NCBI GenBank assembly: GCA_004292745.1
Contig: RDXH01000003.1
Coordinates: 1-64,000, forward strand
Origin: Oscillatoriales cyanobacterium
Lineage (GTDB): Bacteria; Cyanobacteriota; Cyanobacteriia; Cyanobacteriales; Microcoleaceae
Reading direction: 5' to 3'
Length of the DNA stretch: 64,000 nucleotides
This document shows positions 1 to 64,000 of this stretch, piece after piece. Under the pieces are notes generated by a model that was given only the letters and a program-made list of their open reading frames with translations, was not told the DNA's origin and ran no database searches. A program made the position numbers and the translations under genes. Each line of letters starts with the position of its first letter. Position 1 is the first letter of the stretch.

Positions 1-44
1 ATGCCCCATGCCCAATTCCCCATGCCCAATTACCAATTAATTAA
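1..44. repeat. AATTCCC/ATGCCC short tandem repeat
   Basis: The first 44 bases are variants of the heptamer-like unit CATGCCC/CAATTCC that recurs elsewhere in the window (for example 36793-36823, 58865-59033 and 61434-61470). It lies directly upstream of sppA and is cut by the window start. Confidence 0.7.
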
Positions 45-1865
45 ATGAAAGATTTCCTAAAATATACCTTTGCAAGTTTGCTGGGAAGCCTCCTAGGATT
101 GGCGTTGATCGGTAGCATAGGATTGGGAGGACTCGTAATTCTAATTGCTATGGCTGCGTCGTCGTCTAAAGATGCAGGCCCGCAAGTTAAAGATAAATCT
201 GTATTAGTATTCGATCTTTCTCTCAATATTACTGACAGCAAACCTAGCCGCAGTACCGGGGCTGCCATTGAAGAAGTGCTTTCTGAGGATGGTTCGGATA
301 CTGTGACGCTGCGTACTGTTTTAGATGCGATCGAATCTGCGAAAAAAGATCCGAAAATCGTTGGTATTTATCTCGAAGGTAATTCTGATTCCGGTGGGAG
401 TGGGTTTGCTAATCTCAAAGAAGTGCGATCGGCATTGCAGCGTTTTCGAGATGCCAAAAAACCAATTTTTGCTTATGAAATGGATTGGAATGAGCGAGAA
501 TATTACCTCGGTTCCGTTGCCAATACAATTGCTATGAATCCCTTTGGTTCTGTGGAAATCAACGGTTTTAGCAGTCAGACAATGTTTTTGGCCGGCGCTT
601 TAGAAAAATATGGCGTTGGAGTACAAGTTACTCGCGTTGGTAAATACAAGTCAGCCGTAGAACCATTTTTGTTAAAGAAAATGAGCCCAGAAAATCGCCA
701 GCAAACTCAAAAGTTGTTGGGAGATATTTGGGGTGAATATCTCACAACTGTGGGGCAAAACCGCAAATTGACTGTGCCGCAATTGCAGGCGATCGCAGAT
801 AATGGTGGCACGTTGATGGCTGAGGAAGCTCTCAACAGCAAGTTAGTTGATAAAGTTGCATACTTTGACGAAATTGTCACCGAACTTAAGAAACTAACCG
901 GAACCGATGGAGAAGACAAATCTTTCAAACAAATTAGTCTGAAAAGTTACGCCAAAATTGCTGAAAATAAAAACTCGAATCGCGCTGATAATCACAAGCA
1001 AGTGGCTGTACTTTATGCCGAGGGAGAAATTGTAGACGGCGAAGGGGGCGTGAATCAAGTAGGAGGCGATCGCATCGCTCAAGAATTGCGTAAAATCCGA
1101 GAAGATAACGATGTAAAAGCTGTAGTTTTGCGCGTCAACAGTCCCGGAGGCAGTGTCACGGCATCTGAAGTCATCGGACGGGAAGTGGTACTCACTGCTA
1201 AGAAAAAACCCACCATCGTTTCCATGGGTAATTTAGCAGCTTCTGGTGGCTATTGGATTTCCATGGGTTCTAGCCAGATTTTTGCTGAATCCAATACGAT
1301 TACTGGTTCGATAGGCGTTTTTGGAATGTTACCCAACGTCGAAAAATTAGCTACCAACAACGGCGTAACTTGGGATGTCGTCAAAACAGGTCGCTTTGCT
1401 GATACTAACACGATTTCTCGCCCGAAAAATCCTCAAGAATTGGCTAATATTCAGAGGGTTGTCGATCGCATTTACGATCGATTTATTACTAAAGTCGCCG
1501 ATTCTCGCAAACTGCCCAAAGAAAAGGTACAGGAAATTGCTCAAGGCCGAGTTTGGTCTGGTGCGGCCGCTAAGGAGTTGGGTTTAGTCGATCGAATTGG
1601 GGGTCTTGAAGATGCTATCAAAGAAGCAGCTAAGCAAGCTAAACTAGGGAATGATTGGCAATTGGAAGAATATCCAAAACGTCGCAGTTTAGAGGAGCGT
1701 ATTTTGGAAAAACTTTCAGGTGTGCACGCTTCTAAAGCAGCAGTTAAACTCGACCCGCTGACGGCAGAAGTTAAGAAAATGCAGGAGGAATTAGCTATCG
1801 TGAAGTCAATGAACGACCCCCAGGGAGTTTATGTTCGCTTGCCTTTCAATTGGCGCATTGATTGA
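45..1865 (+). CDS. sppA: Signal peptide peptidase SppA (protease IV), long form
   Basis: A 606-residue membrane-anchored serine protease of family S49 that degrades cleaved signal peptides; in cyanobacteria homologues are linked to light acclimation. One hydrophobic segment lies near residues 8-40. The length fits the two-domain form with tandem S49 halves. The Ser/Lys dyad is visible: Lys202 in GKYKSAVEPF in the first half and Ser400 in LAASGGYW in the second. A 3' hairpin terminator follows at 1982-2015. The ATG at 45 is the only good start before the hydrophobic anchor. The gene appears monocistronic and convergent with the next gene. Confidence 0.96.
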   Translation: MKDFLKYTFASLLGSLLGLALIGSIGLGGLVILIAMAASSSKDAGPQVKDKSVLVFDLSLNITDSKPSRSTGAAIEEVLSEDGSDTVTLRTVLDAIESAKKDPKIVGIYLEGNSDSGGSGFANLKEVRSALQRFRDAKKPIFAYEMDWNEREYYLGSVANTIAMNPFGSVEINGFSSQTMFLAGALEKYGVGVQVTRVGKYKSAVEPFLLKKMSPENRQQTQKLLGDIWGEYLTTVGQNRKLTVPQLQAIADNGGTLMAEEALNSKLVDKVAYFDEIVTELKKLTGTDGEDKSFKQISLKSYAKIAENKNSNRADNHKQVAVLYAEGEIVDGEGGVNQVGGDRIAQELRKIREDNDVKAVVLRVNSPGGSVTASEVIGREVVLTAKKKPTIVSMGNLAASGGYWISMGSSQIFAESNTITGSIGVFGMLPNVEKLATNNGVTWDVVKTGRFADTNTISRPKNPQELANIQRVVDRIYDRFITKVADSRKLPKEKVQEIAQGRVWSGAAAKELGLVDRIGGLEDAIKEAAKQAKLGNDWQLEEYPKRRSLEERILEKLSGVHASKAAVKLDPLTAEVKKMQEELAIVKSMNDPQGVYVRLPFNWRID

Positions 1866-1981
1866 TTATGTAGGGGCGGTGCCAAGAGTGCCCGCCCTAG
1901 CTAGATATCGGTGCTAAAGGCGATCGATAATTATGGCATTATCAGCAGGAATTGATATTAGTTGTAGATACTTATTAAAAC

Positions 1982-2015
1982 AACAATCCTCCAGTATTCG
2001 GCCTGGAGGATTGTT
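1982..2015. terminator. Bidirectional hairpin terminator
   Basis: Perfect 13-bp inverted repeat (1982-1994 and 2003-2015, AACAATCCTCCAG and its complement) with an 8-base loop. It lies between two convergent genes, sppA and the GlsB-type gene. The arms end in TT/AA pairs, consistent with termination in both directions. Confidence 0.75.
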
Positions 2016-2046
2016 CAATTCATAGACTCGAAATTCACAATATTTA

Positions 2047-2316
2047 TTACACGGCACGCTGAGTTAATAATCCCCAGACGAAAAGTACAACGATCGCACC
2101 AAGGACAGCAAAAGCAATGCTAGGTAGAGTTAATGCACCAAAGGAAGCCCCGGCGCTAGTTCCTACAAAGACTTGACCTAAATAACCTCCCACTAGCGCT
2201 CCCACAATTCCTAAACCTGTTGTAGCGAGGAAACCGCCGCCTTGTTGTCCGGGATAAATAGCTTTAGCGATCGCGCCGGCAATCAGTCCTAAAACAATCC
2301 AAGCAATAATGCCCAT
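2047..2316 (-). CDS. GlsB/YeaQ/YmgE-type small membrane stress protein
   Basis: An 89-residue, almost wholly hydrophobic protein with three predicted membrane segments and Gly-rich turns (GLIAGAIAK near the start, GLGIVGALVGGYLG in the middle). This pattern is typical of the transglycosylase-associated / YeaQ family (Pfam Transgly_assoc). The molecular function is poorly defined; members are often stress induced. A short AG-rich ribosome site precedes the ATG (TTCAGGAGAAAAG on the minus strand). It is a single gene facing sppA. Confidence 0.88.
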   Translation of the reverse strand: MGIIAWIVLGLIAGAIAKAIYPGQQGGGFLATTGLGIVGALVGGYLGQVFVGTSAGASFGALTLPSIAFAVLGAIVVLFVWGLLTQRAV

Positions 2317-2496
2317 TTCTTTTCTCCTGAATCCTAAACTTTTTGTCCCTTGTCCGATATTTTAATCGTAACAATGCACATTCATTGATTGTCTCTACCA
2401 TAAGGAGGAACCTAAAGTGGTAGAATCTCTAGCTGTAGGTTGGGTTGAGGAACGAAACCCAACACTAATATCAATTATTATTAAAAAGAGGAAAGT

Positions 2497-3693
2497 TTGC
2501 GCCCAATGGATCTAACTTTGTGCATGATTGTCAAGAATGAAGAAGTAACACTACCACAAACTTTAGCTAGTGTTCAGGATGTTGTTGATGAAATGGTGGT
2601 GCTGGATACTGGTTCGGGCGATCGCACTTGTGAAATTGCGCGAGAATTCGGGGCGAGAGTCTATCACTTTGAATGGGGCGATGATTTCGCAGCCGCCCGC
2701 AATGAGTGTCTCAAGTACGCCACGGGTGACTGGATTTTAGTGTTGGATGCCGATGAAGTGCTGGTACCGGAGATTTTACCTCACATTAAGCAGGGAATTC
2801 AGGGCGATCGCACTTTAGTAATCAATCTGATCCGTCAAGAAATCGGTGCTTCTCAATCTCCCTATTCCCTGGTGTCGCGGTTGTTTCGCCATCGCCACGA
2901 TATCCGGTTTTCTCGACCTTATCACGCCATGGTAGACGACAGCGTGGCTGAGATTTTGCAGAGGGAACCGGAGTGGAAAATAGCGGCTCTGGCGGAGGTG
3001 GCGATTTTGCACTCTGGTTATCAACAAGATGCGATCGCCACTAAAAACAAATTCCAAAAAGCTCAAGTGGCAATGGAAAGATATATCACCTATTATCCAA
3101 ACGATGCCTATGCTTGTAGTAAATTAGGCGCTTTATATGTAGAAAGCGGACAAATTCAGCGCGGAATAGATTTATTAACTAAGGGCTTGACTGTTGTCCC
3201 CATTGATGATTCTATCATTTACGAACTTAACTATCATTTGGGAATTGCTTACCGCCACCAACAGCAATTTGTGAAAGCCAAGGAACACTATCAAGCAGCA
3301 ATTAATACCAATGTTTTCCCAGCAATCAAGTTGGGTGCTTACAATAATTTGGGAAATTTGCTCAAAGATGAGGGAGATTTGACCAGTGCCGAAAAAGCCT
3401 ACAAAGCCGCCTTAAAAATCGATCCCAATTTTGCGACAGGTCACTACAATTTGGGACTGACACTGAAGGCTGGCGGGAATTTAGCAGACGCGATCGCCTA
3501 TTATCGACAAGCAATTAAAATTGATCCCGAACACGCCGAAGCTCATCAAAATTTAGCCGTAGCACTGTTGAAGATTGGCAAAATGCCTGAAAGTTTGGCG
3601 GAGTTCAAAAAGGCGATCGTCCTTCACGAACAGCGCCGTCCTTTTGAAGCAGAACGACTGCGCCGGGGACTGCAAGAGATGGGGTTAATTTAA
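2497..3693 (+). CDS. Family 2 glycosyltransferase with C-terminal TPR repeats
   Basis: A 398-residue protein. Residues about 1-200 form a GT-A glycosyltransferase domain with the opening LCMIVKNEE, a TGSGDRT nucleotide-binding loop and the acidic DAD motif at about residues 84-86. Residues about 200-390 are tetratricopeptide repeats of the NLGxxLKxxGxLxxA type. Such GT2-TPR fusions are common in cyanobacteria and are usually assigned to glycan or glycoprotein modification; the substrate cannot be told. Start choice is uncertain: a TTG at 2497 is about 6 bases from GAGGA, while the ATG at 2506 starts MDLTLCMIVKNEE. It is flanked by intergenic repeats, with no obvious partner gene. Confidence 0.92.
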   Translation: MRPMDLTLCMIVKNEEVTLPQTLASVQDVVDEMVVLDTGSGDRTCEIAREFGARVYHFEWGDDFAAARNECLKYATGDWILVLDADEVLVPEILPHIKQGIQGDRTLVINLIRQEIGASQSPYSLVSRLFRHRHDIRFSRPYHAMVDDSVAEILQREPEWKIAALAEVAILHSGYQQDAIATKNKFQKAQVAMERYITYYPNDAYACSKLGALYVESGQIQRGIDLLTKGLTVVPIDDSIIYELNYHLGIAYRHQQQFVKAKEHYQAAINTNVFPAIKLGAYNNLGNLLKDEGDLTSAEKAYKAALKIDPNFATGHYNLGLTLKAGGNLADAIAYYRQAIKIDPEHAEAHQNLAVALLKIGKMPESLAEFKKAIVLHEQRRPFEAERLRRGLQEMGLI

Positions 3694-3759
3694 CTGAGAT
3701 GATGCCTTTTATGGGTGGGTTCTCCGGCCCACCCCACCATCAAATTCCCTATGTGTGGA

Positions 3760-3995
3760 ACAGGCCGGAAAGCCATTAGTGTCAACAATCGCCTGAAACC
3801 CTTGGTATCTCTTGCTTTTACCTAAGTCTAGATCCCCCTCGCATCCCCCGAATCGTTGCGGGGACGAAAGAGAAGACTCTTGTCCCCCCGCAACGATTCG
3901 GGGGGCTCGTTCGGATCTAGATTTAATAGTCAAACAGCAGTCTCTGACTGGGTTTGACGTTAAGTTGACACCAATGGCCGGAAAGCCTGTTCATA
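3760..3995. repeat. Nested palindromic (MITE-like) element
   Basis: The 337-base gap after the glycosyltransferase gene is filled by nested inverted repeats. The inner arms are 3826-3864 and 3882-3921, both containing CCCCGAATCGTTGCGGGG. Outer imperfect arms contain CCATTAGTGTCAACAATC on the left and its complement (CCATTGGTGTCAACTT read in reverse) on the right. Short open frames crossing it look spurious. Related outer arms occur near 26000 and 34720-34900. Confidence 0.65.
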
Positions 3996-4030
3996 AAAAT
4001 ACTGAAAAATATCATATCAAACCAATAAAA

Positions 4031-4747
4031 TTAAGCAATGACCTCCACTTCACCACTCTCCAAATCATAGCGCGCCCCAACAACTTTAAGTTTACCCGCT
4101 TTAACTGCCTTAGCTAAAATAGGAGAGCTAGCTTGTAATTTATTAACGCTCATTTTTACATTAGCTCTGACTGCGTTATCCCAGGCATCACCCGGTTTAC
4201 CTTTGGTTGCATTAACTGCCGGTTTAATCGCTCTTACAAAACTGCCAATGTGTCCCGGAACCGGTTTACCATCTAAGGCTGCTTTGACAGCACCGCAGCG
4301 TTCGTGACCAAGGACTACTAGCAACGGAACACCTAATTCTAATGCAGCATATTCCATGTTGGCGAGAACCACATTGTCGATAAAATTGCCAGCTATTCGG
4401 ATATCAAATAAATCCCCCAATCCTTGATCGAAAACAATTTCGGGAGCCACCCGCGAATCAGAACAGCCAAGGATAGTAGCAAACGGACGTTGACCCTTTG
4501 CTACTTCTGTAATGCGCGATCGGCTTTGGTCGGGAAATGTCCGTTTTTGTTGAATATACCGCCGATTCCCGTCCATCAATTTCTGGAGTGCGGCATCAGA
4601 AGTGATGTTTGGGCTTGCCTCTGTGTTAGCATTCGCCGCTTCCACTTTTAAGACTCCTGGTGCAATGGCTGCTACCAGCGCCCCTGCACCAGCCATCAAC
4701 ATGGCATTCCGCCTCGACATACCGCCGGTTTTTTGTGGTTCCATCAT
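4031..4747 (-). CDS. Exported beta-class carbonic anhydrase
   Basis: Interconverts CO2 and bicarbonate. The beta-class zinc site is visible as CSDSR and GHERCGA, giving Cys, Asp, His and Cys ligands plus the Asp-Arg dyad. The N terminus has SRRNAML followed by a hydrophobic stretch and an AxA-like site, i.e. a Tat-type or general export signal, so the enzyme probably acts in the periplasm or thylakoid lumen. I place the start at the ATG at 4747, preceded by GGGAG about 8 bases upstream. An upstream in-frame ATG at 4786 would add 13 residues before the signal. No carboxysome genes are nearby. Confidence 0.93.
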   Translation of the reverse strand: MMEPQKTGGMSRRNAMLMAGAGALVAAIAPGVLKVEAANANTEASPNITSDAALQKLMDGNRRYIQQKRTFPDQSRSRITEVAKGQRPFATILGCSDSRVAPEIVFDQGLGDLFDIRIAGNFIDNVVLANMEYAALELGVPLLVVLGHERCGAVKAALDGKPVPGHIGSFVRAIKPAVNATKGKPGDAWDNAVRANVKMSVNKLQASSPILAKAVKAGKLKVVGARYDLESGEVEVIA

Positions 4748-4947
4748 TATTGATAACTCCCTTTCAGCGTTAAACATTCTGAGCATAATATGTACAATAA
4801 ATTTTGACTAATTTTTTTATTGTTTCTTTACAAGCAGTCTCTCACTAATTTAAAAAAAACTCATGAATAATTTATAATTATTCCCACCTTAATACCAAAT
4901 AAAAGCTATAATTAGAGATTGACAATAATTTTGCTCAATAAATCGAA

Positions 4948-5757
4948 ATGGCTTACGTTGCCAGTATTCATATCTATCCAATCAAATCCCTAGACGGCAT
5001 AGCTGTCAGTCAAGCAACTCTTCTTCCTAGCGGGGCTCTAAAAGGCGATCGCTCCTTTGCTATCTGTGACGAGCAAGGTGAATTTGTGAACTGCCAGCGC
5101 CACAACGGAGCTTGTTTTCTACGTTTATCCTTTAATATCAGCAATAATATCGTCGGTCTCAAAATTCAAGGCACTGAACAAGAAATATTGTTTCACATCG
5201 ATCGAGAACGCACCAGAATACAATCTTGGTTGACTAACTACTTCGGTTTCCGTGTCAAGTTAGTGGAGAACTTGCTAACCGGCTTTCCCGAAAATCCCGC
5301 AGCACCGGGACCAACCATCATCAGTACCGAAACAATTGCAGAAATTGCATCTTGGTTTCCCAGAGTTTGTGTGAATGAAATGCGACAGCACTTACGAGCT
5401 AATATTGAAATTGGAGACGTGCCACCGTTTTGGGAAGACCAACTGTTTACAGCCAATGAAGAAATTGTTCGGTTGCAAATAGGAACAATCACATTTGAAG
5501 CTCTTAATCCCAGCCAACGTTCTATCCTATCGTCGCGCCCTTATTTGAGGGAAGAAGTTTATCCAAATTTTCAAAATGTATTCACAGCCAAGCGGCATAA
5601 AACCATAGCTGATTCCGCCAGACAATTGCCTTTAAATCACTTGTCGCAACTTAACATTAACACGCGAGTACCCGATCGCTTATCAGGAAAAATACTACAA
5701 ATAGGCGATGAAGTGAAAATCATCACCCTCAAGTCAAGTGTGGATTTGGGATTTTAA
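4948..5757 (+). CDS. MOSC-domain protein lacking the usual cysteines
   Basis: A 269-residue protein with an N-terminal MOSC_N beta barrel (starts VASIHIYPIKSLDG, residues 1-120) and a MOSC domain (about 130-265). MOSC proteins usually carry sulfur or bind molybdenum cofactor through a conserved Cys in an NPCQRC-like motif. Here the equivalent reads NPSQRS (residues 187-192), with Ser189 and Ser192 in the Cys positions. Activity as a sulfur carrier is therefore doubtful. It is convergent with the YlqF gene, with a gap of only 9 bases. Confidence 0.85.
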   Translation: MAYVASIHIYPIKSLDGIAVSQATLLPSGALKGDRSFAICDEQGEFVNCQRHNGACFLRLSFNISNNIVGLKIQGTEQEILFHIDRERTRIQSWLTNYFGFRVKLVENLLTGFPENPAAPGPTIISTETIAEIASWFPRVCVNEMRQHLRANIEIGDVPPFWEDQLFTANEEIVRLQIGTITFEALNPSQRSILSSRPYLREEVYPNFQNVFTAKRHKTIADSARQLPLNHLSQLNINTRVPDRLSGKILQIGDEVKIITLKSSVDLGF

Positions 5758-5766
5758 ACTGCTAGC

Positions 5767-6621
5767 TCAAATCGGCGGTAACTCCAAAGGAAGCTGACCC
5801 AAAACACCAGTTCTAAAATCATTCAACATCTGTCGCGCCATTCGTTCCACATCTCCTTGATGTCTTTCTTTAGCTACCTCGTGTAAATAATTCTCACCAT
5901 TAGTAGATAAAGCATCTAATTTATATCTGGATTTGAAACCAGATACTGATATCAAAGTATCATCAGTAGCTTCCAGCCCCAGGAGCAAATCGACCATCGC
6001 CGCTGCTACTACCTGATTGTCGTAAGCTGCTTCGCCAATATCTTCACAAATAGCTAACTTTAGAGCATTATCTTGATTGTTAATGCGGGTGGGAATCACT
6101 CCGGGGGTATCTAACAACTCAATTTGGTCAGAAATGCGAACCCATCGGAGCGATCGAGTTACTCCAGCCCTGCGCGCACTATCTACCACCTTGCGTCCCA
6201 ATAGCCTGTTAATCAAAGCAGATTTTCCCACATTGGGAAAGCCAATCACCACCGCTCGGACAGGACGAGGAAGCATACCGCGATCGAATCTTCTTTGATT
6301 CAGTTGCACCCCAGCACTCTGTACAGCATCCGCCAAAGCATTTATGCCGTGTCCATGTTCGGCATTAGTAAAATAAACCGACTCCCCCCTTGCTTCAAAC
6401 CAGCTTTCCCATTCCTCCCGCAACGCCGGCGAAATCATATCCATCCGATTAATAACTAAGATGCGTGCTTTACTGCCCACCCAATTCAGCATTTGGGGAT
6501 GGTGAGTAGCCAAAGGAATGCGGGCATCTCGGACTTCTAGTACCACATCTACTCGCTTTAGTTGTTCTTTTAATGCCCGTTCCGCTTTGGCAATGTGACC
6601 GGGATACCAGTGAATTTTCAT
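5767..6621 (-). CDS. ylqF: Ribosome biogenesis GTPase YlqF/RbgA
   Basis: A 284-residue circularly permuted GTPase that assists late assembly of the 50S subunit. The permuted order is visible: G4 (NRMD) near residue 60 comes first, then G1 (GFPNVGKSALIN) and G3 (DTPG). The N terminus (IHWYPGHIAKAERAL) and the C-terminal ANTAR-like helical tail are typical. The length matches the family. The upstream region is filled by AT-rich short repeats, so the promoter cannot be assigned. Confidence 0.95.
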   Translation of the reverse strand: MKIHWYPGHIAKAERALKEQLKRVDVVLEVRDARIPLATHHPQMLNWVGSKARILVINRMDMISPALREEWESWFEARGESVYFTNAEHGHGINALADAVQSAGVQLNQRRFDRGMLPRPVRAVVIGFPNVGKSALINRLLGRKVVDSARRAGVTRSLRWVRISDQIELLDTPGVIPTRINNQDNALKLAICEDIGEAAYDNQVVAAAMVDLLLGLEATDDTLISVSGFKSRYKLDALSTNGENYLHEVAKERHQGDVERMARQMLNDFRTGVLGQLPLELPPI

Positions 6622-6623
6622 GA

Positions 6624-6803
6624 GTTATTAGTTATTAGTTATTAGTTATTGGTTATTAATTGTTAGTCATTGGTCATGGGTTATTGGTCAGTGGGCTGTT
6701 GGCAGTAGTCAGTTATCATTCACCTAATGACTACTGACCAATGACTACTGACCAATGACTACTGACCAATGACTACTGACCAATGACTACTGACCAATGA
6801 CTA
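6624..6803. repeat. Short tandem repeats (TTATTAG-type and 14-bp unit)
   Basis: From 6624 there is a run of TTATTAGTTATTGGT-like heptamers, then five exact copies of a 14-bp unit ATGACTACTGACCA at 6727-6796 plus a partial copy. The end overlaps the 3' end of the universal stress protein gene. Similar runs lie near 20840-20890 and 54655-54690. Confidence 0.85.
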
Positions 6804-7214
6804 AGGCACAATCAAAACTGCACAAGGAGATAAGTTTATCACCCGACTGGTAACGCTGTCAGACGCCCCATCATCAGTTAAACCCATCCCTCGACAGCCC
6901 ATTACAATCAAATCAGCCCCAATTTCGTCAGCCACATCACAAATCGTGAAGGCAGGTTTGCCTTCCCGTTCAATGATTTCAGCTTCAATTCCCTGCTGGG
7001 AGAACATCGCCTGAGCATCAGACAGCAGTTTGGCGACGGCTTCGGGTGAAGCCATTGTTTCTCGCGGCGGGGATTCGCCACCCTCGGCTGGGGGTTCGAC
7101 TACCGACAGAATCACTAAACGAGCACCATAGGTTTTCACAATATTGACAACCTTTTCGGCAGCCTCGCGGGCTTCTCGGCTTTGATCTACTGGAAATAAG
7201 ACAGTCTTGAACAT
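6801..7214 (-). CDS. Universal stress protein (UspA family)
   Basis: A single-domain Usp fold of about 137 residues. It starts MFKTVLFPVDQSREA, has the LVILSVVEPP strand, DLIVMGCRGMG near the C terminus and the closing CAVLIVP. The nucleotide-loop motif reads G-x2-G-x9-DS rather than the usual final Gly-Ser, so ATP binding is uncertain. I chose the ATG at 7214 because GGAG precedes it by about 9 bases and homologues start there; an upstream in-frame ATG at 7265 is possible. It is transcribed away from pgk. Confidence 0.9.
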   Translation of the reverse strand: MFKTVLFPVDQSREAREAAEKVVNIVKTYGARLVILSVVEPPAEGGESPPRETMASPEAVAKLLSDAQAMFSQQGIEAEIIEREGKPAFTICDVADEIGADLIVMGCRGMGLTDDGASDSVTSRVINLSPCAVLIVP

Positions 7215-7398
7215 ACTGCACATCTCCGGGACACGGACTCCGATAAAATGTTTAGGTTGAACCAATTAGTGCCGTTTGTTCCATCTTCCGTTTTTTGTAC
7301 GGGCGCGTTTGAATGCGTCCGAGGCACAAGTACCAGTGACCCGTGCCACCATTACAACGGAATTCAACAAAAAGACACATATTTAGGAGGTTAATCCT

Positions 7399-8598
7399 GT
7401 GACAAAAAAAACTGTAGCAAATTTATCGGCATCGGACTTATCGGGAAAACGGGTATTGGTGCGGGCGGACTTTAACGTGCCACTCGACAACGGCAGTATC
7501 ACCGATGATACTCGCATCCGGGCTGCTCTGCCGACAATTCAAGATTTAGCATCCAAGGGCGCTAAGGTGATTTTGTGCAGCCACTTCGGCCGTCCCAAGG
7601 GCGTGACTGAGAAGTTGCGCTTGACTCCTGTTGCTAAGCGACTGTCGGAATTGTTGGGTAAAGAAGTCAAAAAGACTGACGACTGCATCGGTGATGAAGT
7701 CGCTGCTACTGTCGCGGCGATGCAAGATGGCGATGTGGTGTTGCTGGAAAATGTCCGCTTTTACCCAGAAGAGGAGGCAAATGACCCTGAATTTGCTAAG
7801 AAGTTAGCTTCTGTGGCCGATTTGTATGTGAATGATGCTTTTGGCACTGCTCACCGGGCTCATGCTTCTACTGAGGGTGTTACTAAGTATCTGAGTCCTT
7901 CTGTGGCTGGCTTTTTGATGGAGAAGGAGTTGCAGTATCTTGGTAGTGCGATCGACAATCCTCAACGTCCTTTGGCTGCCATTATCGGCGGTTCTAAGGT
8001 TTCGAGCAAGATTGGAGTCATTGAAAAACTGCTGGAGAAGTGCGACAAATTGCTCTTGGGCGGTGGCATGGTTTTCACATTCTACAAGGCTCGTGGCCTG
8101 AGCGTTGGTAAGTCTTTGGTGGAAGATGACAAGCTGGAATTGGCTAAGTCTTTGGAAGCTAAGGCGAAGGAACGGGGAGTTGCTTTTCTGTTACCTACTG
8201 ATGTGGTAGTTGCTGATAAGTTTGCTGGTGATGCTAATACTCAAACTGTCTCGGTTGAGAGCATTCCTGATGGTTGGATGGGTTTGGATATCGGTCCGGA
8301 TTCGGTCAAAACTTTCCAAGATGCTTTGGCTGATTGCAAAACAGTCATCTGGAACGGGCCGATGGGCGTGTTTGAGATGGAGAAGTTTGCTGCGGGAACT
8401 GAAGGTATCGCTCATTCTTTGGCTGGAATCACTAAAACTGGTACTACCACAATTATCGGTGGTGGTGACTCGGTGGCGGCTGTGGAACAGTTGAATTTGG
8501 GTTCAGAAATGAGCCACATTTCTACTGGTGGCGGTGCTAGTTTGGAGTTGCTTGAAGGTAAGGAATTGCCTGGTGTTGCTGCTTTAGATGAGGCTTAA
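7399..8598 (+). CDS. pgk: Phosphoglycerate kinase
   Basis: Glycolysis and Calvin-cycle enzyme that interconverts 1,3-bisphosphoglycerate and 3-phosphoglycerate with ATP/ADP. It has 399 residues, the usual length. Visible motifs are [12 protein letters not shown] near the start, SHFGRPKG, the hinge region, GPMGVFE and the nucleotide-binding [11 protein letters not shown] near the C terminus. The start is a GTG preceded by AGGAGG, a strong ribosome site. It is a single gene ended by a GC-rich hairpin at 8613-8629. Confidence 0.98.
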
Positions 8599-8612
8599 TC
8601 AAAGTTAGGTGG

Positions 8613-8629
8613 GGCGGGCTTGGCCCGCC
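8613..8629 (+). terminator. GC-rich hairpin after pgk
   Basis: Inverted repeat GGCGGGC (8613-8619) / GCCCGCC (8623-8629), 15 bases after the pgk stop. There is no long T run, so it may also be one of the dispersed GGCGGGC palindromes. Confidence 0.5.
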
Positions 8630-8760
8630 TTGCTGCGAATAGGTTTTTTGGGGATTTACCGCAGAGGGCGCAGAGAACGCAGAGGAGGGAGAAAAGAGAG
8701 GGGCAATGGGTTTAAAGTCTAGAGTTTGTTAGTATAATTTATTTGAAGTGGCTGTGAGGT

Positions 8761-9483
8761 GTGTTTGTGAAATTTAAAGTTTTAGCAACTGTAACGGCAA
8801 GTTTAGCTTTATTTTGGTATTCCGCTCCTGTTCTAGCTCAAAATGCCGATCATGTTAGGCAATTGTTGGAAACTAAGGAGTGTGAGGGTTGTGATTTGAG
8901 AAATGCTGATTTGTTTAAGGCTAGCTTGTACAGGGCTAAGTTGAAAGGAGCAGATTTAAGTGGAGCAAATCTTTATGAAGCTAATTTGGTACAAGCGGAT
9001 TTAACTGATGCTAATTTGGCTGGTGCTAATTTAGTTAATGCTGATTTGTATGGTGCGGATTTGGATAGTGCTAATCTGCGCAGTGCGAATTTGTCTAATG
9101 CTTTTTTGGGTAGGGCAAATATGACGATGGCTGATTTGCGTGGTGCTAAACTTTTTGGGGCTAATTTGGCGGAATCTTATTTGTTGCAAGCTAATTTGTC
9201 GAATACTGATTTGAGGCGATCGCTTTTGTTTAGAGTTAATTTCAGTCGAGCGAATTTAAGTGGGGCTGATTTGTCTTTTGCGGATGTGCGCGATACGAAT
9301 TTGCAGAATGCTATTTTGTCTAATACTAGGCTGACTAAGGTTCAATTGAGTGGTACAAATATAGATGCGGCGAGGGATTTTCGTCAGGCTGATTTGGAAC
9401 GTGCCAATTTACGGGGGACGAATGTGGGGCCTGTGGTTTGTGTGAACACTCGTTTTCCTGATTGTGTTTTGAATTTGGAGTGA
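8761..9483 (+). CDS. Secreted pentapeptide-repeat protein
   Basis: A 240-residue protein made of A(D/N)Lxx pentapeptide repeats from about residue 35 to the C terminus, predicted to form a right-handed quadrilateral beta helix. The first 25 residues are a signal peptide ending near VLAQNA. The repeat start has two Cys (CEGCDL) and the C terminus has two more (VVCVNTRFPDC), perhaps disulfides capping the helix. The start is a GTG. Function unknown; such proteins are abundant in cyanobacteria. A strong hairpin follows the stop. Confidence 0.92.
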   Translation: MFVKFKVLATVTASLALFWYSAPVLAQNADHVRQLLETKECEGCDLRNADLFKASLYRAKLKGADLSGANLYEANLVQADLTDANLAGANLVNADLYGADLDSANLRSANLSNAFLGRANMTMADLRGAKLFGANLAESYLLQANLSNTDLRRSLLFRVNFSRANLSGADLSFADVRDTNLQNAILSNTRLTKVQLSGTNIDAARDFRQADLERANLRGTNVGPVVCVNTRFPDCVLNLE

Positions 9484-9520
9484 TTAGTCGGCTAGACTGA
9501 TGTGTGGTTCTAGACAAACG

Positions 9521-9540
9521 AAGTCCGCCTGGGCGGACTT
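9521..9540 (+). terminator. Rho-independent-like terminator after pentapeptide gene
   Basis: AAGTCCGCC (9521-9529) pairs with GGCGGACTT (9532-9540), followed by a T-rich run (TCTGTTTTT). The same hairpin core recurs at 37857-37874 after another gene. Confidence 0.75.
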
Positions 9541-9674
9541 TCTGTTTTTAAGTGTTGGAGGAGGTACGGGAAGTGCGATCGCCCTTTGAAGCAATGTTTG
9601 TGTGGTTATGATAGAATGCCAGTAAACCTAGTTTGATTAGTGCAAGTCAGCCAACTGTTGCGAGGTTAAATGCT

Positions 9675-10670
9675 ATGACACAGTTTGTTTTAGATAGCTT
9701 TCAAGCTCTCAGCTCTAGTATTAAAACGAAAATAGAGGAAGCTAGGCAAAAGCTCGAAACGGAATTTGTTATTTCTGAATTTGATAGTTTAATATTAATA
9801 CTTACTACTAAAATTGATGAAATAAATAGTTTAGCTCCTTCCCATTGGAAGAATATCAAATTATTTAACCACGAAGACGCGAAGGACACGAAGTCAGAGG
9901 AAAGAAGTAGTACATCATTTGCCGAGGAGGGAGTAATACATGAACATTTAACTGCTGAAGAGTTATTTGTAATATCAAAGAAGTTTGAAGAGGTGAACGA
10001 ATTCGTACTTTATGACATTGGAAAATACGCTTGGAAAATATCTTTAGACGAAAAGTTAAAGGAGATCATAAAAAAATTCACTGATGATTGTAGTAAGGAT
10101 TTAAAGACTTGTCAAATATTGTATGAGGCTCTGGGCTTGATCGATCTAGCGAGCACTACAAAAGATGAGATAGATAGATGCGTACATTATGTTAGAGCAT
10201 ATCAACTATTCCGAGAACTTGCTACTAATTATTGGGATAATATTCCGGTTGAAGGTCGGCAACCTTTTTCACTCCTTCATAAAAAAATCTTAGAAGCGGG
10301 AACATTTTCGCTTTGTTCAGTATTTGCAAAAGATAAAGACCTTAAATCACTCCCGAAAAAGCAACTAGAAAATCTGTCTATTTCTGTAGAAGAAATCTCG
10401 AAATTAAATCCTTTGAATGGGATAATTAACTACCTACCTGAACTAGAAAAGGTGGTCAATATAGCTGTGGAGGAAACTAGGAAGTGGATAGAATTGGGTA
10501 TTGATATTAGCGATCCATGCGTGGTAACACCTTTAGAAGAGACGGCAGACAAATATCCAGCAATTGCTGAATATTGCAACGATATTTTAATAGAAATGGT
10601 AAAAGAACAAATGAATCCAAGAAAAAATTCCTCGCCTGACATAAACGCAGAAATTTTAGAGGAGTTTTGA
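9675..10670 (+). CDS. Hypothetical protein, unit with next gene
   Basis: A helical protein of about 331 residues that I do not recognise. I place the start at the ATG at 9675; a TTG at 9633 would add 14 residues. Residues around 75-100 (FNHEDAKDTKSEE) are encoded by the dispersed ACCACGAAGACGCGAAGGA-type repeat, so part of the chain may be a repeat insertion. There are no membrane segments and no signal. The region is AT-rich. The next gene follows after 37 bases on the same strand, suggesting an operon. It could be an accessory or conflict gene, but nothing in the sequence proves it. Confidence 0.7.
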   Translation: MTQFVLDSFQALSSSIKTKIEEARQKLETEFVISEFDSLILILTTKIDEINSLAPSHWKNIKLFNHEDAKDTKSEERSSTSFAEEGVIHEHLTAEELFVISKKFEEVNEFVLYDIGKYAWKISLDEKLKEIIKKFTDDCSKDLKTCQILYEALGLIDLASTTKDEIDRCVHYVRAYQLFRELATNYWDNIPVEGRQPFSLLHKKILEAGTFSLCSVFAKDKDLKSLPKKQLENLSISVEEISKLNPLNGIINYLPELEKVVNIAVEETRKWIELGIDISDPCVVTPLEETADKYPAIAEYCNDILIEMVKEQMNPRKNSSPDINAEILEEF

Positions 10671-10707
10671 TGATAAAATTTTAAGGAAAAAGTATGATTA
10701 AGTATTT

Positions 10708-11223
10708 ATGAGTTGGGAAGAATTTTTAGCGGAAGGAGATTATGCTGTAACACTTATTCGCAATGGACTGAGGAAACGGGGAATTAATGCAGGAGAGTCT
10801 TTTGTTACTCAGTTTAATACTGACGAAGATATTCCTGTGTATGATAATTTAGGCAATAAAATTTTTTGGATATCTGTAAAAACAGTGTTCCAGTCTATTA
10901 CAGATCCGATTCGACAAATACCGCCCGGTTATAAAGGTTGGATGTGCGGTGAACTAGAAAGTAAACAATGGGTAAACCCGCCAGCAGTAGTTATTTGGTA
11001 CTGTCGAAATACCACCACAGCTTGGGGAGCAATAACGCCAACACGTCCCAGTACCAAGTGGATTATTTATCCAGATAGATACGGTACAAAACTAGACAAA
11101 CGCAAAACAGCCGCGACAGGTGAAACTCATTATATTTACCCTTCTTATTGCGTGCCAAATTCAGAAATAATTAGTAAAGATGAAGTTATAAACTATATTC
11201 AGCAGTTATCCATATCATGTTAA
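10708..11223 (+). CDS. Hypothetical protein, possibly nuclease-like fold
   Basis: A 171-residue soluble protein starting MSWEEFLAEGDYAV. An N-terminal helix (VTLIRNGLRKRG) is followed by strands and the string NKIFWISVKTV, which loosely resembles the Asp...(hydrophobic)xVK core of PD-(D/E)XK enzymes; Asp residues precede it at DIPVYDNLG. This is only a pattern impression. The C-terminal half has Trp- and Tyr-rich strands. It lies 37 bases after the larger unknown gene and is probably co-transcribed. Confidence 0.7.
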   Translation: MSWEEFLAEGDYAVTLIRNGLRKRGINAGESFVTQFNTDEDIPVYDNLGNKIFWISVKTVFQSITDPIRQIPPGYKGWMCGELESKQWVNPPAVVIWYCRNTTTAWGAITPTRPSTKWIIYPDRYGTKLDKRKTAATGETHYIYPSYCVPNSEIISKDEVINYIQQLSISC

Positions 11224-11316
11224 TTCACAATGATACAAAGCTTGTAAGATGTGATGATAAAAATTGCCGCCAACAACATCACTCGGTTGCTAGCGACAAA
11301 AAACCGATTAACCGTC

Positions 11317-11586
11317 TTATTTCAAAGGTTTAGTGGAATTCGCACAAAATTTTTCGTCCACAATAGCTGAACTGATATTAACCGCCTGCATGGGGGATGA
11401 TGGAAGAACTAAGTCTTGGGGGGCGACTACCATTTTTTTACACACAAGTTCGCTGCTGCCTACAGAGGCAAAGTTCCAAGCGTAAAATTCGGGGTTGCTG
11501 ACTGTCGCAGTGGCTGGATTCATACCTAGTGCTGTCAGCAATACTAACTCTAAGGTCACTAAAGCTACGATCGCAAATCTCAGCAT
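11317..11586 (-). CDS. Small secreted hypothetical protein
   Basis: An 89-residue protein with an N-terminal signal peptide (hydrophobic residues 4-20, cleavage likely after ATA near residue 27). The mature part is short, with two Cys (LVCKKM and KFCANS) that could form a disulfide. I do not recognise a family. The stop is followed only by AT-rich sequence. Confidence 0.65.
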   Translation of the reverse strand: MLRFAIVALVTLELVLLTALGMNPATATVSNPEFYAWNFASVGSSELVCKKMVVAPQDLVLPSSPMQAVNISSAIVDEKFCANSTKPLK

Positions 11587-11731
11587 ATTCTTTTTTGAAC
11601 CTGAAAATTCACTTGATTACTCTTCTCTATTATTGCCTGGGTTTTGTGCAACGTCAATCGATTTGAGATTTGAGATTTGAGATGGGAAAAATGCAGCAAG
11701 CTACGCGCCGGATGAATCCAGGGGCGATTAT

Positions 11732-13639
11732 TTATTCTGCCGCCATATTCAAATCATAGGAAATAGGCTTTGAGGATTTAGAAACTACCACGAATTCATA
11801 ATAACCAGCATCATCCAACAATCCTGACCAACTAAGGCCCTCTGCATCTTCTAGCAAAGCTCGCGACTTGTTTGTCCGCCCCGGAGTATAAATTGACAGC
11901 AGAGTAGATTTAGGGGGAGCTTGCAAATTTACTCGCAGAGTTTGATTTTGAGCTAGTCTGGCTATGTAAGCTTTCCCTTCTCCTGGTTTGAGATTGCCTT
12001 TGAGGGTTTTTTGGGAAGCTCGGTTTTCAAATTCAATGCTTTCGATGGTTGCTCCTGTTTGTAAGGCTGCGAGGGCATCTGCTGTAATTGCTTGCCAAAT
12101 TTGTCCGATCGCCAAACCAATTATATTACGATCGCGCGGTTGTTCTGGAAACAGATAGAAAAACTTAGCATCAGCCAAATCATAAAGCGCTCGACTACTC
12201 AAATTTATTTTGTTGACTTCCACTTTCCAGGTATTGATATCGCTGGTGTCGTAACTGCCTAACTTCTTTCTAGCGTTACTGCTGATATTTTCCAATTTGT
12301 CAAGTAATTCGTCACCGATTTTTTGCCATCTTTCTCGCCAAGTGCGATCGCCCTCACCTTCTTTTAACAGCCGTCCTCCCAATTCCGGGTATTTGGCGTA
12401 GAAAGTCTCGTCCACCAGACTCACATAATCATTATAAAATCTATCGTCAATTTCTAATTTTTGAAAGCGATCGCGCAAAGCATCTTCCTGCTGCTGCTTT
12501 GGGCCCGTGGCCACGGGAATTTTCTGCACTTTAGATTGCAGATTTAGGAAATAATTACCCGCAAACCAGCCCAATCCTCCCATACTTGACAAAACTGCCA
12601 CCACCAGTAACGCCATTTTCCAAGCAGGCAACTTTTCCTGACTGCGAATATTCGTCATGGAAACCGGAACTCCCGGCAGTTTCGGGGGCACGATAGGTAT
12701 GGGCTGTAACTCCGGCGGCGCTTGGGTGGGCTCAAATGTTGATGTTGGTGTCGGTTGTGAGTGAGGCATGGAAGCCGGATTGCCAGAGAGAGCCTGCATT
12801 ACCTCGCGAGCCGAGGAATAGCGATCGCTAGGCCCGTGAGCGAGCATTTTATCCAAAACTAGAGCCAAATTGGGAGACACAGAACATTCCGATCGCCAAT
12901 GCCAATTTAGGGTGTGGCTGTCGAGCAACTGATGGGGTTCTTTCCCTGTCAGCAATACTAAAACCGTTGCTGCCAAAGCGTACAAATCGCTGTGGGGATA
13001 CACAATGCCCATCTGCATCTGTTCGGCGGGGGCGTAGCCGAGTTTACCGATGCGAGTGGCGGGGGCCGGAGTGCTGTTAGTCTCTGCAAACAGAGATTCT
13101 GCGGTGGCGGCGACTTGTTTGACTCCGCCGAAGTCGATGAGTACGGGCATCCCGTCAGACAGTCGCAGAATCAGGTTATCTGGGGAGATGTCGCGGTGAA
13201 TGACTCCCAGAGAGTGAGTATATTCCAGCACTGGCAAAAGCTGGATCAGCAGTTGGTTGACTTCGGCTTCTATGAAGCGCAAACCCTGACGTTTGCGGGC
13301 ATCTAGCAGAAAACGGTAGGTTTGACCTGGTACGTAGTCTTGGACGAGAAATAGGTAGCCTCGATCGCTAATATTCACCCGAAACAGTTCGCGGAAGTTG
13401 GGAATTTGGTTGTGTTTGAGCTTGTAGAGCACTCCGGCTTCCCGCTCAAAGAGTTCCTCGGATTTCTGTAAAGCGTAACTCCCCTGTACTTGGGGCGCAA
13501 ATTCTTTTAAAACACAGGGCTCGTTAAATCGGTGAGCATCTTCAGCGAGGTAGGTGCGCCCGAAGCCACCATGTCCCAATTCGCGGACAATGCGGTAGTG
13601 GTTGCTGAGTGTAATGCCGGGGTAGATAGGATTAGTCAT
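11732..13639 (-). CDS. Membrane-anchored Ser/Thr protein kinase
   Basis: A 635-residue Hanks-type kinase. The kinase domain spans about residues 10-285: glycine loop LGHGGFGRTY, VLKEF lysine, catalytic loop HRDISPDN, DFGG, and an APEQ-like GYAPAEQ. A Pro-rich linker (about 290-340) is followed by one membrane segment (about 345-368). The C-terminal extracytoplasmic part of about 260 residues is helical, then a beta-rich end resembling a pre-peptidase-like (PPC) fold (FENRASQKTLKG, NQTLRVNLQAP, LLSIYTP). It probably senses an envelope signal. It is a single gene. Confidence 0.92.
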   Translation of the reverse strand: MTNPIYPGITLSNHYRIVRELGHGGFGRTYLAEDAHRFNEPCVLKEFAPQVQGSYALQKSEELFEREAGVLYKLKHNQIPNFRELFRVNISDRGYLFLVQDYVPGQTYRFLLDARKRQGLRFIEAEVNQLLIQLLPVLEYTHSLGVIHRDISPDNLILRLSDGMPVLIDFGGVKQVAATAESLFAETNSTPAPATRIGKLGYAPAEQMQMGIVYPHSDLYALAATVLVLLTGKEPHQLLDSHTLNWHWRSECSVSPNLALVLDKMLAHGPSDRYSSAREVMQALSGNPASMPHSQPTPTSTFEPTQAPPELQPIPIVPPKLPGVPVSMTNIRSQEKLPAWKMALLVVAVLSSMGGLGWFAGNYFLNLQSKVQKIPVATGPKQQQEDALRDRFQKLEIDDRFYNDYVSLVDETFYAKYPELGGRLLKEGEGDRTWRERWQKIGDELLDKLENISSNARKKLGSYDTSDINTWKVEVNKINLSSRALYDLADAKFFYLFPEQPRDRNIIGLAIGQIWQAITADALAALQTGATIESIEFENRASQKTLKGNLKPGEGKAYIARLAQNQTLRVNLQAPPKSTLLSIYTPGRTNKSRALLEDAEGLSWSGLLDDAGYYEFVVVSKSSKPISYDLNMAAE

Positions 13640-13659
13640 CTTGATCGGTAGATTTTTGG

Positions 13660-14042
13660 TAAACTGTCACCAAAGAACTGGGCGGAGCGAAGCGCAGGGC
13701 CCAAGCCCCGTCCTTCTAGGACGGCTTTGTGTTAGAATTTAGAAAGGCAAGAAAGGCAAGTAAGAACAACCATCTACGTGTTGAAACAATTTCATAAGGT
13801 GAGACTCCTGGGTTGGATCGCTACTCGGCAATGCCGAGCCTGTCCAAACAAGCAATAGTGAATTGTTGAGCGTACCTAACTGGCTTATTGATGGACTCAG
13901 AAAGCAATCTAAAAACAAAAGTAAGCGCAATTGCAATACTTCTCGTACCAGTAGTTGTTTTGAGCGTGTAGAGGCGATTTGACAGCGCCTTTAAGACTCA
14001 AATTGTGGTCTTAAGAATCTCCGTGGCGTTGATTCCCGGAAA
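13660..14042. other. Gap with possible IS605-like end and structured sequence
   Basis: No convincing gene. A hairpin in AAGCCCCGTCCTTCTAGGACGG (13700-13722 region) follows GGGCCC, which looks like the right end of IS200/IS605 elements and their guide RNA. A perfect palindrome CTCGGCAATGCCGAG lies near 13823-13837. A 65-codon open frame on the minus strand (13739-13936) has no protein-like character. I see no transposase remnant. Confidence 0.4.
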
Positions 14043-14147
14043 GTGTCAAGACTCCTGTTTGCTCGGACTATATCAAAAATACTATCCTTAATTGGTATTG
14101 AAATGCGATCGATACCGGTGCAAAAGGTGTATTTTCAGGAGCAAATT

Positions 14148-15686
14148 ATGCAGGAAGAACAGCGTCAGCGAGCATTTACAGCATTTCAAGAGTTTTTGAA
14201 CACAGCCCTTGAGGAACGATTGCAACAGCAGCAGGAGCCATCTCCCGAAACAGTTGCGATAGCACTTTTTCAAAACGTCGCTGTAACGGTTCCCGCTTAC
14301 CAGACTTTTCTATCTGAACATAACATTAATCCTGCGGGGATTCAAACCTTTGAAGAATTCCAAAAATTGCCACTAATTACTAAAGACAATTATTTGCGCT
14401 GTCACCGACTAGCTGAGTTGTGTCGCGGTGGTAAATTAGCAACTTGCGATTTCATTGCTGTTTCCTCCGGTTCCACAGGAAAACCCACTTTTTGGCCGCG
14501 CTTCCTCAGTGATGAGTTGCAAATTGCTACTCGCTTTGAACAAATATTTCATGACAGTTTTTACGCCGATACTCGTTCAACTTTAGCTGTGATTTGCTTT
14601 GCGTTGGGGACTTGGGTGGGGGGAATGTACACCGCCAATTGTTGCCGCCATTTAGCGAGTAAAGGTTATCCAGTGACGGTGGTAACACCGGGAAATAATA
14701 AAACAGAAATATTGCGGGTTGTGCAGGAACTTGGAGCGGATTTTGAGCAAGTGGTATTGTTAGGATATCCACCCTTTGTTAAGGATGTCATTGATAGTGG
14801 CATTGCTGCGGGTGTGGAGTGGGAAAAATATGGAATTAAGATGGTGTTTGCGGGGGAAGTTTTTAGCGAAGAATGGCGGAGTTTGGTTAGCGATCGCACT
14901 CATTCTCCCAATCTATATTACAACTCTGCTAGCCTTTACGGCACTGCCGATGCAGGAGTTTTAGCTAACGAGACACCGCTGAGTATTTGCATCCGCCGCT
15001 TTTTAGCAAATAATCCTGAAGCTGCACGCAATTTATTTGGAGAATCCCGGTTGCCCAGCTTGATGCAGTACGAGCCGAACAGTCGCTTTTTTGAAGTGAA
15101 TGATGATGGTACATTGCTATTTTCTGGAGACAATGGCATCCCATTAATACGTTATCATATTTCTGACAATGGTGGCTTAATTTCTTATGAAGCAATGCTC
15201 GATTTTTTAGCAACATGGGGATTTAACCCTGGGGAACATTTGCAACAAGCAACAGCTTTAAATTTATTGCCAAATTCAGATTTTCCTAGAGGGATTCGAC
15301 GGCTACCCTTTGTTTATGTATTTGGGCGATCGCACTTTACGGTTTCCTACTTCGGTGCTAACATTTATCCAGAAAATGTCACCGTCGGTTTAGAGGTTCC
15401 CACCATTCGGGAATGGGTTACAGGAAAGTTTGTCCTGCAAGTTAGGGAGGATTCCGATCGAAATCGGTTTTTATCTGTGGTTGTGGAATTAGCACCGGGG
15501 GTGGATGGTGATGAGGAGAAAAAAAGGGCGATCGCATCTTCTATTCTCTCACAATTGCGGCGGCTAAACAGCGAATTTGCCAACTATGTACCGCCAGAAT
15601 ATCAATTACCCATTGTGACGCTAACTGCAACGGGGGATTCGGAGTATTTTCCTATGGGTGTGAAGCATCGATATACTCGGCACTAA
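14148..15686 (+). CDS. PaaK-like AMP-forming synthetase/ligase
   Basis: A protein of about 512 residues related to phenylacetate-CoA ligase and other adenylate-forming enzymes. The phosphate-binding loop is visible as SSGSTGKPT, followed by an adenylate-binding Tyr region (YNSASLYGTAD). The acidic strand LFSGDNGIPLIRYHISDNGG matches the later core motif. The substrate is unknown. I place the start at the ATG at 14148 because AGGAG lies 7 bases upstream; in-frame GTG 14043 and ATG 14103 would extend it. There are no pathway genes beside it. The stop overlaps the convergent Uma2 gene by 4 bases. Confidence 0.85.
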   Translation: MQEEQRQRAFTAFQEFLNTALEERLQQQQEPSPETVAIALFQNVAVTVPAYQTFLSEHNINPAGIQTFEEFQKLPLITKDNYLRCHRLAELCRGGKLATCDFIAVSSGSTGKPTFWPRFLSDELQIATRFEQIFHDSFYADTRSTLAVICFALGTWVGGMYTANCCRHLASKGYPVTVVTPGNNKTEILRVVQELGADFEQVVLLGYPPFVKDVIDSGIAAGVEWEKYGIKMVFAGEVFSEEWRSLVSDRTHSPNLYYNSASLYGTADAGVLANETPLSICIRRFLANNPEAARNLFGESRLPSLMQYEPNSRFFEVNDDGTLLFSGDNGIPLIRYHISDNGGLISYEAMLDFLATWGFNPGEHLQQATALNLLPNSDFPRGIRRLPFVYVFGRSHFTVSYFGANIYPENVTVGLEVPTIREWVTGKFVLQVREDSDRNRFLSVVVELAPGVDGDEEKKRAIASSILSQLRRLNSEFANYVPPEYQLPIVTLTATGDSEYFPMGVKHRYTRH

Positions 15687-16489
15687 ATTGTATCAGGATC
15701 GATGTTTAATTCTCGCAGTTTCGCGGCCAGGCGATCGGCTCTTTGTTGAGCTAATTCTTTTTGCTGACGTTCGGAATCAGCTCGTTGTTGAGCTAATTCT
15801 TTTTGTCGAGTTTCCCTTTGGGCTCGTTGCATTTCCCTTTGGGCTCGTTGTTGAGCAAATTCTTTCTGCTGACGTTCGGAATCAGCCACCTCTTCAGGGG
15901 TAGGAACTAGCTCTCCATAATCGGTAAAAAATCGCAGTTTCTGCTGATGAATTCCCAAATACAACTCCAGCTCCTCACTCCACAAATATCCTTGAGAATT
16001 CGGTGCTAGTGCTTGGTATTTACCATTCACCAAATGAAATCCCGCAAACTCTAACGTATAGGGATCGAACCAAAAATAGTCTGGGGTACGAAATGTGTCT
16101 TGATATAGTTTTTTCTTAAATTCGCGATCGGTATTAGCTGTTGTCGGTGACAGCATTTCTACAATCACATTAGGGTATTTTCCATCTTCTTCCCAGACTA
16201 CCCAGCTTTTCCGAGGTTTGCGATCGGTTCCCAGTACCACAAAAAAATCTGGGCCTCGAAAGTCGGCAGATTTACGTTGATTCTGACTGTAATAAATCGT
16301 GAGATTGCCGGCAACATAAAAGTCGTTTCTATCTCGCCACAGCCAATCTAGGCATTGGAGAAGTAAAATTATTTGTCGCAGATGCAGTTCAGTTTCCAAG
16401 GGAGGTTCGTCACTGTATAAATCGCCTTTCGGAAAGATAACACGTTCTGGGATGTCTTGGGAAGTCGCTAATTCTGGGATGACGGACAT
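15683..16489 (-). CDS. Uma2-family (DUF820) endonuclease-like protein with repeat tail
   Basis: A 268-residue protein with a PD-(D/E)XK-fold Uma2 domain (about residues 20-190): PDFFVVLG, the VIVEMLSPTT strand with its Glu, and the following Lys in REFKKKLYQ. These are very abundant in filamentous cyanobacteria and their role is not settled. The C-terminal 65 residues are a charged helix of imperfect repeats (RQQKELAQQRAD-type), probably a coiled coil, encoded by internally repeated DNA. It ends 4 bases inside the neighbouring ligase gene. Confidence 0.9.
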   Translation of the reverse strand: MSVIPELATSQDIPERVIFPKGDLYSDEPPLETELHLRQIILLLQCLDWLWRDRNDFYVAGNLTIYYSQNQRKSADFRGPDFFVVLGTDRKPRKSWVVWEEDGKYPNVIVEMLSPTTANTDREFKKKLYQDTFRTPDYFWFDPYTLEFAGFHLVNGKYQALAPNSQGYLWSEELELYLGIHQQKLRFFTDYGELVPTPEEVADSERQQKEFAQQRAQREMQRAQRETRQKELAQQRADSERQQKELAQQRADRLAAKLRELNIDPDTI

Positions 16490-16551
16490 GGCGGCTTAGT
16501 TTGGTGTCAGAGGTTGTGACTCTATTTTAGCAATGTTTTAATATCGGTGTT

Positions 16552-16585
16552 AGATACCCGACTTCGCAGAAGTTGTCGGGTATCT
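16552..16585. terminator. GATACCCGACTTC-type hairpin
   Basis: AGATACCCG (16552-16560) pairs with CGGGTATCT (16577-16585), with an extra internal CTTC/GAAG pairing. It lies upstream of the Uma2 gene, so it is either a dispersed hairpin repeat or a terminator for transcripts from the other side. A relative with CCCCGACT arms is at 29617-29641. Confidence 0.5.
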
Positions 16586-16719
16586 GGGTATTTTGCTAAC
16601 TTTATTTACCGTCAATCTGTTTGAGAGCGGCCAGAATTTCTGGTCGTTTCATCCGTGCATAACCGCACAATTTCCGCTCTTTTCCGATCGCCTTTAAGCG
16701 TCTGAGGGAGAGACTGTCA

Positions 16720-16817
16720 TATAGCCTTTCTCAGAAAGATGAGGTACGACTGGGCATAGGGCATGGGGCATGGGGCATAGGGCATAGGGTTCCGTGGGCA
16801 TACCTCACTTTTTTGAG
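16720..16817. mobile_element. MITE copy 1 (TATAGCCTTTCTC family)
   Basis: About 98 bases beginning TATAGCCTTTCTCAGAAAG and ending ACCTCACTTTTTTGAG, with GGGCATA heptamers between. Its outer 29 bases (16719-16747) are the exact inverted complement of 17258-17286, and its inner 22 bases (16796-16817) of 17197-17218, so it is an inverted copy of the element at 17187-17285. The right terminal GAACCGCTATA is missing, so this copy is slightly truncated or diverged. Confidence 0.75.
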
Positions 16818-17201
16818 CAAAAACGGTTTTTTTGGCTGTGTTTTAGACTTAGTTTTCGGCTTGGTCTCTGGTGGTATTCCAGAGTTTTGGGCGGTGGCTC
16901 CAAGTTGGTGACGGAGCCTTGCAACTTGATTTTTCAAGTCGGATTCTAGGTCTGTAATTGCCTCCTCCACAAACTGATTAATTGTTTCGACGGTGAATTC
17001 TAATTTAATTGACAGCAATTTCTCGAATTCATCCAACAGTATTAACGCACCTTCCAAATTCATCTCATCCATAGCAGCAGACGTGGGAGGAATATTGCTG
17101 CCCGATCGCTCAATTTTTTTAGCCAATTTGTCTACCTTTTTGTTAAATGTTTGTTCAATTTCTTCGATTACAATCCTAATTTGTTCTATAGCGGTTCTCA
17201 A
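16731..17201 (-). CDS. Coiled-coil fragment between inverted MITEs
   Basis: An open frame of 156 codons starting at a TTG inside the right MITE and ending inside the left MITE. Residues about 5-110 are helical (IEQTFNKKVDKLAKKIE, LESDLKNQVARLRHQLG); a Lys/Pro-rich tail (KPKTKSKTQPKKP) follows, then MITE-derived residues. It is more likely the 3' part of the interrupted ParB-like gene than an independent gene. Confidence 0.45.
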   Translation of the reverse strand: MRTAIEQIRIVIEEIEQTFNKKVDKLAKKIERSGSNIPPTSAAMDEMNLEGALILLDEFEKLLSIKLEFTVETINQFVEEAITDLESDLKNQVARLRHQLGATAQNSGIPPETKPKTKSKTQPKKPFLLKKVRYAHGTLCPMPHAPCPMPSRTSSF

Positions 17202-17285
17202 AAAAGTGAGGTATGCCCTATGCCCTATGCCCTATGCCCTATGCCCTATGCCCATGAGTACCTCATCTTTCTGAGAAAGGCTATA
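17187..17285. mobile_element. MITE copy 2 (TATAGCCTTTCTC family)
   Basis: A 99-base palindromic element. The terminal arms TATAGCGGTTCTCAAAAAAG and (reverse) TATAGCCTTTCTCAGAAAGA match imperfectly over about 27 bases. The centre is a run of CCTATGC heptamers. It is flanked by TA on both sides, the target duplication expected for IS630/Tc1-type elements. It carries no gene. Confidence 0.75.
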
Positions 17286-17366
17286 TTTTGTCACCCTCTA
17301 ACTTCTGCTCAGTTAGAGCTTTTACTTGTTTTTTGAGCAGGTCTTCATTTTTTTTATTGATTGTTC

Positions 17367-17497
17367 TATAGCAATCCTAAATCATTTGCGTAATTATTGT
17401 AGGGGCTCTTGGCCCCGTGGTTGCCCCGATAGATCATGGGTAGGCACGCACCATCCACTACCCCTACAAATTTTGCGAATCATTTAGGATCGCTATA
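17367..17497. mobile_element. MITE copy of a second family (TATAGCGATCCTAAAT)
   Basis: A 131-base element with 23-base imperfect terminal inverted repeats (17367-17389 and 17475-17497, 19 of 23 matching), flanked by TA. Its centre is a second palindrome, TGTAGGGG / CCCCTACA. It supplies the stop codon that ends the ParB-like frame at 17493. Confidence 0.75.
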
Positions 17498-17945
17498 TTT
17501 GTTTTGTTAGACTCTCTACTTTTTTTTGAAATGATAGCTCAAATTGTTGCAGTAGACTCTCAAGTTGGGCTGTTTTTTGAATTGGCTGTGGAGCTAAAAG
17601 TTCCATTTCTGCTTGAGCAGCAACTACTTCCTCATCGCTCATTTCAAAAACCCAAGCCCACATTTGTTCAAGGCCAAGCTCTTTAGCAACCATGCACCAA
17701 TCAGCGCCGCAGACAACTTCGTATTCTTCTTCGTTGCTGTAAGCTTCTGTGGGGCGTACAATTAAAGGGATCAAGTTGCTCCCTTGCTCAATTAGACTTC
17801 TTCTGAGAGCTTCACGGCGATCGCGTATAATTTCCTTTCGCAGAGAATCAGGTATCGCAATTTGGGAAGTGTAAATTTGACTGTGACTAATTGGCTTAAT
17901 CCGCAAATATTCAATTATTCGGTTTTGATCTTGCGATCGATCCAT
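17493..17945 (-). CDS. ParB-like N-terminal domain protein (5' part of split gene)
   Basis: A 150-residue frame. Residues 10-120 look like a ParB N-terminal / sulfiredoxin-like domain: a SQIAIPDSLR strand, IEQGSNLIPLIVRP, then YEVVCGADWCMVAKELG where canonical ParB has GERRxxAA. The C terminus begins a coiled coil (LLQQFELSFQKKVESLTK) that is cut by the MITE at 17367-17497. The initiator ATG lies 380 bases downstream of the ParB-like gene of the cassette. Confidence 0.65.
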   Translation of the reverse strand: MDRSQDQNRIIEYLRIKPISHSQIYTSQIAIPDSLRKEIIRDRREALRRSLIEQGSNLIPLIVRPTEAYSNEEEYEVVCGADWCMVAKELGLEQMWAWVFEMSDEEVVAAQAEMELLAPQPIQKTAQLESLLQQFELSFQKKVESLTKQI

Positions 17946-18325
17946 CTTGTTAAAAACCCCCTTTTTTTATAAAAATTAGGTGTTTTAGGGATTTATGTAT
18001 ATCTACGCGGCTTCCGTGGGGCGACATCCCTGGCGATCGACAAAAGTTACTGCAATTCCTAAAACAAGCGACTGTGATGAGTTTAACTGGCTGGGGGACG
18101 CCAATGATAAATTGCTTAACTCATCTTTACTTTTGTTAGTGTGGAGCCTCACTGGGCTAACGTTCCCAGTGGGCACAGAGCGTGTTTTATTGACCCGGAG
18201 ATCCCCCCTAGCCCCCCTTAACAAGGGGGGAACAAGAGCATTCAAAGTCCCCCTTATTAAGGGGGATGCGAGGGGGATCTGAACCTAATTGGAAAGGCAA
18301 GAAAACACGCTACAGGAATTGCGAG
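17946..18325. other. Gap with CCCCCTTA-type palindromic repeat
   Basis: No gene supported. Bases 18195-18282 form a dispersed repeat: GATCCCCCCTAGCCCCCCTT, then AACAAGGGGGG, and an inverted version CCCCCTTATTAAGGGGG ending GGGGGATCT. Related copies lie at 26060-26175 and 31860-31960. Short open frames crossing this area are repeat-derived. Confidence 0.6.
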
Positions 18326-19255
18326 TTATGAGTATTTGTGCCACTTATCAATTATTTTAATCATTGCTTTGTCGGTTAACCCTTCAATACGTTTCACCGC
18401 ACTTGTAAATGACACAAACGGCTGAACCTCTCGTTCTTTGATTATTCTGTCGATTATCTGAGACTTCAAGCCAGCATCTTTAAAATTCGCCAACAATCCA
18501 GATTTATCTAAAGTATTGAGTGCTTCCAACAGCGATATTGATTCGGAAGCTACGTTTTCAACTTCTGGTATCCTCTCTACCACCGCTTGTTTTTCGGGTG
18601 GCGACTCTGATTTCAACTCATTAATTCTGTTTGTTAACTCAGCTTCCACTAACAGAGGTACTTGTTGTAAAAGTCTGGTTTCTAATTCTTGTATACTCTG
18701 GGCTAACACCTGTTTTTCACGGGAAAACTCGGCTTTTAATTCATTAATTTGGTTTTCAAACTGAGCTTCAAGATTGGTTAGTCGCTGTTCTAAACTGGAT
18801 GATGATTGAGGAGTTTCATTTTCACCGGAATTAGGGACTTCGACCAAAGAAACCGGGTTTTTAATTGAATCTGGGGGCTGCGATGAAGTATTTTCGTACA
18901 AAAACCCGGTTTCGGGGATCTCAACTAAATTCTCAGTTGTTGTACATTTTCTCAGCGCTTGAACTTGCTCTAGTAGAAGTTCTTCATTTTCTGGTTCCAG
19001 AATAAATGCTCCGATTGTCTCGCCTTTCATAGGGTTGATTTCCCTGGCTTTCGCCGCCGCATAGTATTCAAAGTCTCCGTCTACTATCTCGTAGGCGTCC
19101 ATCCCGTTGCGCCGGAGAACTATTGGATTAATCAATCCTCCTAATTCTAAAATTAGTTGGGCGACTTTCTCCAAATCGCGATCGGCAAAATTGGAACGGG
19201 GCACTGTAGATGTAATTTTTTTTACTGCTACCAACGACGGGGATAATTTTTGCAT
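18326..19255 (-). CDS. ParB-like partition protein without evident HTH
   Basis: A 309-residue protein. The N-terminal domain (about residues 5-110) resembles the ParB N-terminal fold: VPRSNFADRDLEKVAQLI, GGLINPIVLRR, YEIVDGDFEYYAAAKA. A long coiled coil spans about residues 140-235. The C terminus (FVSFTSAVKRIEGLTDKAMIKII) looks like helix-hairpin-helix rather than the usual ParB HTH and dimerisation domains. About 20 residues near 120-140 (ETGFLYE...KNPVS) are encoded by an inserted palindrome at 18849-18913. The start codon overlaps the stop of the ParA fusion (TAATG), showing translational coupling. Confidence 0.8.
   Translation of the reverse strand: MQKLSPSLVAVKKITSTVPRSNFADRDLEKVAQLILELGGLINPIVLRRNGMDAYEIVDGDFEYYAAAKAREINPMKGETIGAFILEPENEELLLEQVQALRKCTTTENLVEIPETGFLYENTSSQPPDSIKNPVSLVEVPNSGENETPQSSSSLEQRLTNLEAQFENQINELKAEFSREKQVLAQSIQELETRLLQQVPLLVEAELTNRINELKSESPPEKQAVVERIPEVENVASESISLLEALNTLDKSGLLANFKDAGLKSQIIDRIIKEREVQPFVSFTSAVKRIEGLTDKAMIKIIDKWHKYS
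18849..18913. repeat. AAACCGGGTTTTT palindrome inside ParB-like gene
   Basis: Arms GAAACCGGGTTTTT (18849-18862) and AAAAACCCGGTTTC (18900-18913). The right side continues into GAAGTATTTTCGTAC, the inverted form of the segment seen in the polA copy at 46881-46947. It is in frame and adds about 20 residues to the protein. Confidence 0.8.
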
Positions 19256-20766
19256 TATTTCTCACCTATCTTTTCCAAAACTTCCATTGCTAATACTTCA
19301 AACTCTTGGGAAGCGACTGAATCTGGCTTAAAGTCTAACACCGAAATGGGGTCGGCAATTTCCATATCTCCGAATATTTGAGTTTGTTCTGCACACTTAG
19401 CCAAATCATCTCTTTCATAAATTACGCTTTCCATAATTTCCATACCGTAACGTTTGGGAATTGCATCCCTCCGCCTAGGCAAACTGTACTGTATAAATTT
19501 AGCGTTAGTTGAGATTTTACAAGGAAGTACACCTAAAACCTGTAGAGGATTTTTGCCGATTTGTTTCTTAAATCCATTAACTTTTTTGATAAAATCTTTG
19601 ACATTAATTAATCCTTGATTCGCAAAAGGCTTTAAGTCAGAAGGAATAATTAAATAATCGGCTGCAATCAAGGCAACTCTGGCATAAAAATTCAAAGATG
19701 GTGGCGTATCAATCAATACAATATCGTATTTATCTTGTACTTCTGCTAGTTTCTGTATCAGAATCATTCTACTGTAATCCAGTGAGTTTAGTTCTGTTTC
19801 ATATTGCATTAAATCAATGTGAGAAGGAATTACATCTATTGCTGGAGTGCAAAAATTAGACTTTCTAGCTACTTCTGATATTGAGTAAAAATCCTCTGAT
19901 TGTAAGATGTGCAGAATATTTTTGTGTTTCAAATCATCATCTTCTTCGTCATCAAATTTGACTAAACCTGTGGCAAAGGTTGTATTAGCTTGACTGTCTA
20001 AGTCAATCACCAAGACTCTTTTACATTGCTTGCTGAGGGCGGCGGCTAAATTTACTACGGTTGTAGTTTTGCCGACTCCGCCTTTATTGTGGTAAACAGC
20101 AATTATTTTCATGGTATTTTGACTGGTTTTAAAGACTAAATCTAAGGGAATTTCTGGTTTAATTTCAGTATTAACTGGCAAAAATTCCGGGACTTTTTCC
20201 GGTTCTGAGATTTGACTTGGCTCAGGTTCTGCGGTGGCGGGATTATTTAGCTGTACTGGTACTTCGCTCGTTAACTGAGGACTAACTAAATTAATTTTAG
20301 GATCTTTTAGTTCGAGATTTTCTGGACTTTTGATGATTCTTAAACTATCTCTGCCAATTAAAGCAATAATTTCATCGATTCTGGTTTCAAGTTCTTGGCC
20401 AGAGCAATTGAATACTAGCTGAATCTCGGAGGCTGCTATTTCATATATTCTAATTTCTTTCGCATTGGTGATCAATCCGTAGCGAATGTTTAAACTTGTT
20501 AAGTAACGTTTCAGTCTCCTGATGTGGCGGTCTAAATTTTCCCTGGGATGTTTTGCCTCAATTACTACGCTCAGCGGCGAGTCTGCATCGATGACTATGG
20601 GGATAATTTGGGTGGCGAAGGATAGGAAGTCTAGACGGATATTCCCAAATGCTATTTCTTGGTGCCAAGTATCGGGGGTATAGCCTAACTTTGGCAACAA
20701 ATAGCTGACAATTAGTTTGGTTTCTACTTCGCTTTCGTTGCGGCAGTTATTCGGATTGAAATTCAT
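19255..20766 (-). CDS. HsdR_N-like nuclease domain fused to ParA ATPase
   Basis: A 503-residue fusion. Residues 10-115 match the N-terminal domain of type I restriction R subunits / PD-(D/E)XK: helix with Glu13 and Glu15, Asp46 in IRLDF, Glu70-Ala-Lys72 in VVIEAKHP, then the GLITNAKEIRIYE strand. Residues 150-215 are a Pro/Glu linker. Residues 219-500 are a full ParA/Soj ATPase: deviant Walker A KGGVGKTT (about 228-235), DLDSQANTT, DTPPSLN Walker B and LIIPSDLKPFA. Family knowledge says ParA uses ATP to position DNA or cargo; the attached nuclease-like module suggests DNA processing or binding. A methylase or HsdS partner is not present. It is translationally coupled to the ParB-like gene. 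Confidence 0.88.
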   Translation of the reverse strand: MNFNPNNCRNESEVETKLIVSYLLPKLGYTPDTWHQEIAFGNIRLDFLSFATQIIPIVIDADSPLSVVIEAKHPRENLDRHIRRLKRYLTSLNIRYGLITNAKEIRIYEIAASEIQLVFNCSGQELETRIDEIIALIGRDSLRIIKSPENLELKDPKINLVSPQLTSEVPVQLNNPATAEPEPSQISEPEKVPEFLPVNTEIKPEIPLDLVFKTSQNTMKIIAVYHNKGGVGKTTTVVNLAAALSKQCKRVLVIDLDSQANTTFATGLVKFDDEEDDDLKHKNILHILQSEDFYSISEVARKSNFCTPAIDVIPSHIDLMQYETELNSLDYSRMILIQKLAEVQDKYDIVLIDTPPSLNFYARVALIAADYLIIPSDLKPFANQGLINVKDFIKKVNGFKKQIGKNPLQVLGVLPCKISTNAKFIQYSLPRRRDAIPKRYGMEIMESVIYERDDLAKCAEQTQIFGDMEIADPISVLDFKPDSVASQEFEVLAMEVLEKIGEK

Positions 20767-20779
20767 GTTTCATTGCGAA

Positions 20780-20891
20780 TCGGACATTGGACATTGGGCA
20801 TTGGGCATTGGGCATTGGGCATTTGTAATTCGTAGCAAATAACCAATAACCAATGACCAATAACTAATGACTGCTGACTAATGACTGCTGA
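20780..20891. repeat. GGGCATT and ATGACT heptamer repeats
   Basis: Tandem GGCATTGGGCATTGGGCATT units (about 20784-20822), followed by CCAATAACCAATGACC and ACTGCTGACTAATG units up to the desA stop. They separate the ParA fusion promoter region from desA. Confidence 0.8.
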
Positions 20892-21944
20892 CTACTTAGT
20901 TTGAGCTTTAAAATCTTCAAATGTCAGATAGCCACCAGCAGGATCGTAGAGGTGGCAGTTGTCGGCAATCCGCTTCATCAAAGACCAAGAAAACTTGGTT
21001 TCATAGAGATGTTCTTGCCAATTTTTCTTCAAGCTGCTGTGGGCTAGGCGCAAGTTGTACCAGGGAATAGCAGTTGAAAGGTGATGGGGAACGTGGACGT
21101 TAATGTCGTGGCACAGGAACTCTACCCAGCGGGGATAATCACAGTGAACTGTTCCCGATAGTTGGGCTTGGGCTTCGTTCCATTCTGAAGGTTCTTTAAA
21201 TGAAATGTCTGGTGCTGTATGGTGAACAATGGTGAAGGTGCTCATCCAGAAATGGTAAACCATCCAGGGGAGTAACCAAAATTTGACGAATCCCCAGATT
21301 CCGGTTGTAGCAATTAAAATCGGAAATCCGATCGCAGCACCGATTAAAACTACTAACACAGAAAAGCGGACTTGTTCTTGTTTCTGTTGGCCTTTGAAGC
21401 GCCACCACATGAAGTGCACTTTTGCCCAATGGGCGATCGAGCCTACCCACCATAGCGGACCAAAAATTAAACTATAAGCTATTTGTAAAACCTTGGGAGC
21501 AGCAGCGTAGTCTTCTGCTCTCATGGGCTGCCAAGCATTATCTTCCCCAATTTTGTTGGTATGCTTGTGGTGATAATTATGTCCGTGACGCCATGCGTGA
21601 AACGGGTAAATTAATGGCAAAAATGCTAGATGTCCTACTAAATCGTTTACCCAGCGGCGGTTAGAAAACGAGCGGTGTCCGCAGTCGTGCCCGATCACAA
21701 AAAAACCGGTTAATGCAGTACCTGTGAAAATCCACATTACTGGTAGTAGAAACCAAGGGGATACTGCTAGGCTCCAGTAACCGACAGCAACTAGCAAAAC
21801 GTTGATGATGACTTTTGTCCAAGCTTTGCGGGGGTTTTTGACGAATACTTCCCGCGGCAGGGTTTTGAGAATATCTTTGAGGCGCAAGTTGGAAGTGTCA
21901 CTTGCGGATGTCAAATTTAGTGGTTTTTCGATCGATGCTGTCAT
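20892..21944 (-). CDS. desA: Delta-12 acyl-lipid fatty acid desaturase
   Basis: A 350-residue membrane di-iron desaturase that adds the delta-12 double bond to glycerolipid acyl chains using ferredoxin, important for cold tolerance of thylakoids. The three His boxes are present: GHDCGHRSF (about residue 85), HNYHHKHTN (about 121) and HVPHHLS (about 287). Four hydrophobic segments fit the family. The N terminus and length match DesA better than DesB (omega-3). The 5' leader contains a perfect hairpin 25 bases before the ATG. Confidence 0.93.
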   Translation of the reverse strand: MTASIEKPLNLTSASDTSNLRLKDILKTLPREVFVKNPRKAWTKVIINVLLVAVGYWSLAVSPWFLLPVMWIFTGTALTGFFVIGHDCGHRSFSNRRWVNDLVGHLAFLPLIYPFHAWRHGHNYHHKHTNKIGEDNAWQPMRAEDYAAAPKVLQIAYSLIFGPLWWVGSIAHWAKVHFMWWRFKGQQKQEQVRFSVLVVLIGAAIGFPILIATTGIWGFVKFWLLPWMVYHFWMSTFTIVHHTAPDISFKEPSEWNEAQAQLSGTVHCDYPRWVEFLCHDINVHVPHHLSTAIPWYNLRLAHSSLKKNWQEHLYETKFSWSLMKRIADNCHLYDPAGGYLTFEDFKAQTK

Positions 21945-21967
21945 AAACTCTCTTGGAATGTTTGGAA

Positions 21968-21990
21968 ATCCCCAACTAGAAGTTGGGGAT
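21968..21990 (-). promoter_or_regulatory. Hairpin in desA 5' leader
   Basis: Perfect palindrome ATCCCCAACT / AGTTGGGGAT with a 3-base loop, ending about 25 bases upstream of the desA ATG. It could influence desA mRNA stability or translation, or be a dispersed hairpin. Confidence 0.45.
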
Positions 21991-22238
21991 CGATCTAGAT
22001 TTTCCCTGTACCAGTAGAACCGGTCACAAAATTAACGCAGTACCATGTCGCCTGCTGCAAGTCAGCAGCAGGCTAGTTTAGGTAGGCGATCGCGTTTTAA
22101 GAAGCGCGTTTTAACAAATGCTAGCTATCGCTAGCCGCAGATTAAATGGCTAGCGCTTTTGGTTAAAAAAACACTGCGGTCAACAAAACTTTACTTTTTA
22201 TACCACAGGGGCGGCACAATTAGCACGAGTTGCTACTA
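21991..22238. other. Hairpin-rich spacer upstream of desA
   Basis: No gene. It contains GCCTGCTGC (22050-22058) / GCAGCAGGC (22065-22073) and a GCTAGC-rich inverted segment around 22120-22160 (CTAGCTATCGCTAGCC, GGCTAGCGC). These may be terminators or repeats. Confidence 0.5.
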
Positions 22239-22526
22239 CTAATTGTTGTTGCTACCAGCAGAATTTTGACCGATCGCAACTTGAGAGCCAGCAACAGAGC
22301 GTTGCTGTTTGAGGGTTTGCACTTGTAGCAGCAAGGACTCGATTTCTGCTTGCAGGTGCAGAAATTTAACTTGGTGGTCGGCTTGATACGGAGACTTCGC
22401 AGACTCTACTTTCCGGGTCAAACCGGTCGGTAGGGCAGAAGAACTAGCCATTTCGGGATTGCTAGCCGTGATTTGAGGCCGAGAAAGAGTGGATGAATTA
22501 TTTGACATTAGTAATTGGGTAGACAT
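22239..22526 (-). CDS. Small hypothetical protein with coiled-coil segment
   Basis: A 95-residue protein with a low-complexity Ser/Asn/Thr N terminus and a helix around residues 50-75 (FLHLQAEIESLLLQVQTLK) predicted as coiled coil, ending in Asn-rich sequence. I do not recognise a family. It is divergent from thrC across about 120 bases, which probably holds both promoters. Confidence 0.6.
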   Translation of the reverse strand: MSTQLLMSNNSSTLSRPQITASNPEMASSSALPTGLTRKVESAKSPYQADHQVKFLHLQAEIESLLLQVQTLKQQRSVAGSQVAIGQNSAGSNNN

Positions 22527-22646
22527 ATCTACACATTCACACCATTAAGTTACTTTAACCTGAACCGATCGTATTAAACATCAAATTAACCGATCGAGCT
22601 AAAATTGATGTAAATTCCTCGGCCATTGCCTAAAACCATTGACATC

Positions 22647-23771
22647 GTGACCCTGATTCTACCTGTAACTGACTCTACTCATAACCCTGCTGCCCGCGCA
22701 GCCATGCCGAAACACTACGGCTGGCCGGGCTTGATCGAAGCTTATCGCCCCTACCTGCCGGTGACGGAAACCACGCCCGTAGTGACACTCCAAGAAGGCA
22801 ACACTCCCCTGATTCCAGCACCTGCGATCGCCGCTCTCATCGGTAGAGATGTGCGCGTCCTGGTCAAATACGACGGCCTCAACCCCACTGGTAGTTTCAA
22901 AGACCGGGGGATGACAATGGCGATTTCCAAGGCCAAGGAAGCTGGTGCTGAGGCGGTAATTTGCGCCAGTACGGGCAATACTTCCGCAGCGGCGGCCGCC
23001 TACGCCCGACGCGGGGGAATGCGGGCTTTCGTGTTGATTCCCGAAGGTTACGTGGCTTTGGGCAAATTGGCCCAAGCTTTGCTGTACGGTGCGGAAGTGA
23101 TTTCGATTCAAGGAAATTTCGATCGGGCTTTAGAAATTGTCCGGGAAATGGCCGTTAACTACCCGGTGACTTTGGTAAATTCGGTGAATCCTTACCGCTT
23201 GGAAGGCCAAAAAACGGGAGCTTTTGAAGTGGTGGACGCTTTGGGCGATGCCCCCGACTGGCTGTGCATTCCCGTGGGAAATGCCGGAAACATCACAGCA
23301 TACTGGATGGGTTTTTGTCAATACCATCAAGCTAGAAAATGTTCCCGCCTACCAAAGATGATGGGATTTCAGGCGGCGGGGGCTGCGCCTTTGGTGACGG
23401 GAAAGCCGGTGTCGCACCCGGAAACTCTGGCGACGGCGATTCGGATTGGGAACCCGGCTAGTTGGACACAGGCTGTTGCCGCTTCCGAAGCCAGTCGCGG
23501 CAGTTTTAGTGCTGTTACGGATGAGGAAATTCTGGATGCTTACCGTTTGTTAGCATCCCAGGAAGGGATTTTCTGCGAACCTGCGAGTGCGGCTTCTGTG
23601 GCGGGTTTGCTGAAGGTAAAAGACCAAGTTCCGACTGGTGCGACGGTGGTTTGCGTGCTGACTGGTAACGGTTTAAAAGACCCGGATACAGCGATTAATC
23701 ACAGCAAGAACAACTTTAAACAAGGGATTGCTCCGAGTTTGGATGCGGTAGCTGGGGCGATGGGATTTTAA
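22647..23771 (+). CDS. thrC: Threonine synthase
   Basis: PLP enzyme that converts O-phosphohomoserine to threonine. It has about 374 residues. Visible are the entry [14 protein letters not shown], the PLP lysine motif [11 protein letters not shown], the STGNTSAA phosphate loop and the closing [11 protein letters not shown] prefer the GTG at 22647, which begins MTLILPVTD as in related proteins; a TTG at 22626 would add 7 residues. It is a single gene, with no hom or thrB nearby. Confidence 0.96.
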
Positions 23772-24140
23772 GAAGTTAGTTGTCAGTTGTGAGTTGTCAG
23801 TTGTGTTCTTTGTGTCCTCTAGGGTTCGTTTTTATTGAGAGCAAAATTTTTTTACTCTCAATAAAAGCTGTCTCAAATTGGGGTACAAGGCTGGAGTGTA
23901 GGCTGAAAGACTCATAGGATTTAGGTTGAGCGCCACCGCTACTTTGGATGATGATTTACAGTTTAAATTAATTGATAATTAATATCAATTAGACTGTGCA
24001 ATTTGCCGATCGTCCTGTCTCCCAGGCCAGAGCGGATGATGAATCTTTGCGCTACTATGGACGGCTAAGGTTGAAACCCTTGGGGAGTGCTGTAAGAGAC
24101 GTTTCGGAACTTTACTGTATCGGGATTATTAAGAATATTT
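23772..24140. other. Gap of unknown content
   Basis: No gene supported. The first 60 bases are short repeats (GTTGTCAGTTGTGAG). Around 24020-24110 there is GC-richer sequence with possible short stems (CTCCCAGGCCAGAG, GAAACCCTTGGGGAG) that might be a structured RNA remnant, but I cannot assign it. Confidence 0.35.
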
Positions 24141-24275
24141 AGCTATAATTTATACTCAAATGCTAAGCCCGATCGCCCGCAAAACCAAGTGTTAGCATCA
24201 GTGCGGATAATGCGATCGAGTATCACAGGCGGCGGAGTATCCGGGGTAAGCTCGTCAGACAACCCTACTCCCGTC
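24141..24275 (-). pseudogene. Relic of metallophosphatase-like gene (copy of 31141-31290)
   Basis: About 135 bases closely match the middle of the gene at 30939-31676: both contain ACTCAAATGCTAAGCCCGAT, then CGAGNATCACAGGCGGCGGA and CCGGGGTAAGCTC. No flanking parts of that gene remain. It abuts the 3' end of the truncated ZnuA gene, so a second copy probably once stood next to the transporter. Confidence 0.75.
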
Positions 24276-24280
24276 ATCGA

Positions 24281-24724
24281 TCAAGGCTTAAAAGGAGTAT
24301 ATTTGCCACCCAAACCTTCGACAATTGTCCGGGTATTAGCAATCATCATTTTCTCATAAGTATCACCCTCACTTCCCGGTTCTCCCAAACCATCGGCAAA
24401 TAATTCTCTTGGCGAAACTTTCACCTTGGCTTCCTTTGCCACGGCCTCAATTAATTTAGGATTAATTGTAGTTTCAGCAAAAATGGTCGGCACTCCAGAA
24501 GCCTTAATTTCTCTAACTAATTGAGCCACCCGCGTTGGTGTTGGCGCTTCATCGGTACTAATACCTTCTAAGGCTCCTACTACTGGAATTCCGTAAGCTT
24601 TTGAGTAGTAACCTAAAGCATCGTGAGTTGTAACAAGCTTGCGATTATTGGCAGGAATTCTCGATCCAGCAGCCATCATCAAGCTAAACACAGCAAGGCT
24701 TTTGAGGTTTAATTTTTGTAACAT
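24281..24724 (-). pseudogene. ZnuA/MntC-type metal-binding protein with internal deletion
   Basis: About 147 codons where the family has about 300. Residues 1-21 ([20 protein letters not shown]) are the signal peptide; the chain then jumps to the C-terminal lobe (NRKLVTTHDALGYYSKAYG, FAETTINPKL, LGEPGSEGDTYEKMM). The N-terminal lobe and its first metal ligands are missing. One late ligand (His in THDALGYY) and Asp/Glu in the C lobe remain. The frame is open but the product cannot be a complete solute-binding protein. It is divergent from the ATPase remnant across a Fur/Zur-type box. Confidence 0.8.
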
Positions 24725-24746
24725 TTTCTGTTTCTCCTTTGTTTTA

Positions 24747-24767
24747 TGATAATGATAATCGTTATTG
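24747..24767. promoter_or_regulatory. Fur/Zur-type operator between znuA and znuC remnants
   Basis: TGATAATGATAATCGTTATT fits the 7-1-7 Fur-family pattern (TGATAATnATTATCA-like, tandem half sites). It sits 14 bases before the ATPase ATG and 23 before the ZnuA start. Zur is the likeliest regulator from the gene context; sequence alone cannot exclude Fur. Confidence 0.7.
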
Positions 24768-24780
24768 TTCAAGATTTACT

Positions 24781-25006
24781 ATGTTAGAGGTTCGACATCT
24801 CGCTGTCAACTACCGAGGCGTTACCGCTGTTGAGGATGTCAGCTTCAGCTTGGAACCTGGGCAAATCGTGGGGGTAATAGGGCCTAACGGCGCGGGGAAA
24901 AGTACGATGGTGAAGGCGATTCTGGGGTTAATTCCGACGGAAAACCGCTGATAATATTCAGCGGGCTTATGGCGATCGTGTAATATTAGTGCAACGGGAG
25001 ATTTAA
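24781..25006 (+). pseudogene. ZnuC/MntA-type ABC ATPase with internal deletion and frameshift
   Basis: The frame starts [13 protein letters not shown] and keeps Walker A ([17 protein letters not shown]), then stops at 24949-24951. In the +1 frame immediately after, DNIQRAYGDRVILVQREI ends at 25006, resembling the C-terminal end of the same family, 3 bases before the permease start. Signature motif, Walker B and the H-loop are all lost. Expected length is about 250 residues. Confidence 0.8.
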
Positions 25007-25009
25007 ATA

Positions 25010-25891
25010 ATGTTAAATTTACTAATAGAACCCCTAGAATTTGAGTTCATGCGGAATGCGATCGCGATCGCTGTCATGCTAGGTATTCTCTGTTCCATAG
25101 TTGGCTCTTATTTGATTGTCCAACGCATGGGATTGTTAGGAGACGTCATTGCTCATGCAGTATTACCGGGATTAGCGATCGCCTTTTATTTAGGCATTGA
25201 TATTTTTATAGGAGCATTTATTTCCGGGACATTCAGCACCTTAATCATTGCTTGGATTCAATCACAGTCCCGCGTCAAAGTCGATGTCGCAATGGCGCTA
25301 GTTTTCTCAGGCTTTTTAGCATTAGGAATCATGCTAATTACGCTACTAAAAAGCAAACTTGATTTACATAGTTTCTTGTTTGGAGATATCTTAGGAGTGA
25401 CAGTTGATGATGTGTGGCGAACTTTAGGAATTTCCATATTTGTTATAATGTTTGTCAAAATATTTTATAAAGAACTGCTATTTTACACATTTAACCCTCT
25501 CGGCGCACAAGCAATAGGATTGCCAGTGAATTTAATTCACGTCGGGTTAATTTCAGCAATTACCCTCACCATTATTGCCAGTATGCAAGCAGTAGGCGTT
25601 GTGTTAGTAGTTTCTCTACTGATTGGACCGAGTATCTCTGGCTATTTATTAGTTAAAGAATTGCACCAGATGATGGGATTTGGAGCAATTATCGGTGTAA
25701 TTAGTAGTGTGTCTGGGATGTATATTAGTTATTACTTAAATGTGCCTTCTGGTGCAGCAATTGTGTTAGTTGTCACTGGGTTATTTTTAGTAGCATTACT
25801 CTTTAGTCCGTCTCAGGGAATTTTGACTCGGCCATCTATTGCGAGTCGTAGGAGTAAGATTTTGCAACAGTTGAAACAACTGGGACGCTAA
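25010..25891 (+). CDS. znuB: ZnuB/MntB-type metal ABC transporter permease
   Basis: A 293-residue inner-membrane permease of the zinc/manganese ABC-3 family with about 8-9 membrane segments, the LIVQRMGLLGDVIAHAVLPG early motif and the GVVLVVSLLIGPS late motif. It looks intact although its ATPase and binding-protein partners are truncated, so it can only work with components encoded elsewhere. Zn rather than Mn is inferred from the Zur-like boxes and COG0523 neighbours. Confidence 0.9.
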   Translation: MLNLLIEPLEFEFMRNAIAIAVMLGILCSIVGSYLIVQRMGLLGDVIAHAVLPGLAIAFYLGIDIFIGAFISGTFSTLIIAWIQSQSRVKVDVAMALVFSGFLALGIMLITLLKSKLDLHSFLFGDILGVTVDDVWRTLGISIFVIMFVKIFYKELLFYTFNPLGAQAIGLPVNLIHVGLISAITLTIIASMQAVGVVLVVSLLIGPSISGYLLVKELHQMMGFGAIIGVISSVSGMYISYYLNVPSGAAIVLVVTGLFLVALLFSPSQGILTRPSIASRRSKILQQLKQLGR

Positions 25892-26346
25892 GATTATCAC
25901 AGAATACGGGGGGCTTAGAAACTGGGTTTGTTTAACAAAAATACTGGTTGTAATATCAATTCTAACTGCATCGGAATGATATAGAGGAGACAACATTGCC
26001 CATAGGTGTCAACAATCAGGTCAAACGCAGTCATAGACTATTCTTTGACTATTAAGCCCAGATCCCCCTAGCAAAGAGAACCCACCCCCAGCCCCTCCTT
26101 TGAGGGGAGCAAGAAGGGGGGACAGGAATCTTCTCAAAGTCCCCCTTCGATCGGGGGATTTAGGGGGATCTCCGAGCAATAAATAGTTTTAACTGAACCG
26201 TATTGAATTATAAGTAGAATAGCAGGGGCTTAGAAACCGGGTTTTTTTACGGAAATACTGATTGTAACTCGCAGATTCGGTAAAAAACCCGGTTTCTCTG
26301 TCGGAGTTCGGCGAAAACTGAACTATCCGCCCTTAAAAAAATTCCC
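25892..26346. repeat. Gap filled with dispersed palindromic repeats
   Basis: Half copy of the AAACCGGGTTT element near 25914-25945; a GGTGTCAACAATC arm related to the 3760-3995 element near 26004; a GATCCCCCTAG...CCCCCTTCGATCGGGGGATTT block at 26060-26175; and a full AAACCGGG palindrome at 26232-26297. No gene supported. Confidence 0.75.
26232..26297. repeat. AAACCGGGTTTTTT palindrome, intergenic copy
   Basis: Arms AGAAACCGGGTTTTTTTA and TAAAAAACCCGGTTTCT with GGAAATACTG...GCAGATTCGG between and CTGTCGGAGT after. The polA copy (46881-46947) shares both the inner CAGATTC segment and the outer GTCGGAGT. Confidence 0.85.
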
Positions 26347-27384
<1,038 letters not shown>

Positions 27385-27418
27385 CAGTTCCGTCACCCAA
27401 ATTTATATTTATTAGGAA

Positions 27419-28648
27419 TTACCCAGCAATTTGAGTTAATGAAACCCTAGCCCTATATTGAATTAAAGCTGGCACAATGCGGGAACTTGCCATTCTTGCA
27501 CCAGAAAGATTTCGACCAACAGGCCCTACTTGCAAAGCGGCTAAACCACCCATAATAAATAACTCGCATCCTGGCCAACGCAAATACTCATCCAAAACAG
27601 GCAATCCTTTAACTATTTTAGTTGGATAAGTTGCTAAAATTTCTGTCAGCAATGGTTCGGCTGTTACATCTAATTTTGTTCCTGTTGCTAACCAAATTAT
27701 ATCAACGAATAGCTGATTTCCATCCTGACAGTAAACAGTCCATTGATTGTTATCCCATTTAACGTCAATAATTTGACATTCTGGGTGAAATTCAAGACAC
27801 GAATCCCGCGAAATCCGACGCAATTGTGTCATAATTTTAGGAGTCAAAGATCCGCCGTTACGAGCTTGTTGAATCATCTCCCACCGTTTCTCCCAGTCTG
27901 GTTCATTTTCAAAACCTTTGAGATATTTTGGCCCTAACCAACCCGGTTCGGCATCAAATAATTTTTCTTGCAACTGTCGTCTTGACATTAATATTACTTG
28001 GGCACCGCGCCCGATCGCACCTACTGCCAAATGTCCGCTAGTTAAACCGCCCCCAACGATTAAAATCCTTTCTCCCTGCAACTTTAATCCCTGCAAATTA
28101 ACTTGATGGGAATGGCAAAGTTTGTCTGGTGGATAGGGCGTTTGAATTTGATTTGTCCACTCCGGTAGTTGGGGTTTACCGCCGCCTGTGGCGATCGCAA
28201 CACGACGCGCAATTGCACTTTCTCCATCCTCAAACCAAAGCCTAAAACTACCCCGCAGCGGTTCAATCCGAGTTATTTTTGCCGTCAGGACGCGATCGCC
28301 CAATTCCCATCTCTTAACCACATCGCCACAAAATTCCTCAAACAACCGACTTCCTGGCAAATCGTAGGGCGCAAACAATTCGTTAGGGCGAGATTCGGCA
28401 AACCGTCGCAACTCAAAAGCATTGGGATCGGGATGGTGAACCGCAGGCGATCGCAAGTGTGGAATTTCCAAAGCCGCAAACTGCCTCTCCCACTGAGTTA
28501 GCCACCTACCACTGGGGTCAAAAACCCAAAATTTGCCCCGCTTCTTCTGGCATTTTTGCAGCAAATGAGTAACTAGGGTTAAAGCGTGAGGCCCCGCCCC
28601 GACTACCGCTAAATCGATTTGCGATCGCGTAATACTGGTGATTTCCAT
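27419..28648 (-). CDS. FAD/NAD(P)-binding oxidoreductase (SidA/lysine-hydroxylase-like)
   Basis: A 409-residue flavoprotein. The N-terminal FAD Rossmann motif is DLAVVGAGPHALTLV; a second dinucleotide motif is ILIVGGGLTSGHLAVG near residue 200; ATGGGKP and the final IWLATGTKLD fit the L-lysine/ornithine N-monooxygenase-like group, but the family also includes uncharacterised oxidases. The substrate is unknown. It lies between hemB and folE in the zinc-linked region, separate from both by more than 70 bases. Confidence 0.8.
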   Translation of the reverse strand: MEITSITRSQIDLAVVGAGPHALTLVTHLLQKCQKKRGKFWVFDPSGRWLTQWERQFAALEIPHLRSPAVHHPDPNAFELRRFAESRPNELFAPYDLPGSRLFEEFCGDVVKRWELGDRVLTAKITRIEPLRGSFRLWFEDGESAIARRVAIATGGGKPQLPEWTNQIQTPYPPDKLCHSHQVNLQGLKLQGERILIVGGGLTSGHLAVGAIGRGAQVILMSRRQLQEKLFDAEPGWLGPKYLKGFENEPDWEKRWEMIQQARNGGSLTPKIMTQLRRISRDSCLEFHPECQIIDVKWDNNQWTVYCQDGNQLFVDIIWLATGTKLDVTAEPLLTEILATYPTKIVKGLPVLDEYLRWPGCELFIMGGLAALQVGPVGRNLSGARMASSRIVPALIQYRARVSLTQIAG

Positions 28649-28791
28649 TTCAGTTTAGGTAAGATTTTTTACCGCAGAGAGCGCAGAGGGCGCAGAGGGA
28701 GGAAAGGAAAAGAGAGAAATATGGTAATCCAATATGACTCTCTTTTCTTTGTTCAGCCTGCAAACACGGAAGTTTTCGCAGATAATTATAG

Positions 28792-29466
28792 CTAGTGAAA
28801 GCTTGATTTGTGCGCGATTAAACTCATAAATTCTTGACGAGTTCTGGAATCTTCAGCGAACACGCCACGCATCGCTGAAGTCGCAGTCCAAGAACCTGGT
28901 TTTTGCACACCGCGCATTACCATGCACATATGAGTAGCTTCGATAACGACTGCTACACCTTGAGGTTTTAGCAGTCCTTGCAGTGCATCAGCAATTTGTG
29001 CGGTTAAGCGTTCTTGTACTTGCAATCTGCGGCCGTACATTTCACAAATTCGAGCAATTTTTGACAGTCCAATTACTTTCCCGTTGGGAATGTAAGCAAC
29101 GTGTGCTTTGCCAATTATTGGCAGGATGTGATGTTCGCAGGAACTGAAAATATCAATGTCCCGCACTAATACCATTTCGTTAGCATTTTCTGTGAACACC
29201 GCTCCGTTGAGCAGTTCGTCGAGGGATTGACGATAACCTCCAGTTAGAAACTGCAAGGCTTTGACAACTCGTTTCGGTGTATCTCGTAACCCTTCACGGT
29301 CTGGGTCTTCTCCCAATCCTAGCAGCAATGTACGCACTGCTTGTCTCATTTCTTCATCTGAGACAGGGGGTTGAGATTGAGTAGGAATTGATGACACTAC
29401 ACCATTTGGAGAAGTCAGTTCTGGGCGAGTAGATAAAGTCATGCTTGCAGTTTGTGATAACAACAT
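28792..29466 (-). CDS. folE: GTP cyclohydrolase I (FolE1)
   Basis: First step of folate and pterin synthesis: GTP to 7,8-dihydroneopterin triphosphate. It has 224 residues, with a low-complexity first 35. The zinc/active site is intact: [10 protein letters not shown] with Cys and His, [18 protein letters not shown], and [13 protein letters not shown] with the second Cys. It is Zn-dependent, which matches the neighbouring COG0523 metallochaperone; folE-COG0523 linkage is common. No Zur-like box is visible in its own upstream 100 bases. Confidence 0.96.
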
Positions 29467-29616
29467 TTACAAAATGCAACATTAAAATATTTAGATTTTT
29501 TGGGATTAGTTTTATAGCTGACAATATAAAACTAGCCATTGATAGTTACACGATTTTTGCTGTCAAAAAACGCGACTACTAACGGCGGAATTAAAGGTAA
29601 AATATTTCGGGTATAA

Positions 29617-29641
29617 CCCCGACTTCTTGAAGCAGTCGGGG
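29617..29641 (-). terminator. Hairpin after the COG0523 gene
   Basis: CCCCGACT (29617-29624) pairs with AGTCGGGG (29634-29641), 28 bases past the stop of the minus-strand COG0523 gene. On the minus strand it is followed by GTTATACC, with no strong U run. Confidence 0.5.
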
Positions 29642-29668
29642 ATCTGTGATGCTTAGATTGACGAAATC

Positions 29669-30748
29669 TTAAACTAAGCAACTGTTAAGTTGTTCTCGAA
29701 TTTGAGCGGTATCTAAGTTACGACCGATGACTACGAGTTGATTTTTAGGTGAAGTCAACCATTCGTAAGCATTTAGTTCATAGCGCGCGCCGCTAAGTTG
29801 AAAAATGTGTCTCATCGGACTCTCTTCAAACCAGAGAATGCCTTTTGCCCGAAATACATCAAAGGGCATTTCTTCGGTGACAAATTCTTGAAATTTTTGG
29901 AGATCAAAAGGTCGATCGCTCTGAAATGATAGCGAAACAAATCCGTCATTATCTAAGTGATTGGAGTGATGTCCATGATGCTCATGTTTGTGATGATGTT
30001 CGTGATGCTCCTCGTGATGATGTTCGTGATGATGCTCGTGTTCGTGATGGTGTTCGTGATGCTCGTGTTTTTCCTCAGTTTCAAAACTATCGAAAAGATC
30101 GGCTTGCGTCAAACCCACACCCAAAATTAAGGGTAAAGGAACTTCACCATGTTGAGAGTATAAAATTCTCGCTCCTTCCTTGATTGTGCGAATGTAAGCT
30201 TCTAACTCTTCTACTTTTTCTGAAGGAGCTAAATCAGTTTTGTTCAGCAGCACAATATCTGCGAATGCTACTTGTTTTAAAGCTGCTTCGCTGTCAAAAT
30301 GATCGGTGGTGAATGTTTCGCTATCGACTACAGTGAGTACAGAATCTAGACTGGTTAAATCTCGCAATTCCGTGCCGAGAAATGTCAGAATAATCGGCAG
30401 TGGGTCGGCAATCCCGGTGGTTTCAATTACCATGCAATCGATGCGCTCTTCCCTTTCTAAAACTCGGTATACGGCATCGACTAAGCCTTCGTTGATGGTA
30501 CAACAAATACAGCCGTTGCTCAGTTCTACCATGTCGTCTTCGGTAGAAATTAAAAGCTGTGAATCGATGTTGATATCGCCAAATTCGTTAACTAAAACTG
30601 CAACTTTTAAATCTTGGCGGTTTTTGAGAATTTGATTGAGTAAAGTCGTTTTTCCGCTGCCGAGAAAGCCGGTAATTATGGTTACTGGCATTCCTCTTTT
30701 GGGAAAATCGGAAACTAAATCTGGGGTTTGTATAGTGAGATTAGTCAT
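29669..30748 (-). CDS. COG0523 GTPase with His-rich loop (zinc metallochaperone)
   Basis: A 359-residue G3E GTPase. Walker A GFLGSGKTTLLN and the diagnostic GCICCT (CxCC metal motif) near residue 80 are present, followed by IETTGIADP, NKTD, and a His-rich stretch of more than 30 His/Glu residues at about 228-265. The CobW C-terminal domain has FRAKGILWF. The family hands zinc to client enzymes under limitation; the clients here may include FolE next door. A Zur-like box lies about 130 bases upstream. Confidence 0.95.
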   Translation of the reverse strand: MTNLTIQTPDLVSDFPKRGMPVTIITGFLGSGKTTLLNQILKNRQDLKVAVLVNEFGDINIDSQLLISTEDDMVELSNGCICCTINEGLVDAVYRVLEREERIDCMVIETTGIADPLPIILTFLGTELRDLTSLDSVLTVVDSETFTTDHFDSEAALKQVAFADIVLLNKTDLAPSEKVEELEAYIRTIKEGARILYSQHGEVPLPLILGVGLTQADLFDSFETEEKHEHHEHHHEHEHHHEHHHEEHHEHHHKHEHHGHHSNHLDNDGFVSLSFQSDRPFDLQKFQEFVTEEMPFDVFRAKGILWFEESPMRHIFQLSGARYELNAYEWLTSPKNQLVVIGRNLDTAQIREQLNSCLV

Positions 30749-30877
30749 TGTCCCTCATTGATTAATTGTAGAGGCCCTGCTGTCAATTTGGAACACTGCT
30801 AAGCATCCCAAGGTAATTGTCGATCGCACTTCATACCTGAAACACAGGTAATACGGGCGATCGCACCAGATCGTGTA

Positions 30878-30897
30878 TGATAATCGTTCTCATTATA
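30878..30897 (-). promoter_or_regulatory. Fur/Zur-type operator upstream of COG0523
   Basis: TGATAATCGTTCTCATTATA. It shares TGATAATCGTTCTCA exactly with the site at 33579-33593; on the other strand this reads TGAGAACGATTATCA, a 7-1-7 Fur-family palindrome. Confidence 0.7.
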
Positions 30898-30938
30898 CCC
30901 TAAGAGTTTCTTTACGCACAAGCCCTAGAATTAATGCA

Positions 30939-31676
30939 CTATAATTGAAACCCCTTTTTCCCTCCATAATGCACTGTCTTAAATTGGACGCGATCGCTGT
31001 CAGGATTATATAGAGCGTAGCTTGCTACTCCAGGTTTGCGACCCACATTCCCCACTCCGATCGCCCTCCGTGCAGTTGCAGACACGGTTCCAGGTGGCTC
31101 CTGAGAGTCCAGAGTCTGCACCCAGTTATTGATAATACTTGGCTGTAATTGATACTCAAATGCTAAGCCCGATCGCCCGCAAAACAAAGTATTCGCATCA
31201 GCGCGAATCGCGCGATCGAGCATCACAGGCGGCGGAGTCTCCGGGGTAAGCTCATCAGACGCACCAACCGTACTCCCGTGAATCAACAAACAATCCAATT
31301 CATGAAAACCAAAATTCAAAGAGCGCAACCACTCTACAGTTTTCCGACTCACGGAATCCCAGAGCAACTTAATCGTATCTGCACCGTATTTTTCTCGCAA
31401 TTCTGTCGCATCAGGGCTAGAACCTATTCCGTGTAAGTTGAAACACTGTTCTTCCCACCACCCGATACAGATTTGAGGTTCGATTTCTCCTCGTTTGGGC
31501 GATCGGACTCGCTGCACTAATTTTTCGCAATCGGGATTCGGGCCGACTAAATCGCCTAAAATATACAATTCGTCAACACGAATTCTCAGGCGCTTTATGT
31601 CAGCTAATACAGCTTCATAAGCAGCCAGATTTCCTTCAATTCCTGTTAGTATTGCCCAGTTTTTCATGTGTTTCAA
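30939..31676 (-). CDS. Metallophosphatase-like protein with altered metal ligands
   Basis: A 245-residue calcineurin-like phosphatase fold. Usual SDIHGN at the start reads TGIEGN (residues about 11-16), so Asp and His ligands are lost; ILGDLVG keeps the central Asp; the GNHD motif is replaced by IGWWEE; later LLIHGS and FCGRSG stand for HGS and GHTH, so several ligands differ. It is probably not a standard phosphatase. The best start is MKHMKNWAIL or the second Met. A relic of a second copy is at 24141-24275. It is related to the gene at 31982-32797. Confidence 0.8.
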   Translation of the reverse strand: MKHMKNWAILTGIEGNLAAYEAVLADIKRLRIRVDELYILGDLVGPNPDCEKLVQRVRSPKRGEIEPQICIGWWEEQCFNLHGIGSSPDATELREKYGADTIKLLWDSVSRKTVEWLRSLNFGFHELDCLLIHGSTVGASDELTPETPPPVMLDRAIRADANTLFCGRSGLAFEYQLQPSIINNWVQTLDSQEPPGTVSATARRAIGVGNVGRKPGVASYALYNPDSDRVQFKTVHYGGKKGFQL

Positions 31677-31981
31677 TTGTTAATTATCACGACCTTAAAC
31701 CAATGTCAATAAAGGGCTATGGGTGGGGTTGGGGCGGGTTTATTTAACCTATCTGCAACCTTTAAGGTTATTGGTGAACCCGCCCCTACAGATAATTGAG
31801 ATTTGGCAATTGCTTCATTCCTCGCAATGACTAATGACTAATAGAACTCTTGCAAAAATATAATGCACCCCACCCCAACCCTCCCCGAACTCGCGGGGAG
31901 GGGGCAAGATTATTCTTGTTTCCCCCCTTAATAAGGGGGGACTAAGGGGGGTGAATTTGACGAGAGCAAGAGGTCTATTAA
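31677..31981. repeat. Gap with GGGCGGGTT palindrome and CCCCCTTA repeat
   Basis: GGGGCGGGTT (31731-31740) pairs with AACCCGCCCC (31777-31786) with a second nested pair AACCT/AGGTT. Bases 31860-31960 carry the CCCCCCTTAATAAGGGGGG-type repeat also seen near 18200 and 26100. No gene. Confidence 0.7.
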
Positions 31982-32797
31982 CTATCTCTCACAAACATGA
32001 GTCGGGTCATCCGCTCTTTCGGCATATTCCAAACCTCTAGCCAAACGCCATGCAAAAATCGGCGGCAAACCTTTTTCAATAATTGCAGCGCAAGTAGCCT
32101 GATAGTCATATTCCACTTCTCGCAATGTCACCTGTTGAGCATCAACATCGTAAATAACGTAGGTAGCATTCGGTCTACCGTGGCGCGGTTCTCCTACAGA
32201 ACCAACATTCACAATCCGCTTTAAAGGAGCTGTGAAACTTAAATCTTTGTCTCCTTCAATGCTCGGCCCGCTGACTCGAACTTGCATATTTCCAGCGTCT
32301 AAAGTGCGGACGTAGGGTACATGAGTGTGACCGCAAAACAGCAGGTCAGCACCGGCCGAAAATACCCGCTCTAAGGCCGAAAAAGCATCCATTGTTGGCA
32401 GTAAATATTCATGATTGCTGTGAGGGCTACCGTGGACAAAACACATATTGTCTTCTCGCAAACTGTGTGGCAAAGTAGCTAAATATTCTCGCGTTTCTGG
32501 GAATATTTGACTGTTAGTCCATTCGTGAGCTAATTTGCCTCTTTTTTCTGCTAAAACTGAGGGATAGCTACATTCGCAGGAGTTCAAACCTTCGACAATA
32601 TCTTCGTCCCAACAGCCTACGCAGGTGGGAATGTCGAGGGAGCGAATCATTTCGACGACGGCGTGAGGATGCGGGCCGTAACCGACTAAATCTCCGAGAC
32701 AAAAGATTTTGTCGGCTTTTTGTTCGTCAATATCTGATAAAACTGCATTTAAGGCTTCGTAGTTGCCGTGAATGCAGGACATAACTGCTATTTTCAT
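31982..32797 (-). CDS. Metallophosphatase-family protein, second copy
   Basis: About 271 residues starting MKIAVMSCIHGNYEAL. It resembles the YfcE/COG0639 phosphoesterase group: GDLVGYGPHP, FVHGSPH, FCGHTHVPYVR and NVGSVGEPR are intact. However the first ligand Asp of SDIHGN is Cys (SCIHGN) and GNHD is GCWDED, shared in style with the neighbouring paralogue (GWWEE). I use the ATG at 32797 because it overlaps the upstream stop (ATGA); the longer frame to 32875 runs back into the upstream gene. It is in an operon with the COG0523-like gene. Confidence 0.88.
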   Translation of the reverse strand: MKIAVMSCIHGNYEALNAVLSDIDEQKADKIFCLGDLVGYGPHPHAVVEMIRSLDIPTCVGCWDEDIVEGLNSCECSYPSVLAEKRGKLAHEWTNSQIFPETREYLATLPHSLREDNMCFVHGSPHSNHEYLLPTMDAFSALERVFSAGADLLFCGHTHVPYVRTLDAGNMQVRVSGPSIEGDKDLSFTAPLKRIVNVGSVGEPRHGRPNATYVIYDVDAQQVTLREVEYDYQATCAAIIEKGLPPIFAWRLARGLEYAERADDPTHVCER

Positions 32798-33570
32798 GTT
32801 GTTTCTTCTCCTAATGAAAGTGATTGTTTGACTTGTTGTTGGTAATTCAACATGATTGTTTCGGAGAGACAGCAATCTTCTAGGGTTTCTCCTAATGCTG
32901 TTTCGTCGAGATTTTCGCCGACTATTTCTATGCCGCTAAATCTTTGGGGACGGCCTTCGAGCCAGCGGGGAAGTGGCAATTCTTCGTGGGCGGTTTCTTG
33001 GAATTTCGCGGCGAAATCGAAGTAAAAAGATCGCCCGTCGGCTATGTCAAAAATGCCTTTGGCTCGGTGGATTTTGCCGTAGGCTCCCTGAGTCATTTCT
33101 TGGTACCAGAACATATCGAGGCTGGCTGGATCGAGGACTTGTCCGCTAGCGGGGCTGCGCCAAATTGATAGTTTTTCTGGTTCGCCACTAACGGCTATTC
33201 CTTCGACAATGACATCACCCCACTGATGCCATTCGGTGTCTTTGATGTCTGTGGGCACAACGGCGATCCGACGACTGGGGAAGCTTTGGAGCAGGTTTTC
33301 TAGTGTTGTTAGTTGCAGGTAAAATCCTAGTTCGATGTAGGCTGAAACGCCGTTTTGCAGGTGTTTTAGGAGTTGGGACTCTTCGCCGTCTGTCAGGGTT
33401 GGGATTTGCCCAAATTCGGCGGCGATGCAGGTTTGGTCGATCGGCACATTGCCGGTTCCGGGACTGAAATATAGTGCTGGACAGGTTTCGGCTGCTAACT
33501 GCTGTCGAATCCAGGTTGTTTTGCCACTTCCGGGCGGGCCCGCTACGGCGGTGATTGTAGGTTGACTCAT
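32794..33570 (-). CDS. Minimal COG0523-like GTPase without CxCC
   Basis: A 258-residue P-loop protein. Walker A is GPPGSGKTT; the C-terminal third has YGKIHRAKG and LEGRPQRFSGIEIVGENLD, both typical of the CobW C-terminal domain. The CxCC zinc motif, the NKxD guanine motif and the His-rich loop are absent. It may be a diverged metallochaperone or a regulator. A Fur/Zur-like box lies 9 bases upstream of its start, and its stop overlaps the metallophosphatase start by 4 bases. Confidence 0.75.
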   Translation of the reverse strand: MSQPTITAVAGPPGSGKTTWIRQQLAAETCPALYFSPGTGNVPIDQTCIAAEFGQIPTLTDGEESQLLKHLQNGVSAYIELGFYLQLTTLENLLQSFPSRRIAVVPTDIKDTEWHQWGDVIVEGIAVSGEPEKLSIWRSPASGQVLDPASLDMFWYQEMTQGAYGKIHRAKGIFDIADGRSFYFDFAAKFQETAHEELPLPRWLEGRPQRFSGIEIVGENLDETALGETLEDCCLSETIMLNYQQQVKQSLSLGEETT

Positions 33571-33578
33571 AAACTCAA

Positions 33579-33593
33579 TGATAATCGTTCTCA
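33579..33593 (-). promoter_or_regulatory. Fur/Zur-type operator upstream of COG0523-like operon
   Basis: TGATAATCGTTCTCA, identical over 15 bases to the site in front of the His-rich COG0523 gene and 9 bases from the start codon of the gene it would control. Confidence 0.7.
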
Positions 33594-33802
33594 GTCAATT
33601 CTGTTCTTAAATATTTAGATTTAATTTGGCGATCGGGCAGGATGTGCGATCCACAAGATCTTAGCGTTTCGAGGTGGCTCAAGACCTACGGGCAACTCCT
33701 GTAACTAGCATTACCAACTTTGATGCGTCAACTCACTGTAATAATCGCGATCGGCCCGCTCTCATCGCCTAAAATAACACTTAACACTTTAAGAATTATA
33801 CC

Positions 33803-34660
33803 ATGACTAAACCTACTGCAACTCTTTTAATTTCCTGTCCCGATCGCAAAGGACTTGTCGCCTTACTTGCCAATTTTATCGCCTCCCATAATGGCAATAT
33901 CATCCACGCCGATCACCATACAGATTTTACTGCGGGATTATTTCTGAGCAGGCTAGAATGGCAATTAGACGACGGTTTTGACTTGAAAACCGAAGAAATA
34001 ACACCGGCTTTTAGTGAAATTGCCAAGGATTTACAAGCCAATTGGCAATTACATTTTTCCCATAAAATTCGACGAATCGCACTCTGGGTAAGTCGTCAAT
34101 ATCATTGTTTATTAGACTTGATTTGGCGACAACGAGCTAAAGAAATCATGGGTGAAATTCCCCTGATTATCAGTAACCATGAAAATCTCAAGCCTATAGC
34201 CGCACAATATGGTATTGACTTTGAGTATATTCCCATTACCAAAGACAATAAAGCTATTCAAGAAGCACAACAGTTAGAACTTCTTAAGAAGTATAACATT
34301 GATTTAGTATTTTTGGCGAAATATATGCAAATTTTGAGTCAAGACTTTACGATCAAATTTCCCAATGTGATTAATATTCACCATTCGTTTTTACCCGCGT
34401 TTGTGGGTGCAAATCCCTACGAAAGGGCTTATGAAAGAGGGGTGAAAATTATTGGTGCAACAGCCCACTATGTTACACCAGATTTAGATGCTGGCCCGAT
34501 TATCGAACAAGATGTTGTCCGTGTGAGTCACCGCGATGAAGTGTCTGATTTGGTTCGCAAAGGTAAAGATTTAGAAAGAGTTGTTTTGGCAAGGGCGGTG
34601 CGATATCATTTACAAAATCGTGTTTTAGTTTATGGCAATCGCACTGTTGTTTTTGCTTGA
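33803..34660 (+). CDS. purU: Formyltetrahydrofolate deformylase
   Basis: Hydrolyses 10-formyl-THF to THF and formate. It has 285 residues, the usual length. An N-terminal ACT domain (ATLLISCPDRKGLVALLANF) is followed by the formyl-transferase-like domain with INIHHSFLPAFVGANPYERAYERG and GATAHYVTPDLDAGPIIEQD, containing the catalytic Asn-His-Asp. The ATG at 33803 is good. It is transcribed away from the COG0523-like operon. Confidence 0.95.
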   Translation: MTKPTATLLISCPDRKGLVALLANFIASHNGNIIHADHHTDFTAGLFLSRLEWQLDDGFDLKTEEITPAFSEIAKDLQANWQLHFSHKIRRIALWVSRQYHCLLDLIWRQRAKEIMGEIPLIISNHENLKPIAAQYGIDFEYIPITKDNKAIQEAQQLELLKKYNIDLVFLAKYMQILSQDFTIKFPNVINIHHSFLPAFVGANPYERAYERGVKIIGATAHYVTPDLDAGPIIEQDVVRVSHRDEVSDLVRKGKDLERVVLARAVRYHLQNRVLVYGNRTVVFA

Positions 34661-35049
34661 CAATTAAGTCTCGCCCAGAACCCCCTTAGCTCCCTTTAAT
34701 CAGGGGGATTGACTCGTTCCCAGGCGTTGGTTTCAAGTTAACGCTCTTTTCCTCGATCCGGCAGGGACTTAAGTCCCAGCCTCAAAGCTTAAGTCCTCTG
34801 AAGAGGACTGAAGAATTCATTAGTCCTCTTTAGAGGACTTAAGCTTTGAGGCTGGTTTCAACCCCTGCCGGACAGTCGGTTTAATATTAATTTGACACCA
34901 ATGATTCCCTCCCTCTGCCTGGGAAGGTTGATATTGAGGCTGTGCCTCGAATCAATGTACAAACAATTCCCTTGAACATCGGTGCGTGACGCTCAATCAT
35001 CCTTTGTCACGAGTCAAATACTTTTCTCTGTCACGCACCCTACAAATTA
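34661..35049. repeat. Gap with large hairpin (CTTAAGTCC element)
   Basis: Bases 34755-34875 form a long imperfect stem: CCGGCAGGGACTTAAGTCCC / the matching CTGCCGG end, with CCTCAAAGCTTAAGTCCTCT on the left and AGAGGACTTAAGCTTTGAGG on the right. Outer GTTTCAAGTTAAC and TTGACACCAATG arms relate it to the 3760-3995 element. No gene. Confidence 0.75.
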
Positions 35050-35685
35050 CTAATTGCTAAAAGGTGGTAGCTGAAGTAACTGGTTTTTAGCAGGTGGAAG
35101 TTGGGCGGGATTTCTGCCAGTTTGAGCGGGTGTTTGGCGGATTTCGATCGCACTTTCTCCCGAATTTCCAGTGGTAACAGGTACTATCTCCAAAGAATAT
35201 ACTGTCTCTGTCTTTACAGCGGCAGGAGTTTTTGCCTTCGTGAGCAAGTCAACCGCATCTCCGAGGGCGCTAGTTAAATTTTTGCTGGTTTCGGCGTGGC
35301 GCGCTTCTTCTTGTTTCAGGGCTTGAGTCAGTTGTTTGATTTGTTCGATCGCCCGATCGCGCTCTTGGAGTACCATAACTAATTTAGCCTTAAGTTCCCC
35401 CACTGTTTGCAGTTGTTCCACTTCTTCCAGGCGAGCAATTCCAGTTGCTTCGCCTTCCGATACAATGGGAGAGAAAGTTTGGAGTTGCTGTATTTGTGTT
35501 TCCAAATTGGCGATGCTTTGCTGAGTTAATTTAGCATCATTCCGCCGCTGTTCCGCTTCGGTATTATAGAGTTGGCGCCACTGAGCCGCGCTTTCACTGG
35601 CTTCATCGCGATCGCGCGAAACTTCTGTTAACTGCTGTTGCAGCCGCTTGATTTCATCTAACCACTGTCTGACATCTTGAACCAT
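35050..35685 (-). CDS. Coiled-coil hypothetical protein
   Basis: A 211-residue soluble protein. Residues 5-140 are one long predicted coiled coil (WLDEIKRLQQQLTEV, IANLETQIQQLQ, AKLVMVLQERDRAIEQIKQL); the C-terminal 70 residues are Pro/Thr/Gln-rich. No family recognised beyond cyanobacterial coiled-coil proteins. It is divergent from the YihY gene; the spacer holds GCGAATT-type tandem repeats (35695-35760). Confidence 0.75.
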   Translation of the reverse strand: MVQDVRQWLDEIKRLQQQLTEVSRDRDEASESAAQWRQLYNTEAEQRRNDAKLTQQSIANLETQIQQLQTFSPIVSEGEATGIARLEEVEQLQTVGELKAKLVMVLQERDRAIEQIKQLTQALKQEEARHAETSKNLTSALGDAVDLLTKAKTPAAVKTETVYSLEIVPVTTGNSGESAIEIRQTPAQTGRNPAQLPPAKNQLLQLPPFSN

Positions 35686-35694
35686 ATTGATTTT

Positions 35695-35760
35695 AGATTG
35701 GGGAATTGGGAATTGCGAATTGGGAATTGCGAATTGCGAATTGCGAATTGCGAATTGGTA
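35695..35760. repeat. GGGAATT/GCGAATT heptamer repeat
   Basis: About nine tandem copies of TTGCGAA/TTGGGAA between divergent genes. Confidence 0.85.
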
Positions 35761-35775
35761 ATAGCTTAATTAATT

Positions 35776-36792
35776 ATGAATATTTATTACTGGCTGCGCT
35801 ACCTGATTTTAGCTTTGTTTCGGGTGCTTTGGAAGCTGCTGAGAGCTATCAAACAGAAATTTAGTCACTTTTGGCTATTTTGTCGGTGTTTGACGTGGCG
35901 CACGCTCAAGGAAGTGTGCGTGAAGGCTGGAGAGCAGCGGTTGCCGGGGCTATCGGCAGAAATGGCCTACAATTCTATGCTGGCGCTGTTTCCGGGGCTG
36001 TTGGCTGTGTTATCGGCGATCGCCCTTTTTGAACCTTTGCGATCAACACTTTATCAAATCGCCGGTCTTTTGGGCGAAGTTATACCCGATGACGTGCGGA
36101 ATTTGATTCGTAGTTCCCTCAAAGAAATCCTTTTATATCGCAACCAACAACTATTTTCCCTCAGTTTTGTAGCATCCTTGTGGGCTTTTTCTGGAGTAAT
36201 GAGCGCGGCGATGGCGGCACTCGATCGCATCCATGAAATTCCGCCCGATCGCACTCGCCATTTTTTGAAGGCAAAACTGATTTCTTTGACCCTGAGTATC
36301 GGTACAATTATACTATTAATTATGGCATCGGGAGCAGTATTTGTCAGCGATTTAATTGTACAAGCTATTGCCCGCGAGAGTTGTCTGCTGGAGTCCGTTG
36401 CTAATTGCAATTTAAAAGATGTTAAAAATTGCTTATCCTTGGTGAAAAATTGCCCTTTGGAGTCGCAACTGTTGGCTGTTTGGCGGTTGTGGCGTTGGCC
36501 GATTGCTTTGGGAATTATATCAGTTGCCTTTGCTTTTATTTACCGCTATGGGCCGAGCCGCCACCAACGAAATATACCGAGTTTTTCTGGTGCTGTTTTT
36601 GCGGCTGTTTTGTGGGCGCTGATTTCAGCTTTGTTTCGCTTCTACGTTTTGCATTTGGGCAATTACAGTTGGACTTACGGGACGATCGGCACTTTTATTG
36701 TTTTGCTGTTGTGGCTAGATCTTTGTTGTTTGGTAATGCTGATCGGAGCGCAATTGAATGTGACTGTTGGAAAGGCTATGAAACTCAAATAA
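35776..36792 (+). CDS. YihY/BrkB family membrane protein
   Basis: A 338-residue protein with six predicted membrane segments from about residue 60 to the end, starting GLSAEMAYNSMLALFPGLLAVLSAIA, which is the family signature (usually LSAAALAYFxLLSLFP). The middle has GVMSAAMAALDRIH and the end YGTIGTFIVLLLWLDLCCLVMLIGAQLN. The function of the family is not firmly established. The insertion at about residues 200-225 with Cys pairs (RESCLLESVANCNLKDVKNC) is unusual. Heptamer repeats follow. Confidence 0.88.
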   Translation: MNIYYWLRYLILALFRVLWKLLRAIKQKFSHFWLFCRCLTWRTLKEVCVKAGEQRLPGLSAEMAYNSMLALFPGLLAVLSAIALFEPLRSTLYQIAGLLGEVIPDDVRNLIRSSLKEILLYRNQQLFSLSFVASLWAFSGVMSAAMAALDRIHEIPPDRTRHFLKAKLISLTLSIGTIILLIMASGAVFVSDLIVQAIARESCLLESVANCNLKDVKNCLSLVKNCPLESQLLAVWRLWRWPIALGIISVAFAFIYRYGPSRHQRNIPSFSGAVFAAVLWALISALFRFYVLHLGNYSWTYGTIGTFIVLLLWLDLCCLVMLIGAQLNVTVGKAMKLK

Positions 36793-36823
36793 TGGGGAAT
36801 GGGGAATGGGGAATGGGGAATGG
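36793..36823. repeat. GGGGAAT heptamer repeat
   Basis: Four to five copies of the unit GGGGAAT directly after the YihY stop. Confidence 0.85.
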
Positions 36824-36900
36824 GTTGTTGTCAGTAGTTATTTGTGATTTGCGACCAATAACCAATAATCAATAACTGTTATTACTTACCGGATCGCCCT

Positions 36901-37089
36901 TTACCTACGCAGTAGAGTGGTGAGGATACCCGCAACAAAAGACAGCAAAATCAGTATCCAAATCACCACACCCGGAATGAATGTCAAGAGGCCAACGCCT
37001 CTGAGAATCCAAACTAACAAGGTGATGCCCAATATAGCCCAAAATATGCGGGTAGATAGTCGCATTTGAAATCTAGGAGAATTAGTCAT
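36901..37089 (-). CDS. Small hydrophobic protein
   Basis: A 62-residue protein with two membrane segments (IFWAILGITLLVWILRGVG and FIPGVVIWILILLSFVAG), ending in LLRR. Family unknown. Its first ATG shares the CATG at 37087-37090 with the start of the divergent gene. No ribosome site is visible before it; the next in-frame ATG at 37065 (MRLSTRIFW) is an alternative. Confidence 0.65.
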   Translation of the reverse strand: MTNSPRFQMRLSTRIFWAILGITLLVWILRGVGLLTFIPGVVIWILILLSFVAGILTTLLRR

Positions 37090-37750
37090 GTTGAATATTA
37101 AAGTTTTGTCTGGATCGATGATAGCTGTTTTGTTGGCGATCGGCTCTTATTTGGGAGCAATGTCAAATCCCGGTGTCGCTGTGGCGCGTGTGGATACCAA
37201 TGCGCAGCCAAAAGTGGCTAATGCTGCTCAAAAAGCTGCTTCTGCAAGTGTAGCAATTAGCGATCGCACAATGGGAGCGGCCCAGGTGGGGATGACTTTC
37301 GGACAACTGAAAAAGACTTTGGGTGCGACGGCGCAGTTTAAGGTTCAGTCTCCTTTTATGGTTGACTTTGATGCTGTGGCCCTCAGCCAGTCGGGAAAAG
37401 TGCAATATCGGATTATTTATGCTGCGGGTACTAGGCTGAAAGATACGGATGTCATTGAACTTTTGATGACTGACAATCCCAATTATAAAACAGCTCAGGG
37501 CGTCGGGCCTGGAATGACTCTCAAACAAGCTGAGGCAATTTACGGCAAGACTACTTTATCTTATAATGTGGATAATGAAATGAGAGAAAATGTGGTTTTT
37601 GCCAATCAACCGACTCGAAAAATTATGTTTGTTCCCAAGGCTGATGGAAAGCAATTTGCCGGGGTTTATGGCGCTGGTAAAGGGGGATTTTTTCAGACTA
37701 ATAAGTATCAAACCAATGCTGTAATTAAGTCTGTGATGGTGCGGAAGTAA
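37088..37750 (+). CDS. Secreted hypothetical protein
   Basis: A 220-residue protein with a signal peptide (residues 1-33, cleavage near AVA). The mature part has two related segments beginning GAAQVGMTFGQLKKTLG and GVGPGMTLKQAEAIYGK, similar in style to repeats found in SmpA/OmlA-like and cyanobacterial periplasmic proteins. AGGAG lies 9 bases before the ATG, supporting this start. It is followed by three 37-bp tandem repeats and a hairpin. Confidence 0.8.
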   Translation: MLNIKVLSGSMIAVLLAIGSYLGAMSNPGVAVARVDTNAQPKVANAAQKAASASVAISDRTMGAAQVGMTFGQLKKTLGATAQFKVQSPFMVDFDAVALSQSGKVQYRIIYAAGTRLKDTDVIELLMTDNPNYKTAQGVGPGMTLKQAEAIYGKTTLSYNVDNEMRENVVFANQPTRKIMFVPKADGKQFAGVYGAGKGGFFQTNKYQTNAVIKSVMVRK

Positions 37751-37860
37751 CTCGGCGATTGAAATCGCGTCTACAAAAACAAAGTCACTCGGCGATTGAA
37801 ATCGCGTCTACAAAAACAAAGTCACTCGGCGATTGAAATCGCGTCTACAAAAACAAAGTC
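37750..37860. repeat. Three tandem 37-bp repeats
   Basis: Three exact copies at 37750-37786, 37787-37823 and 37824-37860, each containing CTCGGCGATTGAAATCGCG, with a short internal palindrome GCGATT/AATCGC. There is no spacer between copies, so this is not a CRISPR array. Confidence 0.95.
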
Positions 37861-37874
37861 CGCCTGCGCGGACT
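37857..37874 (+). terminator. AGTCCGC hairpin
   Basis: AGTCCGC (37857-37863) pairs with GCGGACT (37868-37874), overlapping the end of the third tandem repeat. Same core as the hairpin at 9521-9540. Confidence 0.55.
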
Positions 37875-37888
37875 CAAGAAAATAGAAA

Positions 37889-38249
37889 TTAAGGATTAAC
37901 TGTGGGGAACTCCAAATACTCTTCATTGTCAAGATAATCTCTGATATTTTCCAGTATTTGCGTCAAATACTCTACGACTTCTTCCTTAATTTCTAATAGT
38001 TGCTTAATTGTCTGATCTCGCCCAACTTCCTCAAAAGACTTAATGCCGTGCGCTAAGTCATTTCTATTACTTTAAACCATTAGCTTTGAGAGTTTTTGCT
38101 AACTCTGGATCGAGGCTTTGAATTTGGTATTGGCCCGGAGTATCGAGCAAAGCTAACTTAGTTGTCTGTTTTTCCAAGCTTTCCAGAAAAATGAAGTAAT
38201 CGTTCACCTCTTTGGCGCGTGTATTAAAGTCTAAAAATACAGTATTCAT
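37889..38249 (-). pseudogene. HEPN-like nuclease (MAE_28990 type) with internal deletion
   Basis: The first 60 codons (from MNTVFLDFNTRAKEVNDYF to LDPELAKTLKANGLK, stop at 38067) match the start of MAE_28990/MAE_18760 family HEPN proteins. In another frame directly after, the C-terminal part is encoded: NRNDLAHGIKSFEEVGRDQT, including the HEPN RNase motif RNDLAH (Rx4H), then a helix ending EEYLEFPTVNP, stop at 37889. Roughly 100 or more middle residues are missing. The family usually acts as the toxin-like partner of a DUF262 gene. Confidence 0.8.
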
Positions 38250-38265
38250 GAGTGTGACATGGCAG

Positions 38266-38891
38266 TTAATTGCGGAAATATTCAATACGCGCCACTACAT
38301 TTCTTAAACGGGTTGCCTCAGATTCTGTGCAGTAGGTAAAAGGGATTTACCTGGCCATTAAAATGATTGTATCCGTTCAAATAAATCTCTTCGCACTTCC
38401 TCATTCGCAGCTTTAGTTAATTGGATCGTCCGAACTGTCTTTCGGTTGAAGTTCCTCTGGCGAGGCATGAGTAAATCACTAAACTTAAATCCATTTAACT
38501 GCTCTATTTTTTTGAGTCCACTTAATGTTAATTCGTTGTTAACAAATCTAGTTAGGGTAAGAATGCGTTGTGCACCGTATACGATCTCTAAACGTGGTTC
38601 ATCATTTTCATCATGACCGATATCAACAACGAATATAGAAGGTATTGGCAGCCCCCAAATTACCGATTCGATAAACTTTGATTGCCTTGCCTCATCCCAA
38701 ATAAGTTCGCGTTGGTAGTCAGGAATAAACAACTTATTAGTATCATCGTTAATTCCTTCCATATATTTTTGAACAAGTATTTCGAGTGGATAGTCTCTCG
38801 TATCGTAATTAATTTCCTGCTGCTTGTCGCGGATTTGCATTTCAGCAGCATTTCTGTCTTGCAGCGTAATTCGTTCTAGTTGCGATCGCAT
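38266..38891 (-). pseudogene. DUF262-domain gene with internal deletion
   Basis: The N-terminal 177 codons (to 38358) are a DUF262 domain: FIPDYQRELIWDEARQSKFIESVIWGLPIPSIFV (residues about 55-90) and YGAQRILTL where active proteins have DGQQRLxTL. The frame ends just where others continue with ERINTG. Further on, another frame encodes a C-terminal-like tail, SEATRLRNVVARIEYFRN, ending at 38266, 16 bases before the HEPN start. Thus both genes of the pair have kept their ends and lost their centres. Confidence 0.75.
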
Positions 38892-39119
38892 ATTTTTAAC
38901 TAACGAGAAAGTGGTGTCGATATGATAATTTTACCACAGCCCAGGGTTGATGGAATCCTGTTCGGAGAATTTTAGTCTTGAGGCCAGCCAGTGTAAATTA
39001 TGATTTGGCTAAGATGATGCGGTCGATCGCACTTACTAACAAAAAGTACGCGCGTGCGAAGCTATCCCGTAGGGAATCGCCAATGTTTAGTTAACTGAAA
39101 CCGCCTCAAAAATTACCCT

Positions 39120-39350
39120 TTATAACGCGCTGGTGACGGGATTGGAAGGGCAGCCCAACGCGGATAAACGGTGACTGTCTCCACTTAAATCGAACACAAC
39201 CTCAAACTTAACGTGAGGTATTGTTTGTCGCAAAAACTTGAAATGGCCGTCGGCATCGGAACGGCTGCGGAAGCGGGCAACAATTATCCATTGCTCAGAG
39301 GGTAACAAACGGGCGATCGCCCAACAGCACAAGCGTTCTTTGTACGTCAT
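39120..39350 (-). CDS. Small conserved-looking hypothetical protein
   Basis: About 76 residues from MTYKERLCCWAIARLLPSE, with two strand-helix units (WIIVARFRSRSDADGHFKFL, VKFEVVFD). Short cyanobacterial proteins of this appearance exist, but I cannot name a function. The longer frame to 39446 adds a region crossed by repeats. It is divergent from the RHH gene. Confidence 0.55.
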   Translation of the reverse strand: MTYKERLCCWAIARLLPSEQWIIVARFRSRSDADGHFKFLRQTIPHVKFEVVFDLSGDSHRLSALGCPSNPVTSAL

Positions 39351-39461
39351 AATAGAATCCGTCTCCAGTGAATTGTTGGAGCCAGAGCCAGCCCGGAACC
39401 TTCCACAGTCAGGGGCTGGCTTTTGACTGTTTATAGGTTGCATCATAACATATTATAACGT

Positions 39462-39486
39462 ATATTACAATAGTATCACGTAATAT
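39462..39486. promoter_or_regulatory. Candidate operator (ATATTAC inverted repeat)
   Basis: ATATTAC (39462-39468) and GTAATAT (39480-39486) in an AT-rich spacer between a small gene and the ribbon-helix-helix gene; further GTAAT/ATTAC half sites flank it. It is a plausible binding site for the RHH protein. Confidence 0.4.
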
Positions 39487-39556
39487 GACGTAATTCTCGA
39501 TTTTAACTCAAAACAGCGTAAAATGAACTGTGTTGATATGTTTTGCAGTGCAACGA

Positions 39557-39733
39557 ATGGCTTCACGGGGAAGAGTTACCGCATATCTGCCAGAGGAAAT
39601 TCAAAAAGCTCTGGAAGAATGGGCAGAAGAAGAAAGCAGATCCGTTAGCAGTTTGGCAACGTACCTGCTGACGAAATCTGTTCGAGAGCGTCAAGAGTTG
39701 AAACAGGAAAAATCAAAAGCCGATCGCCCTTAA
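39557..39733 (+). CDS. Ribbon-helix-helix (CopG/Arc-type) protein
   Basis: A 58-residue protein: beta strand GRVTAYLPEEI, helix QKALEEWAEEES and helix VSSLATYLLTKSVRER, the CopG layout, with a Lys-rich tail. It is probably a DNA-binding regulator or antitoxin; no toxin gene follows. I use the ATG at 39557; in-frame upstream starts would add a non-conserved leader. Confidence 0.75.
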   Translation: MASRGRVTAYLPEEIQKALEEWAEEESRSVSSLATYLLTKSVRERQELKQEKSKADRP

Positions 39734-39770
39734 GCCTGGGTGCATCTGTGTTTGGCAAATATATCCGTAG

Positions 39771-39837
39771 GGGCGAAGCATTACGGCAATAAGTCTCTGC
39801 TTATAACCAATAAACTATCTGCCGTAATGCTTCGCCC
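39771..39837. repeat. GGGCGAAGCAT hairpin, copy A
   Basis: Perfect 17-bp stem: GGGCGAAGCATTACGGC (39771-39787) and GCCGTAATGCTTCGCCC (39821-39837). The flanks TGGGTGCATCT and CAAAATCGGGATGCTCCC are shared with copies at 58738-58832 and 63508-63634. The lower stem differs from those copies by paired changes. Confidence 0.9.
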
Positions 39838-39859
39838 TCACAAAATCGGGATGCTCCCG

Positions 39860-40091
39860 ATCGCCCTTAAGCGATGCCCCATCCCTTGTGGCGCGGGCTT
39901 CCCGCCCGCCATTTATATCAATTCCGGTTGTATCGTCAGGTGATTTAACCGCGAAGGCGCTCTTGACGCGAAGGAAGAGAAGAGAGAGTTTAATACAGGA
40001 CGATGAAGACAGGATTTTATATTACCTGCTGTTAAAAAAAGAACGATCGCCCATCAAAAAATAAGGTGAGCCGCAGCCCACCTTACTAAGA
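39860..40091. other. Spacer with GGCGGGC palindrome and GCGAAGG repeat
   Basis: Contains GCGGGCTTCCCGCCCGCC and a ACCGCGAAGGCGCTCTTGAC-type dispersed repeat. No gene supported. It ends at the clpB stop. Confidence 0.5.
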
Positions 40092-42707
40092 TTATTTAAC
40101 TGTCACCAACTGGGCCGGCAACCTTTTAAACGCCAACCTTTCATTCTCGATATCCACAAAAATCGTATCTCCATCCACAAAATCTCCCCGCAAAATACCC
40201 TTCGCCATTTGCGTTTCTAACTCCCGCTGAATTCCCCGCTTCAAAGGCCGCGCACCATACACCGGGTCATAGCCTATTTCTGCTAAGAAATCAAGAGCAG
40301 ATTCCGACAATTTTAGAGACATTTTGCGATCGCCCAAACGTTTTTCCAGACGCTTAACTTGCAACAGCACAATCTGCCGCAATTCGCTCTTAGTCAAACT
40401 TTTGAAAATAATCATCTCATCAATCCGGTTCAAGAATTCCGGGCGGAAAGTAGCCCGCATCGCTTCCATCACCCGACTCCGCATTTGTTCTTCATCTCCC
40501 GCCACATCTAAAATGTATTGAGAACCGACATTCGATGTCATAATAATCACAGAATTCTTAAAGTCTACTGTATGACCTTGAGCATCAGTAACGCGGCCAT
40601 CGTCCAGAATTTGCAGCATGATATTGAATACATCCGGGTGCGCTTTCTCGATTTCATCGAATAGAATCACCGAGTAAGGACGGCGGCGCACAGCCTCAGT
40701 TAATTGTCCACCTTCATCGTAGCCGACGTATCCCGGAGGCGCACCAATCAACCGCGAAACTGCGTGTTTTTCCATGTATTCCGACATATCAATTCGCACG
40801 ATCGCCTCTTCTGTATCAAACAGATAAGAGGCTAAGGCTTTAGCTAATTCGGTTTTGCCCACACCCGTCGGGCCGAGGAAGATAAAACTAGCAACCGGAC
40901 GGTTGGGATCGGCTAAACCTGCGCGCGATCGCACAATGGCATCTGCAACCGCAGTCACCGCTTCATCCTGTCCAATTACCCGCTTGTGCAGTTCATCTTC
41001 CAAGTGCAGAAGTTTCTGCATTTCCGATTCAACTAACTTGCTAATAGGAATTCCTGTCCACTTAGAAATAATCTCGGCAATGTCCGATTCCGTGACTTCT
41101 TCCCGCAGCAGAGTTTGACCTGTAGTTTGAGTTGCTGTTAGTTGAGTTTCCGCTTCTTGCAGTTGTTTTTGCAACTGAGTTAAGGTTCCATATTTCAATT
41201 CAGCAGCGCGGTTGAGGTCGTATTTCAACTCAGCTTGTTGAATTTCAATGTTAGCCTTGTCGATTTGTTCTTTAATCTTTTGAATGCTACCAATGACACC
41301 TTTTTCCGATTGCCATTGAGCATTCAAACCCCTTTGCTGTTCCTTGAGGTTTGCTAAGTCTTTTTCCAGTCTTTCCAAACGTTCAATGGAAGCAGCATTG
41401 CTTTCTTTTTGCAGCGATAGTCTTTCCATTTCTAGCTGCAAAATTTTGCGATCGATTTCGTCTAGTTCTTCCGGTTTGGATGTAATCTCCATTTTGAGTT
41501 TAGCCGCCGCTTCGTCCACTAAGTCAATGGCTTTGTCTGGCAAAAAGCGATCGCTAATATATCGAGTTGACAAAGTAGCCGCCGCCACTAACGCATTGTC
41601 GGAAATCTTAACGCCGTGATGCACTTCATAGCGTTCCTTCAAACCGCGCAGAATTGAGATAGTATCTTCAACTGTTGGTTGGTCAACATAAACCTGTTGA
41701 AAACGGCGTTCTAGGGCTGCATCTTTTTCCAGATACTTGCGGTATTCATCGAGAGTTGTAGCACCAATACAGCGCAATTCTCCCCTCGCTAACATCGGTT
41801 TTAGCAAGTTGCCTGCATCCATCGAACCTTGGGTCGCACCGGCACCAACAACCGTGTGAATTTCATCGATAAATAAGATGACTTTGCCATCGCTATCCAT
41901 CACTTCTTTGAGCACTGCTTTTAAGCGTTCTTCAAATTCTCCCCGGAATTTTGCACCAGCAATTAATGCACCCATGTCTAAGCTAATTAATTGTCTGTCT
42001 TTCAGAGATTGCGGCACATCTCCGGTGATAATTCGCTGGGCGAGTCCTTCGGCGATCGCAGTTTTTCCTACTCCCGGTTCTCCGATTAATACGGGGTTAT
42101 TTTTGGTGCGGCGGCTCAATATTTGAATCGTGCGACGAATTTCGTCATCTCGTCCGATGACTGGATCGAGTTTGCCTTGACGCGCTGCTTCTGTCAAGTC
42201 TCGGCCATATTTTTCCAGCGCTTCGTATTTGCCTTCTGGATTTTGGTCGGTCACTTTGTTGTTTCCTCGGACTTGGGTAATTATTTCTTTGAGTTTGGTT
42301 TCATCTAGTTTAAATTCTTGTAACAGATTTTTGCCAAAGCGATCGTCTTTGACGTATCCTAGTATCAGGTGTTCGACGGAAATAAATTCATCACCGTAGT
42401 CTTTTCGATAAGTTTCGGCGCGATCGAGTAAAGAGTCGAGAGAACGGCCGAGATAAACATTGTTGGTGCTTCCAGAGATTTTCGGCTGGCGGCTGATAAA
42501 CTCATCGGTGCGATCGCGCAATTTGGCTAATGATACGCCTGCTTTATTAAATAAGCTGCTAGCAAGTCCTGATTCTTGTTCCAGCAACGCTTTCATCAAG
42601 TGTTCGCTTTCTAGCTGCTGCTGTTGGGCTGCTTTTACGAGTTCGGGGGTGCGGGAGAGGGCTTCCCAGGCTTTTTCGGTAAATTGGTTTGGATTATTTG
42701 GTTGCAT
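40092..42707 (-). CDS. clpB: ATP-dependent disaggregase ClpB
   Basis: Hsp100 chaperone that resolubilises aggregated proteins with DnaK. It has 871 residues from [18 protein letters not shown] domain 1-150; first AAA+ with [14 protein letters not shown]; the middle coiled coil (about 400-525) that separates ClpB from ClpA/C; second AAA+ with [15 protein letters not shown]-terminal D2-small domain. I place the start at 42707; the longer frame to 42779 adds non-conserved residues. It is a single gene. Confidence 0.97.
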
Positions 42708-42975
42708 AAATTTTAATTCCCTGAATTTTAAAAGAGCGATATTGTAAAGGCTAATGCTCGATCGCCGTATAATTGTCATTGTAGGGAGTTAGTGGCGATC
42801 GGGCGATCGGTATTCCGCTATCTGAAGATAGGATTTCCGTCCTTTCTCGCAGTCGATCGCAGATAATGTTGGGATTACTCAATAATTAATCCGTGTATCC
42901 GTTCAAAATCAGCGTCGTTCCTTCTTCCTTCTTCCTGAAGCGGTTCAGCCAGCGTAGTCGAAGGGCCTTCTTCCT

Positions 42976-44724
42976 TCATAATTGCATAGTCACCCGTTCT
43001 GGGAGGCTGACAGTAAAAGTTGAACCTTTACCATCCTGGCTTTCGACACTAATTTCGCCACCCAGAATTTGACACAAACGTTGACTAATTGTCAAGCCCA
43101 AACCAGTCCCTCCATACTTGCGAGTAGTTGAAGCATCGGCTTGAATAAAAGGCTTAAATATCTGCTGCAATTGCTCCTCTGTCATCCCAATCCCAGTGTC
43201 GCTGACTCGAAAGACTAAAACTTGAGCAGTATAGTATGAATTAGAGACAGAATCTTCCTTATTTTTATTCCTTTTTGTCGGTCGGAGTTTTTCAATTTTC
43301 ATTCTTTCTACCCCAATGGTAATCACACCTTTTTCGGTAAATTTGGCGGCGTTGCTGAGCAAGTTGAGCAGAATTTGTCGCACTTTGGGCTGGTCTGCGT
43401 ACATGGTACCTAGTTCACCTTCGGTTTTTAGTGCTAAAGCATTGCCTTTTTTTTCTACTAATGGTTGAGCCGTGGTCATCACTTCTTCAATCATTGTTGC
43501 TACATCGAAGTTTTCTAAATAAAGGGTGACGTGACCGGCTTCAATTTTGGAAATATCCAGGATATCGCTAATCATATCCAGCAGGTGTTTGCCTGCTGTT
43601 TGAATTTTTTGTAAGTCGGGCAGAAAGTCTTCTGAACCAGAATCTTGAGCATCTTCTTGCAGCATTTCGCTGTAGTTGATGATGGCGTTGAGGGGGGTAC
43701 GCAGTTCGTGGCTCATGTTGGCGAGAAATGCACTTTTGGAGCGGTTGGCTGCTTCGGCTGCTATTTTGGCTTCCTGCAAGTCTTCTGTATATTCAGCTAC
43801 TCGTTGAATGAGTTCGTTGAGCGAAATTGCTAGCAGTCCTACTTCGTCGGCGTTGGTGACTGGCGCTTGTAGGTCAAAGTTCGATTCTTCGGTAACTCGC
43901 TGAGCAATAAGGGTGGTGGCTTCTAGGGGGCCGGCGATCGCACCGCTGGTGTATGCTGCTAACATGGCTGCGATCGCTGCTGATATTCCTACAGAACAGA
44001 TGAGAATTAGAGTTCCCAGTTTTTCAGCTTGGTCATAGGTTCTAAATACTTCGTCTGCTTTGTCGCGAAAAGTACCCGCTAGTTGGGCGGAATCCTGGGA
44101 AAACTTTTCCAGTTTAAAAGCGCTGTCCCCCGTCGCAAAATTATGCCAGTTGCGCTCGAACACCTGCTGCTGTTTGGGATTCAAAGCAGATAATTTCCCA
44201 TTCCCCAATAGTTTCTGGACTTGTTGGAAGTAAGTTTCTACTACTTTATTGTTGGCTGTAGCGAACTCTTGAATTTTTTGATAATCTTGGACTACGCCCC
44301 GATTTGAAGTCTGCGGGAGGCTTTGCAGTTGTTCTAGTTGTGCGCTCATCTGAGCCACGCGACTGAGAAAGTCCGAGCGTTCGCGATCGAAAATTTGCGG
44401 TTTTTTCGTCAGACTCACCAGCCACAACTGGTGAATTCTGACTTCCTGGGCGATATTATTAAGGTTGGTCAAGATTTCAGCTTTGTCTCGCTCGATCGCC
44501 AGTTGTTCCCTAACCTGGTGTTTGCAATAGGATTCCACTACCCGTCCCGTCACCGCGCCCAACATAGCAATACTAATGACCAAGGCGTATCCGCAGCCGA
44601 TTTTCTGCCTGATACCCAAGCGACTGAATAGATGCTTCAACCCTATTTGAGGAGGGTTCTGGAGTTGATTTTTCAAGATTAATGTTAAAGACATGGGCAA
44701 TATACTCGTTACCCAGAAAGGCAC
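42976..44724 (-). CDS. Membrane sensor histidine kinase (HAMP-HisKA-HATPase)
   Basis: A 582-residue protein. The first membrane segment is around residues 40-62; a periplasmic helical sensor (about 65-235, four-helix style) follows; the second segment is near 240-262; HAMP about 265-315; HisKA with the phospho-His in SHELRTPLNAI (about residue 345); HATPase with NLLSNAAKFT, DTGIGM and GTGLGLTIS. No receiver domain. The partner regulator is not adjacent. The gene ends in a TTCCTTC/GAAGG repeat region. Confidence 0.92.
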   Translation of the reverse strand: MPFWVTSILPMSLTLILKNQLQNPPQIGLKHLFSRLGIRQKIGCGYALVISIAMLGAVTGRVVESYCKHQVREQLAIERDKAEILTNLNNIAQEVRIHQLWLVSLTKKPQIFDRERSDFLSRVAQMSAQLEQLQSLPQTSNRGVVQDYQKIQEFATANNKVVETYFQQVQKLLGNGKLSALNPKQQQVFERNWHNFATGDSAFKLEKFSQDSAQLAGTFRDKADEVFRTYDQAEKLGTLILICSVGISAAIAAMLAAYTSGAIAGPLEATTLIAQRVTEESNFDLQAPVTNADEVGLLAISLNELIQRVAEYTEDLQEAKIAAEAANRSKSAFLANMSHELRTPLNAIINYSEMLQEDAQDSGSEDFLPDLQKIQTAGKHLLDMISDILDISKIEAGHVTLYLENFDVATMIEEVMTTAQPLVEKKGNALALKTEGELGTMYADQPKVRQILLNLLSNAAKFTEKGVITIGVERMKIEKLRPTKRNKNKEDSVSNSYYTAQVLVFRVSDTGIGMTEEQLQQIFKPFIQADASTTRKYGGTGLGLTISQRLCQILGGEISVESQDGKGSTFTVSLPERVTMQL

Positions 44725-45014
44725 TATCTAAATTGTAATTGATACCAGCCTGACCGTAAATAAGTTGTTAGTCGATCGACAAATTTCGTTATTTATGGGG
44801 TCCTTCCATAATTCCGCCACCTGCTCTACTTGACATTTGGCAAAATTCATGAGTGTTAACCGTGGACTGTTAACCAAAATCAGCCAGGTAAAAAGTCCCC
44901 GGAGTCAATGTAAAATCCCCCGCACCTGACGACGGGGGGAATATCTGAAAATTTGCAACTTTCCTCTACTGGAAAAGTCGAATAACAGTCAACAGTCAAC
45001 AACAAATAACTAAA
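44725..45014. other. Spacer with GC hairpin
   Basis: No gene. CCCCCG (44917-44922) pairs with CGGGGG (44933-44938), a possible terminator for the polA/nuclease transcript arriving from the right on the minus strand (followed there by ATTTTAC). GTTAACCGTGGACTGTTAAC near 44855-44875 is a palindrome. Confidence 0.5.
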
Positions 45015-45581
45015 TCATTTCTTACGAAAATCCCAAGCTGGCACAAACTTGGAATCTCCCCAAACACCGCGTCGATTTTTCTTAGCTTCGGCTTCGGCTT
45101 GTTCCAGAATACTTGCGCTGGGACAGTTTTTTAAGTAAGGACGATAAACCATTGCTAGTCCTTCGCTAGTCAAAACTTCTTGCACAAATGTGCCGTTTGG
45201 TAAGCGAACTTCGCTGATTTGGCGCCCGTAGCGATCGGTATCGGTGACAGTCAAAACCACTCGATCGCCTCCTTGTTTCACTAGCTGCTGAGTTCTTTGC
45301 TGCGCTAAATTTCCCCACTTAAATTGATTTTTTTGGGCTGCTGCTTTGCTATTCTTTTCAGCATTTGTGTGAGCAACTTCCGGTGCATCTACACAGGCAA
45401 AACGCACTTTGATATCTTTCCCAGCACTATCGATGGCGACAAGGGTATCGCCATCGCTCACTCGTTTGACAGCATAGTTATTTGCTGCTAATTTTTGGGG
45501 ACACCCGAATAGTAACAATACCATACTTAAGGTAATCAATCTTGTCATAGTTTGGGAAATTGTGATTTTTCTTGGACTCAT
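45015..45581 (-). CDS. Staphylococcal-nuclease-like thermonuclease, lipoprotein
   Basis: A 188-residue protein with a lipoprotein signal (hydrophobic stretch ending VLLLFGC) and an SNase domain: RVSDGDTLVAI, RFACVDAPE with the catalytic Arg/Asp, VLTVTDTDRYGRQISEV and VQEVLTSEGLAMVY. It is probably envelope anchored and degrades extracellular nucleic acid. It starts 12 bases after the polA stop, so it is co-transcribed with polA. Confidence 0.92.
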   Translation of the reverse strand: MSPRKITISQTMTRLITLSMVLLLFGCPQKLAANNYAVKRVSDGDTLVAIDSAGKDIKVRFACVDAPEVAHTNAEKNSKAAAQKNQFKWGNLAQQRTQQLVKQGGDRVVLTVTDTDRYGRQISEVRLPNGTFVQEVLTSEGLAMVYRPYLKNCPSASILEQAEAEAKKNRRGVWGDSKFVPAWDFRKK

Positions 45582-45593
45582 CTTGCTCTGTTT

Positions 45594-48500
45594 TTATTTG
45601 GTTTCCATCCAATTTTTGCCCGCGTGGATGTCAACTATCAACGGTACACTCAGAGGTAGGGCATTTTCCATGGCATCTTTGATTTTTGGCTGCAATTCTT
45701 CCCATTCCTGGGGAGGTACTTCAAAGATTAATTCGTCGTGAACTTGCAGCAGCAATCGCGCCTGATAGTTTTGCAAAACTTGGTTGACTTCAATCATGGC
45801 AAGTTTAATGATATCAGCACTGGAGCCTTGGATGGGAGCGTTGGCTGCCGCCCGCAAAGATTGGGCATCATCTCTACTGAGAGATTTAAGTCTATCGGGG
45901 TGGATGTCTTGGGGGTTAGTGCCTTTTAAGTCGCTGAGGCGATCGAAGTTTAAGTAGCGGCGGCGGCCGAGTATGGTGGAAACATAGCCAAGGGCGATCG
46001 CCTCTTTTTTGACTTGCTCCAAATATTCAAATACTTGACTATAACGCTGGTTAAATCGTTCAATAAACTTTTTACCATCTGCTGAGCTTTTGCCCATAGA
46101 TTTACCAAACTTAATCGCCCCCATCCCATAAATTACCCCAAAATTAATAGTTTTGCCAAACCGTCTTTCATCCGGCGTAACATCCTCTTTTTCAAATAAT
46201 AATTGAGCGGTGACTGTATGCACATCTCGGTTATTTTGATAAGCTTCAATTAACACAGGTTCTTGACTCAAATGAGCTAAAATTCGCAGTTCAATTTGAG
46301 AATAGTCAGCCGACACCATCAGCCAACCTGATTCTGGTAAAAAAGCCTTGCGAATTTGCCGCGAAAATTCGGTACGGATGGGAATATTCTGTAAATTTGG
46401 ATTGGAAGAAGAAAGCCTGCCCGTCCCGGTAGCAGTTTGGTTAAAATCTGTATGCACTCGCCCGGTATCCGCCCGCACTAACTGCGGCAAAGCATCGACA
46501 TAGGTAGATTTCAATTTGGACAATGTTCGGTGTTCTAATAAATCGTCTACAATCGGATGGTCTCCTTGGAGTTTATCCAAAACAGCGGCATCGGTGGAAT
46601 ATCCTGTTTTGGTTTTCCGAGATTTTTTCTGAAACTCTTCGGGGATTTTTTCTAATAAGATTTCGCTTAGTTGTTTTGGGGAGGCTAAATTAAACTTTCT
46701 CCCCGCTGCTTGATAGGTGTTTTCTTCTAGTTTGGCTAATCTCTGTTCTAGTTGTTGTGAGAGTTCTTGCAGATAGGCTGAATTGATGCGAATGCCGCGA
46801 TGTTCCATTTCTGCTAAAATTGGTTCTAGGGGCTGTTCGACATCAAGCAGTAATCGATGTAAAGACTTTGATGGGGGCCCAGAAACCGGGTTTTTTGACG
46901 AAAATACTTCGTTATGACCAGCAGATTCAGTAAAAAACCCGGTTTCTTCAGTCGGAGTGCGTAAGTCCTGTTCATCTAATTCGGATCTGAGTTTATCTAC
47001 TAATTGAAATGTGGTGTACACATCCATGCCGCAGTAGTCTGCTACTTCGGGAATGCTGATGTCAGCAATTGTTTTGTGTTTGGGTACTAATTCTTTGTAG
47101 CTTTTGGCGACAATTCCTAAGTATTTCCTGGATAATTCGCTGAGGCTGTGGCTGGTTTCGGGATTGAGTACATAACTGGCTAGCATGGTGTCGAAGATGA
47201 CTCCTGTTAGTTTAATTCCCTGACAGCGGAAGATGAGGCGATCGAATTTAGCATTTTGCAGTGCTTTGGGATAATTTTCGCTTTCTAAAATCGGACGCAA
47301 AGTATTTAAAACTGTGGTTTTGTCTAAGTTTTTCCCTGTTTTATGTCCGGTTGGGATATAGGCTAAATCTTGTTCGCCGGTTCCCCAACAACAGCCAATT
47401 CCGACTAATTCGGCGTCTCGTGGTTCTAAGGCGGTGGTTTCGGTATCCCAGGCCACTGGTGTTGTTTTGTCTGTGCAGGTTTCTAGCAGTTTGACTAATT
47501 CATTTAACTGTTCTATGTTTTGAATTATCCGGGGTTTGATTGGTAATTTGTGTTCTTGTTGAGCTGATTTGGTGTCAGCATGAGACCAAAACCATAACTC
47601 GTCTGCTTCTGAATTTTCTAAAGAAACAGGCAAGATGCCTGTTCCACTATGAGTTGAATCTAAAGCAACAGGCAAGATGCCTGTTCCACTGTTGGAGGAT
47701 ATTCCTTCTTCATTCCCCCCTTGGGGGGGGTAGGGGGGGGTTCTTGTTCCTTCTTCATTCCCCCCTTGGGGGGGGTAGGGAGGGGTTTTTGTTCCTTCTT
47801 CATTCCCCCCTTGGGGGGGGTAGGGGGGGGTTATTCTGCTTGGGGGGGTTGAATTCTCTTCTACACCTCCAAACCGTTTTTGGATTTGTTTGACTTTGTT
47901 TAAAAATGTCTTAAATTCCAATTTTTCCAGCATCGGAATCAAGGCTGATTCGTCAAAACCGATCAACTGGCAATTTTCTAAGTTGATTTCTAAGGGAACG
48001 TCTTGGACAATTGTCGCCATGCGCTGAGAATGATAAGCAGCTTCTTTGCCTTCTTCTAGCTTTTTCTTAGTTGCGCCTTTAATCTCATCTATCGCAGCAT
48101 AAATTCCGTCCAGGGAATTGTAAGCTTCCAATAATTGCAGGGCGGTTTTGTCGCCAATGCCTTTGACTCCGGGAATGTTGTCGGATTTGTCGCCGCAGAG
48201 GGCTTTGTAATCTATTACTTGTTGGGGCAATATGCCGAGTTTTTCTTGGACTTGTTCGGGACCGTATTCTTGGGATTTGCCTTTTCCCGATCGCCTTAAT
48301 TCCTCTGTGCTTAAGTATAAAACGCTGATTTTTTTGGCGGTGTCTACTAATTGAAATAAATCTCGATCGCCCGTGAGGATTTTGACATCATAACCGGAGG
48401 TGCTGGCTTTGTTGGCCAAAGTTCCCAAAACATCGTCGGCTTCGTAGCCGGGAGCGGTGATGGCTGGTAAGTTTAAATAGCCCAGGAGTTCTTGGAGGTT

Positions 48501-48815
48501 TTGCAAATCGGGGATAAAATCTTCTGGGGTTTCGGCGCGGCCGGCTTTGTAGGTTTCGTCGGCTTCGTGGCGAAAGGTGGGTGTGGCGGTGTCAAAGGCG
48601 ATCGCTATGTATTCTGGTGCGATCGCCGCCATGACTTCCAACAGGGACTTGAGAAAGCCGAAACAGACGCTGGTGGGAATGCCGGTGCTAGTTCGCAAAC
48701 CTCCATCTCGACTTTTGGCAAAGGCGAAGTAGGAGCGAAAGGCCAAAGAGTGGCCGTCAACTAGGATGAAGGTGGGTGTTTTATTGGCGGACACTGGCAC
48801 TGAGGGCGATCGCAC
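45594..48815 (-). CDS. polA: DNA polymerase I with repeat-derived insertions
   Basis: A 1073-residue replicative-repair polymerase. Residues 1-310: 5' nuclease (LVDGHSLAFRSYFA, YEADDVLGTLA). Residues about 322-402 are encoded by repeats: three PPYPPQGGNEEG units and two GTGILPV units, in the linker. Residues 430-620: 3'-5' exonuclease-like (AWDTETTALEP). Residues about 623-646 come from an AAACCGGG palindrome. Residues 650-1073: polymerase domain with SADYSQIELR, the O helix RRFGKTINFGVIYG and LLQVHDELIFE. Without inserts the length would be near 970. All catalytic motifs are kept and the frame is open. Confidence 0.96.
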   Translation of the reverse strand: MRSPSVPVSANKTPTFILVDGHSLAFRSYFAFAKSRDGGLRTSTGIPTSVCFGFLKSLLEVMAAIAPEYIAIAFDTATPTFRHEADETYKAGRAETPEDFIPDLQNLQELLGYLNLPAITAPGYEADDVLGTLANKASTSGYDVKILTGDRDLFQLVDTAKKISVLYLSTEELRRSGKGKSQEYGPEQVQEKLGILPQQVIDYKALCGDKSDNIPGVKGIGDKTALQLLEAYNSLDGIYAAIDEIKGATKKKLEEGKEAAYHSQRMATIVQDVPLEINLENCQLIGFDESALIPMLEKLEFKTFLNKVKQIQKRFGGVEENSTPPSRITPPYPPQGGNEEGTKTPPYPPQGGNEEGTRTPPYPPQGGNEEGISSNSGTGILPVALDSTHSGTGILPVSLENSEADELWFWSHADTKSAQQEHKLPIKPRIIQNIEQLNELVKLLETCTDKTTPVAWDTETTALEPRDAELVGIGCCWGTGEQDLAYIPTGHKTGKNLDKTTVLNTLRPILESENYPKALQNAKFDRLIFRCQGIKLTGVIFDTMLASYVLNPETSHSLSELSRKYLGIVAKSYKELVPKHKTIADISIPEVADYCGMDVYTTFQLVDKLRSELDEQDLRTPTEETGFFTESAGHNEVFSSKNPVSGPPSKSLHRLLLDVEQPLEPILAEMEHRGIRINSAYLQELSQQLEQRLAKLEENTYQAAGRKFNLASPKQLSEILLEKIPEEFQKKSRKTKTGYSTDAAVLDKLQGDHPIVDDLLEHRTLSKLKSTYVDALPQLVRADTGRVHTDFNQTATGTGRLSSSNPNLQNIPIRTEFSRQIRKAFLPESGWLMVSADYSQIELRILAHLSQEPVLIEAYQNNRDVHTVTAQLLFEKEDVTPDERRFGKTINFGVIYGMGAIKFGKSMGKSSADGKKFIERFNQRYSQVFEYLEQVKKEAIALGYVSTILGRRRYLNFDRLSDLKGTNPQDIHPDRLKSLSRDDAQSLRAAANAPIQGSSADIIKLAMIEVNQVLQNYQARLLLQVHDELIFEVPPQEWEELQPKIKDAMENALPLSVPLIVDIHAGKNWMETK
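46881..46947. repeat. AAACCGGGTTTTTT palindrome inside polA
   Basis: Arms AGAAACCGGGTTTTTT (46881-46896) and AAAAAACCCGGTTTCT (46932-46947). Same element as the intergenic copy at 26232-26297. In frame, it encodes about 22 residues (ETGFFTE...SSKNPVSG). Confidence 0.85.
47612..47850. repeat. CCCCCCTTGGGGGGGGTAGGG and GGCAAGATGCCTGTT repeats in polA
   Basis: Two copies of ACAGGCAAGATGCCTGTTCC (47629-47651 and 47667-47689) and three copies of the CTTCATTCCCCCCTTGGGGG unit (about 47708-47845). All are in frame within polA. The G-rich unit also sits inside larC. Confidence 0.9.
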
Positions 48816-48995
48816 GAAAGTATTTTCTCATTGTAGCTAGTTGTCGCCCCATCGTTCCTCAAGGACAAATCGATTTATTCCGAGTCAGTAATTCTCAAGT
48901 TCCACATCCCCTATCTAAAATCAATTGGCTGTGCAGCTTGCCTGAGAATAGTGGAAGATGTGAAGTACGATCGCACTTTTTCCAGATCGAAGTTT

Positions 48996-50270
48996 ATGGC
49001 TGACATTGACCAATACTATGAAATCCTAGAAATTGAGCCTGGAGCCTCCTTAGAAGAAGTTAAGCAAGCTTACAGAGATTTGGCCTTTGTGTGGCATCCC
49101 GATCGCTTTGCCCACAACGATCGCCTCCAACAAAAAGCTCAACAAAGATTAGCAGAGATTAATCTAGCTTACGAGCAATTGGTGTCGTTTCTGAGTCAGC
49201 CGGAATTAAAAGCGATCGAACCTGCGTTTCAGACAGCAACAACCCCTGCACCTGTACGTGAAAAACTCAACAGAAGGGGCTTTATCAAGCCAAAAACTAG
49301 GGCAAATTTCAAAAAAAGTCAAAATTCTCCAAAAGCTACCTCGAAAAGCCAGAAAGGATTTAAAGCTGAAAACCGTCAAAGGTTTCCAGGGCGACGTGGC
49401 AATCTCCACACTCCCAGCCAGGCCCAGGCTACCTCGAACCGGAAACAACAATTTTCGATTCCATATTCCAAACCGCGAAACTTTGTTACTCCCAGGCGAC
49501 AATCTCTCAAATATTCTGGCTTTCCTTGGTGGCCGCTGGCGATCGTCTTTGCCAGTTATGCTTTCACTAGCTGGATTTTGACGAAATCTGTCGCCCCGCT
49601 GTGGATGTGGACTTTAATCTGTGGTGCCGATGGGCTGTGGGCGGCGATTTTGGTGGCGGAGGGCTCGGTGACAGCGAGAGTTTGGTTGGCGGCTTTTGTT
49701 TTAGCTGGGGCGGTGGGGGGGTCGATCGCAGGTTTTCAGGCGGGAGGCGCGATCACAGGGATGGTTTGGGCTCTGGTAGGGGCTGGCTTGGGGGCGATCG
49801 CCACTTCTGAGGCTGAGTCTAGGCTGGTGGCTGGTGTGTTGGCTGTGGCGGGAGTCGCGACATTGACGGGATTGATGGCTGGAACTGCTTCTGGGGATTG
49901 GATCGGGACGATGGCGGGGGGTATCTGTTGGGGGGTTGTGGGCTTGCTGTGTGGGCTGATGGGGGAAGTATCTGTTAATTCTGAGAACCCTAGGGGGCTT
50001 GTAGGTTTAATTGGCTTGGGAGTTGGGGCGATCGCGGGTGCGGTGGCGCTGACTGGTGCCGAGAATCTGGGTTTAGCTTTGGTAATGGCGGGTTCTAAGG
50101 CTGTCTATGGGGCTTGGGTGGCGATCGGGATTATTGCTGGAGTTGTGGCGAGGATGGTGGCCGCCGAAAGGTCGATCGTCTCCGGGAATGGGTTTTACAC
50201 CTCTATTCTGTTAGTGGCTACTTCTGGTTTTGGACTGTGGTTAGGAAACTGGTTAGCCGATCGATTTTAG
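48996..50270 (+). CDS. J-domain protein with C-terminal membrane region
   Basis: About 424 residues. Residues 1-68 are a DnaJ domain (DYYEIL-type start QYYEILEIEP, HPDRF in place of HPDKN). A basic, disordered region (about 90-180) follows, then about eight short Gly/Ala-rich membrane segments (residues 185-420). It probably recruits Hsp70 to a membrane. I chose the ATG at 48996 (MADIDQYYEILE); the frame from 48951 adds a non-conserved leader. It is divergent from polA. Confidence 0.88.
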   Translation: MADIDQYYEILEIEPGASLEEVKQAYRDLAFVWHPDRFAHNDRLQQKAQQRLAEINLAYEQLVSFLSQPELKAIEPAFQTATTPAPVREKLNRRGFIKPKTRANFKKSQNSPKATSKSQKGFKAENRQRFPGRRGNLHTPSQAQATSNRKQQFSIPYSKPRNFVTPRRQSLKYSGFPWWPLAIVFASYAFTSWILTKSVAPLWMWTLICGADGLWAAILVAEGSVTARVWLAAFVLAGAVGGSIAGFQAGGAITGMVWALVGAGLGAIATSEAESRLVAGVLAVAGVATLTGLMAGTASGDWIGTMAGGICWGVVGLLCGLMGEVSVNSENPRGLVGLIGLGVGAIAGAVALTGAENLGLALVMAGSKAVYGAWVAIGIIAGVVARMVAAERSIVSGNGFYTSILLVATSGFGLWLGNWLADRF

Positions 50271-50284
50271 GGATTTTTTTGAAT

Positions 50285-51949
50285 TTATTTTAAATGCCAG
50301 TGTTTACCGCTTTTCAACAGCGCTTCAAACTCATCGTGGGGCAAAGCCTTGCTGAAAAAATAGCCTTGAATTTCGTCACAATCGTGAGTACACAAAAAAG
50401 CCAGTTCCTGTTCATCTTCTACCCCCTCAGCCACCACCTTCATATTCATCGAGTGTGCCATTTGAATAATCGCGATCGTAATCGCTGCATTCTGACGATC
50501 CTCTGTAATATTGCGAATAAAACTCTTATCTATTTTCAGAACATCAAAGGGAAACCGCTTTGAATAACTTAAGGAAGCATATCCCGTGCCAAAATCGTCA
50601 ATAGCCACCCTAATTCCCATTTTTTTCCACACACTAAAAGCTTGGGATACTGCTGTTTCATCTTGCAACACCAGACTTTCCGTCAATTCTAATTCCAGAT
50701 ATTTAGGGTCCAGACCAGTTTCTGTTAATATTTCACTGACTCTTTGCGTCAGATTTTTTTGATCGAACTGGCGGGCTGACACGTTCACTGCTACTCGTAG
50801 CAGACCCAAACCCTGCGCTTGCCAAGCTTGAGTTTGCCGGCAAGCCGTCTCTAATACCCATTCCCCCAAAGGCGCAATCAAGCCCATTTCTTCAGCCATT
50901 GGAATGAATTCTCCAGGGGAAACCCGTCCCATTTCTGGATGGTTCCAACGCACTAAAGCTTCTGCACCCACTATTTTTCCCGTCTTTATTTCTACTTTAG
51001 GCTCATAATAAACTTCAAATTCTGACCTTTTTAAAGCATTACGAAGACTAATTTCTTGAGCTAGTTTATTGATAGAATTAGTTGCAATATTTCTGGCATG
51101 AAATTGATAATTATTTCCACCTTTTTCCTGAGCATAGTACATAGCTGTATAAGCATTTTTTAGCAAATCCTCTGCATCCCTACCGTCGCCGGGATACAAA
51201 GAAATACCGATACTAGCCGTGACGTAAACTTCGCTGCTTTCTAAAATGATGGCTTGGGCGACAATTTCCAAAATGCTGTGAACAATCTTGACCGCATCCT
51301 GTTTGTCTTTAACAGGTTCGAGAACCAGCGCAAATTCGGCTGCTTCCAAACGAGCCGCCAGATTAATTTTGTTCCTACAGTTATTCAGCCGCTGAGCAAT
51401 ACTGCAAATTACTAAATCACCAATATGGTGTCCCAAGGTACTATTAATCCGGTTAATTTTATCTAAGCTGAGAGTGACAACCGGAATGAATTCTGACAAT
51501 TCTGTTTGCTCATTTAATAGCTGACTTAGCTTTTCTCGCAGCAAGGAACGATTTGGTAGATTTGTCAAGCAATCATACTGATGTCGGTGAAGGGCTATTT
51601 GAATAGTTGTGTGCAAGTTTTTTTCTTCAAATGGCTTGATGATGCAACCAAAAGGTTTGGTAGAATTGACTCGTCGCAATGTATTCTCATCGGCATAAGC
51701 TGTGAGGTAAATCACTGGGATTTGAAAGCGCGATCTAATTTTCTCTGCCGCTGTTATCCCGTCTATTTCTCCCTGTAAATTCACATCCATCAGCACTAAA
51801 TCTGGTCGCACTTCTGATGCGGCTATAATCGCTTCTTCCCCAGAATAGACAATGGCAGTTACTTGATATCCCAGACTTGTCAAACTGTCGAAAAGGTCTT
51901 CAGCAATGATGCTTTCATCTTCGACTATCAGTATTTTATTATTTGACAT
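50285..51949 (-). CDS. Response regulator with degenerate GGDEF and intact EAL
   Basis: A 554-residue protein. REC domain 1-120: VEDES, phospho-Asp in LVLMDVNLQG, Thr in YLTAYAD, Lys in IKPFE. GGDEF-like domain about 130-290: the catalytic motif reads EAAEF instead of GGDEF, so cyclase activity is unlikely. EAL domain about 300-550: EALVRWNHP, the DDFGTGYASL loop and VAEGVED are intact, so it is probably a c-di-GMP phosphodiesterase. The start overlaps the upstream kinase gene by 11 bases, so the two form a two-component operon. Confidence 0.93.
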   Translation of the reverse strand: MSNNKILIVEDESIIAEDLFDSLTSLGYQVTAIVYSGEEAIIAASEVRPDLVLMDVNLQGEIDGITAAEKIRSRFQIPVIYLTAYADENTLRRVNSTKPFGCIIKPFEEKNLHTTIQIALHRHQYDCLTNLPNRSLLREKLSQLLNEQTELSEFIPVVTLSLDKINRINSTLGHHIGDLVICSIAQRLNNCRNKINLAARLEAAEFALVLEPVKDKQDAVKIVHSILEIVAQAIILESSEVYVTASIGISLYPGDGRDAEDLLKNAYTAMYYAQEKGGNNYQFHARNIATNSINKLAQEISLRNALKRSEFEVYYEPKVEIKTGKIVGAEALVRWNHPEMGRVSPGEFIPMAEEMGLIAPLGEWVLETACRQTQAWQAQGLGLLRVAVNVSARQFDQKNLTQRVSEILTETGLDPKYLELELTESLVLQDETAVSQAFSVWKKMGIRVAIDDFGTGYASLSYSKRFPFDVLKIDKSFIRNITEDRQNAAITIAIIQMAHSMNMKVVAEGVEDEQELAFLCTHDCDEIQGYFFSKALPHDEFEALLKSGKHWHLK

Positions 51950-54338
51950 TAGGTTTGCTCTCCTGGTGCATTTCTGGTTGTGAAAATGTTATTTTGAAAA
52001 CTGTCCCGGCAGTTTTTACAAGTTCTATATTCCCGCGGATTTGTTTAACCAAAGATACTACTAAACGCAAACCCAATGTGCGAGAATTTTTATAGTCTAA
52101 GTCTTTGGGTAAACCAATGCCGCTGTCGCTAACAACTAGCACGCAAACCCTGTCATTATCGAAACTGAAATCTATTTTAATTGTACCTTGATTTTGCTCT
52201 GGAAAAGCATACTTTAGGGAATTTGTCACAAATTCGTTGATAATTAATCCGCAAGGAACTGCGGTGTCAATATTCATAAAACATGGTGCAATTTTTGTTT
52301 GTAATTTAATTGCTTTGGCATTGATTTCATAGGCTTGGAATAAATTTTGGGCTAGGTTGTGGATATAATCAGCAAAGTCAATCTTTGATAAGTCTTTGGA
52401 TTGATACAATTGTTCGTGAACCAGAGCCATTGACCTGACTCGGTTTTGGCTTTCTTTTAGCAGTTCAGTAACGTGGCTATCTTGAATATAGCGAGACTGA
52501 AGTTTGAGCAAACTGGAAATAACTTGCAGGTTGTTTTTGACGCGGTGATGAATTTCTTGGAGTAGCACTTCTTTTTCGGCTAGGGAAGCTTTGATTTTAT
52601 CTTCATCTCGCTTGCGGTCTGTAATGTCGCGCACTACTGCTTGTAAGAATTTTTCTCCATTAATTTCCATGCTGTTTAACAGCACTTCTGCGGGAAATTC
52701 TGAACCGTCGAGTCGTTTGTGAACCCAGTCAAATCGACAGCTTCCTGTTGCCATGGCTGCGGCTATCTTTTGTTTAGAAAGAGTCTTTGAATCTTCTCCG
52801 TTAGGCTGAAATGGTGGAGATAAATCCCTGGGATTTTTACCATAAAAATCTTCTTTTCTGCTACATCCAAATATTTTTAATGTTGCGAAGTTGCAGTCAA
52901 AAAAGATCTCTTCATTTAGCAACATTACTGCGTCGCTGGTGGCTTCATAAAGGCTCCTAAATTTGTGTTCTGATTCTTGCAACGAAGCAATTAATTTGGT
53001 TTTTTGAGCTTCGGCGCGTTTGCGATCGGTAATGTCGATTCCTACAGACACTGCTGCGGTTCCTTGATGATATTTTTGAGCGACTATTAAATAGTTGCGC
53101 AGGGAGCCGTTAATTTGTATTTCTATTTCTTGGGATGTTTCCCGATCTGAACTTTCAAAAAATTGCCGCAGTAGTTGTCCAAAGTTAGATCCTCGTTCGA
53201 GAAACCCTATTTCTTCACCAACAAAGCTTTCAGGAGAACGCTTGAAAGAAGTTGCTAAGTGCTGGTTTACTCCTATATACCGCAAATCTGAATCGATCCA
53301 AGAAATTAATCCCGGTACGGCATTTAAAACTGCCCAAAGTTGGTCGGTTGTTTTTTCTAGAGCTTCTTCCGATCGCTTGCGATCGCTAATATCTGTCGCC
53401 GTACCAGTTAGTCCTAAAATAGTGCCGTTTTCGGCTTGGTTAACGATGCTGTTTACCCGCAGGTGAACGGGAGTGCCGTCTTTACGAAGATGTACTGTTT
53501 CGTAAGCATAGTTAGGTGCTGGGGGCTGAAGGCTGGTGTTATCTAAAAGTTGTTCAAATATTTGTATTTGTAAGGGTTTGTGTTCGGGAAGCAAAAATTC
53601 GGTGAAACTGCGCCCGATCATTTCTGGTGGTTCATAACCGTAGATGCGTTCCGCGGCGGCATTGACAAAGGTTAACAAGCCTTGAATATCGACAGACCAA
53701 ATTAATTCTTGGGAGGTTTGGACGAGATTGCGATACTTTTTTTCGCTTTCGTAAAGTGCTGCATGAAAGTTTTTTGTTTGCTGCTGAAGCTGGCGTTGTA
53801 ATTCTTGATTTGCTTTTTGCAATGCCGCTGGCGATCGCGATCCATCCCCTATTTCCGTAGAAACACCGACAGCACCGACAACTTCGCCCTGGGAATTGTA
53901 TACAGGTGTCGATCGAATTTCGTAGATTAAATCCCCCTGTTGGGCATTCCAATAGCATGAGTTTCCCGCCAATACCCAAGTCATATTTTCATAGATATCT
54001 GGATGGTGATTGTAGACTTCAAAAATCGAGGTTCTGGTGAGTTCTTCTGGCGAAAAACCCAAATTTTCTCGTCCTTTGCCTTCGGCAAGCGTTAATTTGC
54101 CGTTTTTGTCTGTCGCCCATAGCAGAATCGGAGCAACACCCATCGCTCTTTGCCAAGTCTCGTTGGCTGTTTTGAGGCGATCGATTTCCCCTTGAAGTTG
54201 CTCGCGGGTGTTGTTTAATTCTGCTGTTAGCTGCTCTACTATGAGCTGCAAGTTAGTAGTAGTGTCTGACGTTTGCGCCCTCGCACAGGAGCAATAGGTT
54301 GATTTGTTAGAGTGTGACATAGTTTCTCTGAGAGGCAC
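51939..54338 (-). CDS. Multi-PAS HisKA_2 sensor kinase
   Basis: A 799-residue soluble kinase with an N-terminal coiled coil and at least four PAS/PAC units (TWVLAGNSCYWN, YGYEPPEMIGRSF, ISWIDSDLRYIGVN, DFYGKNPRDLSPP and so on). The kinase core is HisKA_2: EIHHRVKNNLQVISSLLKLQ (about residue 598) with the phospho-His in HHRVKNN, then a HATPase with DSGIGLPKD. The signal is unknown; no chromophore-binding Cys seen in the PAS domains. The stop overlaps the REC-GGDEF-EAL gene. Confidence 0.93.
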   Translation of the reverse strand: MPLRETMSHSNKSTYCSCARAQTSDTTTNLQLIVEQLTAELNNTREQLQGEIDRLKTANETWQRAMGVAPILLWATDKNGKLTLAEGKGRENLGFSPEELTRTSIFEVYNHHPDIYENMTWVLAGNSCYWNAQQGDLIYEIRSTPVYNSQGEVVGAVGVSTEIGDGSRSPAALQKANQELQRQLQQQTKNFHAALYESEKKYRNLVQTSQELIWSVDIQGLLTFVNAAAERIYGYEPPEMIGRSFTEFLLPEHKPLQIQIFEQLLDNTSLQPPAPNYAYETVHLRKDGTPVHLRVNSIVNQAENGTILGLTGTATDISDRKRSEEALEKTTDQLWAVLNAVPGLISWIDSDLRYIGVNQHLATSFKRSPESFVGEEIGFLERGSNFGQLLRQFFESSDRETSQEIEIQINGSLRNYLIVAQKYHQGTAAVSVGIDITDRKRAEAQKTKLIASLQESEHKFRSLYEATSDAVMLLNEEIFFDCNFATLKIFGCSRKEDFYGKNPRDLSPPFQPNGEDSKTLSKQKIAAAMATGSCRFDWVHKRLDGSEFPAEVLLNSMEINGEKFLQAVVRDITDRKRDEDKIKASLAEKEVLLQEIHHRVKNNLQVISSLLKLQSRYIQDSHVTELLKESQNRVRSMALVHEQLYQSKDLSKIDFADYIHNLAQNLFQAYEINAKAIKLQTKIAPCFMNIDTAVPCGLIINEFVTNSLKYAFPEQNQGTIKIDFSFDNDRVCVLVVSDSGIGLPKDLDYKNSRTLGLRLVVSLVKQIRGNIELVKTAGTVFKITFSQPEMHQESKPNVK

Positions 54339-54788
54339 TCTGATTTGTATGCAAGCGTATTTTTAAAGCATAAACTTTTCCTGTCAACTCTTACCGTTAA
54401 CTGGGATACTCATTTTGTAAATCAGGGATATTATAAAGCTTGTTTAAAGCAATTAGGAGTTACCTCTCGTTGCGCTGTTGTGCTCCCAATCGATCGACAA
54501 CAGGCTAAATAATTACTGCTAATCAGTATTTTTACGTCTATTATGGCTAGACTTGCCAAAATCAATTCCGTAATCTTCACCTTTTGTCTATCCCAGAATT
54601 GTAAAGTTATGATTAATGTGCGTAAATATACTGAATATAGTCCTTAGTTATTGGTTATTAGTTATTGGTTATTAGTTATTGGTTATTGGTCAACTGTCAA
54701 CTGCGGCGCGCCGTGTCCTTCCACCCTTCGGCTACGCCGTTAGACCAGCGGAGTCGAAGGGTCAACTGTCAACTGTCAACAATTTTCC
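54339..54788. repeat. Gap with heptamer repeats and GAAGGGT hairpin
   Basis: TTATTAGTTATTGGT-type repeats at about 54645-54690, and a hairpin CCCTTCGGCTACGCCG / CGGAGTCGAAGGG (about 54724-54762). CAACTGTCAACTG units flank it. The first 250 bases are AT-rich and show nothing I recognise; the kinase promoter is probably there. Confidence 0.6.
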
Positions 54789-55178
54789 CTACAAATCAGC
54801 AGCGTGCTGCTTCAATTCATCCAAAGAAACGTATTCCAAAGTTAAGGCGTGAGTCGCTGACAAAACCACCTTGGGTGCAACTCCAGCATCCATCGCTTCC
54901 TTCCAGCGTGACGCACATAAACACCAACAATCCCCTGGTTTCAAACCGGGAAAATTAAATGCGGGGACCGGAGTTATCAAATCATTTCCCCTCGACTTGC
55001 TAAATTGCAAAAAATCTGCTGTCAATTGAGCACAAACTGTGTGAGCCCCATAGTCGCCACCACCTGTATTGCATTTGCCATCCCGATAATATCCAGTCAT
55101 GGGCGACGTGCAGCAAGTTTCTAATTTTCCACCCAACACATTTGTAGCTTCTGTCACAATTTCCACTCCTTGATACAA
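54789..55178 (-). CDS. DUF2237 family protein
   Basis: A 129-residue conserved protein. It begins NVLGGKLETCCTSPMTGYYRDG, then GDYGAHTVCAQLTADFLQFS, and PGLKPGDCWCLCASRWKEA. Several conserved Cys are present (two adjacent plus CWCLC), suggesting metal binding or redox sensitivity. The function of the family is not established. A Met codon lies at 55178 without a clear ribosome site. Confidence 0.9.
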   Translation of the reverse strand: MYQGVEIVTEATNVLGGKLETCCTSPMTGYYRDGKCNTGGGDYGAHTVCAQLTADFLQFSKSRGNDLITPVPAFNFPGLKPGDCWCLCASRWKEAMDAGVAPKVVLSATHALTLEYVSLDELKQHAADL

Positions 55179-55222
55179 ATATTATCTCTAAATTATACCT
55201 CGGAGTTTGAGCAATAAAAATG

Positions 55223-55684
55223 TTAGAGATTTTTGGTCATGGCAAAGTTAATAAATTTTTGCCCTCTCCGTGCTACCTCTTGTTGTTTAATTACCCGAAA
55301 ATCTTTGTTTTCAAAGAAGGGTTTGGCTGTAATACTGGCTTCGGTAAATATTGTTTTTAGTCCTAATTCTTTGGCTTTGGCTTCAATCTGTTCTAATATT
55401 TTTGTGCCTACTCCTTTCCTTTGAAAGTCCTTGTGACAGTAAAAGCGATCGATATGACCGTTGATTTCTAGTTCTCCAAAACCTAGAATTATGTCACCTT
55501 CTGTCGCTACAATGGTAAACTTATTGCTTAAACTTTTAACCCAATTTTCCCGGTCGATGTCAACAGGAGCCCAAGCATCTACTTGTGCTTTTGTGTAATC
55601 CTGGATATTTACTTGGTGTACGGTTTCATAAAACAGTTTGATAATTTGTTCGGTATCCCCTATTTCGTAGTTTCTGAATTTCAT
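55223..55684 (-). CDS. GNAT-family N-acetyltransferase
   Basis: About 153 residues starting MKFRNYEIGDTEQIIKLFYE. The acetyl-CoA loop is visible as KDFQRKGVGTKILEQIE, followed by TEASITAKPFFENKDFRV. Its substrate cannot be predicted. The ATG at 55684 is favoured over the frame to 55756, whose N terminus is unconserved. It is divergent from the TetR operon. Confidence 0.9.
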   Translation of the reverse strand: MKFRNYEIGDTEQIIKLFYETVHQVNIQDYTKAQVDAWAPVDIDRENWVKSLSNKFTIVATEGDIILGFGELEINGHIDRFYCHKDFQRKGVGTKILEQIEAKAKELGLKTIFTEASITAKPFFENKDFRVIKQQEVARRGQKFINFAMTKNL

Positions 55685-55849
55685 AGCTGGTTTCCAGAGG
55701 GTGCAAAAAGGCGATCGATACAGTTGGATTAATTTCTGCCACTTCCATTGACCCAAATAATTTTACTGTACCTCTTGACAAAATCTACCACTTTGTGCAA
55801 GATTAATTATAACAAATGTTCGATATACCACAACCTAACTCAACAGCTA

Positions 55850-55895
55850 AACCTAAGCTAGGACTTAGGTTATAGTATATCGGATGTTCGATATA
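55850..55895. promoter_or_regulatory. Candidate TetR operators upstream of dev operon
   Basis: Two inverted repeats: AACCTAAG (55850-55857) / CTTAGGTT (55864-55871), and TATATCG (55876-55882) / CGATATA (55889-55895). The word TGTTCGATATA recurs at 55817-55827. The site lies 80 bases upstream of the TetR gene, where an autoregulatory operator is expected. Confidence 0.5.
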
Positions 55896-55970
55896 GTAAT
55901 ATGTTTCGATCGATTTTAAATTTTCGATAACCTAGGATCTAAAATCCACCATGTCAGATCGATCGACCTT

Positions 55971-56564
55971 ATGCCAAAGATAGTTGACCACGAACTCTAC
56001 CGCAAACAACTGTTGAACCAATGCTTTGAAATCTTTGCCGAAAAAGGCTATTCCTCAGTAACAATGCGTGAAATAGCCTCAGAAATTGGAGTTTCTACAG
56101 GCACGCTTTACCACTATTTCCCCAGTAAAGAAAGCCTGTTCGATCAATTAATTGAATATTTGAGCTATGAAGATACAAAAGAAGAAGCGCTGGCGGAATT
56201 AGGAAATCCACCAACCCTAGCCGAAAAGATTGAAAAACTGATGGAATATGTCTGTAAAAGTGAGGATTATATTGTCAAAAGTTTGTCAATTACTTTTGAT
56301 TTTTGTCATCACAAAACTCGGCAAGAGGTTGAGAGTAATCAGGCACTTCAGGAAGCAGGAAAGCGCTATGAAGAAGCCGTAGGCTGCTACTTAGGCATCT
56401 CCAATCCAGAAATTCCGATATTTATCATCAACTATGTTGATGGTTTGTTGGGAAGAAGATTTTATCAAGGTGAAAGGATTTCTTTCAGAGAACAAGCGAA
56501 TTTATTAAAAGAGATGTTGGTCGCTTATCTAGAAAAAACCAAGGGAAATAGAGGAGATATATGA
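55971..56564 (+). CDS. TetR-family regulator
   Basis: A 197-residue repressor. The N-terminal HTH is clear: LLNQCFEIFAEKGYSSVTMREIASEIGVSTGTLYHYF (residues about 12-50). The C-terminal ligand domain is divergent. The stop overlaps the DevB start (ATGA at 56561-56564), so it is co-transcribed with, and probably controls, the exporter. Confidence 0.93.
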   Translation: MPKIVDHELYRKQLLNQCFEIFAEKGYSSVTMREIASEIGVSTGTLYHYFPSKESLFDQLIEYLSYEDTKEEALAELGNPPTLAEKIEKLMEYVCKSEDYIVKSLSITFDFCHHKTRQEVESNQALQEAGKRYEEAVGCYLGISNPEIPIFIINYVDGLLGRRFYQGERISFREQANLLKEMLVAYLEKTKGNRGDI

Positions 56565-58069
56565 ACTTTCAAGATTACATCAAACCTCACAATCGATTGC
56601 TAACGGGATTAGTAATTGCTGGCGCTTTAATTAGCGTGGGTACTGCTTTTTACGGAATTTCTCAGTCGGGAATTATCAGTGAAAGTGCTGAACCTTTGCC
56701 TGTGGAAACAACTCCTCCAGCTAGGAAAATAACCGCTTTAGGAAGATTGGAACCCCAAGGAGAAGTGATTCGGTTGGGAGTATCGCAAAATCTCAATGGC
56801 GATCGCATTTCCCAGATTTTAGTCAAAGAAGGCGATCCGGTGAAAGCTGGGCAGTTAATCGCAATTTTGGATGCAGGCGATCGGCTAAAATCTGCCTTAG
56901 ATGAAGCCAAAGAAAAAGTAAAAGTTGCCGAAGCAAATTTAGCAAAAGTCAAAGCCGGTGCAAAATCAGGAGAAATTGCAGCACAATCAGCCACAATTGG
57001 CAAGCTAGCAGCAGAATTGCAAGGGAATCAAACAGCACAACAAGCAACAGTCGATCGCCTCCTCGCCCAATGGGAAGGAGACAAAAGCGCCCAGCAAGCG
57101 ACAATTAACAGAATCACCGCCCAGTGGGAAGGAGAAAAGAAAGCTCAAACAGCAACAATTAGCCGCATAAATGCACAGTGGAAAGGAGAAAAACAAGCAC
57201 AAATAGCAGCGATTAACAAGTTGCAAGCAGAGTTAAATAATGCACAATCTGAATACGTGCGAAATCAACAACTTGTTGTCGAAGGTGCAATTTCTAAATC
57301 CGTAATCGACACCAAAAAGCTAGCCGTAGAAACCAGCAGCCAGCAAGTTAAAGAAGCTCAAGCAAATCTCAGCAGGATTAATAGTACAGCAACAGAGCAA
57401 CTTGAAGAAGCCCAAGCCAATCTCGATCGAATCAACAATACAGCCAAACAGCAACTGAAGGAAGCCCAAGCCAATCTTTCGAGAATTAACAATACAGCCA
57501 AACAGCAGCTAAATGAAGCCGAAGCCAATCTCAAACGCATCAAAGGAAGTGGTAGCCAACAACTAGAAGAAGCGAAAGCCACTCTCGAAAAAATAGCCGA
57601 AGTACGCCCGGTGGACATAGAAGCAGGCGAAACAGAAATCAATAGTGCGATCGCCCAAGTCAAGCGCGCCCAAGCGGAATTAAATCAAGCTTATATCCGC
57701 ACCCCAACTCCCGGAAAAATCCTCAAAATTCATACTCGCCCAGGCGAAAAAATTAGCGACGAAGGTATTGCGGATGTAGGAAAAACTGAGCAAATGGTAG
57801 TCGTAGCCGAAGTTTATCAAACTGATATTAGCAAAATCAAGGTTGGTCAAAAAGCAACTGTCACCAGCCAAGCATTTCCCGGAGAATTGCCAGGAGTTGT
57901 TAAAGAGATTGGATTGAAAGTCAGCAAACAAAATGTGTTTAGCAACCAACCGGGAGAAAACTTGGACAGCCGAGTAGTGGAAGTAAAAATTCACTTGAAT
58001 TCTGAAAGTAGCAAACAAGTTGAAGGGTTGACAAACTTGCAGGTAATGGTAGCAATTCAGAAAGACTAA
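56561..58069 (+). CDS. devB: DevB-type HlyD membrane fusion protein
   Basis: A 502-residue periplasmic adaptor for an ABC exporter. One N-terminal membrane segment (residues 14-34), then barrel-sandwich halves (GRLEPQGEVIRL, GDPVKAGQLIAILD) separated by a very long coiled coil (residues about 100-375). The coiled coil consists of repeats of about 13-14 residues (AQWEGEKKAQTATISRI; EEAQANLDRINNTA), about nine units. The C-terminal part has VVAEVYQTDISKIKVGQ. DevB works with DevCA and TolC. Confidence 0.93.
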   Translation: MNFQDYIKPHNRLLTGLVIAGALISVGTAFYGISQSGIISESAEPLPVETTPPARKITALGRLEPQGEVIRLGVSQNLNGDRISQILVKEGDPVKAGQLIAILDAGDRLKSALDEAKEKVKVAEANLAKVKAGAKSGEIAAQSATIGKLAAELQGNQTAQQATVDRLLAQWEGDKSAQQATINRITAQWEGEKKAQTATISRINAQWKGEKQAQIAAINKLQAELNNAQSEYVRNQQLVVEGAISKSVIDTKKLAVETSSQQVKEAQANLSRINSTATEQLEEAQANLDRINNTAKQQLKEAQANLSRINNTAKQQLNEAEANLKRIKGSGSQQLEEAKATLEKIAEVRPVDIEAGETEINSAIAQVKRAQAELNQAYIRTPTPGKILKIHTRPGEKISDEGIADVGKTEQMVVVAEVYQTDISKIKVGQKATVTSQAFPGELPGVVKEIGLKVSKQNVFSNQPGENLDSRVVEVKIHLNSESSKQVEGLTNLQVMVAIQKD

Positions 58070-58103
58070 AGTCCCGAATCCGAACCTTTAAGGATGGAAA
58101 GTT

Positions 58104-58736
58104 ATGGCAGAATTTGGTCCCGATCCAAACCTACCTTATCCCATGATAGACCAGTCGCGGGTAGGTTTCATCAAAAACTTTGTGAAATCGCCTAATATTA
58201 TTGTCGGTGATTACTCCTACTATGACGATCCGACTGGTCCGGAAAACTTCGAGAAAAATGTACTTTACAACTACGGAAATGACAGATTAATTATTGGTAA
58301 ATTTTGTGCGATCGCCACCAAGGTCAAATTCATCATGAACGGTGCAAACCACAAATTAGACGGCATTTCCACCTATCCTTTTCCCATTTTTGGCAATGGT
58401 TGGGAAACGGCAATGAATTTATTAATGGAACTGCCAAGTAAAGGAGATATTGTGATTGGTAATGATGTGTGGATTGGTTACGAAGCAGTGATTATGCCAG
58501 GAGTCAAAATCGGCGACGGTGTGGTGATTGCAGCAAAATCTGTGGTGGTAAAAGATGTTCCGGCTTACACCATTGTCGGTGGAAATCCCGCAGGTATAAT
58601 CAAACAGCGTTTCAGCGATGCTGAAGTTGCACAATTATTAGAAATTCGGTGGTGGGATTGGCAAATTGACAAGATTACGCGCCATATTAACTTGATTATG
58701 AATAGCCATATTCAAGCACTGATAGATGCGGAATAA
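58104..58736 (+). CDS. Vat/CatB-type xenobiotic acetyltransferase
   Basis: A 210-residue left-handed beta-helix acetyltransferase: [34 protein letters not shown] with the catalytic His, [26 protein letters not shown] hexapeptide turns and YTIVGGNPA. Members acetylate streptogramin A or chloramphenicol; many are housekeeping or export-linked. Inserted between devB and devC, so it may modify the exported compound. The ATG is 34 bases after devB, with GGATGG before it. Confidence 0.9.
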
Positions 58737-58737
58737 A

Positions 58738-58832
58738 AGGGAGCATCCCGATTTCGCATAGGCGAAGCATGACCGCTGTAAATCTCAGGCGATCGCTAAT
58801 AAATTGTCTGCGGTCATGCTTCGCCCCTACGA
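58738..58832. repeat. GGGCGAAGCAT hairpin, copy B
   Basis: Arms GGCGAAGCATGACCGC (58761-58776) and GCGGTCATGCTTCGCC (58810-58825), in reverse orientation to copies A and C (GGGAGCATCCCGATTT comes first). It lies between the Vat and DevC genes. Confidence 0.9.
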
Positions 58833-58844
58833 ATTACAAATAAC

Positions 58845-59033
58845 AAATAACAAATAACAAATAACCAATTCCCAATTCCCAATTCCCAATTCCCAATTCC
58901 CAATTCCCAATTCCCAATTCCCAATAACCAATTCCCAATTCCCAATTCCCAATTCCCAATTCCCAATTCCCCATTCCCAATTCCCAATTCCCAATTCCCA
59001 ATTCCCAATTCCCCATTCCCAATTCCCAAATTA
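58845..59033. repeat. CAATTCC heptamer array
   Basis: Over twenty tandem copies of CAATTCC (with CAATAAC variants) directly upstream of devC. They put the devC start about 300 bases after the Vat stop, so expression of devCA may be partly uncoupled. Confidence 0.9.
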
Positions 59034-59034
59034 T

Positions 59035-60189
59035 ATGTTTCGTAAAACACCCCTTGCATGGTTGCAAGTAACCAGAGAAAAAACCCGCCTTGCAGTTGCC
59101 ATTGCCGGCATTGCCTTTGCAGATATCCTAATCTTCGTGCAACTAGGATTCCGAGATGCACTTTTCGATTCGGCCATCAAACCGCACCAAAGTTTACAAA
59201 CAGACTTAGTGTTAATCAATCCTCAATTTGAAACATTTGCTGCGGTAAAAAGTTTCAAAAGAGATAGATTATACCAAGCCCAAGGATTTGAAGGAGTCAA
59301 ATCTGTAACTTCTTTGCATATTGATATTGGGCGGTGGCGAAATCCCACCAATCGCACTACGAGAGCGATTTTAATTTTTGGAGTAGACCCGGGAAACATA
59401 ACATTTAATTTGCCGGATGTCAACAAACAACTGCATCAAATTCAAATGTTTAATCATGCCTTATTCGACCAATCTTCGAGACCTGAATATGGCGATATTG
59501 CCCAAATTATCCAGAAAGAATCCAGCCTTGAAACTGAACTAAATAAACGCAACATTCAAGTATCGGGTTTATTTACCCTCGGCACTTCTTTCACGGCTGA
59601 TGGGAATGTCATAGTCAGTGACTCCACATTCATGAACTTATTTCCAGAAAGGAAACCCGATGAAATTGATGTGGGTTTAATCACCCTTAAACCCGGTGCA
59701 GATATCAAAAAAGTCCAGTCTATGCTCCAAACTACTTTACCCAATGATGTTAAAGTTTTAACCTTGGCAGAATTTGCGGAAATCGAGAAAGCTTACTGGG
59801 CAAATGCTACCCCCATTGGCTTTATTTTTGGATTTGGTACAATCATCGGATTTATTGTGGGTCTAATTATTGTTTACCAAATTCTTTATTCCGATGTTTC
59901 CGACCACTTGGCGGAATATGCTACTTTAAAAGCAATGGGATATAGCGATCGCTATTTAGTAGGAGTCTTAATTCAAGAAGCTCTACTATTAGCAGTTTTA
60001 GGTTTTATGCCAGGAATTGTTATCGCGAATGGAATGTATTCTCTCGCACAATCTGCCACTTTATTACCAATTATAATGACCACAAACCGAGCAGTTGTTG
60101 TGTTAGGTTTGACGATTGTGATGTGTACAGGTTCCGGTGCGATCGCCCTTCGGAAACTTCAATCAGCAGACCCCGCAGACATCTTTTAA
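59035..60189 (+). CDS. devC: DevC-type ABC exporter permease
   Basis: A 384-residue MacB/FtsX-like permease: N-terminal membrane segment, a large periplasmic domain (about 45-260), then three segments ([20 protein letters not shown] and so on) with [19 protein letters not shown] before them. It matches DevC length and topology. It pairs with DevB and DevA. The start codon follows the heptamer array after only one base (TTATATG). Confidence 0.93.
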
Positions 60190-60240
60190 TCATCTTTTAA
60201 TCATCCCTAATTTTCGGTAAATTTTGCCCCAAAAATCCCC

Positions 60241-60966
60241 ATGGAAACCCTAAATCTCCCTGCTGAAACCACCACGACAACCGAACCAGTAATTTCCGTC
60301 AAAAACCTCAATCACTACTTCGGTCAAGGGTCCCTCAAAAAACAAGCCTTATTTGACATAAATCTGGATATCAACCCAGGAGAAATAGTAATTATGACGG
60401 GGCCCTCCGGTTCCGGGAAAACCACGTTATTAACCATGTTAGGAGGCTTACGTTCTGCCCAAGAAGGGAGTCTCAAAATTCTGGGACAAGAAATAGTCTC
60501 GGCTAGCAAACATCAATTAACCAAACTGAGAAAGCAAATTGGGTATATTTTTCAAGCACATAATCTGATGACATTTTTGACAGCCAAGCAAAACGTGCGA
60601 ATGTCTTTGGAATTGCATAAAGAAATGCTAAATCAGAATATGGATGCTTTGTCCATAGCAATGTTAGAAGCAGTGGGTTTGGGAGAGAGGGCTAATTATT
60701 ACCCCGAAAATTTGTCAGGAGGACAGAAACAAAGAGTGGCGATCGCCCGTGCGTTAGTCAGCCATCCTAAAATAGTATTAGCCGATGAACCCACTGCTGC
60801 TTTAGACAAAAAATCCGGGCGAGATGTGGTAGAAATTATGCAGAAACTAGCCAAAGAACAAGGTTGCACGATTTTGCTTGTCACCCACGACAATCGTATT
60901 TTGGATATTGCCGATCGCATTATTTACATGGAAGACGGGCATTTAGTCACAAATGTCGCAGATTAA
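60241..60966 (+). CDS. devA: DevA-type ABC exporter ATPase
   Basis: A 241-residue ATPase of the LolD/MacB/DevA group: Walker A GPSGSGKTTLL, Q-loop GYIFQAHNL, signature LSGGQKQRVAIARAL, Walker B VLADEPTAALD and H-loop THD. It starts 51 bases after devC. In heterocyst formers DevBCA exports glycolipids; in a non-heterocystous host the cargo is unknown. Confidence 0.95.
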   Translation: METLNLPAETTTTTEPVISVKNLNHYFGQGSLKKQALFDINLDINPGEIVIMTGPSGSGKTTLLTMLGGLRSAQEGSLKILGQEIVSASKHQLTKLRKQIGYIFQAHNLMTFLTAKQNVRMSLELHKEMLNQNMDALSIAMLEAVGLGERANYYPENLSGGQKQRVAIARALVSHPKIVLADEPTAALDKKSGRDVVEIMQKLAKEQGCTILLVTHDNRILDIADRIIYMEDGHLVTNVAD

Positions 60967-60991
60967 AGTCATGAAACTAGAATAGGCTGTA

Positions 60992-62620
60992 TCACCCCTC
61001 GTACCAACTTTGCAGCGCCAAACGATGAACTTCCCGCCAGCTAATATTGTTAAGTCGGGCAATTTCTGCACAATCTTCGTATTCCGGCTGCACATTAGTA
61101 ATCATTTCTCCACTCTTGGCAACTTTGATATGTACTGGGCCGTACTTGGTTTGAACTTTCTGGATTTCTCGGTGCAAAATAGTTCTTTGTTGAGTCGATC
61201 GCCTAATTCCCAAAGTAGTAGTTTCGCGAAATATCGTTGTTTCGCAAGCAGCCTGATGTTCGGGATGACAAATCACAGTTAACAACACCCCCAGCCGCGA
61301 CTTTTTCATCACAATTGGTTGAGTAAAAACATCCAGAGCACCGCAGACAAACAAAGCATCAAAAACATAGGCGATCGCCTGGGGACTCAAATCATCAATT
61401 TGGGTTTCCAATACCATAATAGTTTCTTGGCAATTGGAAATGGGGAATGGGGAATGGGGAATGGGGAATGGGGCTACCCCCCCCTGGCCCCCCCCTTGGG
61501 GGGAAAGAATTCTGAATGGGGAATTGAGAAGGGGGAATGGGGCTACCCCCCCCTGGCCCCCCCCTTGGGGGGAAAGAATTCTGAATTGGTTAAATGCTTC
61601 CTTTTTTCTTTTTCTATTTTTCTTCTTTTGCCTTTTCTCTTGTTTCTTCTCTCTCCTCTTTTCCATCTCCCCTCCAATTGTCCCCCCTTGGGGGGGGTAG
61701 GGGGGGGTTGACTTCCCCCCTTGGGGGGGGTAGGGGGGGGTTGACTTGGACCCAATCCAGAGGCGCAAAATATTAGGAATTGCCAGCATTCTAGAACCGG
61801 CACCCAATCCGATCGCCTGAATTTGCATAGATGGTGGCGGGCCAAACCCAGAAGCCAGAGTACAGGCGATCGCAGTGCCCGTTGGCGTACACAATTCGCG
61901 ATCGATCCCATTGCTATAAACCGGCACTTGGTGCATTTCCCACAAACGCATCACCGCCGGTGTCGGCACCACCAATCTGCCGTGAGCTGCTTTCACCGTA
62001 CCGCCCCCAGTCGGCATTGCCGAAAAGTAACACTCATCAATATCCAACCAATCCAAACCCAAACAAGTACCGATAATATCCACCAGTGCATCCGTAGCGC
62101 CCACTTCGTGAAAGTACACCTCCTCTGGGGAGATACCATGTACGGCACCTTCAGCCTCTGCCAATTTCCGAAATACGGCCAAACTCCAGGCTTCCACTCG
62201 CGCCGGCAACTTAGCTGAGACGATGATGCGCTCAATTGCTGGCAAGTTGCGATGATGAGTGTGGCTAGTTTCGGCATCATTTTCGTGATGGTGAGAATGT
62301 TCGTCACCGTGATGATGGTGGTGAGTGCGATCGAATGTGGGCGATTCGGTTTCCGAGGGATCGAGGGTAGAGTCAGCAGCCAGATTTTGAGCTTTTTTCG
62401 GCAAATCCGCAATCAAATCCACATGAAATTTAGTTGCTTGTTGAGTATTGCGATGGACTAATTCGGTACGCAGTTGATACTCTGTCGAAATTCCCAGTAA
62501 ATTTAGTTTTTCAATTAGGTACTCCAAGGGGACGCCGGCATGGACGAGGGCTCCCAGACACATATCGCCAGCAATACCGGTTGGGCATTCAAAATAAGCT
62601 ATTTTATTCATTATTAACAA
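60992..62620 (-). CDS. larC: Nickel-pincer cofactor protein LarC with repeat-derived insertion
   Basis: A 542-residue protein. LarC inserts nickel into the pyridinium thiocarboxylate cofactor of lactate racemase-like enzymes. N-terminal part ECPTGIAGDMCLGALVHAG; a His-rich loop (about residues 98-125); KAHGRLVVPTPA and the C-terminal ETQIDDLSPQ. Residues about 292-396 come from DNA repeats (STPPYPPQGG units, SPQGGGQGG, KKEKK-type and IPHSPFPI segments), about 105 extra residues; without them the length is about 437. No larA/larB/larE is in the window, though the gene is annotated widely in cyanobacteria. Confidence 0.93.
   Translation of the reverse strand: MLIMNKIAYFECPTGIAGDMCLGALVHAGVPLEYLIEKLNLLGISTEYQLRTELVHRNTQQATKFHVDLIADLPKKAQNLAADSTLDPSETESPTFDRTHHHHHGDEHSHHHENDAETSHTHHRNLPAIERIIVSAKLPARVEAWSLAVFRKLAEAEGAVHGISPEEVYFHEVGATDALVDIIGTCLGLDWLDIDECYFSAMPTGGGTVKAAHGRLVVPTPAVMRLWEMHQVPVYSNGIDRELCTPTGTAIACTLASGFGPPPSMQIQAIGLGAGSRMLAIPNILRLWIGSKSTPPYPPQGGKSTPPYPPQGGTIGGEMEKRREKKQEKRQKKKNRKRKKEAFNQFRILSPQGGGQGGVAPFPLLNSPFRILSPQGGGQGGVAPFPIPHSPFPISNCQETIMVLETQIDDLSPQAIAYVFDALFVCGALDVFTQPIVMKKSRLGVLLTVICHPEHQAACETTIFRETTTLGIRRSTQQRTILHREIQKVQTKYGPVHIKVAKSGEMITNVQPEYEDCAEIARLNNISWREVHRLALQSWYEG
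61434..61745. repeat. CCCCCCTTGGGGGG and GGGGAAT repeats inside larC
   Basis: GGGGAAT heptamers (61440-61470), two CCCCTGGCCCCCCCCTTGGGG units, a TTTTCTTCC-rich tract (61600-61660) and two CCCCCCTTGGGGGGGGTAGG units (61680-61740). All are in frame in larC. Confidence 0.9.
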
Positions 62621-62686
62621 TTAATTTTCATCATTGATTGTTTCAGCGGATATTTCCATCGCCCAATTAGCCTGCAATATCATAAC

Positions 62687-63352
62687 ATGGCAATTATTTA
62701 CGAAGTGCATCCAGTTACACCCCAAAAAGACCGAATCGAGAAGATTAAAGCTTCCCTAAAAGCTGGGGCCGTAATGCTTTATCCGACTGATACGGTTTAT
62801 GCGATCGGCTGCGATCTCAACGCAAAATCTGCGGTAGAACGAGTCCGGCAGATCAAGCAACTATCCAATGATAAGCCATTAACGTTCCTGTGTTCTTCTC
62901 TGTCAAATATTGCCGAGTATGCTGCTGTCAGCAATGAGGCTTACCGAATTATCAAGCGACTAATTCCCGGCCCTTACACGTTTCTGTTACCAGCTACCAA
63001 GTTAGTACCAAAGTTAGTAATGAACCCGAAACGCAAAACTACGGGAATTCGCGTGCCCGATCGCCCAATTTGTTTTACACTATTGGAAGCCTTGGGAAAT
63101 CCAATTATTTCCACATCCGCTCACATGACTACCGATGATGAAGGTGAAGCACCTGCTGTCGCCCCCACAACAGAAAGCTTCGGCAAAGCTGAACTATTTG
63201 ACTGTTTGGAAAAATTGGTAGATATTATTGTTGATGACGGTTCCGATCCTGGATATCAAGTATCTACCATCTTAGATTTAACAGACAAAGAACCGGTGAT
63301 TGTTCGTCGCGGTTTGGGATGGGAAGCTGCGGCAGCTTGGGAACAGGAATAA
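62687..63352 (+). CDS. YciO/Sua5/YrdC family protein
   Basis: A 221-residue protein of the Sua5/YciO/YrdC group, which includes L-threonylcarbamoyladenylate synthase (tRNA t6A). Visible: MLYPTDTVYAIGCDLN with the substrate-binding Thr, KPLTFLC, PGPYTFLLPAT, GIRVPDRPICFTLLEALG, ISTSAH and VSTILDLT plus a final RRGLGW. Length and start suggest the short YciO-like form, so t6A activity is likely but not certain. A short AT-rich promoter region separates it from larC. Confidence 0.9.
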   Translation: MAIIYEVHPVTPQKDRIEKIKASLKAGAVMLYPTDTVYAIGCDLNAKSAVERVRQIKQLSNDKPLTFLCSSLSNIAEYAAVSNEAYRIIKRLIPGPYTFLLPATKLVPKLVMNPKRKTTGIRVPDRPICFTLLEALGNPIISTSAHMTTDDEGEAPAVAPTTESFGKAELFDCLEKLVDIIVDDGSDPGYQVSTILDLTDKEPVIVRRGLGWEAAAAWEQE

Positions 63353-63728
63353 GGGATAGTTGTGGTAATTCCACAAATTTCACTCTTTGTGAAACAGCCC
63401 AAAAATCCTATTTTTATAATCGTTCTACTCGTTACCAAACTCTTAGCATGGTAACGTCGCTCCGGCAGCTTTACCGACCTTTTTATTTGGAATCAAATAG
63501 GCCTAACGGGTGCATCTCAATGAGTGCAAATATATTCGTAGGGGCGAAGCATGACCGCTGTAAATCTCTGGTTATCCCTAATAAATTGTCGGCGGTCATG
63601 CTTCGCCCTTGCAAAATCGGGATGCTCCCGGCCTAGCCTCTAGATATGGGTTCCCAGGCTGAAGCCTAGGAACCAGTTAAAACCCGTTAAAGAAGTCAGA
63701 AATATCAAGTAATAAACTCAAAACTTCC
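63353..63728. repeat. Gap with GGGCGAAGCAT hairpin, copy C
   Basis: Bases 63508-63634 are the third hairpin copy: arms GGGCGAAGCATGACCGC (63542-63558) and GCGGTCATGCTTCGCCC (63592-63608), with shared flanks. A CCTAGGCTTCAGCCTGGGAA-type palindrome follows at about 63648-63675. No gene supported. Confidence 0.85.
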
Positions 63729-64000
63729 TTAAGCTTCTACCTTAACTCCTTTCCAAAAAGCAATGTAGCCTGCAATATTTTTAGCAGCATCTTTCGGAGT
63801 AGGATAATACCAAGCGGCATCTTTATTAACTTGTCCACCAACTTCAATACTGTAGTAACTAGCGACACCTTTCCAACCGCAAGTAGTGTGGGTGCTGCTG
63901 TCCTTAAAATATTCAGGCTTGATGGCATCTGGCGGGAAATAAAGATTGTTTTCTACGACTTCGCACTTGTCGCTCTCGGCCAAAACGGCACCATTCCAAA
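63729..64000 (-). CDS. DUF427 family protein (5' end cut by window)
   Basis: A small conserved protein, 90 codons visible: WNGAVLAESDKCEVVENNL, YFPPDAIKPEYF, TTCGWKGVASYYSI, WYYPTPKDAAKNIAGYIAFW. Typical members start about 5 residues before WNGAVLAES, so only the initiator region lies beyond position 64000. DUF427 function is unknown. Confidence 0.92.
   Translation of the reverse strand, partial: WNGAVLAESDKCEVVENNLYFPPDAIKPEYFKDSSTHTTCGWKGVASYYSIEVGGQVNKDAAWYYPTPKDAAKNIAGYIAFWKGVKVEA

What the first reader, a model, noticed from the sequence alone, without database searches (positions are those of the whole stretch)
16731..20766. ParA fused to a restriction-nuclease-like domain, coupled to ParB-like partners
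The 503-residue protein joins a PD-(D/E)XK domain like the N terminus of type I HsdR (Asp46, Glu70, Lys72 all present) to a complete ParA ATPase. It is translationally coupled (TAATG) to a ParB-like protein that lacks a recognisable HTH and ends in a hairpin-helix motif; a second ParB-like gene follows. No methylase, HsdS or replication gene is seen. A partition-style ATPase carrying a nuclease-like module plus non-canonical ParB-like proteins could be a mobile-element stability, DNA-processing or anti-invader system. Seen: domain motifs and gene overlap. Known: ParA and HsdR_N families. Inferred: a single functional system.
Basis: partly seen in the sequence, partly recalled or inferred. Interest (0 to 1): 0.75.

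Follow-up and report, generated by a model that had tools for sequence, protein, structure and literature searches.

The report
Nuclease-tipped ParA with ParB-like partner
Many cyanobacteria carry a conserved gene pair in which a DNA-positioning ATPase is fused to a DNA-cutting-type domain and sits beside a ParB-like protein whose tail is swapped between strains; what it does is untested, and we found no description of it in print.

Summary
The fusion is real. Window 19255-20766(-) encodes an HsdR_N-type PD-(D/E)XK domain joined to a full ParA, overlapping (TAATG) a ParB_N protein that ends in a helix-hairpin-helix instead of an HTH. The 'second ParB-like gene' is one ~360-aa gene in most relatives and is broken here by three small repeat inserts. 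The pair is chromosomal; 28 of 29 genomes of the genus match the fusion (25 over its whole length), and an N-domain search hit 60 of 386 cyanobacterial genomes. D46, E70 and K72 are kept in 77 of 77 N-domains; dN/dS is 0.12. The partner keeps the ParB fold but not the GxxR arginine, HTH or ParA-binding motif. The locus is a mosaic: the N-domain follows housekeeping genes, ParA and ParB_N are exchanged together, and the partner's tail (HhH, Rho_N/SAP or an unnamed domain) is exchanged alone, even between two divergent ParA families. Plain ParA+partner pairs exist (minority), so the nuclease-like domain is an optional module. Some cyanobacterial plasmids that also carry ParM or canonical ParAB, and a phage contig, have the same layout. 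It is neither ParABS nor type I restriction. I favour nuclease-armed DNA surveillance (0.40) over segregation (0.28); both are untested.

The parts
19255..20766 (-). nuclease-like domain fused to ParA, 503 aa
20347..20766 (-). residues 1-140: HsdR_N-type PD-(D/E)XK domain (E11, E15, D46, E70, K72, Y88)
   Evidence: HSDR_N_2 E 1.4e-5, 25 of 27 relatives at E<=1e-3, residues 77 of 77 for D46/E70/K72/Y88, dN/dS 0.119
20119..20346 (-). residues 141-216: variable linker
   Evidence: alignment; dN/dS 0.595
19258..20118 (-). residues 217-503: ParA with invariant KGGVGKTT in the alignments of 11 and 27 rows
   Evidence: AAA_31
18326..19255 (-). PB1: ParB-like partner, 309 aa, start overlaps the ParA stop
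18956..19252 (-). PB1 residues 2-100: ParB_N fold without the GxxR arginine (GDFE)
18849..18913 (.). small palindromic repeat lying in frame inside PB1 (three copies in the window)
18605..18802 (-). PB1 residues 152-217: predicted long helix (coiled coil)
18329..18532 (-). PB1 residues 242-309: helix-hairpin-helix tail, the module that is exchanged between strains
16602..17945 (-). PB2: second ParB-like gene of another partner type (ParB_N, coil, Rho_N/SAP tail in relatives), broken in this genome
17366..17498 (.). insert 1 in PB2, inverted ends (C/A)TATAGC(A/G)ATCCTAAAT
17190..17286 (.). insert 2 in PB2, ends TATAGC...GCTATA (limits approximate)
16720..16816 (.). insert 3 in PB2, resembling insert 2 in the other orientation (limits approximate)

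Best explanation
A two-gene DNA-surveillance module. Inferred mechanism: ParA binds the nucleoid as an ATP dimer; the ParB-like protein, dimerised by its coiled coil, contacts ParA through its ParB_N domain and DNA through an exchangeable tail (HhH, Rho_N/SAP or a third domain); where the tail marks a target DNA, ParA brings its N-terminal PD-(D/E)XK domain there and the DNA is cut or nicked, most likely DNA of competing plasmids or phages. Shown: the fusion, intact catalytic-type and Walker residues, the conserved two-gene coupling, loss of the HTH and of the GxxR nucleotide motif in the partner, joint exchange of ParA with ParB_N, and independent exchange of tails. Inferred: cutting, the target, the role of ParA movement, and that the tails bind DNA.
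For: Catalytic-type D46, E70, K72 invariant in 77 of 77 N-domains from two ParA families under purifying selection like that on ParA (dN/dS 0.119 against 0.095). HSDR_N_2 in 25 of 27 relatives. The partner's tail changes type at least 10 times on the ParA tree of 61 labelled rows; L089 and L090 share 95% N-domain, 98-99% ParA and 95% ParB_N identity but 33% in the tail, one having the unnamed tail and the other Rho_N. A model of the unnamed tail built only from family-1 rows finds it in two family-2 partners at 113 and 90 bits. Such exchange of a presumed recognition part resembles specificity swapping. In one genome (G121, L105) the ParA is fused instead to an SF1-helicase C-terminal part, next to an ORF with the helicase N-terminal part and weak, below-cut-off MTES_1575/DUF559 nuclease matches. 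Two Nostoc plasmids with the layout also carry ParM and canonical-type par genes, a third carries canonical ParAB, so the module is not needed there as the only partition system.
Against: No nuclease or defence activity has been tested. The neighbours are mostly housekeeping genes: among 84 neighbours from 26 chosen loci no PADLOC family matches more than 2 (65 families matched at 1e-10, 25 shown), and Pfam lists glycosyltransferases and metabolic genes, so it is not a defence-island gene. It is nearly fixed in its genus and its N-domain follows housekeeping genes, unusual for an accessory defence gene. N-less ParA+partner pairs persist (L113-L116; G394, G395), so the pair does something without the domain. 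In 64 of 77 N-domains the Gln of the HsdR QxxxY motif is Arg or Lys (the importance of that Gln is recalled). A profile of the N-domain finds no nuclease among PDB sequences (best E 0.047, a chance hit), the window's HSDR_N_2 score is only just over cut-off, and the AlphaFold model of the fusion is too poor to use (mean pLDDT 52.6).
Confidence: 0.4

Rival explanations
1. A chromosomal segregation or nucleoid-positioning system of polyploid cyanobacteria: ParA and a non-canonical, clamp-less ParB-like adaptor distribute chromosome copies or another cargo, and the nuclease-like domain processes or only binds DNA.
For: Complete ParA; ParB_N fold; chromosomal (L008 lies in a record titled chromosome, complete genome) and nearly fixed in the genus; the genome has no canonical ParB over the TIGR00180 cut-off; N-less versions exist.
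Against: Hit in only 60 (N-domain) or 54 (partner) of 386 cyanobacterial genomes; tails swapped between close relatives; no parS-like site within 3 mismatches in the window; HTH, GxxR and ParA-binding motif missing; an invariant catalytic-type triad is not needed for segregation; plasmids carry it beside other par systems.
Confidence: 0.28
2. A DNA-processing device for repair, recombination or DNA uptake, in which the partner's HhH or SAP tail recognises DNA structures and the nuclease trims them.
For: HhH and SAP/Rho_N domains are common in such proteins (recalled); housekeeping neighbourhood; strong conservation.
Against: Patchy distribution and tail swapping; no repair or competence genes stood out among the listed neighbour families; Rad52-like genes sit near it only on the phage contig and pLBA.
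Confidence: 0.14
3. A relic of a plasmid or phage partition module, domesticated or decaying in the chromosome.
For: Same layout on three Nostoc plasmids, pLBA, a Pseudanabaena plasmid and a phage contig; PB2 is broken in the window; the ParA frame is broken in 4 of the 48 strong N-domain genomes.
Against: Low dN/dS in the N-domain and ParA, invariant motifs, and 44 of 48 strong hits in one long open frame argue against decay.
Confidence: 0.08

Closest known systems
ParABS partition systems (ParA/ParB/parS)
   Same: ParA-type ATPase followed by a translationally coupled gene with a ParB_N fold.
   Different: ParA carries a PD-(D/E)XK domain; the partner lacks HTH, GxxR and ParA-binding motif; no parS-like site in the window; exchangeable tail.
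Type I restriction enzyme subunit HsdR
   Same: N-terminal nuclease-type domain of the HSDR_N_2 family with D, ExK and Tyr kept.
   Different: ParA instead of the SF2 translocase; no HsdM in the window; QxxxY Gln replaced in 64 of 77.
ParB-CTPase-fold fusions surveyed in PNAS 2025 (PMC12704722; outline and passages read)
   Same: ParB_N fold joined to new domains, often linked to mobile elements.
   Different: That survey names only the DUF3850 fusion as consistently next to parA (passage) and required cut-off Pfam matches; HhH or SAP tails next to a nuclease-fused ParA are not in the passages I saw.
Noc, KorB and PadC (non-segregation ParB relatives)
   Same: ParB_N fold used outside segregation; top fold matches of PB1 include Noc, ParB and KorB.
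   Different: Those are CTP binders with an HTH or other partners (PMC12704722 passages); PB1 lacks the GxxR arginine in 12 of 12.

Membership tests
ParABS | ParA ATPase with deviant Walker A (KGGxGKT) | tested here: met
   K228-T235 KGGVGKTT invariant in 11 and 27 rows
ParABS | ParB N-terminal CTPase fold | tested here: met
   ParB_N E 4.6e-7; Foldseek to Noc 7ol9 E 9.8e-5, ParB 7bnk, KorB 8qa8
ParABS | P-motif GxxR for nucleotide phosphates | tested here: not met
   position 63 is Glu in 11 and Ala in 1 of 12 PB1 rows; PB2-type rows have W or I at that place in 13 of 13
ParABS | central HTH that reads parS | tested here: not met
   no HTH family in PB1; L130, a canonical pair, shows HTH_ParB in the same kind of scan
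ParABS | ParA-binding motif LG-R/K-GL in ParB | tested here: not met
   absent on reading the window protein; motif as given in PMC12704722
ParABS | parS centromere near the operon | tested here: inconclusive
   0 matches to the 16-bp consensus (recalled) within 3 mismatches in the 64 kb; an unknown site cannot be excluded
Type I restriction-modification (HsdR) | PD-(D/E)XK N-terminal domain | tested here: met
   but no nuclease hit among PDB sequences
Type I restriction-modification (HsdR) | SF2 translocase domain | tested here: not met
   no helicase family in the 503-aa protein
Type I restriction-modification (HsdR) | HsdM and HsdS partners | tested here: inconclusive
   no N6_Mtase on the window's contig, five elsewhere; HsdS not searched
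Known anti-phage systems (PADLOC 2023) | match to a system model over the protein | tested here: not met
   best hit PDC-M28B E 6.9e-10 covers only the P-loop, residues 215-257
Known anti-phage systems (PADLOC 2023) | protection against phage or plasmid | not testable with these tools
   needs an experiment
Plasmid partition module | carried by a plasmid and needed for its stability | tested here: inconclusive
   window copy is chromosomal by kinship (L008); plasmid-borne relatives exist beside other par genes

The most novel reading that the evidence does not exclude
A class of nucleoid-patrolling immune systems: a ParA ATPase tipped with a restriction-type nuclease, guided by a clamp-less ParB-like adaptor whose DNA-reading tail is recombined between strains like the specificity subunit of type I restriction enzymes, used by chromosomes, plasmids and phages of cyanobacteria against each other.
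Probability: 0.3. Interest if true: 0.85.

Novelty: new variant of a known kind. Interest (0 to 1): 0.64.

Why it matters
ParA-type ATPases are known as movers of DNA and other cargo, and PD-(D/E)XK domains as DNA cutters; a conserved natural fusion of the two, coupled to a ParB-like adaptor that has lost its nucleotide motif and swaps its tail, would link intracellular positioning with DNA cleavage. It could explain how cyanobacteria limit plasmids or phages without a methylase-based self mark, or show that ParB-fold adaptors work without a CTP switch. It is directly testable in culturable cyanobacteria.

Tried and rejected
Mobile-element stability module: family-1 fusion not found on plasmids (no record covers 80% of the 503 aa among the 5000 kept; partner 1 weak record; N-domain 12 records, none annotated as ParA; L109 N-domain none) nor phages (N-domain none). 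More divergent fusions were then found on plasmids and a phage contig by another route, so the idea is kept as a minor rival.

Defence-island test: negative. Canonical chromosomal ParABS: own genome has no ParB over cut-off; 61 of 386 genomes have one, many on short contigs. L130 looked like an N-less family member but is a canonical ParAB with HTH_ParB; it was in the ParA tree.

Structure of the fusion: AlphaFold model too poor, not searched. PDB sequence search of the N-domain: no nuclease. parS consensus: none. Conserved iterons or inverted repeats in 18200-21000: only low-copy matches and the palindrome inside PB1.

Rows dropped: ParA tree left out L059, L062, L072, L079 (broken frames) and the short divergent ParAs beside the locus except three as outgroup; L105 (helicase-fused) was labelled plain. 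Distance test used 21 of 22 Microcoleaceae-type sequences (L003 lacks the control gene). Neighbour test used 84 of 85 listed proteins of 100-900 aa from 26 loci chosen by me. In one search four partners of 79 had no tail type. The 77 N-domains include the same or near-identical species twice and were picked by similarity to family 1.

Literature: (word searches of open-licence PubMed Central papers) returned no paper that, from its listing, describes a ParA fused to an HsdR-type domain; most subscription papers are not in that library.
Full report
What is in the window. The 503-aa ORF at 19255-20766(-) has an HSDR_N_2 match at residues 17-114 (E 1.4e-5, 25.6 bits, cut-off 25) and a full ParA (AAA_31, E 9.9e-56). 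Its TAA overlaps the ATG of the 309-aa ORF 18326-19255(-), which has ParB_N (E 4.6e-7) and no HTH. The AlphaFold model of the partner (mean pLDDT 74.6, pTM 0.34) has a ParB_N fold, a 65-residue helix and a C-terminal helical hairpin domain; Foldseek's top matches are Noc, ParB and KorB, with sulfiredoxin and the SbnI kinase also listed; by sequence the tail matches the helix-hairpin-helix protein AF1531 (E 9.6e-5). The model of the fusion itself is poor (52.6) and was not used.

The second ParB-like gene. In 14 of 18 related loci the third gene is one ORF of 352-379 aa: ParB_N, coil, and a Rho_N/SAP tail (E 5.3e-4 in L001, below cut-off). In the window it runs 17945-16602 and is interrupted by three short inserts, the first with clear inverted ends. 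It is homologous to the partner of the second ParA family, so it looks like an orphan partner; it stands alone in G129 (L123).

Distribution. Twenty-one full relatives were found in GTDB genomes; the partner follows in 21 of 21, overlapping in 17 of 21. An N-domain profile hit 60 of 386 cyanobacterial genomes: 48 strongly (E 1e-38 or better), 12 weakly. Of the 48, 44 have one open frame of 449 aa or more and 4 a broken frame. The 12 weak ones are a second, divergent family (25-28% identical to the window protein in the 10 aligned), also fused to ParA, with an adjacent partner in 11 of 12. The partner profile hit 54 of 386: 47 next to the family-1 fusion, 5 next to plain ParA (L113-L116, L118), 1 next to a ParA fused to an SF1-helicase part (L105), 1 a fragment at a contig end (L117). 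Two more genomes of the window's family have the plain form (G394, G395). In the genus 28 of 29 genomes match: 25 over the whole length, 2 in two pieces, 1 partly; the one without is 74% complete. Apart from ParA and partner clusters, neighbours are not shared across lineages, though one site is kept within a lineage, and the two ParA families occupy the same site in relatives: beside the desaturase-type genes (L109 and L092) and beside the 294-aa ParA with the ileS-like gene (L106 and L095; gene names from reading).

The nuclease-like domain. D46, E70, K72, E11, Y88, G97 and T100 are invariant in 77 of 77 N-domains; residue 84, the place of Gln in HsdR's QxxxY, is Arg in 44, Lys in 20 and Gln in 13. 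HSDR_N_2 is found in 25 of 27 relatives. dN/dS over 91 pairs: N-domain 0.119, ParA 0.095, ParB_N 0.181, coil 0.173 (72 pairs), HhH 0.466, linker 0.595 (89 pairs). Against: a PDB sequence search with the N-domain profile gave only chance hits, so the nuclease fold rests on Pfam matches and motifs.

The partner is not a canonical ParB. The GxxR arginine is missing in 12 of 12 PB1 rows (Glu in 11, Ala in 1) and 13 of 13 PB2-type rows; in PMC12704722 this arginine is the one mutated as the negative control for nucleotide binding (passage). HTH and the ParA-binding motif are missing too.

Mosaic evolution. In 21 Microcoleaceae-type loci, pairwise DNA distances of the N-domain correlate with two flanking housekeeping genes (Spearman 0.61-0.78; the halves of those genes with each other 0.69-0.78). 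The second half of ParA correlates with ParB_N (0.70) but hardly with housekeeping genes (0.16-0.24); the first half of ParA is intermediate (0.34-0.53). Coil and HhH correlate with each other (0.76) and with nothing else (at most 0.21) (on proteins, N-domain against ParA was -0.05). In 18 Nostocaceae loci ParA and ParB_N correlate at about 0.9, the N-domain with them at 0.29-0.39, the partner's C-terminal half at 0.33-0.41; no housekeeping control was at hand there. L089 and L090 are 95% identical in the N-domain, 98-99% in ParA, 95% in ParB_N and 33% in the tail. Three tail types were seen: HhH (56 of 79 partners), an unnamed domain (10), Rho_N/SAP (9), unassigned (4); the type changes at least 10 times on the ParA tree of 61 rows (no shuffle control). 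The unnamed-tail model, built from family 1 only, scores 113 and 90 bits in two family-2 partners. Plain ParAs lie inside the fused ones on the tree (6 changes, at least 4 forced by well-supported branches; this count includes three outgroup rows, L130, and L105 labelled plain), so the domain was probably lost more than once.

On plasmids and a phage. Nostoc sp. UHCC 0870 plasmids unnamed9 (35.7 kb) and unnamed4 (55.1 kb) carry a 449- and 454-aa nuclease-type-ParA fusion followed by a Rho_N partner; both also carry ParM/StbA and further ParA- or ParB-type genes. Unnamed10 (beside canonical ParAB), pLBA and a Pseudanabaena plasmid have a more divergent form with a P-D...E-N-K motif by eye; the N-domain model detects two of these three weakly (15.9-18.0 bits) and not the third. 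A virus contig (L170) has the same pair; its further stretch encodes an endolysin-like and a replication-initiation-like protein; I looked at about half of it.

Interpretation. Shown: a conserved, modular two-gene unit whose ParA carries an intact-looking nuclease-type domain and whose partner swaps its tail. Inferred: the tail reads DNA, ParA and partner touch through ParB_N (they are exchanged together), and the domain cuts. Swapping of the presumed recognition part, the intact triad and the presence on competing replicons favour surveillance against foreign DNA (0.40). Near-fixation in the genus, housekeeping neighbours and the surviving N-less pairs favour a chromosomal role (0.28). It fails the tests for ParABS and for type I restriction, so it is filed under neither; as a ParA-plus-adaptor unit it is a new variant of a known kind.

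Noticed in passing
18849-18913, 26233-26296, 46882-46946: Three copies of a ~65-bp palindromic repeat (GAAACCGGGTTTTT arms; 6 arm matches, 0.10 expected); one lies in frame inside PB1.
   Followed up: partly
24739-25003: An ABC-transporter ATPase gene is shortened: residues 1-55 and 222-241 of the L020 homologue (241 aa) match at 100% and abut at 24945/24944, the middle is missing.
   Followed up: partly
L123:7001-9674: In G129 an intact orphan PB2-type gene stands without the fusion, followed by a gene that reads like IscB (name from reading, not tested).
   Followed up: no
L105:3006-6974: In G121 a ParA with a PB1-type partner is fused to an SF1-helicase C-terminal part, next to a second-family fusion pair whose own frame is broken.
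   Followed up: partly
L080:6600-7484 and similar: Many Nostocaceae loci have another ParA of about 294 aa, usually divergent, next to the fusion; role unknown.
   Followed up: no
9633-11223: Two ORFs (345 and 171 aa) in a low-G+C, skewed stretch with no convincing Pfam match.
   Followed up: no
L211:5995-6300: A short ParB_N-like ORF resembling PB1 (50% over residues 3-103) on a virus contig, without a ParA hit nearby.
   Followed up: partly
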